Source: an uncultured Litoreibacter sp. | GTDB taxonomy: Bacteria; Pseudomonadota; Alphaproteobacteria; Rhodobacterales; Rhodobacteraceae | Direction: 5' to 3' | Length of the DNA: 64,000 bases | Assembly (NCBI GenBank): GCA_947501685.1 | Contig: CANMWQ010000003.1 | Location: forward strand, 186,001-250,000 | Part shown: positions 1 to 64,000 of the stretch, in pieces | Layout of the letters: each line of letters opens with the position of its first letter | Position numbering within the stretch: the stretch's first letter is position 1 | Program-made: the position numbers and the translations under genes | The notes under the pieces: generated by a model | What the model saw: only the letters and a program-made list of their open reading frames with translations | The model's database searches: none | What the model was told of the DNA's origin: nothing

Positions 1-5
1 GCGGC

Positions 6-494
6 ATGGATCGCCGCGAGTACCTCGAGACCAAATTCGGCGGTAAGGAAAACGCCATCAAGGTCTATGGCCGCATCGAAGAGGCCGCGATTGCCGCCGG
101 GCTCGAGATCAACTTCGAGGGCATCAAGACCACTCCCAACACCATCGACGCGCATCGCCTGATCCATTGGGCAGGCCTTGAGGGCCGCCAGACCGCCGTG
201 GTCTCTAAGCTGTTCAAAGCCTATTTCGTCGAAGGTCGCGATATCGGTGACCATGCCGTCCTGACCGAGATTGCCACCGATGCCGAGATGAACACCGACA
301 TGATCGCGCGCCTGCTCGCCAGCGACGCCGACCGCGACGACATCGCCCAGCGCGACGCCCATGCCCGCAAGCGCGGCGTCACCGGCGTGCCCACTTTCGT
401 GGTCGCCAACCAGCACGTCCTGCCCGGCGCGCAACCCGCCGATCTGTGGGAGCGCGTCCTATCCGAGCTGCGCATCCAACCCGATCAGGCCTGA
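6..494 (+). CDS. DsbA/FrnE-family thiol oxidoreductase, N-terminus probably outside window
   Basis: ORF continues to the window edge; GVTGVPTFVV cis-Pro segment and C-terminal half typical of FrnE-like DsbA proteins. Confidence 0.8.
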   Translation: MDRREYLETKFGGKENAIKVYGRIEEAAIAAGLEINFEGIKTTPNTIDAHRLIHWAGLEGRQTAVVSKLFKAYFVEGRDIGDHAVLTEIATDAEMNTDMIARLLASDADRDDIAQRDAHARKRGVTGVPTFVVANQHVLPGAQPADLWERVLSELRIQPDQA

Positions 495-501
495 CGCGAG
501 C

Positions 502-1692
502 TTGCCCCTCTCGCCCTCTCAACGCCTCTCCCAGCCGGAGTTCATCGGCCTCATTGCCATGCTTTTTGCCATGGTCGCCTTCTCCATCGACGCCATACTG
601 CCCGCCCTGCCAGACATCGCCGCAGAGATCAGCCCCGACGCCCCCAACCGCGCGCAGCTGATCCTGACCTCCTTTGTCTTCGGCATGGGGCTCGGCACAT
701 TGGTCACTGGACCGCTCTCGGACCGGTTCGGACGTAAGCCCGTCATCCTGTGCGGTGCTGCGCTCTATATCCTCGGCGCCGCCGTGGCGTGGCAGGCCAG
801 TACGCTGAACGAAATGCTCGCAGCCCGCGTGGTACAAGGCCTGGGCGTCGCAGGCCCGCGCGTGGTGGCGCTGGCCATCATCCGCGACATCTACGAGGGC
901 CGCCGCATGGCACAAATCATGTCCTACGCCATGATGATTTTCACGCTGGTGCCCGCCATTGCCCCCTTCATGGGGGCGATCATCATCGACGCGTTCGGCT
1001 GGCGGATGATCTTCGCGGCCTTCATCCTGTTTTGCCTGATCGCCACGACATGGCTGGCCCTGCGCCAGCCCGAAACCCTGCCGCCCGAGCGCCGCCAGCC
1101 TTTCGCGCCTCGCACGCTGGCACGCGCCACGCTGGAATGTTTCTCGCACCGCATATTCACGTTGAGCACCCTCACGCAGGCGCTCACCTTCGGCATGCTC
1201 TTTGGCACGCTCAGCTCCATTCATCCGTTGTTTGACGACACGTTCGGGCGCGGCGAGAGCTTCCCCGCATGGTTCGCCCTGATTGCCGTGATTGGCGGCA
1301 GCGCCAGCATTCTCAACGCCCGGCTGGTGATCGCGCTGGGCATGCGCCGCATGATCCTGTTCGGACTTGGCGGGCTGACCTGCCTGTCAGCCATCGTCGC
1401 CCTGACCGGGCTGATCGCCACCATTCCCTTCCCATTGTTCATGCTCTGGGCCACCGCAATTTTCTTCATGGTCGGGCTGGTCATCGGCAATCTGAACGCG
1501 CTTGCCATGGAGCCCTTGGGCCATATCGCAGGCCTCGCGGCGTCCGTGATCGGAGCCAGTTCGACGGTGCTCGGTGTGGCGCTTGCAATCCCGCTTGGTC
1601 TGGCCTTCAACGGCACACCCGTGCCGCTGGCCATCGGTTTGAGCCTGCTGTCCTTCACGGGCTTCCTCTTGATCCGGCTCGGGCTGCGCTAG
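502..1692 (+). CDS. MFS drug-resistance transporter, Bcr/CflA type (TTG start proposed)
   Basis: 12-TM pattern, GPLSDRFGRKPVIL loop motif; in-frame TTG at 502 just after the previous stop. Confidence 0.8.
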   Translation: MPLSPSQRLSQPEFIGLIAMLFAMVAFSIDAILPALPDIAAEISPDAPNRAQLILTSFVFGMGLGTLVTGPLSDRFGRKPVILCGAALYILGAAVAWQASTLNEMLAARVVQGLGVAGPRVVALAIIRDIYEGRRMAQIMSYAMMIFTLVPAIAPFMGAIIIDAFGWRMIFAAFILFCLIATTWLALRQPETLPPERRQPFAPRTLARATLECFSHRIFTLSTLTQALTFGMLFGTLSSIHPLFDDTFGRGESFPAWFALIAVIGGSASILNARLVIALGMRRMILFGLGGLTCLSAIVALTGLIATIPFPLFMLWATAIFFMVGLVIGNLNALAMEPLGHIAGLAASVIGASSTVLGVALAIPLGLAFNGTPVPLAIGLSLLSFTGFLLIRLGLR

Positions 1693-1782
1693 GCTGCACA
1701 GGCGCTGTGCGCCCTCTCAGATGGCGCCCTGCCCGCTTTGCCGCGTAAAGCTATCTGCACCGCAACCAAAGGATGATCCCCA

Positions 1783-2319
1783 ATGCTGATGCCCCGCGAA
1801 AAAACCCCCAACCTCTCTCTGCCGCTCCTTGGAGGTGGCACATTCGATCTGACAACAGACGGTGCAGATCTCGGCACTGTCCTCTGTTTCTACCGTGGCC
1901 TGCACTGCCCGCTCTGCGCCACGTACCTGAAAGAGCTCGAAAAACTCACCCCAAAATTCGCCGAAAAAGGCGTGAAAACCATCGCCATCTCGTCTGACGG
2001 TGAAGAGCGCACCCAAGCTATGGCCGACAAGATCGAGGCCAAATCCTTGCGCTTCGCCCATGGCCTGCGCTTGCAAGAGGCCCGCGATTGGGGGCTCTAT
2101 ATCTCCACCTCGCGCGGCAAAACCAGCATTGGCATCGAAGAGCCCGCGCTCTTCTCGGAACCTGGCCTGTTTCTCGTAAACAAAGACCAATCGCTCTATT
2201 ACATGTCGGTGCAAACCATGCCCTTCGTCCGCCCGCATTTCAGCGAACTCCTGGGCGCATTGGATTTTGCCATCGCCAACAGCTACCCCGCACGCGGCGA
2301 ATATCAAGGCGCAGTCTAG
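1783..2319 (+). CDS. AhpC/TSA-family peroxiredoxin-like protein
   Basis: CFYRGLHCPLCATYLKEL thioredoxin-fold CxxC region; DGEERTQAMADKI. Confidence 0.75.
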   Translation: MLMPREKTPNLSLPLLGGGTFDLTTDGADLGTVLCFYRGLHCPLCATYLKELEKLTPKFAEKGVKTIAISSDGEERTQAMADKIEAKSLRFAHGLRLQEARDWGLYISTSRGKTSIGIEEPALFSEPGLFLVNKDQSLYYMSVQTMPFVRPHFSELLGALDFAIANSYPARGEYQGAV

Positions 2320-2355
2320 CCTCAAAGAGCACGGGCAAAGCCTCTCCATTTGGTC

Positions 2356-2436
2356 ACAAATACTCTGAGGTTTTGCCCGCGTGGCTCAGGAGCAAAGCTC
2401 CTGAAAGAACGCAAAATATCAGACGCGCGCAAGCGC
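2356..2436. repeat. REP-like palindromic intergenic element, copy 1 (degenerate)
   Basis: ACAAATACTCTGAGG block, then perfect TCAGGAGC-AAA-GCTCCTGA hairpin (2386-2404), then GCGCGCAAGCGC; same three-block order as 13221-13294. Confidence 0.55.
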
Positions 2437-2443
2437 TCCGGTC

Positions 2444-5400
2444 TTAAGCGCTCTTCTTGGCCGGCTTAAACGTGCCGGCCTTCTCCGCCAGATCGCGTGC
2501 AACTGCGAATGCCCCTTTGATCTTGTCGGCTTCCTTGGTCCAGTCACGCCGCACCACGATCTTGTTGTCTTTCATCTTGGCCAGATTGCGCTCATCGGTC
2601 AGGTATTCGACCAGCCCTTCAGGCCGGGCAAATTTGTTGTCGTGAAACTCAATCGTCGCGCCCCGTTCGCCCGCATTCAGCTTGGAGATCCCTGCGCGCT
2701 TACACATCGCCTTGATCCGCACGACCAGCAACAACGTGTTCACCTCGCGCGGCAAGGTGCCGAAGCGGTCAATCAGCTCGGCGGCAAAGCCTTCCAGCTC
2801 CACCTTCGTGGTCAGCCCCGACAGGCGACGGTAGAGCCCCAAACGCACGTCCAGATCCGAGACATAGTCTTCCGGGATCAGCACCGGTACGCCCAGATTG
2901 ATCACCGGCGCCCATTGGTCATCCGCCTCCGGCACGCCCTCCATCTGGCCGGAGCGGATCTTGGCAATCGCCTCTTCCAGCATGGATTGGTACAGCTCAT
3001 ACCCAACTTCGCGCACAGAGCCCGATTGCTCCTCGCCCAGCACATTGCCCGCGCCCCGAATATCGAGGTCCTGAGAGGCAATATTGAACCCGGCCCCGAG
3101 GCTGTCCAGCGAGCCCAGCACCCGCAGCCGCTTCTCCGCCGTTGCCGTCAGCTTGGCGCGCGGCTTGGTGGTCAGATACGCATAGGCCCGCGTCTTGGAG
3201 CGCCCCACCCGGCCGCGAATTTGATAGAGCTGCGACAGGCCGAACATATCCGCGCGGTGGATCACCATCGTATTGGCCGTCGGAATATCAATGCCGCTTT
3301 CCACAATCGTGGTGGCCAGCAGCACGTCATACTTGCCGTCATAAAACGCGTTCATCCGCTGGTCCAGATCGCCCGGCGCCATCTGCCCATGCGCGACCAT
3401 ATAGCTGACTTCGGGCACCTGCGTTTTCAGGAATTCCTCGATATCGGGCAGGTCGGAGACGCGCGGCACCACGTAGAAGCTTTGCCCGCCGCGATAATGT
3501 TCGCGCAGCAGTGCCTCGCGGATGGTCACGGCGTCAAATTCGCTGACATAGGTGCGGATCGCCAGACGGTCGACAGGCGGGGTGCCGATGATGCTCAGCT
3601 CGCGCACGCCCGACAAAGACAGCTGCAATGTACGCGGGATCGGCGTGGCTGAAAGCGTCAGCACATGAATATCGCTGCGCATCTGCTTCAGCTTTTCCTT
3701 GTGCTGCACCCCGAAATGCTGCTCCTCGTCGATGATCAGCAACCCGAGGTTTTTGAACTTTACCTGCTGGCTCAAAAGCGCGTGCGTCCCGATGGCAATA
3801 TCCACCTCGCCCCGCGCAATCCCCTCGCGGGTCTGGGTCGCCTCCTTGGTGCCGACAAAGCGCGACAGCTGCCGGACGGTCAGCGGGAAGCCCCTAAAGC
3901 GGTCCTTGAAGCTTTGTGTGTGCTGGCGGCTGAGCAACGTCGTGGGGGCCACCACCGCCACCTGCAAGCCCGCCGCTGCCGCCACAAAGGCCGCGCGCAT
4001 CGCGACTTCGGTTTTGCCAAAGCCCACATCGCCGCAAACAAGCCGGTCCATCGGGCGGCCCTTGGCCAGATCATCCAGCACCGCCTCAATCGTGCTCAAC
4101 TGGTCCTCGGTTTCTTCATAAGGGAAGCGCGCGTTAAACGCCTCCCACATGTCTGCTGCGGGCTCCAGAATGGGCGCGCGGCGCAGCTCGCGTTCCGCGG
4201 CCACGCGAATAAGCCGGTCCGCCATATCCTTGATGCGCTGCTTCAGCCGCGCTTTCTTGGCCTGCCATGCGCCACCGCCCAGCTTGTCGAGCATGCCTTC
4301 GTCATGGCCGTAACGCGATAGCAGCTCGACATTCTCCACCGGCAGATACAGCCGGTCGCCGCCCGCATATTCCAGCAAGATGCATTCATGTGGCGCGCCA
4401 GCGGCTGTCACCGTCTCCATGCCCGTGAAACGCCCGATGCCGTGATCGACATGGACCACCAGATCGCCGGGGCTGAGCGTCTGCGCCTCGGTCAGGAAAT
4501 TCTCCGCCCGCTTCTTCTTGCGCGCCCCGCGAATGAGCCGGTCGCCCAGCACGTCCTGCTCCGAAATCACCGCCAAGCCCGGCGTCACAAACCCTTGCTC
4601 CAGCCCCCATATGGCCAGATGCACGCCGCCCGCTATGATCCCGCGCGCGTCGTCAATGAGCACCGTGTCGTGGATCTCCTGATCTGCCAACAAGCCCTGC
4701 AACCGCTCCCGCGCGCCGGCCGAGAAACTGGCGATGACAACCGGCTTCTCCGCCCGCAGCGTCGCAAGATGATCCCCCAAAGCCCCGAAAAGGTTCAGGT
4801 TTTCGGATTGTCGTTCCGGCGCGAAATTGCGCCCGTCACGGCCGCCTGCATCTGTCACCCCCGGACCTGTGGCCTGTGGCAGCACGGCAAATTGAACAAC
4901 CCGCCGCGCCGCAATGGCCTTCTCCCAAGCGGCGTCATCCAGATATAAAAGCGCCGGGGGCACCGGCTTATAGACCGTGTCCAGCCGCGCCTTGGACTTC
5001 ATCGCCTCCACGCGGTTGTCATACTGGTCTGCAATCGTCTCCCAACGCGCCAGCCGCGCGGGCGTCATCTGGTCGTCAAGGCTGATGGATGCCTCGGGCA
5101 GGTAGTCAAACAGATGCTCCAAGCGGTCATGAAAGAACGGCAACCAATGCTCGATGCCCGCATGTTTGCGGCCTGCGCTCACGGCCTCATACAAAGGATC
5201 ATCCGTCCCCGCCGCGCCAAATTCGATACGGTAGTTCTGCCTGAACCGCGTGATCGCGGCCTCGTCCAGTATCACTTCCGAGACCGGCGCCAGCTCTACG
5301 CGGCTCAGCTTCTCCGTCGTGCGTTGGGAGGCCGGATCAAACCGCCGCGCGCCGTCCAGCACATCGCCAAAGAGATCAAGCCGCACCGGGCCGCTCTCGC

Positions 5401-5914
5401 CCGGCGGGTAGATGTCGATGATCCCGCCCCGGATGGCATAATCGCCAGGCTCCATCACCGTCGGGCTTTGGGTGAAGCCCATGCGCACCAGAAATCCGCG
5501 CAAAGCGGCCTCGTCAATCTGGCCGCCGACGGTTGCGGTAAAACTCGATTCCGCCAACACGCTGCGCGCGGGCACGTATTGCGACACGGCTGCAAGGCTG
5601 GTCAGAAGCACAAACGGGCCCGGCACCCCCTGCGCCAAAGCCGCCAGCGTCGCCATCCGCGTCGCCGAGACGTCGGAATTGGGCGAGGTCCGGTCATAGG
5701 GCAGACAATCCCAAGCCGGGAAGCTCAGAACCGGCACGTCAGGGGCGAAAAAGCCAAGCGCCGTGGCCATGGCCTCCATCCGGCGGTCGTCGCGGGCGAC
5801 ATGGATCACGCAGCCGCTTTTGGCCAGCTCGTCCAGCACCAGCTTGGCGTCATGCCCCTCTGGGGCGCCGGATATCGTGACTTTGGAGGGGGCGCTGCTC
5901 ATGCCCGGTGACAT
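2444..5914 (-). CDS. mfd: Transcription-repair coupling factor
   Basis: 1156 aa; helicase motifs [44 protein letters not shown]. Confidence 0.97.
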
Positions 5915-5941
5915 ACGGCACGAGACGGCAGGGTCAAGCGC

Positions 5942-6457
5942 TCAGAGCACGCCCGCGGTGATATTGACATACATCCCCCACATCGAGCTGATCAGGATCG
6001 ACACCATGCCCAGAAGCTGGATGATCAGCCGGTGGCTTTTCAAAATCTTGCGCAGCGCCTCACCAGAGACGTTTCGCGCGCGTCTCGCATTCCATACCGA
6101 CAGGGCAAAAATCATCAGCATTGGCACCATGACCAGCGACAGGGCCTGACAGAATTCGACGCCGTAGACGAAACCGGTCATCACCAGCCCGGTGATCAGG
6201 AAGGACGCAAAGATCGTGAGCCACATGCCCGCCTCATCGGCGATATAGGTCAGCCGGTTGGCGTTGATGCGCACCAGATCTTCAAGGTCTTGCTCCGCCT
6301 GCCCGCCTTGCTTGGCAGCGCGCGACACCATGTCAAACGGCACGCCCAGCACGTAATGCGAGGCGGTTGACCAGAACACAGCCAGCATGATCCAGAACCA
6401 CAGGTTCGAGAAAGAGCGTGGGTCAATCAGCTCGAAAGCGGTAACGTAGAAATCCAA
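5942..6457 (-). CDS. Membrane protein of the type annotated as component of SufBCD complex in Rhodobacteraceae (TTG start proposed)
   Basis: LDFYVTAFELIDPRSFSNLWFWIMLAVFWSTASHYVLGVPFDMV; the longer ATG ORF would overlap hemB on the opposite strand. Confidence 0.6.
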   Translation of the reverse strand: MDFYVTAFELIDPRSFSNLWFWIMLAVFWSTASHYVLGVPFDMVSRAAKQGGQAEQDLEDLVRINANRLTYIADEAGMWLTIFASFLITGLVMTGFVYGVEFCQALSLVMVPMLMIFALSVWNARRARNVSGEALRKILKSHRLIIQLLGMVSILISSMWGMYVNITAGVL

Positions 6458-6599
6458 AGCTGAGGGGCCTCTCGGGTCGTAGTATCGTCGCAGTTGCGCC
6501 ACCCTATAGGCGGCGTCAGGCCAGCGCCAGCCTATGCGCGCTTGAGACGCAGCAAAAAACGTGGCACCCACGGATGGACCACAGCTATTGGACGAAACT

Positions 6600-7586
6600 A
6601 TGACGCGCGCGCTTCCCACACGGTTCAGACGCCTGAAAACCACCCCCGCCATCCGGGCGCTGGTGCAGGAGACCGTGCTCAGCCCCTCCGACCTGATCTG
6701 GCCGATGTTTGTCATGGAGGGCGAGAACGCCCGCACGCAGGTGCCCTCTATGCCCGGCGTGGAGCGATTGAGCGTCGATCTGATCGTCGAGGCCGCCCGC
6801 AAGGCGGAGGCCCTGAGCATCCCCGCGATTTGCCTGTTTCCCTACACAGACACCGCGCTGAAGACCCAAGGCTGCGAGGAGGCCTGGAACCCCGACAATC
6901 TGTCAAACCGCGCGACCCGCGCCATTCGCGACGCGGGCGTCAACGTGGCGATCATGACCGACGTCGCACTGGACCCTTACAATATCAACGGCCATGACGG
7001 CATCGTGCGCGACGGCGTCATCGTGAATGATGAAAGCGTCGAGGCGCTGGTGAAAATGGCCCTCGCGCAGGCGGAGGCTGGCGCGGATATTCTGGGCCCC
7101 TCCGACATGATGGACGGCCGCATTGGGGCCATTCGCACGGAGCTGGAGGCGCAGGGCTTCACCGACACTGCCATTCTCAGCTATGCCGCCAAATACGCCT
7201 CCGCCTATTACGGCCCGTTCCGCGACGCCGTAGGCGCGTCGGGAGCGCTCACGGGCGACAAGAAAACCTACCAGATGAACCCGGCCAATGCCGATGAGGC
7301 GCTGCGTCTGGTGGCCCGCGATCTCGATGAGGGGGCGGATATGGTCATGGTCAAACCTGGCCAGCCCTATCTCGACATCTGCCGCGCCGTCAAAGACGGG
7401 CTTGGCGCGCCATCCTTTGCCTATCAGGTCTCCGGCGAATTCGCGATGATCGTGGCGGCGGGCCAGCAAGGCTGGATCGATGAGGAGGCCTGTATCCTTG
7501 AAAGTCTCATGGGTTTCAAACGCGCGGGCTGCGACGGGGTGCTCACCTATTTCGCCCCTCGCGTGGCCGCGCTGCTGAACGGCTAG
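6600..7586 (+). CDS. hemB: Delta-aminolevulinic acid dehydratase (porphobilinogen synthase)
   Basis: RFRRLKTTPAIRALVQE, MVKPGQPYLDICRAVKD, YQVSGEFAMI. Confidence 0.97.
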   Translation: MTRALPTRFRRLKTTPAIRALVQETVLSPSDLIWPMFVMEGENARTQVPSMPGVERLSVDLIVEAARKAEALSIPAICLFPYTDTALKTQGCEEAWNPDNLSNRATRAIRDAGVNVAIMTDVALDPYNINGHDGIVRDGVIVNDESVEALVKMALAQAEAGADILGPSDMMDGRIGAIRTELEAQGFTDTAILSYAAKYASAYYGPFRDAVGASGALTGDKKTYQMNPANADEALRLVARDLDEGADMVMVKPGQPYLDICRAVKDGLGAPSFAYQVSGEFAMIVAAGQQGWIDEEACILESLMGFKRAGCDGVLTYFAPRVAALLNG

Positions 7587-7706
7587 ACGATCATACCATA
7601 TCTAGCTGCTAATTGACGTGACACCGCAACTCAGTTGCAGTATTATTGTGTCAACGCACCGCGACAGCCGGGCGATTTGAGCAACACGAAAACAGGCGGA
7701 ACTTTT

Positions 7707-8279
7707 ATGGACAGAGCGATCTCACGCGTTTCACGGCGCAATTTTCTGGTCAGTGGCGCGGCACTTGGCGGGCTTGCGGCCTGCGGCAATGGCGTCAACA
7801 GCCAAGGCGGTGCCAAGCTCGACGCGCGCGTCGATCAGGCCTTCAACTTCATGTATCAAAACGTACCCGGCAGCCGCGATCTGGCTGGAAAGGCCGTAGG
7901 CGTGCTGATGATGCCGGTCATCACCAAGGCCGGGCTTTTCGGCCCCGGAGGCTCCTTCGGGCGCGGCGCGTTGCGCGTGGGTGGGGCGACGATCGACTAT
8001 TACTCCGCCACCACCGCGACTTTCGGCTTCCAGCTTGGCGCGCAGCAGTTCTCCAACGCGCTGTTCTTCATGACGGAAGATGCGCTCAGCGATTTCCGCC
8101 GTTCCCCCGGCTGGACCCTCGGGGCGGATGCGGAATATGCCGTGTCCAACGAAGCGGGCAATCTCGGGGTGGACACGACCACCGCGCTGTCGCCTGTCAT
8201 CGCGCTGATCTTCGGTCAAGCCGGTCTGATCGCGGGGGCCACCATCGAAGGGGCCAAATACAACCGGATTATTCCATAA
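7707..8279 (+). CDS. SYLF-domain (Ysc84-like) lipid-binding protein, putative Tat-exported lipoprotein
   Basis: SRRNFLVSGAALGGLAAC Tat motif plus lipobox; GVLMMPVITKAGLFGPGGSFGRGALR and SPVIALIFGQAGLIAGATIEGAKY typical of SYLF. Confidence 0.8.
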   Translation: MDRAISRVSRRNFLVSGAALGGLAACGNGVNSQGGAKLDARVDQAFNFMYQNVPGSRDLAGKAVGVLMMPVITKAGLFGPGGSFGRGALRVGGATIDYYSATTATFGFQLGAQQFSNALFFMTEDALSDFRRSPGWTLGADAEYAVSNEAGNLGVDTTTALSPVIALIFGQAGLIAGATIEGAKYNRIIP

Positions 8280-8292
8280 TAACAAGTGTTTA

Positions 8293-8314
8293 GGGCGGGG
8301 CCTTCATCCCGCCC
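8293..8314. terminator. Bidirectional hairpin between convergent genes
   Basis: GGGCGGG-gccttcat-CCCGCCC; weak T run. Confidence 0.5.
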
Positions 8315-9742
8315 TTACCGGATCAACGCGCCGGGGTTCAGGATATTTTTCGGGTCCAGCGCCGTCTTGATCTGCCGCAGCATCATCTGCCGCGCCGCAC
8401 TTCCATAGCTCTCCAAATCGCCGGTTTTCAGCCGCCCGATCCCGTGCTCCGCCGAGATAGAGCCGCCATGCGCGTGGGTCACATCATTGATCGCCAGCCG
8501 CACGGCGTCGATGATCCCCGGATTGGCGGCCAGAAATTCCGCTTTGCCCATACCCTCGGGCGGGAACACGTTGTGATGGATATTCCCATCCCCCAGATGC
8601 CCGTAGCTGTTGATCTGCACGCCCGCATGAATGCCCGCAATCGCGGCCACCGTCTCGGCGATAAACCCGTCCACCTTACTGACCGCCACAGACGTATCAC
8701 TGTTGCAAAACGCCCCCGCCATGCGGTTGGCCTCAGGCGTATATTCCCGCAAATCCCACAGCGCGTCCCGCTGCGCTTCGGACTGCGCGATCACCGCGTC
8801 TTGCAGCAGCTTTTGCTCGAAACAGGCCTCTAACGCGGCCTCAATCCGTGTGCCCATCCCGGCAGGGCCGGAGGCCTCCATCAGCAGCGCCCAAGGCGGG
8901 GTCTGAGTAAACGGATTGCGCAGATCCGGGAATTTCGCTGTCACCAGATCAAGCCCCAGCCCGCTCATCAGCTCCAAAGCCGACAGGCTCTCGCCCAGAT
9001 GGCCCTTTAACGCCTTATAGAGCGCCAGCCCTTCCGCCGGAGACCCCACAGCCAGAAACGCCGTCCCCGTTTCCGCATCGCGGGGCTTCAGCGTCAGCGC
9101 CGCTGCCGTGATGATGCCCAAGGTCCCCTCGCTGCCGATCAGCAAATGCCGCAGGTCATAGCCCGTGTTGTTCTTTTGCAAAGGTGCCAGCTCGTTGAGC
9201 ACCGTCCCATCCGCCAGCACCGCCTCCACGCCCAGACACAGATCGCGCGCATTGCCGTAGCGCAGCACCTGAATCCCGCCCGCATTTGTCGCCAGATTGC
9301 CGCCAATACAACAGCTGCCCTTGGAGGCCATGCTCAGCGGAAAAATCATATCCACCTCCAGCGCCGCCGCATGGATGTTTTCCAGAATGCAGCCCGCTTC
9401 CACCACCATCACCGCGTCATCCGCGTTGATTTCGCGCACCGCATTCATCTTTTCCAGCGACACGATCACCGCACGCGCGTCGTCAATGGAGAGCTGCCCC
9501 GCGACCACGCCCGTGCCGCCGCTATAGGGGATTACGCCCACGCCTTCGCCCGCGCAAAGCGTCACAATCTCGGAGACCTGCGCCGTGCTGGACGGCATCA
9601 GCACCAAAGCGCCCTGCCCTTCAAACCGCCCGCGCGGATCCTCGAAATAGCGCGGCGCGTCCTCGGGCGTTTTCCACCCGGATGCGCCTACGCAGGTTTT
9701 CAGCCGGTCAAGCAGCGCTTGGGACGGCGTGGCGAACCCCAT
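8315..9742 (-). CDS. FAD-binding oxidoreductase, GlcD / D-lactate dehydrogenase-like
   Basis: IPYSGGTGVVAGQ FAD_binding_4 motif; C-terminal SAEHGIGRLK. Confidence 0.85.
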   Translation of the reverse strand: MGFATPSQALLDRLKTCVGASGWKTPEDAPRYFEDPRGRFEGQGALVLMPSSTAQVSEIVTLCAGEGVGVIPYSGGTGVVAGQLSIDDARAVIVSLEKMNAVREINADDAVMVVEAGCILENIHAAALEVDMIFPLSMASKGSCCIGGNLATNAGGIQVLRYGNARDLCLGVEAVLADGTVLNELAPLQKNNTGYDLRHLLIGSEGTLGIITAAALTLKPRDAETGTAFLAVGSPAEGLALYKALKGHLGESLSALELMSGLGLDLVTAKFPDLRNPFTQTPPWALLMEASGPAGMGTRIEAALEACFEQKLLQDAVIAQSEAQRDALWDLREYTPEANRMAGAFCNSDTSVAVSKVDGFIAETVAAIAGIHAGVQINSYGHLGDGNIHHNVFPPEGMGKAEFLAANPGIIDAVRLAINDVTHAHGGSISAEHGIGRLKTGDLESYGSAARQMMLRQIKTALDPKNILNPGALIR

Positions 9743-10618
9743 TTAGCGGTCCATCTTGCGCAGACGCTCAATCAGAGACGACGTATCCCAGCGCCCGCCG
9801 CCCAGTTTTTGCACGTCCTTGTAATATTGATCCACCACCGCTGTCACGGGCAGAGACGCGCCGTTTTCATCGGCCGTATCCAGACAAATCCCCAAATCCT
9901 TGCGCATCCAGTCCACCGCAAACCCGTGCTCAAATTCGCCGTCCAGCATGGTCTCATACCGGTTGGCCATCTGCCATGAGCCCGCGGCCCCTTGGCTGAT
10001 CACCTCAACCACCGCCTTGCCGTCAAGGCCCGCTTTCTCTGCAAAATGCAGCCCTTCCGACAGGCCCTGCACAAGCCCCGCAATGCAGATTTGGTTGACC
10101 ATCTTGGTCAACTGCCCCGCGCCGCTTTCGCCCAGCCGTTTGCAGGCTTTCGCATAGGCCGCCATGACAGGTTCCGCCCGCGCGTAAGCCCCCTCGTCGC
10201 CGCCGCACATGATGCCGAGCTGGCCGTTCTCCGCCCCCGCTTGGCCGCCAGAGACGGGCGCATCCACAAAGCTGATCTGGCCCGCATCCGCCGCGGCATA
10301 AAGCTCGCGCGTGACCTTGGCCGAGACCGTGGTGTGATCTACAAAAACCGAGCCCGCCTCCATCGCCCCAAGCGCCCCGTCATCACCGAGGCACACGCTG
10401 CGCAAATCATCGTCATTGCCCACGCAGGCCATCACAAATTCCGCGCCCTCAGCCGCCTCGCGCGGGGTTTTCGCCATCGTGCCGCCATGCGCGTCCACCC
10501 AAGCCTGCGCCTTGGCGGCGGTTCGGTTATAGACGCAAACCTCGTGGCCTGCTTTGACCAGATGCCCCGCCATCGGGTAGCCCATCACGCCCAACCCAAG
10601 AAAACTCACTTTTGCCAT
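9743..10618 (-). CDS. NAD(P)-dependent 3-hydroxyisobutyrate dehydrogenase-family oxidoreductase
   Basis: FLGLGVMGYPMAGHLVKAGHEVCVYNRT; DAPVSGGQAGAENGQL; GAGQLTKMVNQ. Confidence 0.87.
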   Translation of the reverse strand: MAKVSFLGLGVMGYPMAGHLVKAGHEVCVYNRTAAKAQAWVDAHGGTMAKTPREAAEGAEFVMACVGNDDDLRSVCLGDDGALGAMEAGSVFVDHTTVSAKVTRELYAAADAGQISFVDAPVSGGQAGAENGQLGIMCGGDEGAYARAEPVMAAYAKACKRLGESGAGQLTKMVNQICIAGLVQGLSEGLHFAEKAGLDGKAVVEVISQGAAGSWQMANRYETMLDGEFEHGFAVDWMRKDLGICLDTADENGASLPVTAVVDQYYKDVQKLGGGRWDTSSLIERLRKMDR

Positions 10619-10698
10619 GACGACACCCTGCTCATTGATTGAAATCCGCCCCGCAGGGATGATACATGGGCATCAAGGCGTCAAGAGCGGGAAATCCA

Positions 10699-13158
10699 AT
10701 GTCGGCAGTGTTCAAGTGGTCCTTCCGTCTGTTTTTGCTGCTCGCCACGCTCTGCGCGCTGACGCTTGGCGTGGTCTATTACCTCGCCTCGCGCTCGCTG
10801 CCTGATTACGACGCCAGCTTCACCGTCCCCGGCCTGTCCGGCGAGGTGGAGATCGTGCGCAACAATTCAGGCGTGCCGCATATCTTTGCGCAGGCCGACC
10901 GGGATGTGTTCTTTGGCCTCGGCTTTGCCCATGCCCAAGACCGTTTGTGGCAAATGACCATGCTGCGCCGCACCGCTCAGGGCCGCCTGTCAGAGCTGTT
11001 TGGCCCCCGCACTGTGCAAACCGACGAGCTGCTGCGCCGCCTCGATCTCTACGGCCACGCACAACGCTCTGTCGCTGCACAAGACGCCGAAACGCTGGCC
11101 ATGCTGGAGGCCTATGCCGACGGCGTCAACGCGTGGCTGCGCACGGTGAACGCGCAGGCTCTGGGGCGCGGCGCGCCGGAGTTTTTTCTGTTCTCGCCCG
11201 ATATTGCACCTTGGCAGCCCGCGGACAGCATCGCCGTGGTCAAGGTCATGGCGCTGCAACTCTCCGGCCATCTCTCGGAGGAGGTCATCCGCGCCCGCGC
11301 TTCCCTCCTCCTGCCGCCGGAACGCGTCGCAGATCTGGTGCCGGATGACCCGTCCAACGGCGTCGCTGCGCTTGACTATGCGGGGCTCTTCAAGGGGCAG
11401 TCCTTCCCGCAATTCGCTGAGACCACCCCGCGCGACCCGCTCAACCCCGTGCAGCCGCGCGCGCTCTCCGGTGCCTCCAACGCCTTCGCCGCCGCGCCCA
11501 TTCGGTCCGCCGCAGGCGGCACGCTCTTGGCCAATGACCCGCATCTGGGCCTCAGCGCGCCCTCGATCTGGTATCTTGCCCGACTGGAGCTGGAAACCGG
11601 CCCCGTCATTGGCGGCACCATCCCCGGCATGCCGGTCATTTTGACAGGGCGTGGGGCGCAAACCGGCTGGGGCCTGACCACGGCCTATGTCGACGATCAA
11701 GACCTCCATATCGAAAAGCTGAACCCCGACAATTCCAACGAATACGAGACCCCCGACGGGTTCAAACCCTTCCGCACAAGGCAGTCGATCATTCGCGTGG
11801 CCGATGCCGCGCCCGTCACGCTGACCCTGCGCTGGTCCGACAATGGCCCTGTTCTGCCCGGCAAGCATTTCAACCTCGCCGCCATCACGCCTGCGGGCCA
11901 TGTCACAGCACTCAACTGGACCGCGCTCAGCGATGAAAACACCTCGCTGCAAGCCGCGCTGAAAATCATGAAGGCGCAAGACATCCCCGCCATGATCGAG
12001 GCCAGCCGCGACTACGTGGCACCTGCGCAAAACCTGACCATGGCGGATGCAGAAAACATCGCGCTGAAGACCATTGGCCATATCCCTCGCCGCAGCCCCG
12101 CGCACCAGTCGCAGGGCCGCATCCCGTCGCCGGGCTGGCTCGCGCAAAACCGCTGGCAAGGTGTGATGCCCGATGCCTCCAACCCGCTGTTTGAGAACCC
12201 CAAGGGCGGCATATTGGGCAACACCAACAACAAGATGGTCGACCGCCCCTTCCCGAACCATGTCAGCCACACATATGGCGACACCCAGCGCGTGCAACGC
12301 TGGCGGCGCTTGATGCTCAATCGGCAGGTCCATACCCGCGACAGCTTCATCGAGGCGCAGCTTGATGACGTCTCCTTCACCGCCCGTGCGCTTTTGCCGC
12401 TGGTCGCCGCCGATCTGTGGTTCATCGGAGAAGCCGCCCCCGAGGGCACCCCCGCCCGCCAACGCCAGGTGGCGCTGGATTTGCTGGCCAGCTGGAATGG
12501 CGAGATGTCAGAGCACCTGCCCGAGCCGCTGATCTACGCCAGCTGGCTGCGCACGCTGCAACAGAGGCTGATCCGCGATGAGATTGGCCCTTTGGCGCAG
12601 GAATTCGGCCATCTCGAACCGCTCTTCATCGAGCGCGTTTTCCGCGATCTCGACGGCGCGTCGATCTGGTGCGACGTGGTGCAATCCGCAGCACCTGAGA
12701 CCTGCACCGACACCGCGCGGCAGGCGCTGGACGAGGCGTTGCTGACCCTGTCGGAGAAATACGGCCCCAATATCGAAAGCTGGCGCTGGGGCGACGCGCA
12801 TGAGGCCACGCATGACCATCAGGTGCTGGGCCAAGTTCCGGGGCTCAGCTGGTTTGTGAACATTCGCCAATCCACTTCGGGCGGCGACAACACGCTCCGC
12901 CGCGGCCGCACGCGCGGCACAGGGCCGGAGCCCTTCCGCAATGTTCATGCCGCAGGCTACAGAGGCGTCTATGACTTTGCCGATCCCGAAAGCTCGGTCT
13001 TCATCATGGCCACGGGCCAGTCCGGCCATCCCATCTCGCGCCACTATGACGATCTCGGCGTCCTCTGGCGGCGCGGCGAATATATCCCGATGACCCTCGA
13101 CCCTGCTCTGGCCCGCGCAGGCGCCGTAGGAACCAACACGCTCCTCCCCGCACCGTAA
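10699..13158 (+). CDS. Penicillin acylase-family Ntn-hydrolase, membrane anchored or exported
   Basis: N-terminal hydrophobic segment; GASNAFA catalytic Ser region; ANDPHLGLSAPSIWY; GRGAQTGWGLT. Confidence 0.88.
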   Translation: MSAVFKWSFRLFLLLATLCALTLGVVYYLASRSLPDYDASFTVPGLSGEVEIVRNNSGVPHIFAQADRDVFFGLGFAHAQDRLWQMTMLRRTAQGRLSELFGPRTVQTDELLRRLDLYGHAQRSVAAQDAETLAMLEAYADGVNAWLRTVNAQALGRGAPEFFLFSPDIAPWQPADSIAVVKVMALQLSGHLSEEVIRARASLLLPPERVADLVPDDPSNGVAALDYAGLFKGQSFPQFAETTPRDPLNPVQPRALSGASNAFAAAPIRSAAGGTLLANDPHLGLSAPSIWYLARLELETGPVIGGTIPGMPVILTGRGAQTGWGLTTAYVDDQDLHIEKLNPDNSNEYETPDGFKPFRTRQSIIRVADAAPVTLTLRWSDNGPVLPGKHFNLAAITPAGHVTALNWTALSDENTSLQAALKIMKAQDIPAMIEASRDYVAPAQNLTMADAENIALKTIGHIPRRSPAHQSQGRIPSPGWLAQNRWQGVMPDASNPLFENPKGGILGNTNNKMVDRPFPNHVSHTYGDTQRVQRWRRLMLNRQVHTRDSFIEAQLDDVSFTARALLPLVAADLWFIGEAAPEGTPARQRQVALDLLASWNGEMSEHLPEPLIYASWLRTLQQRLIRDEIGPLAQEFGHLEPLFIERVFRDLDGASIWCDVVQSAAPETCTDTARQALDEALLTLSEKYGPNIESWRWGDAHEATHDHQVLGQVPGLSWFVNIRQSTSGGDNTLRRGRTRGTGPEPFRNVHAAGYRGVYDFADPESSVFIMATGQSGHPISRHYDDLGVLWRRGEYIPMTLDPALARAGAVGTNTLLPAP

Positions 13159-13220
13159 GCGCCCAGCCCGCCCAAACGCACCACCTCCCCCGTAAGAGCC
13201 AGTTCCCCCTATCACTGCTT

Positions 13221-13294
13221 CAAAAATACTCCGGGGGGAGGAGCGCAGCGACGGGGGGCAGAGCCCCCTTCTCTCGCGGCGCGCGCAAGCGCGT
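13221..13294. repeat. REP-like palindromic intergenic element, copy 2
   Basis: CAAAAATACTCCGGGGGGAG block, GGGGGC-AGA-GCCCCC hairpin (13254-13268), then GCGCGCGCAAGCGCG; organisation mirrors 2356-2436. Confidence 0.65.
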
Positions 13295-13295
13295 C

Positions 13296-13334
13296 GCAAC
13301 CACTCCTAGCAACTACCCCTAGCAATCAACCCTA
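13296..13334 (-). repeat. 13-bp tandem repeat, 3 copies, beginning at the stop codon of the DUF2177 gene
   Basis: minus strand reads TAGGGTTGATTGC TAGGGGTAGTTGC TAGGAGTGGTTGC. Confidence 0.8.
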
Positions 13335-13733
13335 GCCAAAGGTCCGCGTTGCCCAAACCCCTACGCAGGCCGAGGCGCCAGTCAGGCACATGCCCCAGGT
13401 GACATCCACGATGACCATCTCCCAGCTCCAGCCTTTGGTGACCGCAAGCGAGGTGAACTCATAGGTCCCGTAGGCCAATGCGCCGATCAACGCCCCGGAG
13501 GCGAAGGTCCAGAGTAGCGTGCGGTCATCCAACAATGCGGGCAGCGAGACGAACCACAAAAGCCCGCCAATATAGAAGGCGTAGAAGATCAGCGCCGGCA
13601 CAAAGCGCGGCTTTTCAAGGATCAATTCGGGGATGTGTTTGTCGAAAACTGGCTTCACGATGTAGCTGAGCCCGATATAGTCCAGCGCCAGAAACACCAC
13701 GAAGGTCGTTACATACAGGATCACGTAGGTCAT
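13332..13733 (-). CDS. DUF2177-family membrane protein
   Basis: 133 aa, 4 TM; LDYIGLSYIVKPVF, GALAYGTYEFTSLAVTKGWSWEMVIVDVTWG. Confidence 0.8.
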   Translation of the reverse strand: MTYVILYVTTFVVFLALDYIGLSYIVKPVFDKHIPELILEKPRFVPALIFYAFYIGGLLWFVSLPALLDDRTLLWTFASGALIGALAYGTYEFTSLAVTKGWSWEMVIVDVTWGMCLTGASACVGVWATRTFG

Positions 13734-13803
13734 GGGCTCTCCTCAAACGGCGCTTTGCCGGGGTGTCGAGCTACCTATCGCGCAGCCGCACGGTTTCAAG
13801 GGG

Positions 13804-15060
13804 CTAGGCCCCTCCAAACTCTTTCTCGAACCGCGCCTTCTGGGTGGCGCTCCAGGTGACACTCAGCACGAATCCTGCCTCGTCGGCGTCCTCCTTGTCC
13901 ACCACGTCCTGCTCGAACAGCCACGCTCGTTTGCGGCCCGCGTCAAAGCCAAAGCGCAGCACATCTGTGACCGTGGCTTCCGTCACCTCGCGAGAGATCG
14001 CCTCCAGCAGCGGCCCCATGCCCACACCGGTCAGCGCGGAGGTCACATATATCGCCTCATCCCGCGCCGCCGTGTTATTGCGCGCTTCCAGATCAGCCGC
14101 ATCCAGCTTGTCGAGCTTGTTCCACACGTCCAGCGTGGTGATCTCGGTGTCCACGCCCAGATCGCTGAGGATCCGCCGCACATCTTCGGCCTGCGCATCC
14201 GTCTCGGGATGGGAGATGTCGCGCACATGCAGGATCAGGTCGGCGCTCAGCACTTCCTCTAGGGTCGCCCGGAACGCGGCCACCAATTGCGTCGGCAGGT
14301 CGGAGATGAAGCCCACCGTGTCCGACATGATGATCTCCACCCCGTCGGGCAACTCCACCGAGCGCATGGTCGGGTCCAGCGTGGCAAAGAGCATGTCCTT
14401 GACCATCACATCTGCGCCGGTCAGGCGGTTGAACAGCGTTGATTTGCCCGCGTTAGTATAGCCCACAAGCGCCACGATCGGGAACGGCACTTTCGCGCGC
14501 GCCGCGCGGTGCAGCTCGCGGGTTTTCACGGTCTTGGCCAGCTGCGTCTTGATCTTGTTGATCCGCTCGTCAATGGCCCGCCTGTCGGCCTCGATCTGCG
14601 TCTCGCCGGGGCCGCCCACGAAGCCCAGACCGCCACGCTGACGTTCCAAATGGGTCCAGGCTCGCACCAGTCGTGTTCTTTGATAGGACAAAGCCGCCAG
14701 CTCCACCTGCAGCACGCCCTCACGTGTCGCAGCCCGGTCGGAGAAGATCTCCAGGATCAGCCCGGTGCGGTCGAGGATCTTCACCTTCCACTCTTTTTCA
14801 AGGTTGCGCTGCTGCACGGGCGTCACCGGCCCGTCGATCAGCACCAGCTCGACCTCATTGTCATGGAAGCGATGTTTCAGCTCTTCGATCTTGCCGGTGC
14901 CGAACAGCGTGCCCGCCCGCATCTTGGGCAGCGGCACGACCTCGTCGCCGATGATCTCCAGCCCCGGCAGCGCCACACCCAAGGCCACGGCTTCGGCCAA
15001 GGCCTCCTCAGGGGCGCGGGCGGAGATGCTGTCTCGGCTTTTCAGGTCGGGATGCAACAC
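13804..15060 (-). CDS. hflX: Ribosome-associated GTPase HflX
   Basis: GFVGGPGETQIEADRR, VGYTNAGKSTLFNRLTGA, DTVGFISDLPTQLV. Confidence 0.95.
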   Translation of the reverse strand: MLHPDLKSRDSISARAPEEALAEAVALGVALPGLEIIGDEVVPLPKMRAGTLFGTGKIEELKHRFHDNEVELVLIDGPVTPVQQRNLEKEWKVKILDRTGLILEIFSDRAATREGVLQVELAALSYQRTRLVRAWTHLERQRGGLGFVGGPGETQIEADRRAIDERINKIKTQLAKTVKTRELHRAARAKVPFPIVALVGYTNAGKSTLFNRLTGADVMVKDMLFATLDPTMRSVELPDGVEIIMSDTVGFISDLPTQLVAAFRATLEEVLSADLILHVRDISHPETDAQAEDVRRILSDLGVDTEITTLDVWNKLDKLDAADLEARNNTAARDEAIYVTSALTGVGMGPLLEAISREVTEATVTDVLRFGFDAGRKRAWLFEQDVVDKEDADEAGFVLSVTWSATQKARFEKEFGGA

Positions 15061-15098
15061 CCAGGCGCGGGTGGTGCTGCGCTCTTCTACTTCGAGAA

Positions 15099-15332
15099 TT
15101 ATTCGTCGCCTTCATAAAGGCTGATCGGCGCGGATGGCATGATGGTCGAAATCGCGCCTTTGAAGACCAGCTGCGATTGGCCGTCGCGGCGCAACAGCAC
15201 ACAGAAATTGTCAAACCAAGTGATCACGCCCTGAAGCTTGACCCCGTTGATCAAAAAGATCGTGACAGGGATCTTCTCCTTGCGCACATGGTTCAGGAAG
15301 ACGTCTTGCAGGTTTTGCTTATCAGCGGCCAT
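15099..15332 (-). CDS. hfq: RNA chaperone Hfq
   Basis: [58 protein letters not shown]. Confidence 0.98.
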
Positions 15333-15485
15333 GGTGGTGTGCCTTTTGGTCGGTTCTTGTTCGTTGTTCAGGCCACACGGCTGTAAAAGCGCAACTGCCC
15401 AAGTTCATTGAGAATTATGAAACGGCTTTCTGAAAACTACCACCCCCGAATTTCACGGGCGCATGCATCTGCGCAAAACCGTTGC

Positions 15486-17000
15486 TCAGGAGCGCCAGAA
15501 GTCCGGGTTGAACAGCGCAATGATCGCCAGCGTCTCAAGCCGCCCGACCACCATTGCCGCGATTAAAACCGATTTTGCCGCCCCGCCCAGCGAGGCATAG
15601 GTCACCTGATCCTCCCCCGCCAATGAAATTTCAGCCAGCGGCCCTGTCGTGGAGAGAGCCGAGATCGCAAATGAGGTCGCCGCCTCAAATTCCAGCCCCG
15701 TGGCGGTCAAAGCGAGGATCACCACGGCGATGGAAATGGCAAAAAGCATGAAGAAAATCCACGCGATAAACGCCCCCTCGCGCCGAACCTCGCGCCCCAA
15801 AGCCCCGGCGCTGCCGATTGAGCTTGGATGGACCAACCGCCCCATCTCCCGCGTGCCGTGTTTGTAAAGCGCGTAGACCCTCAGGAGCCGCACACCCCCG
15901 GCGGTGGTCGCCGCCCCGCCGCCGACAATGGCCAGCCCTGCGAGCACCAGCCCCGGCGTCGGCAGGCCCGACCACGCCCGCGCGGCCTCCCAATCATGGC
16001 TGGCAAAACCGGTGGTGGTCAGGAAGGACATGACCGTAAACAGCCCGCCCCAAAACGCCCGGAGGGAGGCCATCACATCCCCCTGCCCCGCATCATCAAA
16101 CGCGCCGACCCAATGGCGCAGAAACAGCGCCAACGGCAGCAGCGAGACGATCAGCACGGTGATCCGCACCTCTCGGTCCTGCCTCAGCCGCGTCAGAAAC
16201 GGCAGCCCGACCTCGTTGCTGAAGACCTGCCGCGAGATGGCCAGAAACAGGAAGAAGAAGATCAGCACTTCCGACCAGATCCCCACCTGCCACGGGTTCA
16301 ACCCGCCCGAGGGCGTGATGCCGCTGGTGGCCAGCGTGGACATGGCAAGGCAGAGCGACAGGAAGGGCGTGGCGCCCGATATGACCAAAAGCACCCAAAG
16401 CAGCGCCGTGGCGCCAACATAGATGGGGAAGAGCTGGCGGCTGAAGCGGATGATCCGCTCCGTCGGGTCGCCCGAGCCCATCAGCTTGTCGGCGCGAGAG
16501 GACCGCGACACCGGCCGCAACACTTCGTAGCCGCCCAGATTGAGCGGTGCCAGCACGGTGATGGCGGCCAGCAAAATCAGGTAGCCCCCCATCCAGCCCA
16601 CAAGCGCGCGCCACAGATGAATGGTCGACACCACCCGCGAGGGCGGCTCGATCAGCGAGGCCCCCGTGGTGGTCAGCGACGACACCATCTCGAAATACAC
16701 CTCGAAATAGCTTATGGAGCCAATCGCCTCGCGCATCGGCACGGCCAGCATCAAAGGCAGCCCGGCAAAGGCCGCGATCAGCGTCAGCAAATGCCCGCGC
16801 GCGACATTGCCTTTGGGCTTGCCATAGGTCGCGAGCCCAATCAGCGCGGTGAGGATGCCAAACAGGATCGCGCTATAGAAAAACGGCTGCGCGGTGCGGT
16901 GCAAATCCAGCGCCAAAGCATGGATCGCAGGCACCAGCATCAGCGCGCTGGCCACGCCCATCATCAGCACGAAAAGCGGCAGGTTGCGCAGCAGGCCCAT
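15486..17000 (-). CDS. trkH: TrkH-family potassium uptake protein
   Basis: 504 aa, multi-TM; SSLTTTGASL, SFLTTTGFAS and SALSTTGPL selectivity-loop repeats. Confidence 0.92.
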   Translation of the reverse strand: MGLLRNLPLFVLMMGVASALMLVPAIHALALDLHRTAQPFFYSAILFGILTALIGLATYGKPKGNVARGHLLTLIAAFAGLPLMLAVPMREAIGSISYFEVYFEMVSSLTTTGASLIEPPSRVVSTIHLWRALVGWMGGYLILLAAITVLAPLNLGGYEVLRPVSRSSRADKLMGSGDPTERIIRFSRQLFPIYVGATALLWVLLVISGATPFLSLCLAMSTLATSGITPSGGLNPWQVGIWSEVLIFFFLFLAISRQVFSNEVGLPFLTRLRQDREVRITVLIVSLLPLALFLRHWVGAFDDAGQGDVMASLRAFWGGLFTVMSFLTTTGFASHDWEAARAWSGLPTPGLVLAGLAIVGGGAATTAGGVRLLRVYALYKHGTREMGRLVHPSSIGSAGALGREVRREGAFIAWIFFMLFAISIAVVILALTATGLEFEAATSFAISALSTTGPLAEISLAGEDQVTYASLGGAAKSVLIAAMVVGRLETLAIIALFNPDFWRS

Positions 17001-17017
17001 CGCTCAGCGCCCCGCCG

Positions 17018-18394
17018 TCAAAAGAAGGTAATGGAGACCTGCAACAGCCGCTCCACCTCTGGCACGTCTTGGGCAAGCGCGAAGATCACAATCACGTCGC
17101 CCTCATCCACGCGGGTGCTGCCGGTGGGGCGCAGGACCTCCTTGCCCTTGCGGATCGCGCCGACGAGAACCCCTTCGGGGAAGGAAATATCGCTGATCTT
17201 CTGCCCCGTGATGGGCGAGGTCGACATTACCTGCGCCTCGATCACCTCCGCTTCCGCGTCGCCGATGGAATAGATCTGGCGCACCCGGCCATGGCGCACA
17301 TGGCGCAGGATCGAGGACACGGTCGTTGCGCGCGGGTTGATATAGGCGTCGATGCCCAGAGGCTCCATCAGCGGGATCAGAGTCGGGTCGTTGATCAGGC
17401 AAATGGCCATCGGGCAGCCTTCCGCCTTGGCGCGCACAGCGGCCAGCATGTTGGTCTTGTCGTCATCTGTGACGGCCAGCACCGCGTCGGCTTTCGAGAT
17501 ATTGGCCTCATGCAGCAGATCCGCGTTAAGCCCGTCGCCATTGAGCACAATCGTGCGCTCCAGCGCATCCGCTGCCAGCTCCGCGCAACGGCGGTTCTTT
17601 TCGATTATCTTGGCGCGGATCCGCTCCGTGCGGGCCTCCAGTGCGCGCGCCACGGCGAGGCCCACATTTCCGCCGCCCAAAATCACCACGCGCTCCTGTT
17701 TCTTCTGCGCCTTGCCAAAAATCTCCATCGCCCGCGACACGTCTTCAGTGTGGGTGGCCAGATAAATCTCGTCATCGGCGAAAAGCTGATCGCCCGCGCT
17801 GGGCGCAAACAAATGACGCTTGCGCCGCACGCCCACCACGGTGGCCCTCAGCGTGGAGAACAGATCCGTCAGCTGCCGCAAGGGCGTGTTCAGCACCGGG
17901 CAATCCTCGGCCAGCCGAATTCCCAGAAGCTGCATCTTGCCGCCCAGAAAGCTCTCCGTATCAAAGGCCGCAGGGCTGGCCAGCCGTTGCAAGGCGGCCT
18001 CCGCCACCTCCCGCTCCGGCGAGATCACCACGTCGATCGGCAGATGATCCCGGCGGTACAGATCCGAATAGATCGCTGTCAAATATGACTGCGCCCTGAG
18101 CCGCGCGATCTTGCGCGGCACCGCAAACACCGAATGGGCAACCTGACAGGTCACCATATTGACCTCGTCCGAAAACGTGGCCGCGATGATCATATCCGCA
18201 TCGCGCGCACCCGCCGCGTCCAGAATATCAGGATAGCTGGCATTGCCGGTGATGCCTTGCACGTCAAGCGTCTCGGTGGCGCGGGCCACCAGATCGGGGT
18301 TGTTGTCCACCACCGTCACGCTGTTGTTTTCGCCGGACAAATGGCGGGCAATCTGCCACCCCACCTGCCCCGCGCCGCAGATAATGACCTTCAT
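17018..18394 (-). CDS. trkA: Trk system potassium transporter TrkA
   Basis: MKVIICGAGQVGWQIARHLSGENNSVTVVD; duplicated RCK/TrkA-N and TrkA-C domains. Confidence 0.95.
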   Translation of the reverse strand: MKVIICGAGQVGWQIARHLSGENNSVTVVDNNPDLVARATETLDVQGITGNASYPDILDAAGARDADMIIAATFSDEVNMVTCQVAHSVFAVPRKIARLRAQSYLTAIYSDLYRRDHLPIDVVISPEREVAEAALQRLASPAAFDTESFLGGKMQLLGIRLAEDCPVLNTPLRQLTDLFSTLRATVVGVRRKRHLFAPSAGDQLFADDEIYLATHTEDVSRAMEIFGKAQKKQERVVILGGGNVGLAVARALEARTERIRAKIIEKNRRCAELAADALERTIVLNGDGLNADLLHEANISKADAVLAVTDDDKTNMLAAVRAKAEGCPMAICLINDPTLIPLMEPLGIDAYINPRATTVSSILRHVRHGRVRQIYSIGDAEAEVIEAQVMSTSPITGQKISDISFPEGVLVGAIRKGKEVLRPTGSTRVDEGDVIVIFALAQDVPEVERLLQVSITFF

Positions 18395-18522
18395 AGGCGA
18401 GATCCCGTTTCCATCGGAACTTCTATGCCTCAAGCGATGCTAAGATAAAAGCCTTACCGCGTGGCGGCCCTTGTTGGCGGTGGTGAAAAAGGCGCTCTCC
18501 ACCCGACAGTGGCGCAGTATCA

Positions 18523-19152
18523 TCACGTCGCGTCGTTCTGGTTTTCAGGTCTGGCAGCTTGAAAAGCGGGCAACGCAAGGCAGCGGGTCTCAATCTCCAG
18601 CAGACGCGGATAATCGGTGAGATCAACGCTCCAACGATGCGCGTTGTAAAGCTGCGCGACCAGGCAAATATCGGCAAGGTCGGGCGTCTCGCCAAAGCTG
18701 AAGGGCGTGTCGCGCGCAATCAGAGCGTCATAGGCGGCAAAGCCTTGGCGCATCCAATCCTGCATCCACGCAAGACCTGACGCGTCGTCCGACAGGCTTT
18801 TGACTTTCTTGACGACCTTAAGATTGTTGACCGGATGCACATCGGCGGCAAAGACCATAGCGGCGGCCAAAACATGCGCCCGACGCGTGAGATCGCCTTG
18901 TGGGAGCAATGCAGGCTCAGGAACCAAATGATCGAGATAGTCCAATATCGCCATGGATTGCGTCAGTACGGTTCCGTCATATGTGACAAGTGTCGGCACG
19001 CCCTTGATCGGGTTAAGCGCCACATAGTCACTCGACGCCTGTTCCCCTTTGACCAGATCAACGGGGATGCTCTCGTAGGCAATGCCCTTGAGGTTCAGGG
19101 CAATCCGCACCCGGTAGGAGGTCGTCGAACGCCAATAAGTATATAGTCTCAT
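18523..19152 (-). CDS. maiA: Maleylacetoacetate isomerase / zeta-class glutathione S-transferase
   Basis: YTYWRSTTSYRVRIALNLKGI (SSxxxRVRIALxLKG zeta-GST signature); LNPIKGVPTLV. Confidence 0.88.
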   Translation of the reverse strand: MRLYTYWRSTTSYRVRIALNLKGIAYESIPVDLVKGEQASSDYVALNPIKGVPTLVTYDGTVLTQSMAILDYLDHLVPEPALLPQGDLTRRAHVLAAAMVFAADVHPVNNLKVVKKVKSLSDDASGLAWMQDWMRQGFAAYDALIARDTPFSFGETPDLADICLVAQLYNAHRWSVDLTDYPRLLEIETRCLALPAFQAARPENQNDAT

Positions 19153-19241
19153 GTCTTCCCTCGCGGTTGGTCGAATTTATGTTCCAGATAAGGCGAAGAG
19201 GCCGGGCATCTCATTGGCCAGAGGATGCGGCTCCATGCCTG

Positions 19242-20753
19242 TCACAAGGCGATCAACGCGGATTTCATATGGGTGACCTGATCAACCGCGCGCAAAGATC
19301 TGTCATACCCATACCCGGATTGTTTGACGCCGCCCATCGGGATCGTGTGATCTGTCCCGCCATAGGTGTTGACGTGAACAACGCCCGCTTGAATATCTCG
19401 GACCATTCGATGTGCGCGGGACAGGTCGGACGTCCAGACACCCGCAGCGAGACCAAGATCAGATGCATTGGCCAGCGCCAGCGCCTCTTCCTCCGTCTCG
19501 AAACTTGTCACGGTCAGAACCGGGCCAAACACCTCCTCGCGGAACAGGGCATCCGTGGGCGCAACAGTATCGAATACCGTGGGCGCCATGTAGAAGCCCT
19601 CCGCGTGCAAGGCATGGCCGCCCGTCACGAGCGTTGCGCCGCTTGATTTGGCTTTCTCCACATGTGACAGGTTCAGCGCCAGTTGCGCTTCGGAATGCAC
19701 CGCGCCCACGTCATTGGCAGGATCAAGCGGGTCGCCGATCTTGAGCGCCTCCGCGATGCTCACGATCCGCTCCAAAAGCTGATCTTTGATGGAAGACGCC
19801 ACGATCAGCCGCGCGCCGGCAACGCAGGTCTGGCCAGAGTTGCGGAAGATCGCGCCAACGGCCGCCTTGGCCGCCACATCCAGATCCGGCGTATCTGCAA
19901 ACACGATATTGGGAGATTTGCCCCCCAGCTCCAGATAGACAGGTTTCATATTCGACGCAGCTGACGCGGTCAGCAAATGACGCCCCGTCCCGCCAGAGCC
20001 CGTGAACAACAGCGCGTCTACATCCATATGTCCGGCAAGGGCTGCGCCCGCCTCATGCCCATGTCCGGTGACCACGTTCAGCACGCCGGGTGGCAGGCCA
20101 GCCTCCACCGCAAGTTCGGCCATACGGATGAGGGTCAGTGACGCGCTTTCGGAGGGTTTCAGGACCACCGAATTGCCCATCGCAATGGCAGGCGCGATTT
20201 TCCACGCGCCGATCATCATCGGAAAATTCCAAGGGACCAAGGCGGCCACAACGCCCAGCGGTTCGCGGTGAACAAGGCACAGCTTGTCCTCTGTTGTGGG
20301 AATAACCTCGCCGCCGACCTTGTCGATGGCCTCAGCGTAATAACGGATCGTTTGCGCGGCGGAGCCGGGCTCGGCTTTAAGCGCCATTCCGATCTCGGTG
20401 CCATTGTCGCGTACGCCAAGGACAGCAAGCGGCAACGCCTCGGCCTCGATCAGCTGTGCCCATCTGTTCATAACATCGCGGCGCTTGGAGGGTGCCATCC
20501 GCCGCCAGCGCCCATCGGTAAAGGCCTGCCTCGCCGACGCGACTGCCATATCAATGTCTTCCGCGCGACTCGCTGAGATCTCTGTAAACACCTGCCCGTC
20601 GATGGGTGACACGACATTGATTCGCTCTTTCGTTGGGCTCTGTTTGCCCTCAACGAAGTTGTGAGCCGGATTTACTTGCATGGCACGGATCCGGTTGATT
20701 TCGTTTATATCCAATGGGTTGGCCTCTCTGATCAAGTGTTTGTGATCGCTCAA
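19242..20753 (-). CDS. NAD(P)-dependent aldehyde dehydrogenase, PuuC-like
   Basis: VPWNFPMMIGAWKIAPA, YLELGGKSPNIVF, FRNSGQTCVAGARL. Confidence 0.93.
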   Translation of the reverse strand: MSDHKHLIREANPLDINEINRIRAMQVNPAHNFVEGKQSPTKERINVVSPIDGQVFTEISASRAEDIDMAVASARQAFTDGRWRRMAPSKRRDVMNRWAQLIEAEALPLAVLGVRDNGTEIGMALKAEPGSAAQTIRYYAEAIDKVGGEVIPTTEDKLCLVHREPLGVVAALVPWNFPMMIGAWKIAPAIAMGNSVVLKPSESASLTLIRMAELAVEAGLPPGVLNVVTGHGHEAGAALAGHMDVDALLFTGSGGTGRHLLTASAASNMKPVYLELGGKSPNIVFADTPDLDVAAKAAVGAIFRNSGQTCVAGARLIVASSIKDQLLERIVSIAEALKIGDPLDPANDVGAVHSEAQLALNLSHVEKAKSSGATLVTGGHALHAEGFYMAPTVFDTVAPTDALFREEVFGPVLTVTSFETEEEALALANASDLGLAAGVWTSDLSRAHRMVRDIQAGVVHVNTYGGTDHTIPMGGVKQSGYGYDRSLRAVDQVTHMKSALIAL

Positions 20754-20760
20754 GTGAATA

Positions 20761-20805
20761 ATTTCGTTGCAAATGAAATGATTTTCGTTTCATTTGCAAC
20801 GAAAT
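20761..20805. promoter_or_regulatory. Perfect 18-bp inverted repeat, likely operator for the cluster MarR regulator
   Basis: ATTTCGTTGCAAATGAAA-tgattttcg-TTTCATTTGCAACGAAAT in the divergent intergenic region; each arm is itself a near-palindrome TTTC-N9-GAAA. Confidence 0.75.
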
Positions 20806-20908
20806 AATATTTGCATCTACCGCAGGGAGGCGCGGTCCATGACACCGACACCACAATTTACCTTTCTCGACGCCCACCGTCGCCCGAACAATAAGTGAGC
20901 TTGATTCA

Positions 20909-21979
20909 ATGACACAGGCGACGACTATGGCAACAGTTTTCAAAATTCAGGCGGGCGGCGCTGAAGAGTTCCTCGGCGGCAAAGGTTTGCGCTTGGGCGA
21001 GCTGGTTTCCATGGGCTGCTCCGTCCCCAAAGGCTTCACCGTCACCGCAGGTGTGCTCGACGCTGTGATCGCAGCCACCGACCTGAACACTGTGATCGAC
21101 GCCGCTTTGGCCGAGGTCGATCCTAAAGACGACGCATCCTGCGACGCCGCCGCCCTGAAAATTTCCGACGCGATTTGCAGCACGCAGCTTCCCGCAGAGA
21201 TCGAAGCCGACATCACGACCGCCTATGAGCAGCTCTGCTACGAGACACGCACCCTCACCTTGCAGGTGGCGGTGCGCTCTTCTGCGGTTGGGGAAGACGC
21301 GAAAGACGCAAGCTTTGCCGGTCAGTTTGAAACCTATCTTGGCGTGTCCGGCACGGATGCTGTCATCGCGCATATCAAACGGGTCTGGGCCAGCCTCTAT
21401 AATGCCCGCGCCATCCAATACCGTGCGCGCAACGGCCTTGGCCTGCATGGCCAAATGGCGGTTGTGGTGCTGGAACTTGTCAATGCCCGCGCGGCTGGCG
21501 TGGCCTTCTCCGCAGACCCGCTGACCGGAAAACGCGACCGTGTCGTGATTGAAGGCAATTGGGGGTTCGGCGAGTCGGTCGTGCAAGGTGTCGTGACGCC
21601 GGACCGCGCGACGGTTGATAAGGCCGATCTGCGGGTGCTGGATTATGCGGTCGCCGAGAAAGTCATCGTGTCGGTCTATGAGCCCGACCAGCGCCTTGTC
21701 GTCGAAATCCCGATGCCCGCGCTCTTCCGCTCCGAGCCCGTCCTGAATGACGAAGAGATCACCGCCATTGCAAAAGCCGTGCGCGAGGTCGAGGAAACTG
21801 CAGGCTACCCGATTGATGTGGAATGGGTCATCCCGCTGCACCGCCAGGCCGGTGACGCCCCTGTTCTGGTGCAGGTGCGCCCGATCACAACCCTCCCCGA
21901 GGAAGAAAAAGCGCCCGCCGCGGCGTGGAACCCCGCTGCCTATGCCAGCAAATACGCGTTTGGACAGAAGAATGGCTGA
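20909..21979 (+). CDS. PEP/pyruvate-binding (PPDK N-terminal ATP-grasp-type) dikinase subunit, stand-alone
   Basis: GGKGLRLGELVSMG, VAVRSSAVGEDAKDASFAGQFETYLGV, VEWVI..PVLVQVRPITTL; 356 aa with no swivel or TIM-barrel domain. Confidence 0.9.
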   Translation: MTQATTMATVFKIQAGGAEEFLGGKGLRLGELVSMGCSVPKGFTVTAGVLDAVIAATDLNTVIDAALAEVDPKDDASCDAAALKISDAICSTQLPAEIEADITTAYEQLCYETRTLTLQVAVRSSAVGEDAKDASFAGQFETYLGVSGTDAVIAHIKRVWASLYNARAIQYRARNGLGLHGQMAVVVLELVNARAAGVAFSADPLTGKRDRVVIEGNWGFGESVVQGVVTPDRATVDKADLRVLDYAVAEKVIVSVYEPDQRLVVEIPMPALFRSEPVLNDEEITAIAKAVREVEETAGYPIDVEWVIPLHRQAGDAPVLVQVRPITTLPEEEKAPAAAWNPAAYASKYAFGQKNG

Positions 21980-23582
21980 GCGGGTTTTTGATTATGTTGT
22001 CGTTGGGGCGGGCTCTGCCGGGGCCACCTTGGCCGCGCGTTTGTCGGAAGACCCATCCGTCAGCGTCTGCCTGATCGAGGCCGGGCCAAAGGATCAACAT
22101 CCCGCCATCGCAATTCCGCTGGGTTTGATCTGGCTCTCCAAGCACCCAAAGCTGAACTGGCTTTACAGCTCCACCACGCAAGAGGCCCTGGGCGGGCGCA
22201 AAATCTCCGTGCCTCGCGGCAAGGTGTTGGGCGGCTCGTCTGCCATCAACGGAATGATCTATATTCGCGGTCAGGCCGAGGATTACGACGCATGGGCCGC
22301 GCAGGGCTGCACGGGCTGGGGTTTTGAAGATGTGCTGCCCTATTTCAAGAAATCCGAGACCAACACCGCTGTCGATGTTGACGCAGAGTTTCACGGCACC
22401 GCAGGCCCGCTGACCGTAGAGCGTTTGAAAGACCCAAGCCCGATGGATGCGGTTTTCGTTGAGGCGGCCAATGAGCTGCAATTCCGCGCCAACTCCGATT
22501 TCAACGGTGAAACGCAGGAAGGCGTCGGCGTCTATCAGGTCACACAGGATGCAGGTCGGCGCATGAGCAGCGCACGGGCGTTCCTGACCGGAGCACGCAA
22601 GCGCGCGAACCTGACAATCCTGACGGAGACCTCCGTTGAAACATTAGAAGTCGAGAATTCCCGCGTGACGGCCGTCTCCCTGACAGGGGACGCGTCGGAC
22701 AAGCTGCGCGCCAATCTCGAAGTGATCCTCTGCGCCGGGGCCATCGGCTCCCCGGAGATTTTGCTCAAATCGGGCATTGGCCCGGCCGCGCAACTGCAAG
22801 CCGCAGGTCTACGGGTCGTGCATGATCTGCCCGGCGTTGGCCAGAACCTGCAAGAGCATGTCGATTGCATGGTGATCTGCAAAACCAAATCTTCCGCACC
22901 TTACGGCATCTCGCTGGCCGCCTTGCCGCGTCTTGGGCTCGACGGCATCAAATATCTGGTGGCGCGGCGCGGAATGCTGGCGTCGAACATGGTCGAGGCC
23001 GGTGGCTTTGTCCGCTCCGCCCCCGATGTTGAGACGCCAGATCTGCAATTCCATTTTATCCCCGGTCGCAAAAGCCATCGTGGCCGGATGATCGAATGGG
23101 GTCATGGCGTGTCGCTGCATGCCTGCGTGTTGCGCCCCAAAAGCCGTGGGTCGGTCAGCCTCGACGACCACGCCGCGTTGCAAATTGATCTGGGCCTGCT
23201 GACCCATGAAGACGATCTCCAACTGCTGACAAAAGGCGTAAAGCTGGCCCGCGATATCCTGCACCAGTCGCCGTTTGCGCCTTACGGGCTGGAAGAAATT
23301 CTGCCGGGCCAAGACACGGCTGACGCAGAGCTGAAAAGCTTCGTGCGCGCCAATGCCCGCACCGTCTATCACCCCGTCGGCACCTGCGCGATGGGCCATG
23401 GGCCAGAGGCCGTCACGGCCCCTGATCTCAAAGTCCACGGCCTGTCCAACCTGCGCGTCGTCGATGCCTCCATCATGCCCACCATCATTAGCGGCAACAC
23501 CAATGCACCTACAATCATGATCGCTGAAAAAGCAGCCGATCTTATTGCGAAAAACCGTACCCAATTCTCATCTGCGGCCTAG
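21972..23582 (+). CDS. GMC-family FAD oxidoreductase (alcohol/choline dehydrogenase-like)
   Basis: DYVVVGAGSAGATLAARLSEDPSVSVCLIEAG; GKVLGGSSAINGMIYIRGQAEDYD; C-terminal VVDASIMPTIISGNTNAPTIMIAEKAAD; start overlaps previous gene by 8 bp. Confidence 0.95.
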   Translation: MAERVFDYVVVGAGSAGATLAARLSEDPSVSVCLIEAGPKDQHPAIAIPLGLIWLSKHPKLNWLYSSTTQEALGGRKISVPRGKVLGGSSAINGMIYIRGQAEDYDAWAAQGCTGWGFEDVLPYFKKSETNTAVDVDAEFHGTAGPLTVERLKDPSPMDAVFVEAANELQFRANSDFNGETQEGVGVYQVTQDAGRRMSSARAFLTGARKRANLTILTETSVETLEVENSRVTAVSLTGDASDKLRANLEVILCAGAIGSPEILLKSGIGPAAQLQAAGLRVVHDLPGVGQNLQEHVDCMVICKTKSSAPYGISLAALPRLGLDGIKYLVARRGMLASNMVEAGGFVRSAPDVETPDLQFHFIPGRKSHRGRMIEWGHGVSLHACVLRPKSRGSVSLDDHAALQIDLGLLTHEDDLQLLTKGVKLARDILHQSPFAPYGLEEILPGQDTADAELKSFVRANARTVYHPVGTCAMGHGPEAVTAPDLKVHGLSNLRVVDASIMPTIISGNTNAPTIMIAEKAADLIAKNRTQFSSAA

Positions 23583-23613
23583 GGCCTGCGACGACATCAA
23601 GAAGGAACACCCC

Positions 23614-23925
23614 ATGAAAAAGATTTTTACCCCCCTCGCCCCCATGATCATCGGCCTGATTGCTCTGCCAACGGCCAGCTTCTCGGAAAGCGGCGCCCTG
23701 TCGCAGGCCTGTGCAATCAACGTGGGATGGGTCGGAACACCAGCCATCGTACAGAGCGGCTCTGACGCCCTGGCCTCCGCCGACAGTTCATTGGCAACGC
23801 GCTTGGTCGCAGCCGCCTCCGCCGACATGGCACTGGAGCAAGAGGGCGAGGCACAGCCACAACGCATAGCAGCCAAGGCCTGCGGCGTCAGCGCCGCCGA
23901 CCCCTACCAGCTTGCACAAAACTAA
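23614..23925 (+). CDS. Small exported protein of unknown function (103 aa)
   Basis: ATG with RBS AAGGA; N-terminal signal peptide MKKIFTPLAPMIIGLIALPTASF; mature part about 80 aa with two Cys. Confidence 0.65.
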   Translation: MKKIFTPLAPMIIGLIALPTASFSESGALSQACAINVGWVGTPAIVQSGSDALASADSSLATRLVAAASADMALEQEGEAQPQRIAAKACGVSAADPYQLAQN

Positions 23926-24018
23926 CGGCAACACGCAATCTCATCTGTCGCAGCCATAAGGCACGACATCTATCTGCGGCCTCAGGCCGAACGCTAAAAA
24001 AACGGGAGGAACAGTTTC

Positions 24019-25260
24019 ATGAAGATATACTTTGCAACATTCGCACTCATCGCCCCCATCGCGGTGGTCGCCGCTATGGTGCCAACAGTTGGCCTTGCCG
24101 ATGGCCATGCGGCACCGGCTGTCTGTGGGACGGGCGAGGCCGCAACCGGTGAGCCCATCCGCATCGGCGCCATTGTCGGCCAGACCGGACCTGCTGACTT
24201 TTCGTCAGCGGCCAAATCCGCTGCAGCCGTGTTTGCCTGTGTGAACGCAAATGGCGGCATTGATGGCCGCCCGATCGAATATCTCATCGAAGACGACGCG
24301 TGGAACCCCGAAAACGCCGCCAACGCGGCCGCGAAACTGGTGACGGATCAGGGCGTAGTGGCCATGGCCGGCTCAACCTCCTTTGTGGAATGCGGCACCA
24401 ATGCGGGCTTCTATAAAGACAACGGCGTCGGCGTCATTGCCGGGGTCGGCGTGCCCCGCGAATGCTTCTTTTCGGAAAACATCGCGCCGATGAATATGGG
24501 CCCACGCCTGTCCACTCTGGGGGCCGCGATTGACGCCTACGAAAACAACGGCGCGCGCAGCTTTGTCTGCATGGCGCCAAATATCCCAAATGTAGGCGGT
24601 TGGTTCTGCGAAGGCCTTGCCGCATGGGGCGCTGACAAGGGCGTGACAGTCGCCAATGTGTTGCACGACCCCGCAACGCTTGATCCGACATCTCTGGTGC
24701 TGCAAGCCATGTCCTCTGACCCTGACGCCATTCTGGTGGCCGAACCGGCCCCGGCGGCGATCCCGATTTTCAATGCCGCCGAAGATCAGGACCTGCTCGA
24801 CGAGGCGCTCTGGCTGGGCCCCACCTCCATCTATGACACCGCCTTCCCGGACGCTGTGGGCGACTATTGGGACGGAGCCGTGCGTGCGCATATCGAGTTC
24901 AACGCGCTCGACAGTGACGGCGAGGACAATCAGGCGTGGCTGAGCATCATGGAAAGCCACGGCCAATCCGGTGATCCGCTCGATAGCTTCAGCCAGGCGG
25001 GCTATCTGTCGGCCAAAGCCATCCTCGGCGTGTTGCGCGACATTGACGGCGACATCACACGCGATGCGGTCCTGGCCGGGCTGAAGAGCATGACGCCGAT
25101 GCAAAGCGATCTGCTATGCGGTGAGTGGGCCTTTGGAGAGGGCGCGCGTCACAACGCAAACCAATCCGGTCGGATTGCGACGGTCAAGGATGGCGCATGG
25201 GAAGTGACCCGTGAGTGCTTCCGCTCTGACGATCCTGAACTTGCTGACATCGCTCAGTAA
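24019..25260 (+). CDS. Branched-chain amino-acid-type ABC transporter substrate-binding protein (Peripla_BP_6)
   Basis: signal peptide; EPIRIGAIVGQTGPADFSSAAKSAAAVFACVNANGGIDGRPIEYLIEDDAWNPENAANAAAKLV. Confidence 0.93.
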   Translation: MKIYFATFALIAPIAVVAAMVPTVGLADGHAAPAVCGTGEAATGEPIRIGAIVGQTGPADFSSAAKSAAAVFACVNANGGIDGRPIEYLIEDDAWNPENAANAAAKLVTDQGVVAMAGSTSFVECGTNAGFYKDNGVGVIAGVGVPRECFFSENIAPMNMGPRLSTLGAAIDAYENNGARSFVCMAPNIPNVGGWFCEGLAAWGADKGVTVANVLHDPATLDPTSLVLQAMSSDPDAILVAEPAPAAIPIFNAAEDQDLLDEALWLGPTSIYDTAFPDAVGDYWDGAVRAHIEFNALDSDGEDNQAWLSIMESHGQSGDPLDSFSQAGYLSAKAILGVLRDIDGDITRDAVLAGLKSMTPMQSDLLCGEWAFGEGARHNANQSGRIATVKDGAWEVTRECFRSDDPELADIAQ

Positions 25261-25280
25261 TCTGACCCCTGAGGACGACA

Positions 25281-26150
25281 ATGCCCGATCTTACTCCCTT
25301 TCTTGTCACAGGCTTTGCTCTCGGCGCGATCTATGCGCTGGCAGGCCTTGGGATTGTCGTCCTCTATCGGGCAACCGGAGAGCTCAACTTCGCCTTCGGC
25401 GCGCTCGCCGCTGCCTCCGCCATGGTCACATGGCAAGCCCATGAATGGGGCCTTCACATTTGGCTGGCCTGTTTCGTCGGCATTGTGACCGCCACCCTCA
25501 TCTCCGCAGCCTACGGCGCGCTTGTCTCCGCCAAGGTCGCGCATCGAACGGATGTGATCAAAGCGGTTGCGACGCTTGGCCTGGCGCTGATCATCTTGGG
25601 CCTCGCCTATTGGATCTGGGGCGACTCGCCCCGCCGTCTGCGCCTGCCGCTGCGCGCCCTGAACACCGAACTGTTCGGCGTCCGGGTCACCGGGGCGCGG
25701 GTGGTTGCCATCGGCTTTTGTCTGGTCGCGGCCATTGGGATCACGGCCCTGCTGACAAAAACCCGCATGGGGCTGCAAATGCGCGCCCTTGCTGACACGC
25801 GTGATCTGTCCGCCCTGATCGGCATTGATGTGGAGCGCGTCACGCTGCTGGCATGGGTCGGCTCGGGCGTTCTTGCCGGGGTCGCGGGTATTCTCTTGGG
25901 CACCCTCGTGCGCCTTGATCCCGGTGTGTTGACCTTCATGGTCGTCCCCTCATTGGCCGCCGCGATCCTCGGAGGGCTTCGCTCGCTCTGGCTCACGCTG
26001 CTGGGCGGTTTGGCCATCGGTATGCTTGAGGCTGTGGCCACACCGTTCCAAACCATTGCGCCCTACCGCTCACTGGCGCCGTTCATCGTGGCAATCGCGG
26101 TCCTGATGGTGCTGCCCGCTGCCGCCTTCCGGTCGGAAAGGGCAAGCTGA
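25281..26150 (+). CDS. Branched-chain-type ABC transporter permease (LivH family)
   Basis: FALGAIYALAGLGIVVLYRATGELNFAFGA; MGLQMRALADTRDLSALIGID. Confidence 0.93.
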   Translation: MPDLTPFLVTGFALGAIYALAGLGIVVLYRATGELNFAFGALAAASAMVTWQAHEWGLHIWLACFVGIVTATLISAAYGALVSAKVAHRTDVIKAVATLGLALIILGLAYWIWGDSPRRLRLPLRALNTELFGVRVTGARVVAIGFCLVAAIGITALLTKTRMGLQMRALADTRDLSALIGIDVERVTLLAWVGSGVLAGVAGILLGTLVRLDPGVLTFMVVPSLAAAILGGLRSLWLTLLGGLAIGMLEAVATPFQTIAPYRSLAPFIVAIAVLMVLPAAAFRSERAS

Positions 26151-27196
26151 TGACCGCCACACATATCCAAGACGTCACCCAGAGCGGCGGCCCGACACAG
26201 CCGGGTTTTGTCAAACGCATGTGGCGCGACAATGCCGGCACGATCATCACGCTCGGCCTGCTGATCACGATTGTCCCGTTCCTGCCGGTCTACTGGATCC
26301 GCGTCTTCACCTCGATGATGGCGGTCGCCGCTGCCGCGCAAGGGGTGGCGATCCTGCATGAGCGGATAGGCCATGTATCTCTCGCGGGCATCGGCATGAT
26401 GGCTGTGGGGGGATGGATCGGGCTGCGCGTCGCGCATGGGCTTGGCCTGCCCTTTGAGATCAATCTGCTTGTCGCCGCCATTGGGGCGGGCGCAATCGGC
26501 GCCTTGCTGGGCCTGCCGGGCATTCGCCATAAGGGTCTGATCTTCGCTCTGGTGACGCTGATGTTTGCCGCTGGCCTGCATGTCGTGGTCAGCTCCGTCG
26601 GCTTCCCCGACGGCGGCAGCGGCTTCTGGGGCCGCGTCTCTGGCAGTCAGGAACGCGCCTTCATGGCCCGCCCTGCCGTCGCGCAGTCGGACCACGCCTA
26701 TTTCATCTACACGACCCTCATTGTCACGCTGGCCTTTGGCCTCACCTATGCCATCCTGAAATCCAGCGCTGGCCGTGCCTGGGCGATGATCCGGGCCGGG
26801 GATGCTGTCGCCAAATCCGCAGGCGTCAACATGAAAGCCGCGCGGTTCAAGGCCTTCTTCCTCGCCGGAGCCCTGAGCGGCATTGGCGGCTGCCTGATGG
26901 CCGGGTCCATCGGTCAACTTGACGGGCGCAGCTTTGACGCGCTGCAATCGCTGCTGCTTTACGGGCTGGTCATCGTCGCGGGGCCGTGGTCGCTGGCGGC
27001 TGCTTTGATTGCGGCATTCCTCTACCGTGTGTTCCCTGCCCTGCTCGACAGCTGGGGCGTTGATGGCGACATTGCGATGATCATTTTCGGGATCGCGCTG
27101 ATCCATGCGATTGTGAACGCGCCGCGTGGCATCGCGGGCCAGTTGCAGGACCTCAGCGCCCTAATCTCCTCGAAATTCGGAGGGGCCGCGAGATGA
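26150..27196 (+). CDS. Branched-chain-type ABC transporter permease (LivM family)
   Basis: LHERIGHVSLAGIGMMAVGGWIG, GRAWAMIRAGDAVAKSAGVNMKAARFKAFFLAGALSGIGG; start overlaps livH stop (TGATG). Confidence 0.93.
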   Translation: MTATHIQDVTQSGGPTQPGFVKRMWRDNAGTIITLGLLITIVPFLPVYWIRVFTSMMAVAAAAQGVAILHERIGHVSLAGIGMMAVGGWIGLRVAHGLGLPFEINLLVAAIGAGAIGALLGLPGIRHKGLIFALVTLMFAAGLHVVVSSVGFPDGGSGFWGRVSGSQERAFMARPAVAQSDHAYFIYTTLIVTLAFGLTYAILKSSAGRAWAMIRAGDAVAKSAGVNMKAARFKAFFLAGALSGIGGCLMAGSIGQLDGRSFDALQSLLLYGLVIVAGPWSLAAALIAAFLYRVFPALLDSWGVDGDIAMIIFGIALIHAIVNAPRGIAGQLQDLSALISSKFGGAAR

Positions 27197-27912
27197 TCGA
27201 GCTCAAAGACATCACCGTCTCCTTTGGTGGGGTCAAGCCTATCTCAGGTCTGACCGTCACGATGGGTGGCCGCATCCAAGGCCTGATCGGGCCAAACGGG
27301 GCGGGCAAAACGACCTTGCTGAATGTGCTGTCGGGTTTCGTGACGCCGGTCAGCGGCTCCATCACGCTGTTTGGCGAGAATTTCGGCCCGGTCCGCGCCG
27401 AGGCGCGTTTGGAAAACGGCATCACTCGGTCTTTCCAGACCCCGCAAGTGGCAGCTGACCTGACGGCGGCTGACAATATTCGCGTCAGCTTCGACAGCCT
27501 TGGCCTGTCACGGGCGGACGCCCATACGCAACTGACGGAGGTGCTGGCACTGACCGGGCTTACCGCGCAGGCAGAGGTCATGGCGGGCGCGCTTGATGGG
27601 TATAGTTTGCGGATGGTCGAAATCGCCCGCTGCCTTGCCGCAAAACCGCGCCTGATCATGCTCGATGAGCCCGCCGCCGGGCTCGCCGCAGATGAGCGCG
27701 CGCGGTTGATGACGCTTCTCAAACGCCTCCCCGATATGGGCGCGCAGGTGTTGATCATCGACCATGATTTTGACCTTATCGGTGATCTTTGCGATCAGGT
27801 TGCGGTTTTGGATTTCGGCAAGCTTGTCGCCAGCGGGCCAACCCAAGAGACCTTGGCCAACCCCAAAGTCCGCGCCGCCTATCTTGGCGAAGACGAGGAG
27901 GACGCCGCATGA
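27193..27912 (+). CDS. Branched-chain-type ABC transporter ATP-binding protein (LivG family)
   Basis: Walker A GPNGAGKTTL; Walker B LIMLDEPAAGL; 4-bp overlap with preceding gene. Confidence 0.95.
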   Translation: MIELKDITVSFGGVKPISGLTVTMGGRIQGLIGPNGAGKTTLLNVLSGFVTPVSGSITLFGENFGPVRAEARLENGITRSFQTPQVAADLTAADNIRVSFDSLGLSRADAHTQLTEVLALTGLTAQAEVMAGALDGYSLRMVEIARCLAAKPRLIMLDEPAAGLAADERARLMTLLKRLPDMGAQVLIIDHDFDLIGDLCDQVAVLDFGKLVASGPTQETLANPKVRAAYLGEDEEDAA

Positions 27913-28631
27913 GCCTGACACTCTCCATCAACAATATCTCGGTTGAGCGCGGCGCGCAGCATGTGCTCGACGATGTGACGCTCAGCGTGAAACAGGGCGA
28001 AATCCTTGCCCTTCTGGGCCCCAATGGCGCGGGCAAAAGCACGCTTGTGTCAACCATCGCGGGCGAGTTGAAACCCGCCTCGGGTCAGGTACTGCTGGGC
28101 GACATGTCTCTGTTGGGCCGCAAGCCGCAACATATTCGCCAGCAAGGCGTCGCGGCAGTTCCTGAAGGCCACCGAGTCCTCAAAACACTGTCGGTCGAGG
28201 ATAATTTGAACGCCGCTGCCAGCTTTTTGCCCCGCAAGGACGCCGGCAATGCTTACGCCCACGCGCTCGATATCTTTCCCGAGCTCAAGGAAAAGCTCGC
28301 GCTGCCCGCCGGGCATCTCTCCGGGGGGCAGCAACAGATGCTGTCACTGGCACAAGCGCTGATGACCAAGCCGAAATTTGTGCTGGCCGACGAGATGTCC
28401 TTCGGCCTTGCCCCCGTCATCGTGCGTCGCCTGATCCCGCTTTTGAAGCGTGTGGCCGAGCAAGGCGTCGGCATTTTGCTGATCGAACAATACACCGCCA
28501 TGGCGCTCGAAATCGCCAATCATGTCGCCGTGCTGAGCCGGGGGCGCGTGATCGCCCAGGATGATGTGGCCCGGTTCCGCGACAACCCCGAAGCGGTGCG
28601 TGATCTTTATATGGACAAGGACGTGGCCTGA
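27909..28631 (+). CDS. Branched-chain-type ABC transporter ATP-binding protein (LivF family)
   Basis: Walker A GPNGAGKST; LSGGQQQMLSLAQALM; 4-bp overlap with livG-like gene. Confidence 0.95.
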   Translation: MSLTLSINNISVERGAQHVLDDVTLSVKQGEILALLGPNGAGKSTLVSTIAGELKPASGQVLLGDMSLLGRKPQHIRQQGVAAVPEGHRVLKTLSVEDNLNAAASFLPRKDAGNAYAHALDIFPELKEKLALPAGHLSGGQQQMLSLAQALMTKPKFVLADEMSFGLAPVIVRRLIPLLKRVAEQGVGILLIEQYTAMALEIANHVAVLSRGRVIAQDDVARFRDNPEAVRDLYMDKDVA

Positions 28632-28653
28632 GGCCGCAGAAGGAGAGATAAGA

Positions 28654-30375
28654 ATGTCGGATATCATTTCCATCGACGAGTTCGTCAATGACCCGGGCTA
28701 TCCCGGTTTCGAAGACCGGTTCTTCAACAGCCCGTGGATCGCGGAGCCTGTGTCCAAATTCCGGGCCGAAGACGTCGAACGCTTCTGGTTCCTTGATTTC
28801 CACTGGCCCAAAGGCACCACCCCGCTGGGGATGAGCTTTTTCGAAGATGGCTACGCCTTCGCCACCCAGCAGGCTGCCACAACCCTGCCGCTGCCGCCCT
28901 CCAACGGTCTGGCCGTGCGCTTCGGCGGCGTGCATGTTTTTGGCGGTGAAAGCCCGCTCAAAAGCGCGTGGGAGCCGGGGTTTCGCGGCATGCGCATCGG
29001 CAATGAGCTGGGCGGCATTCTTGAGCGGTTCAACGAGACATGGGCCAAGCGCGAGGCAGAGCTGACCGCAGGGTTCTCCCATTTCCGCGACTATGACACG
29101 GGCAGTGCCAGCATGGCCGAGATGGCGCAATTTGCGCAAGACGCCCGCGCGTTTCAGAAATTCGCATGGGTCACGCATTTCGGGCTGATGTACCCTCTGC
29201 TGGCCAATTACGCGGGGTTCTATGGTCTGTGCAACGAGCTGAAAATCGCCCCCGGCGAGATCGCGAAATTCCTGCAAGGCGAGAAGACCAAGATCATCGA
29301 AACCGATGTGGCGCTTTGGGGGTTGACCAAACGCGCAACCGAGCTGGGCGTGGCAAACCATATTGTAGGCACTCCGGAACAGATGCGCGCCGGGCTCGCA
29401 ACCGCCGGTCCCAACGGGGCCACATGGCTGGGCGAGTATGACGCGTTCATAAACCAATGGGGCTGGCGCTGCGCGGGCATCGCGGATCCGCTTGAAAAGC
29501 CTTGGATCGAGGATCAACAACAGGTCGTGGGCCTGCTGGAAACCTTCCTGCAAAAGGAAGATGCGCATGATTTTGACGGGGGCCTGACCGCCGCTGCGCA
29601 GGAACGCGATGCCGCTGTGGCCGCGGCCCGCGCGAAGCTGACCCAATCGGAACAAGGTGCCTTTGATCAGGCCTTGGCTGGCTGCCGGATGGCCAATTTC
29701 AGCTGGTGGAACGAAGACCACAACGTTGTCATCGACATGCAGGCCACCATCCCGATGCGCCGTGCCGCCACGGCCATTGCCGAAAAAGCCGGGGCCGACA
29801 GCGCTGATGACGGATGCTTCTTGTTCCACACGGAACTGGTGGAGCTGGCCGAAGGCAAAACCAACTGGAAGGCGTTGAAACCCGTCGTTCAGGATCGCAA
29901 AGACTATTACGAGCACTGGAACAGCCGCCGCAAAGCCATGCCAAAGGTGGTCGGCACCGTGCCCGACAGCGTGCAGGATCCCATCCTCATCGAGATCGTC
30001 GGCCTGCATGACAAATTCCTGGCCGCGCAGCGGGGCGAAATCGGCTCCGAACTGGCGGGCATTCCGGCCTCCAAAGGCGAAGTTACCGGCGTGGCGCGCG
30101 TGATGCATAACGCAGACGAGCTGCATTTGCTGAACCCCGGCGACATTCTGGTCTGTGAGGGCACCGCGCCCTCCTGGACGCCTGCATTTACCAAAATTGG
30201 TGGCTGCGTATGCGACAATGGAGGCACGCTCACCCATGCCTCGATCGTCAGCCGGGAATACGGATTGCCCTGCGTGGTCGGAACGGGCGTTGCCACATCC
30301 GCGATCGAAACCGGCGATATTGTCACCGTCAACGGCACCGATGGTGTCGTTCATATTCAAAAGAAGGCCGCATAA
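28654..30375 (+). CDS. PEP-utilising-enzyme mobile (swivelling phospho-His) subunit with large N-terminal acceptor-type region
   Basis: C-terminal VCEGTAPSWTPAFTKIGGCVCDNGGTLTHASIVSREYGLPCVVGTGVATSAIETGDIVTVNGTDGVV with catalytic His codon at 30235-30237; RBS AGGAGA; no PEP/pyruvate TIM barrel. Confidence 0.9.
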   Translation: MSDIISIDEFVNDPGYPGFEDRFFNSPWIAEPVSKFRAEDVERFWFLDFHWPKGTTPLGMSFFEDGYAFATQQAATTLPLPPSNGLAVRFGGVHVFGGESPLKSAWEPGFRGMRIGNELGGILERFNETWAKREAELTAGFSHFRDYDTGSASMAEMAQFAQDARAFQKFAWVTHFGLMYPLLANYAGFYGLCNELKIAPGEIAKFLQGEKTKIIETDVALWGLTKRATELGVANHIVGTPEQMRAGLATAGPNGATWLGEYDAFINQWGWRCAGIADPLEKPWIEDQQQVVGLLETFLQKEDAHDFDGGLTAAAQERDAAVAAARAKLTQSEQGAFDQALAGCRMANFSWWNEDHNVVIDMQATIPMRRAATAIAEKAGADSADDGCFLFHTELVELAEGKTNWKALKPVVQDRKDYYEHWNSRRKAMPKVVGTVPDSVQDPILIEIVGLHDKFLAAQRGEIGSELAGIPASKGEVTGVARVMHNADELHLLNPGDILVCEGTAPSWTPAFTKIGGCVCDNGGTLTHASIVSREYGLPCVVGTGVATSAIETGDIVTVNGTDGVVHIQKKAA

Positions 30376-31100
30376 TGTCAGACACAAAATCCCTCCTTCT
30401 GCTCGACTTTGGTGCCGTTGTTTCACGCACCATCTTTGAAACGCACAGCCATACAGAACGTGTTCTGGGGCTTGCCGCAGGCAGCCTCACATGGCTTGGT
30501 CCGATTGATCCAAGCAGTGATGCGCTGTGGCGCGACATGCTCGCGGACAAGATCAGCGAGCGCAATTATTGGGAAATCCGGGCCGACGAAGTAGGCCAGA
30601 TGGTCGGCGAGAGCGGTTGGTCCCCTGCCGTCCTGTTGCGCAAGGCGCGCGAAGGCATGACAGCCGATGACATCACCCGCCCGGAGGCCATCGCGCTTGC
30701 GCGTGCGGCGCGACAAGGCGGGAAACGTGTCGGCATCCTGTCAAACGAGCTTGCCCTGTTCTTTGGTGAAAACTGGCGCAGTGAATTGCCGTTCTTTGCC
30801 TTGATGGACGGCGTCGTTGACGCCTCCGATGGAGGCCCGATGAAGCCTGCGCCCGAGGCCTATCAACGCGGGCTCGATACGTTTGGGGCAACGGCCGATC
30901 AGGTTGTTTTTGTTGACGACCAACCCCGAAACGTCACAGGTGCAGAAGAAATGGGCATCCTGTCTGTTGCATTTGATCTTTCCGATCCCACCGGGTCGTT
31001 CCGCAGCGCCGCGCAAGCCCTTGGCGTTCAGGATATCTATGATGATGAACTGTCACATGTGACGACCGCGGATGCTCCCGTAAAATACTCCACTGGATAA
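30375..31100 (+). CDS. HAD-superfamily hydrolase (subfamily IA-like)
   Basis: LLLLDFGAVVSRT motif I, GILSNELALF motif II, KPAPEAYQRGL motif III, VVFVDDQPRNVTGAEEMG motif IV; TAATG overlap with upstream gene. Confidence 0.85.
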   Translation: MSDTKSLLLLDFGAVVSRTIFETHSHTERVLGLAAGSLTWLGPIDPSSDALWRDMLADKISERNYWEIRADEVGQMVGESGWSPAVLLRKAREGMTADDITRPEAIALARAARQGGKRVGILSNELALFFGENWRSELPFFALMDGVVDASDGGPMKPAPEAYQRGLDTFGATADQVVFVDDQPRNVTGAEEMGILSVAFDLSDPTGSFRSAAQALGVQDIYDDELSHVTTADAPVKYSTG

Positions 31101-31114
31101 CAAGAGGAAACACT

Positions 31115-31570
31115 ATGCGTGATGACCCAGAAGACGATGTGACCGTCCGGCTCGACGAATTTCTTCCGTTCCAGCTCGCGGTCGTTGCGAATAAAGTAAG
31201 CCAAACCATCGCCAGGATCATCGAAGAGGAATTCAAGCTCCACATTCCTGAATGGCGTATCCTGGCCACGCTTTTGTATCATTCGCCCGTCTCTTCGCAG
31301 ATGTTGGTGCAACAAACGGCGATGGACCCGGCCCGTGTCAGCCGCGCGCAAACACGTCTGGCGGATCTCGGTTTGATTGATGTGCAACAAGACCCGGACG
31401 ATAAGCGCCGGGTGCTGATCAAGCTGACACAGCGCGGCAGCGAGATCGTCTCCGAGACGATTCCACGCGCAATCGAGGTCGAGAAAGAGATTTTTGGATC
31501 CCTCTCAGACGGGGAACGCTCTTGTTTAGAAACCACTCTCGAAAAACTTTTCAAGGTGTTGGGCGACTGA
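31115..31570 (+). CDS. MarR-family transcriptional regulator
   Basis: EWRILATLLYHSPVSSQMLVQQTAMDPARVSRAQTRLADLGLIDVQQDPDDKRRVLIKLTQRG winged-helix. Confidence 0.93.
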   Translation: MRDDPEDDVTVRLDEFLPFQLAVVANKVSQTIARIIEEEFKLHIPEWRILATLLYHSPVSSQMLVQQTAMDPARVSRAQTRLADLGLIDVQQDPDDKRRVLIKLTQRGSEIVSETIPRAIEVEKEIFGSLSDGERSCLETTLEKLFKVLGD

Positions 31571-31644
31571 CGACAGGTCTGTATGCCGTCTGCGGGCCTC
31601 TACCCCGCCCTCACTTAGCCTGAGCCCGGCTCCTAATGGGCCAA

Positions 31645-31675
31645 GGCCGCGCAGGCCAAAAACCTGCGCGCGGCC
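31645..31675. terminator. GC-rich hairpin between convergent MarR gene and ntrX
   Basis: GGCCGCGCAGG-ccaaaaa-CCTGCGCGCGGCC (2-nt bulge). Confidence 0.55.
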
Positions 31676-31685
31676 CTGTCGCGGA

Positions 31686-33101
31686 TCACTCCCCCGCACC
31701 CTCCAACTCGTCCTGCACTTCGGCAATGCGCGCGCCTGCCTTGTTCGACGTCACCACGCCCAGCGATTTCAACTTGCGGTGCAGCGCGGAGCGCTCCATC
31801 CCCACGAAGGCCGCCGTCCGCGAGATATTGCCGCCAAAGCGGTTGATCTGCGTCATCAGATATTCGCGCTCAAACATCTCGCGCGCCTCGCGCAAAGGCA
31901 ATGTCGCCAGTGAGCCGCCGATCTTCAGCCCATCGGACTGCGCCTCACCCGCCTCAAGATCGGGCAGCTCCTTGGCCTCAATCTCGCCCGAGCTCGGCCC
32001 CAGGATCAACACCCGCTCGATGACGTTTTTCAACTGCCGGATATTGCCGGGCCATGACATGGTTTGCAGCAGCGCCGCCGCGTCCTCGGAAATTTTGCGC
32101 AGCGGCAGCCCCTGCACCTTGTTGAAAGCGTCCACGAAGAACTCGCCCAGCGACGGGATGTCCTCGCGGCGTTCTTCCAGGCTAGGCACATGGATCGGCA
32201 CCACATTCAGCCGGTGATACAGCTCCTCGCGGAACCGGCCCTCGCGGATCTCTTCGGCCAAATCCTTGTTGGTCGAGGAGATTACCCGCAAATCCACCTT
32301 CACCTTGTCATTGCCGCCGACGCGCGTGAAACTTTGCTCCACCAGCACCCGCAAAATCTTCGATTGTGTGCCCAGCGGCATATCCGCCACCTCGTCGAAA
32401 AACACAACGCCGCCATGGGCCTGCTCCAGCAACCCCGGCTCCACACCACGCTCCGCACTCTCACGGCCAAAGAGCAGCTCTTCCATCCGGTCAGGCTCCA
32501 TCGTGGCGCAATTCACCGTCACAAAGGCCGAAGACGCCCGGTTCGAATTGGCGTGAATATAGCGCGCCGCCACGTCCTTGCCCGCCCCCGCAGGCCCGGT
32601 CAGCATCACCCGTCCGTTGGAATTTGTTACCTTTTCCAGCTGGCTGTAGAGCGTACGGAAGGCCGCACTTTCGCCGATCATTTCCGTGTTGGCCACGTCG
32701 CCACGTTTCAGCTGGGTGTTCTCCGCCCGCAGCCGTGAGGCCTCCATCGCACGGCTGATCACCACCATCAGCTGATCAATATTGAACGGCTTTTCGATAA
32801 AGTCATAAGCGCCTTGCTTGATGGCCGCGACCGCGATCTCGATATTGCCGTGGCCCGAGATGATCACCACCGGAATTTCCGGCGTGTCGCGTTTGACATG
32901 TTTGAGAATGTCGATCCCGTCCATCGCGCTGTCTTTCAGCCAAATGTCCAAGATCATCAGGCCCGGAAGCTCCTTGTCCAGCTCCGCCATGCATTCATCC
33001 GACGTGCCCGCCAGCCGGGTGGAGAACCCCTCATCCTTCAAAATATCCGAGATCAGCTCTCGAATGTCGCGTTCGTCGTCAACGATTAGAATATCACTCA
33101 T
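31686..33101 (-). CDS. ntrX: Nitrogen-regulation response regulator NtrX
   Basis: REC domain ILIVDDERDIRELI; AAA+ domain with GPAGAGKDVAA; C-terminal Fis-type HTH; adjacent ntrY. Confidence 0.93.
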   Translation of the reverse strand: MSDILIVDDERDIRELISDILKDEGFSTRLAGTSDECMAELDKELPGLMILDIWLKDSAMDGIDILKHVKRDTPEIPVVIISGHGNIEIAVAAIKQGAYDFIEKPFNIDQLMVVISRAMEASRLRAENTQLKRGDVANTEMIGESAAFRTLYSQLEKVTNSNGRVMLTGPAGAGKDVAARYIHANSNRASSAFVTVNCATMEPDRMEELLFGRESAERGVEPGLLEQAHGGVVFFDEVADMPLGTQSKILRVLVEQSFTRVGGNDKVKVDLRVISSTNKDLAEEIREGRFREELYHRLNVVPIHVPSLEERREDIPSLGEFFVDAFNKVQGLPLRKISEDAAALLQTMSWPGNIRQLKNVIERVLILGPSSGEIEAKELPDLEAGEAQSDGLKIGGSLATLPLREAREMFEREYLMTQINRFGGNISRTAAFVGMERSALHRKLKSLGVVTSNKAGARIAEVQDELEGAGE

Positions 33102-33122
33102 GGGGTCTGCTCCTTTTTATTG

Positions 33123-35405
33123 TTACTCCGCGGCACGTGCCACGGTTTTGCTGCGGGACGGGTCCCCCAGAAGCGGTAGGACAATCTCTGCCCGTGCGCC
33201 CCGGTGGCCCGTCGCGTCAAACGGGTCTGCGGTCTTCAGCGACAAGGTGCCGCCATGCTCTTCGATGATCTTGCGCACGATAGGCAGGCCAAGGCCGGTG
33301 CCCTCGTCGCGGGTCGTTACATAAGGTTCAAACAGGCGGGCGCGGTCTTCGGGAAGCCCGATGCCATTGTCGGAAATGCGCAGCAAGGCGGTGGCGCCTC
33401 GGGTCTCGACCTCCACCTTGATCTGCGGTTTGAACCCGTCAGGCGCGCCACTTTCACGATAGGTTTCAATGGCTTCCCCTGCGTTCTTAATCAGGTTCGT
33501 CAGAGCCTGCCCGATCATGGTCTGGTCCAGCTCTGTCTCCAGATGCTGTTCCGAAGACTGCAACGTGATCTCCACCTCAGGCTGGCCTGCCTGCTGCAAC
33601 AGCACCGCGTCGCGCACCAGATCCATCAGGTCGGCCTTGCGCATCTCCGGCTCCGGCATCCGCGCAAATTTCGAGAACTCGTCCACGATCCGCCGCAAAT
33701 CTCCGGTCTTGCGCACGATCACATCCGTATATTGCTCCAACGCGTCCAGCTCGTCGCCCGCCAGCGGGGTGAACTTGCGTTTCAGGCGCTCAGCGGCCAG
33801 CTGAATGGGGGTCAGCGGGTTCTTGATCTCATGCGCAATCCGCCGCGCCACGTCGCCCCAGGCGGCCATTTTCTGGGCCGAGACCAGATCCGTCACATCA
33901 TCAAACGCCACCACGAAACCTTCGGGCGTGTCATCCTCCGACATGCGCGTCGCCATGCGCACCAACAGACTTTCAAGCTGCCCGCGCCGGGTCACTTTGA
34001 TCTCCTCCTGCGCGGTGTCCGAATGGTGCCCGCGCAAATGCTCAAGCAGCCCGGCAAATTCCGGGGCCACGTCATCCAGCCCCGCACCGGTCAAATCACC
34101 CTCACCCAGATCGAGCATCCGGCGCGCAGAGCGGTTCAGGACCGTCACCTGCCCCGCCGCGTCCAGCCCGATCACACCCGCCGTCACCGAGCTCAGCACG
34201 GAATCGAACAATCTGCGCCGCCGCTCAATCTGCGCGGTATTTTCCAAAAGCGTCGCGCGTTGTCCTTTAAGTTGATGCGTCATCTGATTGAAAAGTTTGC
34301 CCAAAAGCTCAATCTCGTCGCCGCTATCGGCCGGGATCACTTGCGCGTCCAGATCGCCCGCGCCCACTTTCTCAGCCGCCTGTGCCAGACGGCCTACGGG
34401 GCGCGCCAGACGTTCGGCAAACCACAGGCCCAGCCACATGGCAGCCAAGATCAGGATCAGCGCAAAGCCCAGATAAAGCAGCCCGAACTCGAACAGCAAC
34501 CTGCCCCGGTCTTGCTCAAGCTGCTCATAGAGCCGCACGTTTTGTTGCGTGTCGTCCAGCAGCGCCAGAATTTCCCCATCCACCGTGCGCGACACATAAA
34601 GATAACGGTCCACAAAACCCGGCAGTGCGAGCAGCGCGCGGAACTCGTTATTGGCCCAATCCTCGATGATGTTCAGCTCGCCCTCCCGCGCCGAGGCCAG
34701 CGCCGCCTCATCGGGCGTTTCAAAATCGAACAGGTAACTGCGCGCGCCACGGGCTTTCAGCTGCCCGGTCCCGTCAATCACAAACGCCTCTTTCAGGCCC
34801 CGCTGCACTTGCTCTTGGGCTTGTGTCAACACTTCCGGTAAGCTGCGATCATCAATGTTTACATTGGCTTGTCGGGCGACGTTCAAGTATCCCGCCAGCC
34901 TGCGCGTGTCCTCGGCCAGCGTGTTGCGCTGCTCGCCCTCATAGGCCTGCGCCGCCGCCAGAGAGCTGCCGACCACGTTGCGCACCCGGTCCGAGAACCA
35001 ACCCTCAAGGCCGAAATTCAGCGTCACCACCGCGAAAATGGCCACCAAAACCGTGGGCACCAGCGCCACCAGCGTGAACACGCCCGTCAGGCGCAAATGC
35101 AGTCGTGATCCGGCAGCGGCCTCGCGGCGTTTGACGATCAGGCGTGCGATGGTCATCAGCACCAGCCCGGCGATCACCAGCACATAGACCAGATCTGCCA
35201 GCAGAATGAACCGGATGCCCTTGGAGGTGGGATCCAGCTCAAACGGCCCGAAGCCAAGATAGGTCACAACGGCCAGAAACGGCCCAAGAACCACCAGCCC
35301 AAGGGTCGACAGGTTCTTAAACCTGCGCTTCTTTCTTAACCGATTCAGCCTGTCCCAGGACGCCAGCCCTGCGCTGCTTTTCATCTGCTTTCCACCACTT
35401 GCCAC
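33123..35405 (-). CDS. ntrY: Nitrogen-regulation sensor histidine kinase NtrY
   Basis: N-terminal TMs, HAMP, PAS, H-box RRIAHEIKNPLTPIQLAAERLKRK, DNGIGLPEDRARLFEPYVTTRDEGTGLGLPIV; a start at 35384 is also possible. Confidence 0.95.
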   Translation of the reverse strand: MASGGKQMKSSAGLASWDRLNRLRKKRRFKNLSTLGLVVLGPFLAVVTYLGFGPFELDPTSKGIRFILLADLVYVLVIAGLVLMTIARLIVKRREAAAGSRLHLRLTGVFTLVALVPTVLVAIFAVVTLNFGLEGWFSDRVRNVVGSSLAAAQAYEGEQRNTLAEDTRRLAGYLNVARQANVNIDDRSLPEVLTQAQEQVQRGLKEAFVIDGTGQLKARGARSYLFDFETPDEAALASAREGELNIIEDWANNEFRALLALPGFVDRYLYVSRTVDGEILALLDDTQQNVRLYEQLEQDRGRLLFEFGLLYLGFALILILAAMWLGLWFAERLARPVGRLAQAAEKVGAGDLDAQVIPADSGDEIELLGKLFNQMTHQLKGQRATLLENTAQIERRRRLFDSVLSSVTAGVIGLDAAGQVTVLNRSARRMLDLGEGDLTGAGLDDVAPEFAGLLEHLRGHHSDTAQEEIKVTRRGQLESLLVRMATRMSEDDTPEGFVVAFDDVTDLVSAQKMAAWGDVARRIAHEIKNPLTPIQLAAERLKRKFTPLAGDELDALEQYTDVIVRKTGDLRRIVDEFSKFARMPEPEMRKADLMDLVRDAVLLQQAGQPEVEITLQSSEQHLETELDQTMIGQALTNLIKNAGEAIETYRESGAPDGFKPQIKVEVETRGATALLRISDNGIGLPEDRARLFEPYVTTRDEGTGLGLPIVRKIIEEHGGTLSLKTADPFDATGHRGARAEIVLPLLGDPSRSKTVARAAE

Positions 35406-35467
35406 TCTTTATTGATGTGATCTCTGAACAACAGTGCTGTCCTTTTGTCACGGTGACTGTGGTGTTT

Positions 35468-36841
35468 TTACATCAACTTGCGGCGCCGTGTCACGTGAAT
35501 ATCCAGATCCGTGACCTTTTTTCTCAAAGTATTCCGGTTGATCCCCAAAAGGTCAGCGCATTTGGCCTGATTGCCCGCCGTCGCATCGAGCGCGATCTCA
35601 ATGAGCGGCAGCTCCACTTCACGCAGGATCCGGCCATAAAGACCGGGCGGCGGCAGCACGCCACCATGCAGATCAAAATAGCGCCGCAGGTGTTTGCTCA
35701 CGGCAGCAGACAGCTTTTCGGCATCGCCCCCGCCCATCAGCGGCTCGATCTCGGGCTGGTTGCCCAGCACCAACTCCACCTCCGCTTGACCGATCTGTGG
35801 CTCCTGAGAGGTCACGATCAGGCGGCGCACGGTGTTTTCCAGCTGCCGCACATTGCCGGGCCAGCTATAGGCGCGGATCATCTCCAGTGCGCCTTTGCTC
35901 AGCTCCTTATGCGGGCCGCCGTCGCGTTCCGCCCGCGCCAGAAAATGCTCCGCCAGCAGCGGGATGTCATCCACACGTTCCCTCAAAGACGGGATGCTCA
36001 GCGTCACGCCGCAAAGCCGATAGAACAGATCTTGGCGCAACGCACCCCGGTCCAGCTTTTCCATCAGGTCCTGCTGGCTGGCCGCCATGATCCGCGGCGC
36101 GTCATCGGTCAGGCTGTCGAGCATCCGCACCAGCCGCGCCTGCGCGTCGGCGTCGTAATCGCCAACCTCGTCAAACAGCACGGAGCCGCCCTTGGCCCGG
36201 CTCAGGATCGTCGCAGGCCCGTCAATATCTGCCAGATCCTTCGGGGTCACGGTCACAAATGGCAGCGTGCGCCTATCGGAGAAATCATGAATCGCCCGTG
36301 CAATCAGGCTTTTGCCGGTGCCGCTTTCGCCGGTGATCATCACCGCCAGCTCCGTGTTCACCACCTGCGCCACCAGCTTGTAGAGCGCCTGCATCGCGGG
36401 CGTCCGCCCGATCAACGGCAGCTCCTCTCCGGTCTGATCCGCCTGAGACGGCGCATCCACGTTGCGCGCCACCACCCGTTTGCGCTCCAACGCGCGGTTG
36501 GCGCGTTTCATCAGGTCCGGCAGGTCGAACGGTTTGGGCAGGTAGTCATAGGCCTCTGCCTCATTAGCCGCGATTGCCGTCGTGATCGTGTTCTGAGCCG
36601 AAATGACGATCACCGGCAGGCCGGGCCGCAGCCGCAACATCTCCGGCAGCGCCTCGATCCCATTGCCATCCGGCATCATCACATCCGAGATCACCAGATC
36701 GCCCTTGCCCTCGCCCACCCAGCGCATCAGCGTCGTCAGCGAGCTTGTCGCATGCACCTTGCACCCGGCCCGCGTCAGGGCCTGCGTCAACACGGTGCGG
36801 ATGGTGCGGTCGTCATCGGCGACCAGAACTGTGCCGTCCAT
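35468..36841 (-). CDS. ntrC: Nitrogen-regulation response regulator NtrC (lacks GAFTGA)
   Basis: REC + AAA+ ([16 protein letters not shown]) + Fis HTH; adjacent ntrB. Confidence 0.94.
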
Positions 36842-37942
36842 CTAAGTCTCCTTATCGGTTTGGTTGGGGGCCATAGTCGACGCCATGGGCAGCGAAATGC
36901 GAAACACGGTGCGGCCGGGCACGGAGGTCACGGCGATCCAGCCGTCATGCTCCGCGACAATCTTGCTCACCAGCGCCAGCCCCAGCCCGGTGCCGTTCTC
37001 CCGGCCCGAGACAAACGGCTCGAACACGTCGCCTGCAAGCCCCGGCGGCAGGCCCGGCCCGTCATCAATCACCTCGATATTCAGCGGCACCGAAACGCGG
37101 CTGCCATCGGGGCGAGAGACGCGCAGGGATTGCTCGTAAAACGTGTGCACGGTGATCGTGCCGCCATTCGGCTGCGCCTCAGACGCGTTTTTCAGCAGGT
37201 TCAAAAACACCTGCACCAGTTGATCCGGGTCGGCGAAGGTCGGCGGCAAGGACGGGTCATACTCCTCCGCGATTTTCATATGCGCGCCAAAGCCCACGGC
37301 AGCGGATTTGCGCACCCGGTCCAGCACGTCATGCAGGTTGACCGCGCGCCGCTCAGGGGGGCGCAGATTGCCAAACTGTTCCACCTGATCAAGCAGCTGC
37401 ACGATGCGGCGGCTCTCGGCCACAATCAGATCGGTCAGCTCCTGATCCGCAGGCTCAAGGTTCATCGACAAAAGCTGCGCCGCCCCGGTGATGCCCGCCA
37501 GCGGGTTCTTGATCTCATGGGCCAGCATCTCCGCCATGCCAATCGCGGATTTGGCCGCCGATTTGCTTTGCAGGGCTTGCCCCATCTTATCGGCAATCTC
37601 GCGCGGCTTCATCAGGATCAGGATATAGCCCGGTCGGTCCACAAGGCTGGAAAACTGGATATTGCTCTGCACCGGCGCGCGCTCGCCAGAGCCCACATCC
37701 ACGTTGTTCACAAACAAGGGCGCGTTGTCGCGCCTGATCCTTGTCACGGCCTCGTCCAGCGGCGCGTCCACATGGATCATGTCCCAGACGGGTCGGTCTT
37801 TAAGCGATCTTGCAGAGAGGTTCAGAAACGTCTCCATCGCCGTGTTGACCTCGAAGATTATGTTGTCGGGGTCGATCACCACCCCCGGCAGCGGCAGTGA
37901 GGTCCAAAGCGTCTCGAAGAAGGGCGCGTTCATTTCATTCAT
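36842..37942 (-). CDS. ntrB: Nitrogen-regulation histidine kinase NtrB
   Basis: MNEMNAPFFETLWTSLPLPGVVIDPDN; MLAHEIKNPLAGITGAAQLL; DNGPGLPPGL-type N-box; ATGA overlap with dusB stop. Confidence 0.95.
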   Translation of the reverse strand: MNEMNAPFFETLWTSLPLPGVVIDPDNIIFEVNTAMETFLNLSARSLKDRPVWDMIHVDAPLDEAVTRIRRDNAPLFVNNVDVGSGERAPVQSNIQFSSLVDRPGYILILMKPREIADKMGQALQSKSAAKSAIGMAEMLAHEIKNPLAGITGAAQLLSMNLEPADQELTDLIVAESRRIVQLLDQVEQFGNLRPPERRAVNLHDVLDRVRKSAAVGFGAHMKIAEEYDPSLPPTFADPDQLVQVFLNLLKNASEAQPNGGTITVHTFYEQSLRVSRPDGSRVSVPLNIEVIDDGPGLPPGLAGDVFEPFVSGRENGTGLGLALVSKIVAEHDGWIAVTSVPGRTVFRISLPMASTMAPNQTDKET

Positions 37943-38964
37943 GCCGCGACCTCCTGCGGGATCAGCGCCTCTGCGATCAGCTCCAACACGGCGGCGGGCT
38001 CTTTGGCCGTCAGCACCTCCCGCCGCAACGCCGCTGGCGTGCCGGTATGATCCATGTACCACCCCAAATGTTTGCGAGAGACCCGAGGCCCCAGCACAGG
38101 CCCGTAAAAATCCTGCATCGCCTCGTAATGTGCGCAGACCAGATCGATCAGCGCCGCGCCTTGCGGGGCCTCTGGCACCCGGTCGCCCTGCAATTCCGCC
38201 GCAACCTGCGCCAAAAGCCAGGGCCGCCCCTGCGCCCCGCGCCCGATCATCACGCCGTCCGCGCCTGACAGCTTCAACGCCTTGCGCGCCGTGGCCGCGT
38301 CCACAATGTCGCCATTGGCAATCACCGGGATGCTCACCGCGTCTTTCACGGCCCGGATCGCTGCCCAATCTGCATGGCCCTTGTAGAACTGGCAGCGTGT
38401 CCGCCCGTGGATCGTGATCATCTGAATGCCCGCCGCTTCCGCCCGTTTGGCCAGCGTGGGCGCATTTAACAAAGCATCGTCCCAGCCCAGCCGGGTTTTC
38501 AGAGTCACCGGCAGCTCGGTCGCCTCTACCACCGCCTCGATCAGCGTCAGCGCGTGGTCCAGATCGCGCAGCAGCGCCGAGCCGGAATAGCCGCTGACCA
38601 CCTTTTTGGCCGGACAGCCCATGTTGATGTCGATGATCTTCGCGCCATTTGCCGCGACCATCCTTGCGGCTTCGGCCATCCAATGCGCCTCGCGGCCCGC
38701 CAGTTGCACGGCGGTGTTGGCACTGTCAAAGCCCAGCTCCGCCTTCTCGCGCACGCCTGGTTTGGCCTGCACCATCTCTTGGCTGGCCACCATTTCCGAG
38801 ACGACCAGCCCCGCACCGAAACCCGACACGAGCTCGCGAAACGGCAGGTCCGTGATCCCGGCCAATGGAGCCAGAAAAACCGGGACGTCAATCTGTGTGC
38901 CTGCCAGCGAAATGGCCAAACGCTTAATCCTTGTGCAACCTCGCCGTTTTGCCCGTTCTTCCAA
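37939..38964 (-). CDS. dusB: tRNA-dihydrouridine synthase DusB (NifR3 family); start codon uncertain
   Basis: FLAPLAGITDLPFRELV, INMGCPAKKVVSGYSGSALLRD, TIHGRTRCQFYKGHADW. Confidence 0.94.
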   Translation of the reverse strand: MEERAKRRGCTRIKRLAISLAGTQIDVPVFLAPLAGITDLPFRELVSGFGAGLVVSEMVASQEMVQAKPGVREKAELGFDSANTAVQLAGREAHWMAEAARMVAANGAKIIDINMGCPAKKVVSGYSGSALLRDLDHALTLIEAVVEATELPVTLKTRLGWDDALLNAPTLAKRAEAAGIQMITIHGRTRCQFYKGHADWAAIRAVKDAVSIPVIANGDIVDAATARKALKLSGADGVMIGRGAQGRPWLLAQVAAELQGDRVPEAPQGAALIDLVCAHYEAMQDFYGPVLGPRVSRKHLGWYMDHTGTPAALRREVLTAKEPAAVLELIAEALIPQEVAA

Positions 38965-39105
38965 AGGGCTGCAATGTCTAGCGCCTCAGATTTAGGCGAA
39001 ATACCGCAAATGCTCAAAATTTAGGCGTACGATCTGCCCGTTGCCCCCAACACGGCGAAACCATAGAGATAACGCAGGATATCCGAAAAAACAGACGAGC
39101 AGATC

Positions 39106-39585
39106 ATGGATGTAAGAACAGGCAACGGGTTTGACGTGCACCGCTTCGGCCCCGGAGACCACGTGATGCTGTGCGGCATCGCCATCCCCCATAATCGCGG
39201 CTTGCAAGGCCATTCCGACGCTGATGTGGGCCTGCACACGATCACCGACGCCATTTACGGAGCCCTCGCGGAAGGTGATATCGGCCAGCATTTCCCGCCT
39301 TCTGACCCGCAATGGAAAGGCGCGGAGAGCCATATTTTCCTGACCCATGCCGCAGAACTGGCCCGCTCCAAAGGATTTTCCATCACCCATGTCGATTGCA
39401 CCCTGATCTGCGAGCACCCCAAAGTTGGCCCCCATGCTTTAGCTATGCGCCACAAGTTGCAGGAATTGCTGGGTATTTCTCTGGACCGAATCTCCGTCAA
39501 AGCCACCACCTCCGAGCGGCTCGGCTTTACCGGACGCGGCGAGGGCATCGCCTGCATGACCACCGCGACGCTGGTGAAATCATGA
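39106..39585 (+). CDS. ispF: 2-C-methyl-D-erythritol 2,4-cyclodiphosphate synthase
   Basis: [49 protein letters not shown]. Confidence 0.97.
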
Positions 39586-40064
39586 TCGCCAAGCTCATCG
39601 TCACCGTCGCAGGCATCGGCTATCTGAAACCCGCGCCCGGCACATGGGGCTCTGCCGCCGCCCTTCCCTTTGCATGGGTCCTGTGGCTGATCGCGGGCTG
39701 GCCGTTTTTGGCCCTCGCCATCGTTTCAGGCTTTCTCAAAGGCTGGTGGGGCACGGCCAAATACATCGCGGAGGGCGACAATCACGACCCGTCCGAAGTG
39801 GTCATCGACGAGCTTGTTGGCCAGTGGATCGCCCTTTTGCCCATAGCCATCGGAGCCAGCCACGCAGGCGTGTCCTTCTGGGCCCTCTGGCCCGGCATCC
39901 TCACCGCCTTCATCGCCTTCCGGCTGTTTGACATCTGGAAACCCGGCCCCATCGGCTGGGCCGACCGGCGCGGAGACGCGCTTGGCGTCATGCTTGATGA
40001 CGTGATTGCGGGGCTTTTCGCCGCTGTGATTGTCCTCCTCGGGGCCTACATTTCTCATGGATAA
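39582..40064 (+). CDS. pgpA: Phosphatidylglycerophosphatase A
   Basis: [50 protein letters not shown]. Confidence 0.95.
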
Positions 40065-40536
40065 CCCGCTGGAAACCCTTGCAAAACAGGTACTCGACGC
40101 GGCCCGTGCCAAGAATATCCGCATCACCACCGCCGAAAGCTGCACCGGCGGCATGATCGCCGCCGTTCTGACCGCCATCCCCGGCAGCTCAGACGTGTTC
40201 GATCGGGGCTTTGTCACCTATTCCAACGCCGCCAAGCAGGACATGTTGGGCGTCCAAAACAAAACGCTCTCAGCCCATGGCGCGGTCTCCGAGGAGATCG
40301 CCGCCGAAATGGCCAAGGGCGCGCTCGCAAACTCCCAAGCCCATCTCGCCGTCTCCGTCACCGGCATCGCAGGCCCCGGCGGCTCCGAGCACAAACCCGA
40401 GGGCCGCGTCTGTTTCGGCACCGCGCAAGCCGGGCCGGGTCATACCGAAACCGTGGAGTTCGGCCCCCTTGGCCGCCAACAGGTCCGCGACGCGGCAACC
40501 CGCCATGCGCTGACCCTGCTGCTCAAAGCGCTCTGA
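40057..40536 (+). CDS. CinA-family nicotinamide-nucleotide amidohydrolase
   Basis: TTAESCTGGMIAAVLTAIPGSSDVFDRGFVTYSNAAKQDMLGV; VTGIAGPGG. Confidence 0.94.
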   Translation: MDNPLETLAKQVLDAARAKNIRITTAESCTGGMIAAVLTAIPGSSDVFDRGFVTYSNAAKQDMLGVQNKTLSAHGAVSEEIAAEMAKGALANSQAHLAVSVTGIAGPGGSEHKPEGRVCFGTAQAGPGHTETVEFGPLGRQQVRDAATRHALTLLLKAL

Positions 40537-40541
40537 CTCCA

Positions 40542-40589
40542 AACTGCCGCAAAATTCGCCACGCCCAAGCAAAACTGCACAAAATTCGC
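40542..40589. promoter_or_regulatory. Tandem candidate NtrC-binding sites upstream of amt
   Basis: AACTGCCGCAAAATTCGC (40542-40559) and AACTGCACAAAATTCGC (40573-40589) spaced about 31 bp. Confidence 0.45.
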
Positions 40590-40704
40590 GCAGTTTCGGT
40601 TTTGCTGCCTCTCTAGGCACCCGCGCAGGCAAATGCCTCTTTTATTCGCGCCGCCAAACCGTTTCTTGCCCTCACGCAATACCAAAACGAGGGGGGAAAT
40701 CGCC

Positions 40705-41886
40705 ATGGTAGGTGCAGATACCGCATGGATCATCGTCGCAACGGCACTGGTGCTGTTCATGACATTACCGGGGCTCGCCCTCTTTTACGGAGGCCTCGTG
40801 CGCGCGCGCAACGTGCTCTCCGTCTTCATGCATTGCTACGCCATTGCCTGCCTGATGAGCGTGCTCTGGCTCGCCGTCGGCTACTCCATCGCGTTCGGCG
40901 GCGGCACGTCGGGCTACTGGGGCGGTTTGGACAAAATGTTCCTCTCAGGCATCGACGCAGACACGCTGTCAGGCACCCTGCCCGAGGTCCTCTTCTTCGC
41001 CTTCCAAATGACCTTCGCCATCATCACACCCGCCCTGATCGTCGGCGCATATGTCGAACGCATCGGCTTTGGCTTCGTGCTGACCTTCTCGGGCCTCTGG
41101 ATGCTCTTGTGCTACGCGCCGGTCGTCCACTGGATCTGGGGCGGCGGCATGATGGCTGATGGCGGCATCTTCGGCGAAATAGGCGTACGCGATTTCGCAG
41201 GCGGCATCGTGGTACATGAAACCGCAGGGCTCGCCGCGCTGGTGCTCGCCATTTTCCTTGGGGCCCGCAAAGACGCCAGCAAGCCGCCGCATAATCCCGG
41301 CATGGTGATGATCGGTGCGGCCATGCTCTGGGTCGGCTGGTTTGGCTTCAATGGTGGCTCGCAACTGGCCGCGGATGGCGGGGCCGCCATGGCGCTGACC
41401 GTCACCCATATCTCTGCCGCAACCGCCTCGCTGACATGGGCGCTGTGGGAGAAGATCAAATTCGGCAAAGCCTCCCTTGTGGGTCTGGTCACAGGCACCA
41501 TCGCAGGCCTCGCCTCGATCACGCCAGCCTCCGGTTTCGTGGGCCCTGTCGAGGCGCTCGTCATCGGCGCTGTCGCAGGCGTGCTGTGCCAGGAAGCCGT
41601 CAACCTGATCCGCAACATGTTCAAGATCGACGACACGCTGGACGTGTTCGCAGTTCACGGCGTGGGCGGCATTTTCGGCACGATCATGATCGCGGCTTTC
41701 GGCCAAGGCGCTTGGGTGGCCCAGCTGGGCGGGCTCGCTGTGGTAGGGGTTTACACCATTGTCGTGACGGTTGTTCTCGTCAAACTGGTCGGGCTGGTCA
41801 CGCCGTTCCGCGTCGATGCGGAAGCGGAGACAACGGGGCTCGACCTCACACAGCACGGCGAACGCGCCTACGACATCACGTCCTAG
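40705..41886 (+). CDS. amt: Ammonium transporter
   Basis: TAWIIVATALVLFMTLPGLALFYGGLVRARNVLS; FAGGIVVHETAGLAALVLA; GGIFGTIMIAAF. Confidence 0.96.
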   Translation: MVGADTAWIIVATALVLFMTLPGLALFYGGLVRARNVLSVFMHCYAIACLMSVLWLAVGYSIAFGGGTSGYWGGLDKMFLSGIDADTLSGTLPEVLFFAFQMTFAIITPALIVGAYVERIGFGFVLTFSGLWMLLCYAPVVHWIWGGGMMADGGIFGEIGVRDFAGGIVVHETAGLAALVLAIFLGARKDASKPPHNPGMVMIGAAMLWVGWFGFNGGSQLAADGGAAMALTVTHISAATASLTWALWEKIKFGKASLVGLVTGTIAGLASITPASGFVGPVEALVIGAVAGVLCQEAVNLIRNMFKIDDTLDVFAVHGVGGIFGTIMIAAFGQGAWVAQLGGLAVVGVYTIVVTVVLVKLVGLVTPFRVDAEAETTGLDLTQHGERAYDITS

Positions 41887-41913
41887 CGCCTCAAAAGAAC
41901 TCTCCCTGAAACT

Positions 41914-41943
41914 GGGCGTCCACCATTGGTGGGCGCTCTTTTT
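41914..41943 (+). terminator. Intrinsic terminator after amt
   Basis: GGGCGTCCACCA/TGGTGGGCGCTC hairpin with G-U pairs followed by TTTTT. Confidence 0.75.
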
Positions 41944-42003
41944 GCTGTATAGACTGGGTAGCAGACCTCTTTCAGAAAGCCCGCCCGTGAAACGCGCCAC
42001 AGT

Positions 42004-43074
42004 ATGACAAAGGACTATTCTGCCTTCCTGCCCGGCGGCTCCACGCCCAAGCCGGAACGATCCACCATCGACGCTTTGGGCTGGCAGGCGTTCTTCTCCG
42101 CCCAGCTCAGTGTCGAAGAGCTGACCGACACGCCCCCCATCCGCGTCACCCAAGTGCACCGCAACACGTTGCGGATCATGGGCAACGGGATTGACGACAC
42201 CATTCCGCATGCGTTTGAGGCCACTGTCGGCGACTGGCTGCTGTTTGACGCCAAGAGCTATAAACCCACCCGCCTGCTGGAGCGCAAAAGCCTGATCAAG
42301 CGCCGCGCGCCGGGGCATGACCGCTCCATCCAGCTGATCGCGGCCAATATCGAAACCGCCTTCGTCACCACCTCCTGCAACGCCGATTTCAACATCGCCC
42401 GGCTGGAGCGCTACATTGCCTTGGCTTTTGAGGCCGAAATTGACCCGGTGATCCTGCTGACCAAATCCGACATGAGCGATGACACCGAAACCTACATCGC
42501 CCAAGCGCAAACCATCTCGCCCGAGATCCCCGTCATCGCACTGGACGCCCGCAACAGTGACCCGCGCGACAAACTCGCCCCGTGGTGCAAACCCGGCCGC
42601 ACCGTCGCCTTCCTTGGCTCTTCGGGCGTCGGCAAATCGACCTTGACCAATGCGCTGGCAGGCTCCGACGATATCGCCACGGCGGGCATCCGCGAAGACG
42701 ACGCCCGCGGACGCCACACCACCACCAGCCGGCAATTGCATATCATCAAAGACGGCTGCGTCGTCCTCGACACGCCCGGCATGCGGGAGCTGCAACTAAC
42801 CGATGCCACCTCTGGCATTGAGGAAGTGTTCGCCGATCTCCATGACCTCTCCACCCAATGCAAATTCAACGACTGCAAACACGACACCGAACCGGGCTGC
42901 GCCGTCACCGCCGCCTTGGACCGCGGCGAGATTGACGCCCCTCGCATGGCCCGCTGGCGCAAGCTGATGGCGGAAGAAGAGTTCAACTCCGCCTCCCTCG
43001 CCCAGCGCAAGAGCAAAGACAAAGTGCTGGGGAAGACAATCAAGCAGATCAAAAAGACCAAGCCGCGCAAATGA
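42004..43074 (+). CDS. rsgA: Ribosome small subunit-dependent GTPase RsgA
   Basis: circularly permuted GTPase: LLTKSD, GSSGVGKSTLTNALAG, DTPGMRELQL; Cys-rich CKFNDCKHDTEPGC. Confidence 0.95.
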   Translation: MTKDYSAFLPGGSTPKPERSTIDALGWQAFFSAQLSVEELTDTPPIRVTQVHRNTLRIMGNGIDDTIPHAFEATVGDWLLFDAKSYKPTRLLERKSLIKRRAPGHDRSIQLIAANIETAFVTTSCNADFNIARLERYIALAFEAEIDPVILLTKSDMSDDTETYIAQAQTISPEIPVIALDARNSDPRDKLAPWCKPGRTVAFLGSSGVGKSTLTNALAGSDDIATAGIREDDARGRHTTTSRQLHIIKDGCVVLDTPGMRELQLTDATSGIEEVFADLHDLSTQCKFNDCKHDTEPGCAVTAALDRGEIDAPRMARWRKLMAEEEFNSASLAQRKSKDKVLGKTIKQIKKTKPRK

Positions 43075-43099
43075 GAGCCGCGCACATGAGACCCGACAC

Positions 43100-43477
43100 A
43101 TGAACCTGAGAAAACTCCATGGCAGTTTCGGCATCTGCCAATTGCCGCCTGATGCGACAACCCCTGACTGGGCCGACGGGCCGGGTTTCACCGCGCAGAT
43201 CCGCACCGATGGCGAGCTGACCATTCTGTGCCGCGCCGAGCGTATTCCTGAGGGTCAGACATCCGAACTTGGCTGGGCCTGTTTTCGCAGCGTCGGTCCG
43301 TTTGCATTTGATGAGGCCGGGATTGTGGCCTCTCTTGTCTCTCCCATTTCTGCCGCCGGGATCGGGGTCTTTGTGGTCTGTACTTTTGACGGCGAACATA
43401 TCCTCGTGCCGGAGGTCGCCTTTGATCAGGTGGCCGAAATTCTCACGCAGAACGGCCATCAGTTTCTGAGCTCATAA
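43100..43477 (+). CDS. ACT-domain protein
   Basis: FDEAGIVASLVSPISAAGIGVFVVCTFDGEHILVPEVAFDQVAEIL. Confidence 0.8.
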   Translation: MNLRKLHGSFGICQLPPDATTPDWADGPGFTAQIRTDGELTILCRAERIPEGQTSELGWACFRSVGPFAFDEAGIVASLVSPISAAGIGVFVVCTFDGEHILVPEVAFDQVAEILTQNGHQFLSS

Positions 43478-43565
43478 CCCGACACTCGCGCAGAAAACTG
43501 AAAAAACTCTGAACGGTCTGAGACAGCCCGAAAACCGCCCATAACCTTTCGAATTGGTTAAGGAA

Positions 43566-43631
43566 TTTTGTACAAAAGTTTGGGATATTTTGGGTTTTGG
43601 CCCAAATTATTTTGCCCCATTTTGTACCAAA
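43566..43631. promoter_or_regulatory. Array of three related 12-bp near-palindromes upstream of the DUF2852 gene
   Basis: TTTTGTACAAAA (43566-43577), TTTTGGCCCAAA (43595-43606), TTTTGTACCAAA (43620-43631) in a locally AT-rich intergenic region. Confidence 0.5.
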
Positions 43632-43716
43632 CCCCCTCTGCACCCTTGACCGGGACCGCGTAATGCCCATTTATGTAAATGTGAATAACATTAACTTAAT
43701 CAACAGGAGTATCTAG

Positions 43717-44133
43717 ATGACCACCCTCACCCACAGGTCCCCCTCTTGGCTCGCGCGCGCCGAACTCTGGCTCGACGACCGCGGCAAAGGCGCCTGGATC
43801 GCCGCCATGGTTCTGGGCTTTATCTTCTTCTGGCCCGTAGGCCTCGCCCTTCTCGCCTATATGATATGGAGCAAACGCATGTTCGGCAGCTGTGCCACCC
43901 GTCGCAACACCCAGTCCCCTGCCCGCGCCGCCGGGTTCAAATCCTCCGGCAACACCGCTTTTGACACCTATAAGGCCGACATGCTGAACCGGCTGCAAGA
44001 CGAGCAGCACGCGTTTGAAAGCTTCCTGGAACGCCTGCGCGAAGCCAAGGACAAATCCGAGTTTGACGCCTTCATGGACGAGCGCGCCGAGGCCGCAAGG
44101 GCCCCTAAAGACGGTGACAAGAAAGACGTGTAA
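43717..44133 (+). CDS. DUF2852-family membrane protein
   Basis: WIAAMVLGFIFFWPVGLALLAYMIWSKRM; FKSSGNTAFDTYKADMLNRLQDEQHAFESFLERLREAKDKSEFDAFMDER. Confidence 0.85.
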   Translation: MTTLTHRSPSWLARAELWLDDRGKGAWIAAMVLGFIFFWPVGLALLAYMIWSKRMFGSCATRRNTQSPARAAGFKSSGNTAFDTYKADMLNRLQDEQHAFESFLERLREAKDKSEFDAFMDERAEAARAPKDGDKKDV

Positions 44134-44226
44134 GCTTCTGCTTTCCATATACAAATGACGCGCGCTAGCACTCGGCGCGCCTCGCAATCCCACAGCTCCC
44201 CCTTCACATTTGAGGCCCCAGCCCCC

Positions 44227-44682
44227 ATGTCCTTCACCATGACAGACACGCATCTTCCCGATCCCGTAACCCAGTCCGAGTTTTACGCAGGCATCCCCGC
44301 CAAGCGGCTTTTGGCATGGATTGTCGATGTCTGCCTGATCGGCGTGATGACCGCCATCGTGGCGACCCTGCCGCTCTTTATTGGCTGGTTCTTTTTCCCG
44401 CTGATTTTTCTGGTGCTCAGCTTCATTTACCGGGTCTCAACCATCACCTCCGGCTCCGCGACATGGGGCATGCGGCTCTTCAATATCGAGCTGCGCAACC
44501 GCGAGGGCCAGCCCCTTGATGGCTCAGAGGCCGTGCTACACACGCTGGGCTACATGGTCGCCGCCGCTTTCTTCCTGCCGCAACTGGCCTCGCTGGCGAT
44601 GATTGCGATCTCGCCCAAATGCCAAGCCTTGCATGACCACCTCTGCGGCACCGCCGCCATCAACAAACCGCAGCGTTACTAA
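44227..44682 (+). CDS. RDD-family membrane protein
   Basis: YAGIPAKRLLAWIVDVCLIGVMTAIVATL; GSATWGMRLFNIELRNREG. Confidence 0.88.
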   Translation: MSFTMTDTHLPDPVTQSEFYAGIPAKRLLAWIVDVCLIGVMTAIVATLPLFIGWFFFPLIFLVLSFIYRVSTITSGSATWGMRLFNIELRNREGQPLDGSEAVLHTLGYMVAAAFFLPQLASLAMIAISPKCQALHDHLCGTAAINKPQRY

Positions 44683-44768
44683 GCCCTTGAATTGAGGCGC
44701 AAAAAAGGGTTTGTCCGCCTGACCGTGCATTGCTAGGCTCGGCTCAACTTTAGGACATTTCCAACGCT

Positions 44769-45599
44769 ATGCGCCACACGCTTCCACTTGCACCGCAGTT
44801 CTACGTGACTGCGCCCCAATCCTGTCCCTATCTTGAGGGTCGACGGGAGCGGAAGCTGTTCACAGCTTTGCAAGGCGAACATGCCACAACTTTGAACAAT
44901 GCCCTTTCGAAACAAGGGTTTCGTCGGTCGCAAAATGTGCTCTATCGTCCATCTTGTCCTGAATGCTCGGCCTGTCTGTCGGCCCGGATCCGGGTCGCGG
45001 ATTTCGAGTTCTCCAAATCCCAGCGCCGCATCCTGAAGCGCAACACGCATCTCGACCGCGTCGCCACCAGCCCCTGGGCTACCGAAGAGCAGTTCAATCT
45101 CTTCCGCCGCTATCTCGAATCGCGCCACGCCGATGGCGGCATGGCCGATATGGACATTTTCGAGTTCGCCGCCATGGTCGAAGAAACCCCGGTCAAAAGC
45201 CGCGTGGTGGAATATTGGGACCGCACCTCTTCGTTCGATGAGGACCTGATCGCGACCTGCCTGACGGATGTGCTCGATGACGGCTTGTCGATGGTCTATT
45301 CCTTCTACAACCCTGATATGTCACGCAATTCCTTGGGCACCTACATTGTGCTCGACCATGTGCGGATCGCTCAGGAGGCGGGGCTGCCTTACGTCTATCT
45401 GGGCTACTGGGTCCCCGGCTCGCCCAAGATGGGCTACAAGGCCGGGTTCTCTGCGTTGGAAGTCTTCCGGGGCGGCGAGTGGCATGACATTCAGGACGGC
45501 CACGACTATGCCGCCGAGACGCATCCGCTGGCCGTGGACCCGATTGCCGAACAGGTGGCACGCATCACCTTGCCCGATACGCGCGCGCCAAAAGACTAA
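44769..45599 (+). CDS. bpt: Aspartate/glutamate leucyltransferase (arginyl-tRNA-protein transferase family)
   Basis: [65 protein letters not shown]. Confidence 0.95.
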
Positions 45600-45621
45600 C
45601 CCCTCTTCTTGCAGAGCCATA

Positions 45622-45651
45622 AAAAGCGGCGCCCGCTTAGGCGCCGCTTTT
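45622..45651. terminator. Perfect 12-bp bidirectional terminator between convergent bpt and dctM
   Basis: AAAAGCGGCGCC-cgctta-GGCGCCGCTTTT. Confidence 0.92.
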
Positions 45652-45676
45652 CTGTGTTGTCACCGATTGGCCGGGA

Positions 45677-48031
45677 TTAATTGCTCAGCAGGTTCGGGAT
45701 GATCGTGACCACGCTGGGGAAGAGTGCCAACAGCAGTAGCCCGAAGACCTGGATCAACACAAAGGGGATGATGCCGCGGTAGATATGGCCCGTGGTGACC
45801 TCCTTGGGGGCCACGCCGCGCAGATAAAACAGCGCAAAGCCAAAGGGCGGCGTGAGGAAGGAGGTTTGCAGGTTCACCGCGATCATGATCGTCACCCATT
45901 TCGGGTCCATCGTGCCGCCGTAAATGACGGGTCCGACGATGGGGATCACGATGTAGATGATCTCCAGAAAGTCGAGCACAAAGCCCAGTATGAAGAGCAC
46001 CAGCATCACGATGACGAAGACCTGAAACTCGCTGTCAAAGCTGCGCAGGAATTGCTGGATATAGTGCTCGCCGCCGAAGGAGATGACCACGAGGTTCAGC
46101 AATTGCGAGCCGATCAGGATGGTGAACACCATCGAAGTGACTTTCGCGGTCTCCCGCACCACCGGGCTGAGGACGCCGTTGGAAAACAGGACCCAGCAGC
46201 CAAAGAGGATGCCGAAGATGGCAAACAGGTAGGCGGCTTTGGCAACGATGAAGCCGATCAGATTCTCGAAGGTCACGACCTCGATATTGACGCGCAGGTC
46301 GAAATTGACGCCCACAAGGATCATGACCACCACGGCGAAGGTCGCCATCAAGATGATCTTGCCTGATTGCCCGGTGTCTTGCAGCTTGCGGTAGGCGGCC
46401 AATAGGATCGCGCCCCCTGCGCCGAGTGCGGCTGCGGGCGTCGGGTTGGTGATCCCGCCAAGGATCGAGCCCAGCACCGCGACGATTAGCACCAGCGGCG
46501 GGAAGACGACCTTGAGCAGCTCGTTCTTGCCCAGCGACACTGCCGCGTGTTTGACCCCGTAGCCGATCATCATCAGCGGCAGGATCAGCAGTAACACCGT
46601 GTTGCCCGGTGTCGTCACCGGGGTGATCAGCAAGATATCGATGAGAATTGCCAGCAAGATGCCGAGCGTGCCCACGATCAGTGGACGGCGATCCGCAGAG
46701 GGCGACACACCGCGCGCAATTGCGAAGATCAGCGCCATCAGAAGCAGGCCAATAGCGATGCCAGTGCCCACGGGTGCGGCGTTCTCGATCTTGTCCATAA
46801 CAGCTTGGGTCAGCTCTTCTTCGGTCAGCTTGACCGAGGCCGCGATGCCGCCCGCGTCGTCAATGGCGGCTTGCTCGGCCAGAGCGGTTTCCCACGCCTC
46901 GATGCCGTGCAGATCAATCATCGCCTCCTGGCAGCTCTCGCTGACATTGGTGCGCAGCGACGCGGTTTGCCCGGCATCGGAGAAGCTGTCCACGTTGACG
47001 TTTTGGCTGCCGAAGATGCCGACATTGAGCAACAGAATGAAGCCGACGATCAGGCCGACAGGGGCAAAGAGGAACCATGTCAGGGCTTCGTTCTTGGTGA
47101 TCGGCTCGCTGTTCGAAGTGCCCAGCTCGACCGCTGGGGCCTTGGAGGGGTTAAACAACGCGTAGCCAAACGCATAGAGCGCGTAGAGCACGGCGAGCAG
47201 AATGCCGGGCAAAAGTGCCGCCTGAAACAGCGTGCCCACGGAGACCACGGCAGGCTCGCCCAGATAGGTCAGCGCATCCGAGCAGCCAACCTCTTGGGCA
47301 CGGGACTCCTGCGCGGCGGAATAGAGATCGCCTGCCAGTGTGCCCAAGAGCACGATGACAATGGAGGGCGGGATAATTTGCCCCAACGTGCCCGAGGCCG
47401 CGATGACGCCGGTGGCCAGTTCAGGCGAGTAGTTGTTGCGCAACATGGTGGGCAGCGACAGCAGGCCCATGGTCACCACGGTCGCACCCACGATGCCGGT
47501 GGAGGCCGCGAGGAATGCGCCCACAACAACAACGGAAACGGCCAGACCGCCGGGTAGTGGGCCGAAGACGCGCGCCATCGTGGTCAGCAGGTCATTGGCG
47601 ATTTTGGAGCGCTCCAGCGTGATGCCCATGAGCACGAACATCAGCACAGCCAGCAGGGTTTCGATGGAGGCGCCGGCCAGCACCCGCTCGTTCATCCGGT
47701 TCACAATGAAGGAGACGTTGCGGTCCAGCGCGGTCTCCCAGCCTTGCAGGAAGACGGGTTGCTCTATGCGCGGCAGGTCGGGGTATCGGAAAACGGATAT
47801 CGTCTCCTGTTTGACCCCTTCGGCCAAGACGGCCGCATATTCGGCGGTGTTGGGGTCAATCGCTTGGTGGATCAAGAGCCCCGCGCTATCGAGCGCCGCA
47901 ATGATCCCGAAGGAGATCACCGCAGAGCCGCCGATGGCGAAGGCCACCGGGAACCCAGACAGGATCCCTGCGAACAGACACATGAAAACAATGATCAGGC
48001 CAACTTCTACGCCATCTAATCCGAAAATCAT
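45677..48031 (-). CDS. dctM: TRAP transporter large permease (DctM family), oversized at 784 aa
   Basis: GVEVGLIIVFMCLFAGILSGFPVAFAIGG; STGIVGATVVTMGLLSLPTMLRNNY; LGQIIPPSIVIVLLG; LTPPFGFALFYLRGVAP. Confidence 0.92.
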   Translation of the reverse strand: MIFGLDGVEVGLIIVFMCLFAGILSGFPVAFAIGGSAVISFGIIAALDSAGLLIHQAIDPNTAEYAAVLAEGVKQETISVFRYPDLPRIEQPVFLQGWETALDRNVSFIVNRMNERVLAGASIETLLAVLMFVLMGITLERSKIANDLLTTMARVFGPLPGGLAVSVVVVGAFLAASTGIVGATVVTMGLLSLPTMLRNNYSPELATGVIAASGTLGQIIPPSIVIVLLGTLAGDLYSAAQESRAQEVGCSDALTYLGEPAVVSVGTLFQAALLPGILLAVLYALYAFGYALFNPSKAPAVELGTSNSEPITKNEALTWFLFAPVGLIVGFILLLNVGIFGSQNVNVDSFSDAGQTASLRTNVSESCQEAMIDLHGIEAWETALAEQAAIDDAGGIAASVKLTEEELTQAVMDKIENAAPVGTGIAIGLLLMALIFAIARGVSPSADRRPLIVGTLGILLAILIDILLITPVTTPGNTVLLLILPLMMIGYGVKHAAVSLGKNELLKVVFPPLVLIVAVLGSILGGITNPTPAAALGAGGAILLAAYRKLQDTGQSGKIILMATFAVVVMILVGVNFDLRVNIEVVTFENLIGFIVAKAAYLFAIFGILFGCWVLFSNGVLSPVVRETAKVTSMVFTILIGSQLLNLVVISFGGEHYIQQFLRSFDSEFQVFVIVMLVLFILGFVLDFLEIIYIVIPIVGPVIYGGTMDPKWVTIMIAVNLQTSFLTPPFGFALFYLRGVAPKEVTTGHIYRGIIPFVLIQVFGLLLLALFPSVVTIIPNLLSN

Positions 48032-48043
48032 CTGTCCCGCCCC

Positions 48044-48970
48044 TTAGTGAATTTCTGCAGCCGCTTCGGCGATCTCGTCGCCCAGCTTGTCTTTGTCGAG
48101 ATATTTGCCTTCGGCCTCAGGGCCGCCCTTCCACTCCAGATAGGAGCGGTAGAAGAAGGCGATGGATTGCAGGAACACCATGCCTGCGAAGATCACCAAA
48201 AGGACCTTGAACAGAAAATAGCCGTTGAACCCGTTGGGCGAGAAGCTGATCGTCTCGACATTCCAGCGCACGGCGCGGGCCTTGGTCAGCAGGCGCTCCA
48301 GCGCGTCGGAGGCGGAGGGTTTGGGCGTCACCAGATGACGCCATAGGAAGTACCAGCCATACATCCATGTCAGGATGGCGGCGGGCATCATGAAGATCAC
48401 CGCGCCGATCATGTCCATCATGCGTTTGGTGCGGTAGCTCACCGCCGAATAAATCAGGTCAACGCGCACATGACCGCCCTGCACGAAGGTGTAGGTGCAG
48501 CACAGGCAGACGACCAGAGCGTTGTAGAATTTCAGCTCTTCGGCCCACCAGCTGATATCCTTGCTGAAGGACATGCCGAACCCCATGGAGATCTCGGCCC
48601 TTGCGAAGATGCGTTGAATGAAAATGATGATGATCTGTTGCAGCACCATCAACAGACCAGCCCATGCAAAAAAGCGGCCGATGCTGTTGGCAAAACCTTC
48701 GAGGATTTGCACGACACCCCACATCACGCGGTTCTTGAACAGCCCGATGGCCGTCAACACCAGCACGAAGGTCAGGATGACAAAGAAGAACTCGACCGAG
48801 CCACCGTAATAGATGAAGCGCATAAGCGCTTCTTTTTGCTCGGTTTCCGGAATGGATTGATTGATATGCGGGACCCAGGACAGCCAGAGATCCGGGTTAA
48901 AGACGGCGTAGAAGAAGTTCTTAAACGCAAGCGCGATGTTGGAAAAGAACCAGACAAAGGCGTCCAGCAT
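48044..48970 (-). CDS. dctQ: TRAP transporter small permease (DctQ family)
   Basis: hydrophobic, 308 aa; AEELKFYNALVVCLCCTYTFVQGGHVRVDLIYSAVSYRTKRMMDMIG; adjacent dctM and dctP. Confidence 0.88.
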   Translation of the reverse strand: MLDAFVWFFSNIALAFKNFFYAVFNPDLWLSWVPHINQSIPETEQKEALMRFIYYGGSVEFFFVILTFVLVLTAIGLFKNRVMWGVVQILEGFANSIGRFFAWAGLLMVLQQIIIIFIQRIFARAEISMGFGMSFSKDISWWAEELKFYNALVVCLCCTYTFVQGGHVRVDLIYSAVSYRTKRMMDMIGAVIFMMPAAILTWMYGWYFLWRHLVTPKPSASDALERLLTKARAVRWNVETISFSPNGFNGYFLFKVLLVIFAGMVFLQSIAFFYRSYLEWKGGPEAEGKYLDKDKLGDEIAEAAAEIH

Positions 48971-49101
48971 GGTCGTACCCCCCGATATCAGGCCTGCGCA
49001 GGTCTATGGCGCACTGCCCCTCCCGATTTCCGCGACAGCCTCGCCGCGAAGGCCGAGGCCGCATCCCTGCGGCCCCGACAAGTTCATATGTTCAAAGGCG
49101 A

Positions 49102-50184
49102 TTAGCCTGCGATGCGGTCACGCTGGCTGCGGTATGCGCCTTCGGATTGTACAATCCAGCCGGAGGACGCGGCCTGAGAGGCCTCGTAGCTTGCGCGGAT
49201 ACGGTCATAGAGATCGTCGCCCGCATACTGGTCCTTGACCTCGAGCGCTGCGGCGCCCATGGCGTCCCAAACGCTGTCAGGGAATTCCAGAACCTTAACA
49301 CCACCCGATTGCAGACGCTGCAGCGCCGCACCGTTGTTGTTGAGGAACTGAGCAAGGCTCCACTGGTGCGTGTTGCCCGATGCCACTTCGATGATCTTCT
49401 GCTGAGCTGGTGTCAGCTCATTGAAGACGTCGAGGTTCGTGGCCAAAGACAGGGCTGCGCCCGGCTCGTGCATACCTGCGGTGTAGTAGAACTTGGTGAT
49501 TTCCTGGAAACCAGCCTTCTCGTCCGCCCATGGGCCGATCCACTCGGTGCCGTCGATGGCACCAGAGGCCAGCGCTTGGTACACTTCGGCACCTGGCAGG
49601 TTCTGCACGGATGCGCCCAGCTTGCCGAGCACCTCGCCGCCCAGACCGGGCATGCGGAATTTCAGACCGTTGAAGTCTTCCGGACCGGTGATTTCCTTGC
49701 GGAACCAACCACCAGCTTGCGCACCGGTGTTACCGGCGAGGAAGGATTTCAGGCCGAAGATTTCACCCAGCTCGTCATGGAATGCGTTACCGCCACCATG
49801 CTCGTACCAGTTGACGATTTCCTGAGCGGTCATGCCAAACGGAACAGATGTGAAAAAGGCGTAGCCCGGATGCTGACCCACAAAGTAGTAGTCAGCCGCG
49901 TGATACATGTCGGCCTGACCAGCGGTCACGGCGTCAAACACTTCAAACGCGCCAACCAGCTCGCCTGCGGCTTTGACTTCAACAGTCAGCGAGCCGTCAG
50001 ACATGGCGTTGATGTCGTCTGCAACTTTCTGAGCCGCGTCAAAAACGCCAGCGAGGCCACGGCCCCAAGTTGTTACCATCGTCAGCGTACGGTGACCCGC
50101 AGCGTAGGCCGGTGCGGCCAATGTTGAGGCAGCCGCGGCGGTCCCGCCAACTGCAGAAGTTCTTAGAAAAGAACGACGATCCAT
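49102..50184 (-). CDS. dctP: TRAP transporter substrate-binding protein (DctP/TakP-like), Tat signal
   Basis: MDRRSFLRTSAVGGTAAAASTLAAPAYA; GNTGAQAGGWFRKEITGPEDFNGLKFRMPG; DGTEWIGPWADEKAGF. Confidence 0.93.
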   Translation of the reverse strand: MDRRSFLRTSAVGGTAAAASTLAAPAYAAGHRTLTMVTTWGRGLAGVFDAAQKVADDINAMSDGSLTVEVKAAGELVGAFEVFDAVTAGQADMYHAADYYFVGQHPGYAFFTSVPFGMTAQEIVNWYEHGGGNAFHDELGEIFGLKSFLAGNTGAQAGGWFRKEITGPEDFNGLKFRMPGLGGEVLGKLGASVQNLPGAEVYQALASGAIDGTEWIGPWADEKAGFQEITKFYYTAGMHEPGAALSLATNLDVFNELTPAQQKIIEVASGNTHQWSLAQFLNNNGAALQRLQSGGVKVLEFPDSVWDAMGAAALEVKDQYAGDDLYDRIRASYEASQAASSGWIVQSEGAYRSQRDRIAG

Positions 50185-50297
50185 AGGTGTCTCCTCCCAA
50201 ATTATCATCTCTCAGAACTAGCACTCTTGAATGCGCGCACTGTAAGATGGATCGTTTCTAGTGGCGCGACCTTATAGCTGGTCTGGTTTGGATGCTA

Positions 50298-50313
50298 TAC
50301 CCATTGGCGGGTA
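50298..50313. promoter_or_regulatory. Candidate NarL-type 7-2-7 inverted repeat in divergent TRAP / two-component promoter
   Basis: TACCCAT-TG-GCGGGTA; left half fits TACYYMT. Confidence 0.4.
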
Positions 50314-50459
50314 GATCCTGTTCTGTCGTTGAAATTTGATCTGGATCAATCGGATGGCGCCCCGGTCAATGCGGCACTCACCCGTGGTTTTCCTGTAGAG
50401 CCGCTACCCGGTTGCGGTGATTGACGCGTTGCAGCACTTGGCCCAAAGTTACACCGCTT

Positions 50460-51893
50460 ATGCGCCGTTTGCTAAATTTGATCCGCGCACGTCTCGCGCT
50501 GACTTACGGACAGAAGGTCTTCCTTCTGGCGACCGTTCCGCTTGTGGTGGCCATTGCTGCGATCTCGCTCGTTGTTGCCAATCAGTCGCGGCAATTGGCA
50601 GAGACCGAAATTCGCGAGCTGGAAACCCAGCTGATCGAGGCCAAGAAGGCAGAGTTGAAGAATTACCTGAGCCTCGCACGCACCGCGATCGGGTCGATCT
50701 ACGGCAACGCCCTGCCCGATGACGAGGCCGCCAAGCTGGAGGTGACGCAGATCCTATCGGCGATGATTTACGGCCAAGACGGCTATTTCTTCGTGTTTGA
50801 TTATGAGGGCAATAACCTCGTCAGCCCGCGCCAAACCGGGCTGATCGGCCAGAACTGGTCTGGACTGACTGACCGCAACGGCGTGCCCATTACCGACAGG
50901 ATTGTCGAGGCCGCAAGGGTTGGCGGGTATCATACGTTCGATTGGACCAAGCCTTCTACTGGAGAGACAGCCCGAATGGTCACCTACCAGATCGGCCTGC
51001 AGGACTGGAAATGGGCGCTGGGCACGGGCATTTTCATCGATGACGTCGTCACCACCGTCGCCGCCGCCCGCGCCAACACGGAGGCACGGATCCGCCAGAC
51101 CTTCCAGCAAATCGCGATTATCACCATAGCCGCCCTTTTGGCGGTGTTTGTCACCGGGTTGCTTTTGAACCTGCGCGAACGGCGCTTGGCGGATGGCAAA
51201 TTGAAGGCGCTGACAGAGCGAATTATCGACACGCAAGAGGAAGAACGTGGCAGGGTCGCCCGTGAACTACATGATTCCATTAGCCAAATCCTGATCGGTG
51301 TGCGCTACGCGGTTGAGCTGGCAAAACGCCAGGTTTCGACCAAAGACACGCGTGCGACGCAGAGCCTCGATAAGGGCATAGAAGGCCTGACTGATGCGAT
51401 CCATGAAGTGCGCCGGATATCGGCCGATTTGCGGCCCGGCGTGCTGGATGATCTAGGCCTTGGCCCTGCCCTAAAATCCTTGATCGAGGATTTCAAAGCC
51501 CGGACCGGGCTGGAGACGGAGTTTACGACCGTCGTGTTCCGCAACCGGCTGGATCAGGACGCCAAAACCGCGCTCTACCGCATCGCGCAGGAAGCGCTGA
51601 CCAATGTGGAGCGGCATGCGGATGCCACCAAGGTGTCGCTTGATGTGTTTGGCCACCGTCGCGGGGCCACGTTGCGGATCAAGGATAATGGCGGCGGGAT
51701 GGACAGCACCAAGCGCGAAGGCGGGCTGGGGCTGCGCAACATGCATGAGCGGATCGACCAGCTGAACGGCACGTTGCGGGTGATGAGCACCTCGGCGGGC
51801 ACCACTATTGAGGCCTCCGTGCCGCTGAGCCACCTGCTGCCCCCAAAGGCGAAAGACACTGTGGCCCCAAGTGAAGACAGGAAGATCGCATGA
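50460..51893 (+). CDS. Sensor histidine kinase: Cache sensor plus HisKA_3/HATPase (NarX/DegS class)
   Basis: GQDGYFFVFDYEGNNLVSPRQTGLIGQNWSGLTD (Cache); RVARELHDSISQILIGVRYAVELAK; DNGGGMDSTKREGGLGLRNMHERI. Confidence 0.92.
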   Translation: MRRLLNLIRARLALTYGQKVFLLATVPLVVAIAAISLVVANQSRQLAETEIRELETQLIEAKKAELKNYLSLARTAIGSIYGNALPDDEAAKLEVTQILSAMIYGQDGYFFVFDYEGNNLVSPRQTGLIGQNWSGLTDRNGVPITDRIVEAARVGGYHTFDWTKPSTGETARMVTYQIGLQDWKWALGTGIFIDDVVTTVAAARANTEARIRQTFQQIAIITIAALLAVFVTGLLLNLRERRLADGKLKALTERIIDTQEEERGRVARELHDSISQILIGVRYAVELAKRQVSTKDTRATQSLDKGIEGLTDAIHEVRRISADLRPGVLDDLGLGPALKSLIEDFKARTGLETEFTTVVFRNRLDQDAKTALYRIAQEALTNVERHADATKVSLDVFGHRRGATLRIKDNGGGMDSTKREGGLGLRNMHERIDQLNGTLRVMSTSAGTTIEASVPLSHLLPPKAKDTVAPSEDRKIA

Positions 51894-52525
51894 CCCCGAC
51901 ACGCGTTTTGATTGTGGATGACCACCCTATGGTGGCTGACGGCATCCGGGCCATTCTTGAAAGCTACCGCGATCTTGAGGTGGTGGCGACATTGTCCAAC
52001 GGGCAGGAGGTGATTGATCAGGTCGATGCGCTGCGGCCCGATGTGATCTTGATGGATCTCAACATGCCGCAGCTTGGCGGGCTCTCAGCGACGGAGATTT
52101 TGCTGGAACGCAACGCAGAGCAGCGGATTGTCGTCCTGTCGATGCATGACGCGCCTGAATATGTCTCCACTGCGATGCGCCACGGGGCGCGGGGCTACAT
52201 CCTGAAAGACGTGCCCACGGAAGAGATCTATACCGCGATCCAGACTGTCATGGCAGGCGACACCTATCTGTGCACCGGCGCCACGGGCGCGCTGACGCCT
52301 GACACCGCGCAGGACATACTGACGGCGCGTGAGCAAACCATCTTATTGCAACTGGCCCAAGGCAAGGCCAATAAGGAGGTTGCGCGCGAGCTGGAGATCT
52401 CCGTGCATACGGTCGAGACCCATCGCAAAAATATCAAGCGCAAGCTCGGCATTAACTCCACCGCAGGGCTGACCCGCTACGCATTGGAGCATGGCGTCCT
52501 GCAAGGCACTGGCGCGGAGTTCTAG
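51890..52525 (+). CDS. NarL/LuxR-family response regulator
   Basis: RVLIVDDHPMVADGIRAIL; LTAREQTILLQLAQGKANKEVARELEISVHTVETHRKNIKRKLGI; 4-bp overlap with kinase. Confidence 0.95.
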   Translation: MTPTRVLIVDDHPMVADGIRAILESYRDLEVVATLSNGQEVIDQVDALRPDVILMDLNMPQLGGLSATEILLERNAEQRIVVLSMHDAPEYVSTAMRHGARGYILKDVPTEEIYTAIQTVMAGDTYLCTGATGALTPDTAQDILTAREQTILLQLAQGKANKEVARELEISVHTVETHRKNIKRKLGINSTAGLTRYALEHGVLQGTGAEF

Positions 52526-52612
52526 CGTTCAACTTTCAGCGAGGTCCTTGCCGCAACGCGCAGGATCGCGTTTCGTGACATTCACAGGTTTTGACTCTTA
52601 CAAGGCGGCAGG

Positions 52613-53518
52613 ATGTTTCGTTTTTCTCTTAGCGGTGTGCGCGGATTGATCAGTGCGCTTACGATCTCGATCTTATCGGCAAGCACCGCTGCCCATGCGG
52701 AGGGTTTCACCTCCCCCGATATTCTGGTGCTGGGCGACAGCCAGATCTCCTTTGGGGCTGGTCCGGCCTTTGTCGAGTTTTTCACCGATATCAAAGCCCA
52801 TTGCTCGCCTGACCCGATCCAGAAACAACAGCTGAGCTCGCTGGGCGAGATGAAAGTCAGTGTAATCGGTGTGCGCTCGACCTCGCTGCATTCCTGGACG
52901 GCCCGCAGCGGGCGCGCCAAGGGGCGGGTGTGCGACGTGGACCCGAAATGGAAGGTCAATGCGGGCTCTTACGGCTATGTCAATCAGACGGCCAACCAAT
53001 ATGTGCAGATCGGGCGCGGCAAGAACTACCAGTTTTGCGCTGCCGGAAAATCCCCCTTTGAAGAGATGTTCCGCGAGGACTACTACAACCCGAGTTTGCT
53101 GCTGATGTCCTTTCTGGGCAACTCCGCGAAACGTTGGGCCAATGACCCGGAGCTTGCCGTCAAAGACGTCGAGAGGATGCATGCGCATTTGCCAGCAGAT
53201 ATTCCGTGCATCTTCATGACCACGGCGCCGGCCTATAAGAAGTCCATCACCGATTTGCGCCGCAAAGCGCAAAGGAACCTTGAGGCGGCGTTTGAGAAGA
53301 CGGGCAGCCATTGCAGCTTTGTGCCGGGCGTTACACCTCAGACCGTGGCCGCCAATCAGGGCAACAAAACCTATTTCCGCTTGAACAAACGCGGCATGGT
53401 GAAAGACCCGTTCCACCCCAACAAGGCGGCGGCGAAGAACTTCTTTGCCCTCGAGATGGGCGGGATCTGCAAAGCGATCTTCGATCAGATCGGCTTGCGG
53501 CAGGCGTCAGTAAACTAG
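52613..53518 (+). CDS. Exported SGNH/GDSL-hydrolase-like protein
   Basis: signal peptide; LVLGDSQISFG block I; KDPFHPNKAAAKNFF block V. Confidence 0.6.
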   Translation: MFRFSLSGVRGLISALTISILSASTAAHAEGFTSPDILVLGDSQISFGAGPAFVEFFTDIKAHCSPDPIQKQQLSSLGEMKVSVIGVRSTSLHSWTARSGRAKGRVCDVDPKWKVNAGSYGYVNQTANQYVQIGRGKNYQFCAAGKSPFEEMFREDYYNPSLLLMSFLGNSAKRWANDPELAVKDVERMHAHLPADIPCIFMTTAPAYKKSITDLRRKAQRNLEAAFEKTGSHCSFVPGVTPQTVAANQGNKTYFRLNKRGMVKDPFHPNKAAAKNFFALEMGGICKAIFDQIGLRQASVN

Positions 53519-53527
53519 ACCCGTCGC

Positions 53528-53896
53528 TCAGCTGGACGACAGCTTCCACTTGTCCGGCTCTATCGGCACGTAGGCCTCGATGGCGGCGGTGGCGATGACA
53601 TGGGTCTGATCGTTGTCGGGGTCGTGCACGTTCAGCCCGCCCAGAACGCCCGTGACCTCCGCCCTGCCCCGTGGCAGCTCTGCGGTCAGCGCGGCGATGT
53701 CCAGCTTGTCCGGCTCCTGCACCCCGATGGTGACCTGCACGCGCATCTCTTCATGCGGAATACCAAGGCTTTTGAACATGACGATGGAGGAATGATGCAG
53801 CGCGTCCTGTATCGCGCGCTTGGCGGCTTTGGTGTAATCCAGACCGTAGAGATCATTGCCACTGCCCATTTCGAGGATCAGACGTTGCTCGCTCAT
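53528..53896 (-). CDS. Lin0512-family protein, paralogue 2
   Basis: EMGSGNDLYGLDYTKAAKRAIQDALHHSSIVMF; IGVQEPDKLDIAALTAELPRGRAEVTGVLGGLNV. Confidence 0.8.
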   Translation of the reverse strand: MSEQRLILEMGSGNDLYGLDYTKAAKRAIQDALHHSSIVMFKSLGIPHEEMRVQVTIGVQEPDKLDIAALTAELPRGRAEVTGVLGGLNVHDPDNDQTHVIATAAIEAYVPIEPDKWKLSSS

Positions 53897-54243
53897 CACG
53901 CGACCTCCATGTCGAAGCTGACGCAGATGGCGGCGTTCGCAATGACGGTGACGCCGGAGCCGTCGGGTTTGGGCACGTCCAGCCCACCTTTGACGACGTT
54001 GATCTTGGGCTGGCCGTAAGGAAAGACGTCGAGCAGCTTTGAGGTGTCCACCTTGTCCGGCTGCTGCACGCCAATCTCGACGTCGATCAGCATGGCCTCT
54101 TTCGGGAACCCAAAGGCGGGTGCCACGCTCACCGAATTGTGCCACAGCGCGTTCTTGATCGCGCGCAGTGCCGCTTGCGTATAATCCGTGCGACGCAGGG
54201 AGGTCCCCATGCCGAACTCGTTGAGAATGCGCGTCTTGGCCAT
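53896..54243 (-). CDS. Lin0512-family protein, paralogue 1
   Basis: EFGMGTSLRRTDYTQAALRAIKNALWHNSV; IGVQQPDKVDTSKLLDVFPYGQPKINVVKGGLDV; stop/start coupled to paralogue 2. Confidence 0.8.
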   Translation of the reverse strand: MAKTRILNEFGMGTSLRRTDYTQAALRAIKNALWHNSVSVAPAFGFPKEAMLIDVEIGVQQPDKVDTSKLLDVFPYGQPKINVVKGGLDVPKPDGSGVTVIANAAICVSFDMEVA

Positions 54244-54460
54244 GCTCTCCCCCTCTTTGGTTGCCATAAAGGGGTGAGCCATACCGTGGATCAGAAGGCA
54301 AGCAGCTTTGGCGCGAAACCGGCCTGCGATCGGAAGGCATTGGTCGAAACAGGGCCTTATGACGCGCTCTATTTTGCTGTTCTTCCGGGTTGAGGCGTAT
54401 CTGCGCAACAAAAATACCCAAAAAAATGCACACACGACAGATTATTCAGCGCTTTGGCTG

Positions 54461-54488
54461 TTGACCCCCCTCATTGCGCTGATAATGT
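54461..54488 (+). promoter_or_regulatory. Sigma-70-like promoter for the ilvB leader
   Basis: TTGACC, 16-bp spacer, TGA-TAATGT (extended -10). Confidence 0.55.
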
Positions 54489-54513
54489 CCTTTGCAACAT
54501 GAAAGGGCCCTCA

Positions 54514-54561
54514 ATGGCACAAGTACACGTCATTCTAGGATATGAGCGCATGGGTCGGTAA
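54514..54561 (+). CDS. Putative ilvB leader peptide MAQVHVILGYERMGR
   Basis: AAAGGG RBS 7-8 nt upstream of ATG; Val-His-Val-Ile-Leu run; followed by intrinsic terminator before ilvB. Confidence 0.75.
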   Translation: MAQVHVILGYERMGR

Positions 54562-54587
54562 TCCGACAACCATAACGGTTTCCATGC

Positions 54588-54614
54588 GCCCCCGCCAAGA
54601 TCGGGGGCTTTTTT
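54588..54614 (+). terminator. Attenuator terminator in the ilvB leader
   Basis: GCCCCCG-ccaagat-CGGGGGC followed by TTTTTT. Confidence 0.85.
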
Positions 54615-54661
54615 GTGAGCGAAGCAGGCAAACGTAGACGACAGAAGCGGAGAGACAGAAG

Positions 54662-56419
54662 ATGGCACGTCAAATGACCGGAGCGGAAATGGTGGTTCAG
54701 GCGCTGATCGATCAGGGCGTGGACACGATCTTTGGCTACCCCGGCGGCGCGGCTCTGCCGATCTATGATGAACTGTTTCAGCAAGACAAGATTAAGCATA
54801 TCCTTGTGCGCCATGAACAGGGCGCGGCCCATGCGGCGGAAGGCTATGCGCGCTCCACCGGCAAGCCGGGCGTCGTTCTGGTGACCTCCGGCCCCGGGGC
54901 GACGAACACCGTCACCGGGCTGACCGACGCCTTGTTGGACTCGATCCCGATCGTGGTCATCACGGCTCAGGTTCCGACCTTCATGATTGGCACGGATGCC
55001 TTTCAGGAGGCAGATACGGTTGGCATCACCCGGCCCTGCACCAAGCATAATTATCTGGTGAAAGACACGGATGTTCTGGCCGGTGTCATGCATGAGGCCT
55101 TCCATGTGGCCACAACGGGCCGCCCCGGTCCGGTGTTGATCGACATCCCCAAGGATGTACAATTTGCCAAGGGCAGCTATGTTGAGAAAAACAAAGCGCC
55201 AACAGGGCATTACGCGCCGAAGTTGAAAGGCGATATCGACCAGATCACAGCACTTGCCGCGCTCATGGAGACCGCCAAACGACCCATCATCTATTCAGGC
55301 GGCGGCGTCATAAACTCCGGCGACAGCGCGACCGCGCTGCTGCGCGAGTTGGCGAAAGAGACAAACTTCCCTGTGACCTCCACGCTGATGGGGCTTGGTG
55401 CCTATCCGGCCTCCGGCGGGCAATGGCTGGGCATGTTGGGGATGCACGGGCTTTATGAAGCCAATATGGCGATGCATGATTGCGATCTGATGATCAATAT
55501 CGGCTCACGGTTTGATGACCGGATCACGGGGCGCATCGACGCGTTCAGCCCGAAATCGAAAAAGGCGCATATCGACATTGATCCGTCCTCGATCAACAAG
55601 GTGATCCATGTGGATGTGCCAATCATCGGCGACGTGGCCCATGTCTTGGAGGACCTGTTGCGGGTCTGGAAGTCGCGGGGCCGCAAGACCCATGGCGAGG
55701 GGTTGGCCAAGTGGTGGAAGCAGATCGAGGAATGGCGTGCAATCCGTTGTTTGGATTACAAAAACACCGAAAAAGTGATCAAACCTCAATATGCGTTGCA
55801 GCGCCTTGAAGCGCTGACAAAAGACCGCAAGGATCGCTACATCACCACCGAGGTGGGGCAGCATCAGATGTGGGCCGCGCAATATCTGGGCTTTGAAGAC
55901 CCGAACCGCTGGATGACCTCCGGGGGGCTTGGCACGATGGGCTACGGCCTGCCTGCCTCCCTTGGGGTTCAGGTGGCACACCCGGACGCGTTGGTAATCA
56001 ACGTCGCGGGGGAGGCCTCCTGGCTGATGAATATGCAAGAGATGGGCACCGCGCGGCAATATAATCTGCCGGTCAAGCAGTTCATCCTGAACAATGAGCG
56101 GCTGGGCATGGTGCGCCAGTGGCAGGATTTGCTGCATGGCAACCGCTATTCGCATAGCTGGTCCGAGGCCCTGCCCGACTTCATGCTTTTGGCGCAGGCC
56201 TTCGGCGCGAAGGGCATTACCGTCTCAGATCCGTCTGACGTTGATGACGCGATCATGGAGATGCTGAAATTTGACGGCCCCGTGGTGTTTGACTGCCTTG
56301 TGGAGAAGCATGAAAACTGCTTCCCGATGATCCCGTCAGGTGCGCCGCATAACGAGATGCTGCTGGGCGATGCCGGGGTGGCCGACGCGATTGGCTCCAC
56401 CGGCGCGGTGCTGGTTTAG
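54662..56419 (+). CDS. ilvB: Acetolactate synthase large subunit
   Basis: MTGAEMVVQALIDQGVDTIFGYPGGAALPIYDEL; RHEQGAAHAAEGYARSTGKPGVVLVTSGPGATN. Confidence 0.96.
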   Translation: MARQMTGAEMVVQALIDQGVDTIFGYPGGAALPIYDELFQQDKIKHILVRHEQGAAHAAEGYARSTGKPGVVLVTSGPGATNTVTGLTDALLDSIPIVVITAQVPTFMIGTDAFQEADTVGITRPCTKHNYLVKDTDVLAGVMHEAFHVATTGRPGPVLIDIPKDVQFAKGSYVEKNKAPTGHYAPKLKGDIDQITALAALMETAKRPIIYSGGGVINSGDSATALLRELAKETNFPVTSTLMGLGAYPASGGQWLGMLGMHGLYEANMAMHDCDLMINIGSRFDDRITGRIDAFSPKSKKAHIDIDPSSINKVIHVDVPIIGDVAHVLEDLLRVWKSRGRKTHGEGLAKWWKQIEEWRAIRCLDYKNTEKVIKPQYALQRLEALTKDRKDRYITTEVGQHQMWAAQYLGFEDPNRWMTSGGLGTMGYGLPASLGVQVAHPDALVINVAGEASWLMNMQEMGTARQYNLPVKQFILNNERLGMVRQWQDLLHGNRYSHSWSEALPDFMLLAQAFGAKGITVSDPSDVDDAIMEMLKFDGPVVFDCLVEKHENCFPMIPSGAPHNEMLLGDAGVADAIGSTGAVLV

Positions 56420-56420
56420 C

Positions 56421-56885
56421 ATGGCGCAGAACATCTACTTCTTTGGTCAAAACGGCCTGCCGGATCCCAATGTCTGGGAGGTCGCTTTGTCCGAGCTGAA
56501 AGGCAATTACACGCTGGATGTGGAAGAGCGCGAGGAGGCAGCCCCTGTTTACGGCGAGGTCCTGGTCGGGGGAGAAGAACTGATCCAGTTCGAGCTTTAT
56601 ACCCATACGCAGACGGCCAAAGGGTTTGACGGAGAATCCGGGCAATCCATTTTCAACCAAGAGATCGAGCTGGCCAAAACCACCCGCTCCGGCGGCGATC
56701 CCGAGATAAATGCCGAGCTGAGCAAAACCACGGAGCTTTTGGTGCTGGCCGTGGCTGAAACCGACCGCCCCGACGAGCAAGTCGCCCGTGAGCTTGAGCC
56801 GTTTATCGACTGGCTGCATGCGACCTCCAAAGGTCTTCGTTATGTGGACGGAGTTGGATTTTTCGACGCAACGACACGGGTTTAG
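56421..56885 (+). CDS. Hypothetical protein between ilvB and ilvN
   Basis: 154 aa; starts 1 nt after the ilvB stop; no family recognised. Confidence 0.75.
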   Translation: MAQNIYFFGQNGLPDPNVWEVALSELKGNYTLDVEEREEAAPVYGEVLVGGEELIQFELYTHTQTAKGFDGESGQSIFNQEIELAKTTRSGGDPEINAELSKTTELLVLAVAETDRPDEQVARELEPFIDWLHATSKGLRYVDGVGFFDATTRV

Positions 56886-56917
56886 CCCGTGATCTTGACC
56901 TAACAAAGGGAAGCGAT

Positions 56918-57481
56918 ATGTCGCCTCTGAAGATCAAAAAGGGCACGTCCCGCAAATCGGCCTATGACCTCAAAGATCCGCATGCGGATGTGAGTGAGCG
57001 TCACACACTGGCCTGTATCGTCACCAATGAGGCAGGCGTCTTGGCTCGTGTCATCGGGCTGTTTTCGGGCCGGGGCTATAACATTGAAAGCCTGACTGTG
57101 GCGGAGATTGACCATGAAGGGCATCGCTCCCGGATTACCGTGGTAACCAGCGGCACGCCGGAGGTGATCCAGCAGATCAAGGCGCAGCTGGGCCGCATGG
57201 TGCCGGTGCATGACGTGCATGACCTGACCGAGGAAGGCCCCGCCGTGGAGCGCGAGCTGGCCTTGTTCAAAGTGGCGGGCTCTGGCGACAAGAGGATCGA
57301 GGCCATTCGTCTGGCGGAGATTTTCCGCGCCAATGTGGTCGACAGCACGCTGAAGAGCTTCGTTTTCGAGATGACAGGCACGTCGGAAAAAATCGACGCT
57401 TTCGCCGATTTGATGCGCCCTCTGGGTCTGGTCGAGGTGGCGCGCACAGGCGTCGCGGCCCTGTCGCGCGGCGAGGTTTAA
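56918..57481 (+). CDS. ilvN: Acetolactate synthase small (regulatory) subunit
   Basis: ACT domain RHTLACIVTNEAGVLARVIGLFSGRGYNIESLTVAEIDHEGHRSRITVV. Confidence 0.96.
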   Translation: MSPLKIKKGTSRKSAYDLKDPHADVSERHTLACIVTNEAGVLARVIGLFSGRGYNIESLTVAEIDHEGHRSRITVVTSGTPEVIQQIKAQLGRMVPVHDVHDLTEEGPAVERELALFKVAGSGDKRIEAIRLAEIFRANVVDSTLKSFVFEMTGTSEKIDAFADLMRPLGLVEVARTGVAALSRGEV

Positions 57482-57499
57482 TATCCCAACTGGCCTCAT

Positions 57500-57533
57500 G
57501 GCCAGGGCCCGTGTGGGGGAGGCCCTGGCCTTT
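57500..57533 (+). terminator. Hairpin terminator after ilvN
   Basis: GGCCAGGGCC-cgtgtggggga-GGCCCTGGCC-TTT, perfect 10-bp stem. Confidence 0.75.
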
Positions 57534-57797
57534 ATGCGAGCCGCCCTGCCCTGAGAGAAAGCGCATCCGCTATGAGGGGCAGATGCGCCTCCCGTCGGTG
57601 GGAGGAGAGAGGCCGCCCGCGTAAAAGAGCCCATGGCAGGACAAGGGAACACCATCGGCCCTCGACCGCCTCCCGCTCGATTTGGAAGCCGACACTCCGT
57701 CCAAAGCAGAACGGCCGAACTGTCGCCCAAACCAGAGGGGAGCGGTGTGTCCGAACCGGGGTTCCGTTGTGTTGACGCCCGGCTCAGATCTCTGCGC

Positions 57798-58034
57798 TTA
57801 GGCCTCGGGGATCAGGCCCGCCTCTTGCGCGGCCACCATCTCGGCCTCGTCAATCACACCATCTGCGTTGGCGTCGATTGCGCCGAACCCTTCTGCGGTC
57901 AGCGTCGGGTATACGGCCAGCAACTCAGTAAAGGAGGCAACTCCGTCGCCGTCAGTGTCCACATCGGACATGGCGGCCAGCCCAGCGCCGCTCAGCGCGA
58001 GGGTCGTGGTGAGTGCAATAAGAACCTTCTTCAT
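57798..58034 (-). CDS. Small exported EF-hand protein
   Basis: signal peptide MKKVLIALTTTLALSGAGLAA; two EF-hand loops DVDTDGDGVASFTE and DANADGVIDEAE. Confidence 0.8.
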   Translation of the reverse strand: MKKVLIALTTTLALSGAGLAAMSDVDTDGDGVASFTELLAVYPTLTAEGFGAIDANADGVIDEAEMVAAQEAGLIPEA

Positions 58035-58396
58035 ATCAGGTCTCCTTGGTTTGGTGTCTTGGGGTATGAGCCACCCGATCGGTGCCTCATGAGGTCAACA
58101 TGCGGGGAATGCGGTTTGCGCATAAGAGGCCCGGCGCGCTTGCGTCATTTTCCGCGACGCGTCGCCGGTTTGGCCGGGTAGCGCGCGCGCTGCGTTGCCG
58201 AGCAAGGCCGGGTGTAAGACTGCCCCCCGAAATCGGCGATCTTTGTCGCATCCTTCGCTCTCAAATCGGCGGGAAATGTGCGCCCTGTCCGGCCTTCGCA
58301 GAGGTCGCGGTGAAGCAGGCGAGGTCGCAGTGTGACAACCTGAGGGGGTACGAATCGTGTCAGAGTGATGTGACAGCAAGCTTGACGGAGCGCCCT

Positions 58397-59545
58397 ATGA
58401 TTACGGATCTCTCATCAGTTAAACGCCCCATCGCGCAGGCGAACGGCCTGCCAAACGCGCATTACACCGATCCCGCCACCTTCGCGGAAGAGCGAGACGC
58501 GGTGCTGCATGCCAGCTGGACCGGGCTTGCCGTGGCAGCCGACGTGCCTGAAAACGGCGATGCCAAACCACTGGAGTTCCTGGGCCTGCCGCTTTTGTTG
58601 ATCCGCGACAAGGATGGCGCTGTGCGGGTGTTTCAAAACACCTGCCGCCACCGTGGCATGATCCTTGTCTCCGAGCCGCGCAAAATTGATGGCGCGATCC
58701 GCTGTCCCTATCATTCATGGTGTTATTCGACAAAAGGCCAGCTGGTTGCCACGCCGCATGTCGGCGGGCCGGGGCAGAACACCCATGCCGAGATGGACCG
58801 CGACACGCTGGGGCTGATCGAGATCCGCTCGCATATCTGGCGCGATATCGTGTTCATCAACATCTCCGGCCAAGCGCTACCCTTTGAGGAGGTCCATGCC
58901 GAGCTGATCGCACGGTGGGCGGAGGTGGATCAGCCGCTCTATCATGGCGGCCCGGCCTCGGCCTTTCAGCTGCCGGTTGACACCAATTACAAGCTGGCCG
59001 TGGAGAATTACTGCGAAAGCTACCACCTGCCGTGGATCCATCCCGGCCTGAACAGCTATTCGCGGCTGGAGGACCATTATAATATCGACGCGCCCGGCAA
59101 GTTCTCGGGGCAAGGCACGCTGGTCTACCGCCAGTTGCAGGGCGCAGATGGTGGGCGTTTTCCCGATTTTGACGGGCTGAGCGCGCAATGGGATGAGGGG
59201 GCGGAGTATGTGGCGCTCTATCCCAACGTGCTCTTGGGGGCGCAGCGGGACCATGCGTTTGCAATCATTCTGGAGCCGCGTTCGGTCGATCATACCGTTG
59301 AGCATGTGCATATTTACTACGCCCGGCCTGATGTCGATGACGCGCTGAGGCAACAGAATGCAGAGCTGTGGCGCGGGGTGTTTGAGGAGGATATTTTCGT
59401 GGTCGAGGGGATGCAGAAGGGCCGTTATGGACCCGGCTTTGACGGCGGGCGTTTCAGTCCCGCGATGGACGGGCCGACGCATTGTTTTCACCAGTGGGTT
59501 GCCGACCGGATCCTGGATCATCGTCAGGCCCATGCCGCCGAATGA
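58397..59545 (+). CDS. Rieske non-heme iron ring-hydroxylating oxygenase alpha subunit
   Basis: CRHRGMILVSEPRKIDGAIRCPYHSW Rieske motif; NYCESYHLPWIHPGL mononuclear iron site. Confidence 0.92.
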   Translation: MITDLSSVKRPIAQANGLPNAHYTDPATFAEERDAVLHASWTGLAVAADVPENGDAKPLEFLGLPLLLIRDKDGAVRVFQNTCRHRGMILVSEPRKIDGAIRCPYHSWCYSTKGQLVATPHVGGPGQNTHAEMDRDTLGLIEIRSHIWRDIVFINISGQALPFEEVHAELIARWAEVDQPLYHGGPASAFQLPVDTNYKLAVENYCESYHLPWIHPGLNSYSRLEDHYNIDAPGKFSGQGTLVYRQLQGADGGRFPDFDGLSAQWDEGAEYVALYPNVLLGAQRDHAFAIILEPRSVDHTVEHVHIYYARPDVDDALRQQNAELWRGVFEEDIFVVEGMQKGRYGPGFDGGRFSPAMDGPTHCFHQWVADRILDHRQAHAAE

Positions 59546-59765
59546 CATAGCGGGCGAGACGCTGGACGCGCGGTTGCTGGACGCGCATGCGCGAGGCGAC
59601 CGGCCTGCCCTGATCGCGCTTTATCTTGAGGCCGGGGAGACAGCACAAACCGAGGATGCCGCCGGATTTTATCTGACGCATGCCTATGTGTTCGCGCTGG
59701 AAACGGGGGACAGGCGTGCCTCCGATATCAAGGCGCGGCTGGTCGCTATGGGACGTGAACGTTAA
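59532..59765 (+). CDS. Small hypothetical protein (77 aa), translationally coupled to Rieske oxygenase
   Basis: ATG inside the upstream gene (14-bp overlap); helical, repeat-like. Confidence 0.6.
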   Translation: MPPNDIAGETLDARLLDAHARGDRPALIALYLEAGETAQTEDAAGFYLTHAYVFALETGDRRASDIKARLVAMGRER

Positions 59766-60136
59766 GCGCCAACCAACTGCAAATGCGGTGCTTTTTGTGG
59801 CAGAACAGTCGGGAGCTCAGGGATGTCATCCACCCGCAGATCGCGCATCAAGATGATGCGGCCCAGTCGTTTGGTCTGCTGTTTCGCAGCCGTGGCCTCT
59901 TCAAGGATCTGGTATTGGGTGAAGCATTCGCCGTCTTCGCTGCGGAACACAAATCCCAAAAACGACTGTTCAAACTCGCCGAGCCAATCTGTCGGAATAT
60001 CAATCTCACCGATATGGGTGTAGGCCGCAGAGCCGCTTACGGGTCGCATCCGAACCTTCATAGGGATCTTGTCGCCGGACGGCGTCAACATCGCCCCGCG
60101 CACCACTTGTACCGTTTCGGTTTTACCGCTCATCAC
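59762..60136 (-). CDS. Hypothetical protein (124 aa)
   Basis: stop codon overlaps the opposing gene's stop in a shared TTAA; no family recognised. Confidence 0.6.
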   Translation of the reverse strand: MMSGKTETVQVVRGAMLTPSGDKIPMKVRMRPVSGSAAYTHIGEIDIPTDWLGEFEQSFLGFVFRSEDGECFTQYQILEEATAAKQQTKRLGRIILMRDLRVDDIPELPTVLPQKAPHLQLVGA

Positions 60137-60291
60137 ACAGGTCCTTACTCGTAACTCACTGTGCCATTTTTACACAGATACAGCCAGCCGCTTTGGGCAG
60201 AATAACGCCCCGAAACGCAATGTTTCTGGGGACAAAATGGCGAATGCTCCCCTCATTGTCCGTCGATTGGTGATTGCGCTTGGGTCACAAG

Positions 60292-60316
60292 AAAAAGGGG
60301 CACCCGAAGGTGCCCC
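60292..60316 (-). terminator. Strong minus-strand intrinsic terminator with UUCG loop
   Basis: minus strand: GGGGCACC-TTCG-GGTGCCCC-TTTTT. Confidence 0.88.
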
Positions 60317-60420
60317 GTAGAGTTTCGCTGATCAGGCTCTTCGTTGATACCGCCCGGTACTTTTCTGCCTGCGGCCTGATCCTCGTCCCGACGCCGGGCG
60401 TGCCCTGCGTCGGTGTCTCT

Positions 60421-60609
60421 TTATGCGTTTGGGGTGTCTCTACCGTCTGGCTCTTTGGCCACCCCTTTGAATGGACCGTCAGATTTCTTCTTGTCTAGAA
60501 ACTGACCGGTTCGTTCATCCCGTTTCATCCATTTGCCATCGGATGTTTGAAATTGCGTGCGAGCCGTCACGGCTCCTCGTCGATAGTTATCCCCAGTATT
60601 TCGGGCCAT
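60421..60609 (-). CDS. Small basic conserved hypothetical protein (MARNTGDNYRRGAVTARTQFQ...)
   Basis: 62 aa with AGGAG RBS before ATG at 60609; resembles small proteins common in alphaproteobacteria. Confidence 0.65.
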   Translation of the reverse strand: MARNTGDNYRRGAVTARTQFQTSDGKWMKRDERTGQFLDKKKSDGPFKGVAKEPDGRDTPNA

Positions 60610-60784
60610 AACGTTCTCCTTGTGTATTTTATCCACCAACAATTCACAGGACTTATCCTTTTCAGTGGACACTTCTCAGCACGCTATTGATCGCCAAACC
60701 CGACCGTGTTTTCTCCTTCGTTATCGACCCGAGAGGGCCGGAATGGTTTTCCCCGCAGCGTGCTATGCTAGTGCGGGTAGAGCC

Positions 60785-60812
60785 GGGGGTTGGTGTTGAC
60801 GCACCGACCCCC
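60785..60812 (-). terminator. Hairpin downstream of nrdJ
   Basis: GGGGGTTGGTG-ttgacg-CACCGACCCCC, no clear T run. Confidence 0.45.
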
Positions 60813-60826
60813 AACCTTCAATTTCC

Positions 60827-63800
60827 TCAGCTACACCCTGACGTTCCGCCGCAGGTGTTGCACTTCATGCATGTCCCGTTGCGGACCAATGTGTAGTTGC
60901 CGCATTCGCCACAGGCTTCGCCCTCATAACCTTGCATCTTGGCTTTGGTGCGGGCGTCCATCGACATGCTTTCTCCGGCGACGGTGGTGTTTGCGGCCAC
61001 GGGGGCTGCTCCGCCGGCCTCTGGCACCAGAGTTTGCAATGCCGCGACCGGGTCAGCTGCGCCGTGCAGCGCTGTGGCCCCTAGCCCGCTTTGGGCCCCA
61101 CCTTGCAGCACGCGTAGCTCGGAGGGGACGCGCTTGCGCAGATACCCGGTGGAGCTGATTTGCTTCAGGACTTCGAGCGATTTGGAGGCTGCGGTCTCGC
61201 CTAGTTCAGCGATGTTTACCTTGCCTTCGTCCTCGCCCCGGCCCAGATCGTCGAATGTCTCGCCCGTGGGTTTGACATGCGCCAGATCGGTGCGGTCCAG
61301 ATAGCTGACAGCGAGCTCGCGGAAGATGTAGTCGAGCACGGAGGTCGCGTTCTTGATCGAGTCGTTGCCCTGGACCATGCCCGCTGGTTCGAACTTGGTG
61401 AAGGTGAAGGCGTCCACGAACTCCTCCAACGGCACCCCGTATTGCAGACCAACAGACACCGCGATGGCGAAGTTGTTCATCATGGCGCGGAAGCCTGCGC
61501 CTTCCTTGTGCATATCAATGAAGATTTCGCCCAGCTGGCCGTCTTCATATTCGCCGGTGCGCAGGTAGACCTTGTGCCCGCCGACATTCGCTTTCTGAGT
61601 GTAGCCTTTGCGGCGATGTGGCATCCGTGTGCGGGCCTGCGCCTTTTCTACCTCTTTGATGATGATCTTTTCGACGATCTTCTCGGCCAGCACCTCGGCT
61701 TTCGCCATTGGGGAGCCGCTTTCCAAGATTTCCGCCGCTTCGTCGTCATCCTCAACCAGCGCGGCCGCCAGAGGCTGCGACAGTTTCGAGCCGTCGCGGT
61801 AGAGCGCATTGGCTTTCACGCCGAGGGACCAAGACAGCTCATAGGCCTTCTGGCAGTCCTCGATGGTCGCGTCATTCGGCATGTTGATCGTTTTGGAGAT
61901 CGCACCCGAGATGAAGGACTGAGCCGCGGCCATCATGTAGATGTGGCTGTCGACGCTCAGGTAGCGCTTGCCGATCTTGCCGCATGGGTTGGCGCAGTCG
62001 AACACGCTGTAATGCTTCTCTTCGAGATGTGGCGCGCCTTCCAGCGTCATGGTGCCGCAAACATGGTCGTTGGCATGGGTGATCTGCTCTTTCGAGAAGC
62101 CCAGATGCGTCAGCATGTCGAAGCCCGGATCGTTCAGCTTTTCAGCTGGGATGCCCAGCGTGCCGGTGCAGAACTCTTCGCCCAGAGTCCATTGGTTGAA
62201 CACGAAGCGAATGTCGAACGCGCTTGGCAATGCGGCTTCGATCTTGGCCAGCTCGGCCTCGCCGAACCCGTGACCCACTAATGAGGTGTGGTTGATCCCC
62301 GGCGCGTTGCCCAGCGTTGCGTGGCCGACAGCGTAGGAGACGATCTCTTCCACCTGGGAGGATGTGTAGCCCAACGTCTCCAGCGCCGCCGGAACGGAAC
62401 GGTTGATGATCTTGAAGTAACCGCCCCCCGCCAGCTTCTTGAACTTTACGAGCGCAAAGTCCGGCTCGATGCCTGTCGTGTCGCAATCCATGACCAGCCC
62501 GATGGTGCCAGTTGGCGCGATCACGGTGGATTGTGCGTTGCGGTAGCCGTGCTTTTCACCCAGTGCCAGTGCCTCGTCCCAAGCGGCCTTGGCCAGCTTG
62601 ACCAAAGACTGATCCGGGCAAGAGGCGTGGTCCAATGGCAGCGGGTTCGTGGCCAGCTTCTCGTAGCCCGTATCTTTGCCATGCGCCGCATTGCGGTGGT
62701 TGCGCATCACGCGCAGCATGTGTTTGGCGTTTTTCTTGTAACCCGGGAACGGGCCCAGCTCTTTGGCAATCTCGGCGGAGGTGGCGTAGCTCACGCCCGT
62801 CATCAGCGCGGTCAGCGCGCCGCACATGGCGCGGCCTTCGGTGCTGTCATAGCCGTAGCCCATATTCATCAGCAACCCGCCGATATTGGCATAGCCCAGA
62901 CCCAGCGTGCGGAAGTCGTAGGAGCGCTGCGCAATCGCTGGCGACGGGAATTGCGCCATCATCACAGAGATTTCCAGCGTAAGCGTCCACAGCCGCGTGG
63001 CGTGCATGTAAAGCTCTGCGTCGAATGTGCCGTCCGTGTAGTAGGTCAGCAGGTTCATCGAGGCGAGGTTACAGGCCGTGTCGTCGAGGAACATGTACTC
63101 GGAACACGGGTTGGAGCCACGGATCTCGCCGTCTTCGGGGCATGTGTGCCAGTCATTGACCGTGTCGTGGTATTGAATGCCGGGATCAGCACAGGCCCAG
63201 GCGGCGTGGCCGACTTTTTCCCACAGGTCGCGGGCTTTGATGGTTTTGGTGGGCGCGCCGTTCGTGCGGGCCAGCAGCTCCCAGTCGCCATCCTCCTCGA
63301 CGGCCTTCAAGAACGCGTCGGTGACGCGGATGGAGTTGTTCGAGTTTTGGCCAGAGACCGAGTTATAGGCCTCCGAGTCCCAATCCGTGTCATAGGTCGG
63401 AAATTCGATGGATGTGTAGCCTTGCTTGGCATAGTCCAGCACGCGCTTGACGTAGGTTTCGGGGATCGCGACCTTTTTGGCCTCACGAATGGCGCCCTTC
63501 AGCGTCTCGTTGGCTTTGGGATCAACCGCGTCTTCCAGCTTGCCGTCCCAGGCTTTGATCGCCTTGAAAATCTCGTTGAGCTTTTGCTCGTGCATCTTGG
63601 AGCCCGCAACGATGGAGGCCACTTTTTGCTCTTCGAGCACCTTCCAGTCGATGAACTCTTCGATATCGGGGTGGTCGGCATCTACGATCACCATCTTCGC
63701 CGCGCGCCGTGTCGTGCCGCCCGATTTGATGGCACCTGCTGCGCGGTCACCGATCTTCAGAAAGCCCATCAGGCCAGAGGATTTGCCGCCACCAGAGAGT

Positions 63801-64000
63801 GGCTCGCTGGCCGCCCGCAGGGAAGAGAAATTGGTGCCCGTGCCGGAGCCGTATTTGAACAGACGCGCCTCGCGGACCCAGAGATCCATGATGCCGCCGT
63901 CATTTACCAGATCATCGGAGACGGACTGGATGAAGCAGGCATGCGGCTGCGGGTGCTCATAGGAAGACGTCGACTTGGTCAGAACGCCAGTCTCGTGATC
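60827..64000 (-). CDS. nrdJ: Vitamin B12-dependent (class II) ribonucleotide reductase, 5' end outside window
   Basis: [66 protein letters not shown]-type region; C-terminal Cys cluster [28 protein letters not shown]. Confidence 0.95.

Follow-up and report, generated by a model that had tools for sequence, protein, structure and literature searches.

Computational analysis shows that the window, i.e., the whole 64,000-nucleotide stretch of DNA from an uncultured Litoreibacter sp. analyzed here, carries a 13-kb insertion that separates ntrX from trkA and holds exactly the dikinase module described here, including a maleylacetoacetate isomerase (MaiA), with the gene content and family memberships given in Table 1. 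On the plus strand, an operon runs from the ATP-grasp gene through a GMC gene, a five-gene HAAT-type importer, and the swivel subunit gene to the HAD and MarR genes, with the start of the GMC gene overlapping the end of the ATP-grasp gene. The cluster is larger than the original prediction had it, with the HAD and MarR genes following the swivel gene and the aldehyde dehydrogenase (ALDH) and MaiA genes lying divergently upstream.

Table 1. Features of the dikinase module, in order along the window
Feature	Position	Strand	Evidence
Maleylacetoacetate isomerase (MaiA, zeta-class GST), first gene of the insertion	18523..19152	-	TIGR01262 258.5 bits, cutoff 171
Aldehyde dehydrogenase, divergent from the dikinase operon	19242..20753	-	Aldedh 2e-162
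24-nt inverted repeat, divergent promoter region; putative MarR operator	20758..20808		sequence repeat
Dikinase subunit 1, stand-alone ATP-grasp, HpeI/CreI/PpsB-like (predicted)	20909..21979	+	PF01326 1e-94
GMC-family FAD alcohol dehydrogenase/oxidase (choline dehydrogenase-like)	21972..23582	+	GMC_oxred_N 7e-50, GMC_oxred_C 7e-35
HAAT-type ABC importer substrate-binding protein	24019..25260	+	Peripla_BP_6 7.5e-55
HAAT importer permease 1	25281..26150	+	BPD_transp_2 1e-29
HAAT importer permease 2	26150..27196	+	BPD_transp_2 1e-18
HAAT importer ATPase, LivG type	27193..27912	+	ABC_tran 2e-21, BCA_ABC_TP_C
HAAT importer ATPase, LivF type	27909..28631	+	ABC_tran 1e-30, scanned as longer ORF 27789-28631
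Dikinase subunit 2, acceptor-binding plus phospho-His swivel (His528), HpeH/CreH/PpsA-like (predicted)	28654..30375	+	PF00391, PRK08296, AlphaFold
HAD hydrolase, YihX-like, putative aryl-phosphate phosphatase	30375..31100	+	Hydrolase 8e-11
MarR-family regulator, last gene of the insertion	31115..31570	+	MarR 7e-10

Near-identical gene order was found in Oceaniradius (L033) and in another Rhodobacteraceae locus (L034), with operon proteins 58-88% identical to those of the window (77-80% for the binding protein) and with the ALDH (62-70% identical) and MarR (63-68%) orthologues in equivalent positions. A 103-aa ORF between the GMC and binding-protein genes (23614-23925) gave no tblastn match that passed the filters in L033 or L034 and is not counted as part of the module. 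The half-site of the inverted repeat, TTGCAAATGRAAT, is expected 0.14 times and found twice in the window; it also occurs once between the ALDH and ATP-grasp genes of L034, and likewise in L033, and we infer that the repeat probably serves as the MarR operator. The closest solved relatives of the GMC protein are choline dehydrogenase, a chloramphenicol-inactivating oxidoreductase, and aryl-alcohol/HMF oxidases.

The ntrX gene abuts trkA in all 11 of the same-genus genomes that gave a match. The G+C content of the insertion (0.604, against 0.627 and 0.599) is not distinct and thus points to no donor. The binding protein was found at E<1e-100 in only 3 of 397 genomes of the family, and 7 of 398 sampled Pseudomonadota have a swivel subunit that is broadly of the window's type. 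The window carries an intact, apparently mobile catabolic module.

A putative two-component dikinase with an RPH-like acceptor domain

Subunit 1 (356 aa) contains PPDK_N (residues 20-337) as its sole Pfam domain, has intact ATP-site motifs (GGKG at 23, RSS at 123, ED at 129, SFAGQ at 135, and VQVRP at 321), and matches PEP synthases, rifampin phosphotransferase (RPH), and 9GOJ, which is HpeI (PMC12167813). In subunit 2 (573 aa), the PEP-utilizers domain PF00391 (E=7e-23, residues 494-564) is the only family recovered by Pfam profile search, and the catalytic motif CDNGGTLTHAS includes His528. More of the protein is covered by NCBIfam PRK08296 models, which match residues 184-600 (in a 604-aa numbering) at up to E=6e-60, as RPH and prodigiosin-ligase profile models likewise match it, and by the RPH structure 5FBS, which matches residues 255-568 at 3e-25. 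An AlphaFold model built from 43 orthologues (mean pLDDT 92, pTM 0.91) has RPH entries as its sole full-length PDB fold matches (E down to 2.8e-18), with PPDK and enzyme I entries matching in part only; a whole-protein resemblance to RPH has been published for HpeH (PMC12167813). Pfam profile searches and the fold match found no PEP/pyruvate barrel in either subunit or among the products of the remaining cluster genes. Given this domain content and the RPH-like full-length match, which mirror published HpeH, we file the pair as a putative two-component small-molecule dikinase.

These domains and motifs bear out the original prediction of a split dikinase that lacks a PEP/pyruvate barrel and has phenylphosphate synthase, HpeHI, and RPH as relatives. 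The first product carries the PPDK/PEP-synthase nucleotide-binding domain alone, the second ends in a phospho-His swivel domain, motif inspection finds the ATP-site and catalytic His residues kept, and no TIM barrel of the PEP/pyruvate C-terminal type occurs in the pair or the cluster. A non-pyruvate acceptor, as predicted, is probable. The roughly 450 N-terminal residues thought to match nothing are, however, recognizable as an RPH/HpeH acceptor domain (PRK08296, 5FBS, and the AlphaFold fold match), and the acceptor is now read as probably aromatic.

A separate clade of two-component dikinases

A search for related loci retrieved 65, with identities of 33-88% and matches that almost always span the full length. 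In a tree of 38 rows, built without Pps and Pas sequences and with L047 represented by its second, Cre-type copy as picked by the selection rule, the window falls in a group of 26 rows (support 92/92), and the Cre/Hpe-type group stands apart from it (support 100/100); the deep root is unsure because of four long branches. Subunit 2 nonetheless aligns full-length with both a Cre-type (25% identity) and an Hpe-type protein (27%), sharing with them invariant residues that include F44-W45-F46 and H50 within D..RFWF.D..HW/FP-type motifs. Around the catalytic His, the published motif is T/S-xx-GG-xxx-H (PMC12167813). The window's protein has the GG...H with His528 but Cys520 at the first position, where the Cre-type locus L098 has Thr; this Cys520 is invariant in 43 orthologues and is, on the alignment, a marker of the window's clade. 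By its placement in the tree, the window's dikinase belongs to a separate branch of two-component dikinases, outside the Cre/Hpe clade. The plasmid collection, from which the Cre- and Hpe-type reference loci (L098 and L099) were drawn, held no close orthologue of it (best ~27% identity).

The enzyme kind, a two-component dikinase, is known, and the window's clade is uncharacterized: we know of no characterized member, no publication on this dikinase module turned up in the literature searches, and the profiles that best match such proteins bear the names "hypothetical protein" (PRK08296) or phosphoenolpyruvate synthase.

A putative HAD phosphatase and aromatic genes accompany the dikinase

The best PDB matches of the HAD protein are the YihX phosphatase, which ranks first, and the phosphatase domains of epoxide hydrolases. 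Its catalytic residues, the nucleophile D11, the motif III Lys K157, and the acidic pair D181 and D182 of motif IV, are at least 90% conserved across 37 rows, and the second residue of motif I is Gly13, not the usual Asp, as is presumably the case in YihX as well. In scans usually reaching 10 kb on each side of the swivel gene, a HAD orthologue was found in 37 of 64 loci and, in 36 of those 37, lay no more than 2.6 kb from it; the swivel-gene orthologues, 41-88% identical to the window's, adjoin an ATP-grasp gene in 60 of 65 loci by homology count. We consider it likely that the HAD protein is the matching phosphatase of the dikinase.

The wider neighborhoods of the 65 loci include IclR regulators (45 loci), Rieske proteins (36), FAA-type hydratases/decarboxylases (24), aldolases (24), catechol 2,3-dioxygenase types (16), MetE-like proteins (11), and diiron hydroxylases (9), and many orthologues adjoin genes for aromatic meta-cleavage. 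At one such locus (L041), a catechol 2,3-dioxygenase and a hydroxymuconic-semialdehyde dehydrogenase exceed their NCBIfam cutoffs, with a hydratase/decarboxylase pair falling just below. The MetE-like neighbors, found at gammaproteobacterial and actinobacterial loci, are weakly similar to solved methionine synthases. Mycobacterial orthologues with diiron-monooxygenase clusters are often without the HAD gene.

A proposed link to the homogentisate pathway

The MaiA of the insertion is the only recognizable copy in the genome, the next-best match being 34% identical. Elsewhere in the genome, HmgA, FahA, a metallo-beta-lactamase-fold protein, and a PRK08132-type monooxygenase are encoded together without MaiA between them; in four congeners, maiA lies between hmgA and fahA. 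In a related genome (L131), the divergent operon of the module itself encodes, in order, ALDH, HmgA, MaiA, and FahA, then a protein with a metallo-beta-lactamase fold and a 555-aa, MhpA-like FAD monooxygenase (PRK08132). The last of these resembles, in type and position, MhaA, a 3-hydroxyphenylacetate 6-hydroxylase described beside hmgABC (PMC3053370). Taken together, the linked HAD, GMC, ALDH, HAAT, and MaiA genes and the hmg operon beside the L131 module suggest that an aromatic compound is routed to homogentisate, and we infer that the module may deliver hydroxyphenylacetate or homogentisate.

A further genome (G212) has ALDH, GMC, binding-protein, and permease genes and a FeaR-like regulator adjoining an hmgA-maiA-fahA operon. 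This cluster contains no dikinase, so phosphorylation is not required for such a route. The Oceaniradius module is not beside homogentisate genes and has no ring-cleavage gene in its upstream neighborhood.

Proposed route and alternatives

We propose, with a probability of roughly 0.55, that the insertion encodes a MarR-controlled aromatic module that uses a transient phosphate, side-chain oxidation, and entry into the homogentisate pathway. The HAAT transporter would bring in an aromatic compound or a precursor of it, and the RPH-like domain of subunit 2 would bind an aromatic, probably phenolic, acceptor. The ATP-grasp subunit would transfer the ATP beta-phosphate onto His528 in subunit 2, and the swivel domain would then phosphorylate the acceptor hydroxyl, yielding AMP and Pi. 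The GMC and aldehyde dehydrogenases would convert a side-chain alcohol to the acid and the HAD phosphatase would take the phosphate off, though we can only guess which of these two steps comes first. The resulting hydroxyphenylacetate would be hydroxylated and then cleaved via the homogentisate pathway, with MaiA supplied by a module that would be self-contained and under MarR control. The parts of this scheme differ in strength. By analogy with characterized homologues, in which the beta-phosphate is transferred through His to the acceptor (PMC12167813), the phosphotransfer chemistry is very probable. An aromatic acceptor seems nearly as well founded; the GMC and HAAT families serve nonaromatic substrates too. 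Routing of the product to homogentisate has about an even chance, and a hydroxyphenylethanol-type compound is a speculative candidate for the substrate, more doubtful than not.

Since one distant relative that has been characterized transfers phosphate to the aniline nitrogen (PMC7500099), an oxygen atom is not obligatory as the acceptor, and an aromatic amine could be N-phosphorylated as by the phenylphosphoamidate synthase of Desulfatiglans anilini. That enzyme, PasAB, is a two-component dikinase whose alpha-subunit His512 (PMC7500099) is near His528 here and whose alpha subunit is shorter than that of Pps (His569), and the catechol meta-cleavage and Rieske oxygenase genes adjoining many orthologues could follow an activated aniline. 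PasAB accepts phenol as well (PMC7500099), however, the module in the window has no carboxylase, amine-processing, or amidase gene, and the homogentisate linkage suggests an oxygenated ring, making an amine acceptor improbable. A somewhat better, yet still unlikely, alternative is that the substrate is phenolic but MaiA was a chance acquisition and the product is sent to another route, e.g., to catechol or gentisate. The Oceaniradius module without nearby hmg genes speaks for this alternative, as do the actinobacterial and gammaproteobacterial orthologues that feed catechol 2,3-dioxygenase pathways. Coincidence is nevertheless harder to reconcile with a linkage seen in two lineages (in L131 the complete hmg operon, in the window's insertion MaiA), with the window's MaiA being the only recognizable copy in its genome, and with the parallel GMC-ALDH-HAAT set beside the hmg genes in G212.

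The dikinase pair might instead detoxify a toxic or antibiotic-like aromatic compound, in the way that RPH modifies rifampin. In favor of this, subunit 2 has RPH as its closest fold, a chloramphenicol-inactivating oxidoreductase is among the relatives of the GMC protein, and detoxification is often under the control of MarR regulators. Catabolism, however, better accounts for an insertion that combines an ABC importer with a ring-cleavage isomerase and with a phosphatase able to reverse the modification, and the odds of detoxification are slim. That the ATP-grasp subunit most resembles PEP synthases favors a split PEP synthase acting on pyruvate, but that reading has practically no chance of being right, being ruled out by domain content: neither pair nor cluster contains the PEP/pyruvate barrel, and the acceptor domain folds like RPH.

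Transient phosphorylation as a proposed route into ring cleavage

Beyond the window, the clade may define an undescribed aerobic aromatic route, though we hold this broader proposal more tentatively than the catabolic module itself. In such a route, the dikinase would place phosphate on a ring substituent, GMC and ALDH enzymes would oxidize the phosphorylated intermediate, a dedicated HAD enzyme would remove the phosphate, and the product would enter the homogentisate pathway. The same kinase-phosphatase pair would, in other phyla, work alongside Rieske, MetE-like, or diiron enzymes to feed catechol meta-cleavage. The clade has a conserved kinase-phosphatase pairing, and the module is complete and apparently mobile, with importer, oxidoreductases, regulator, and putative operator, making transient phosphorylation directly testable. 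Confirmation would give a function to proteins now matched to "hypothetical protein" (PRK08296) or phosphoenolpyruvate synthase profiles. The interest lies in the transient-phosphate logic and in the new ring-cleavage partner.

Comparison with known systems

PEP synthase and PPDK have the ATP-grasp and swivel domains in common with the window's pair, which differs from them by having no PEP/pyruvate barrel. RPH (5FBT, 5HV1) shares a fold across the whole of subunit 2 and the three-domain logic, but is a single fused chain at 18-20% identity and acts in resistance, in contrast to the catabolic context proposed here. PpsAB of Thauera and PasAB of Desulfatiglans likewise have two components, act as dikinases on aromatic compounds, and keep a conserved His; the window's module differs in its aerobic ring-cleavage context and in having no UbiD-like phenylphosphate carboxylase among the genes of the insertion.

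The HpeHI hydroxyphenylethanone dikinase of Rhodococcus rhodochrous GD02 (PMC12167813, PMC9618137), with the Hpe-type locus L099, has two subunits with an equal domain division, an RPH-like acceptor domain, the GG...H swivel motif, and a HAD phosphatase in its pathway. Against these likenesses stand the ~27% identity to the L099 subunit and the separate clade, a HAD protein from another family (no L099 match at 1e-12), and Cys520 where Thr/Ser is reported. No HpeCBA-type biotin-dependent carboxylase occurs in the insertion, and the genome's only match to an Hpe-type carboxyltransferase, at 30% identity, sits in a 1152-aa ORF resembling pyruvate carboxylase. With no dedicated carboxylase and a dikinase of a different clade, assignment to the Hpe pathway was rejected. 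Profiling of the insertion's genes agrees with the original prediction that neither a biotin-dependent nor a UbiD carboxylase is present in the cluster, and supports its expectation of downstream chemistry unlike that of the known systems.

The CreHI 4-cresol dikinase is represented here by a P450-linked Rhodococcus ruber locus (L098) that encodes the dikinase, a P450, a ferredoxin, an SDR, an ALDH, and an HD-domain protein. The window's dikinase is 25% identical to it and falls in a different clade, and the insertion contains neither a P450 with ferredoxin/reductase nor an HD-type phosphohydrolase, but has GMC, HAD, and ABC importer genes instead. Membership in the Cre pathway was rejected. 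We nevertheless retain CreHI as the system with the closest pathway logic to the window's module: an aromatic dikinase, followed by side-chain oxidation through an alcohol and then an aldehyde dehydrogenase, and a phosphohydrolase.

Gene context of maiA and of related split dikinases

The hmgA-fahA operon of the window's genome (L134, G000:C6) lacks maiA, and the only recognisable maiA of this genome lies inside the inserted module, unlike in four congeners, where hmgA-maiA-fahA is kept as one group. Between the GMC and binding-protein genes of the module we also observed a 103-aa ORF whose start resembles a signal peptide; tblastn against L033 and L034, two loci sharing the module's gene order, gave no match for it passing filters.

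In a Pseudonocardiaceae locus (L047), a split dikinase belonging to the window's clade lies a few kb from a second split dikinase, which is Cre-type. Loci from gammaproteobacteria and actinobacteria repeatedly encode, next to the dikinase, a ~385-aa protein that is MetE-like (Meth_synt_2). Mycobacterial orthologues of the dikinase adjoin 2-oxoacid-dehydrogenase-type E1, E2, and E3 genes (L046, L049, L050) and additionally diiron monooxygenase genes (L049, L050). On a Thermomicrobium roseum plasmid (L148), a distant split dikinase sits amid xanthine-dehydrogenase-type, FAA-hydrolase, and cyclase genes, neighbours that suggest a further substrate class for split dikinases.

Coordinates of maiA, the small ORF, and selected genes in related loci
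Feature	Locus	Position
maiA	window	18523-19152
103-aa ORF	window	23614-23925
Split dikinase	L047	5224-8276
Split dikinase	L047	10001-12837
MetE-like (Meth_synt_2) gene (also in other loci)	L041	12627-13940

Genome G212 (L132, L135) holds a full homogentisate operon adjoined by ALDH-GMC-HAAT genes and a FeaR-like regulator, with no dikinase; this cluster is possibly a phosphorylation-free counterpart of the window's module.
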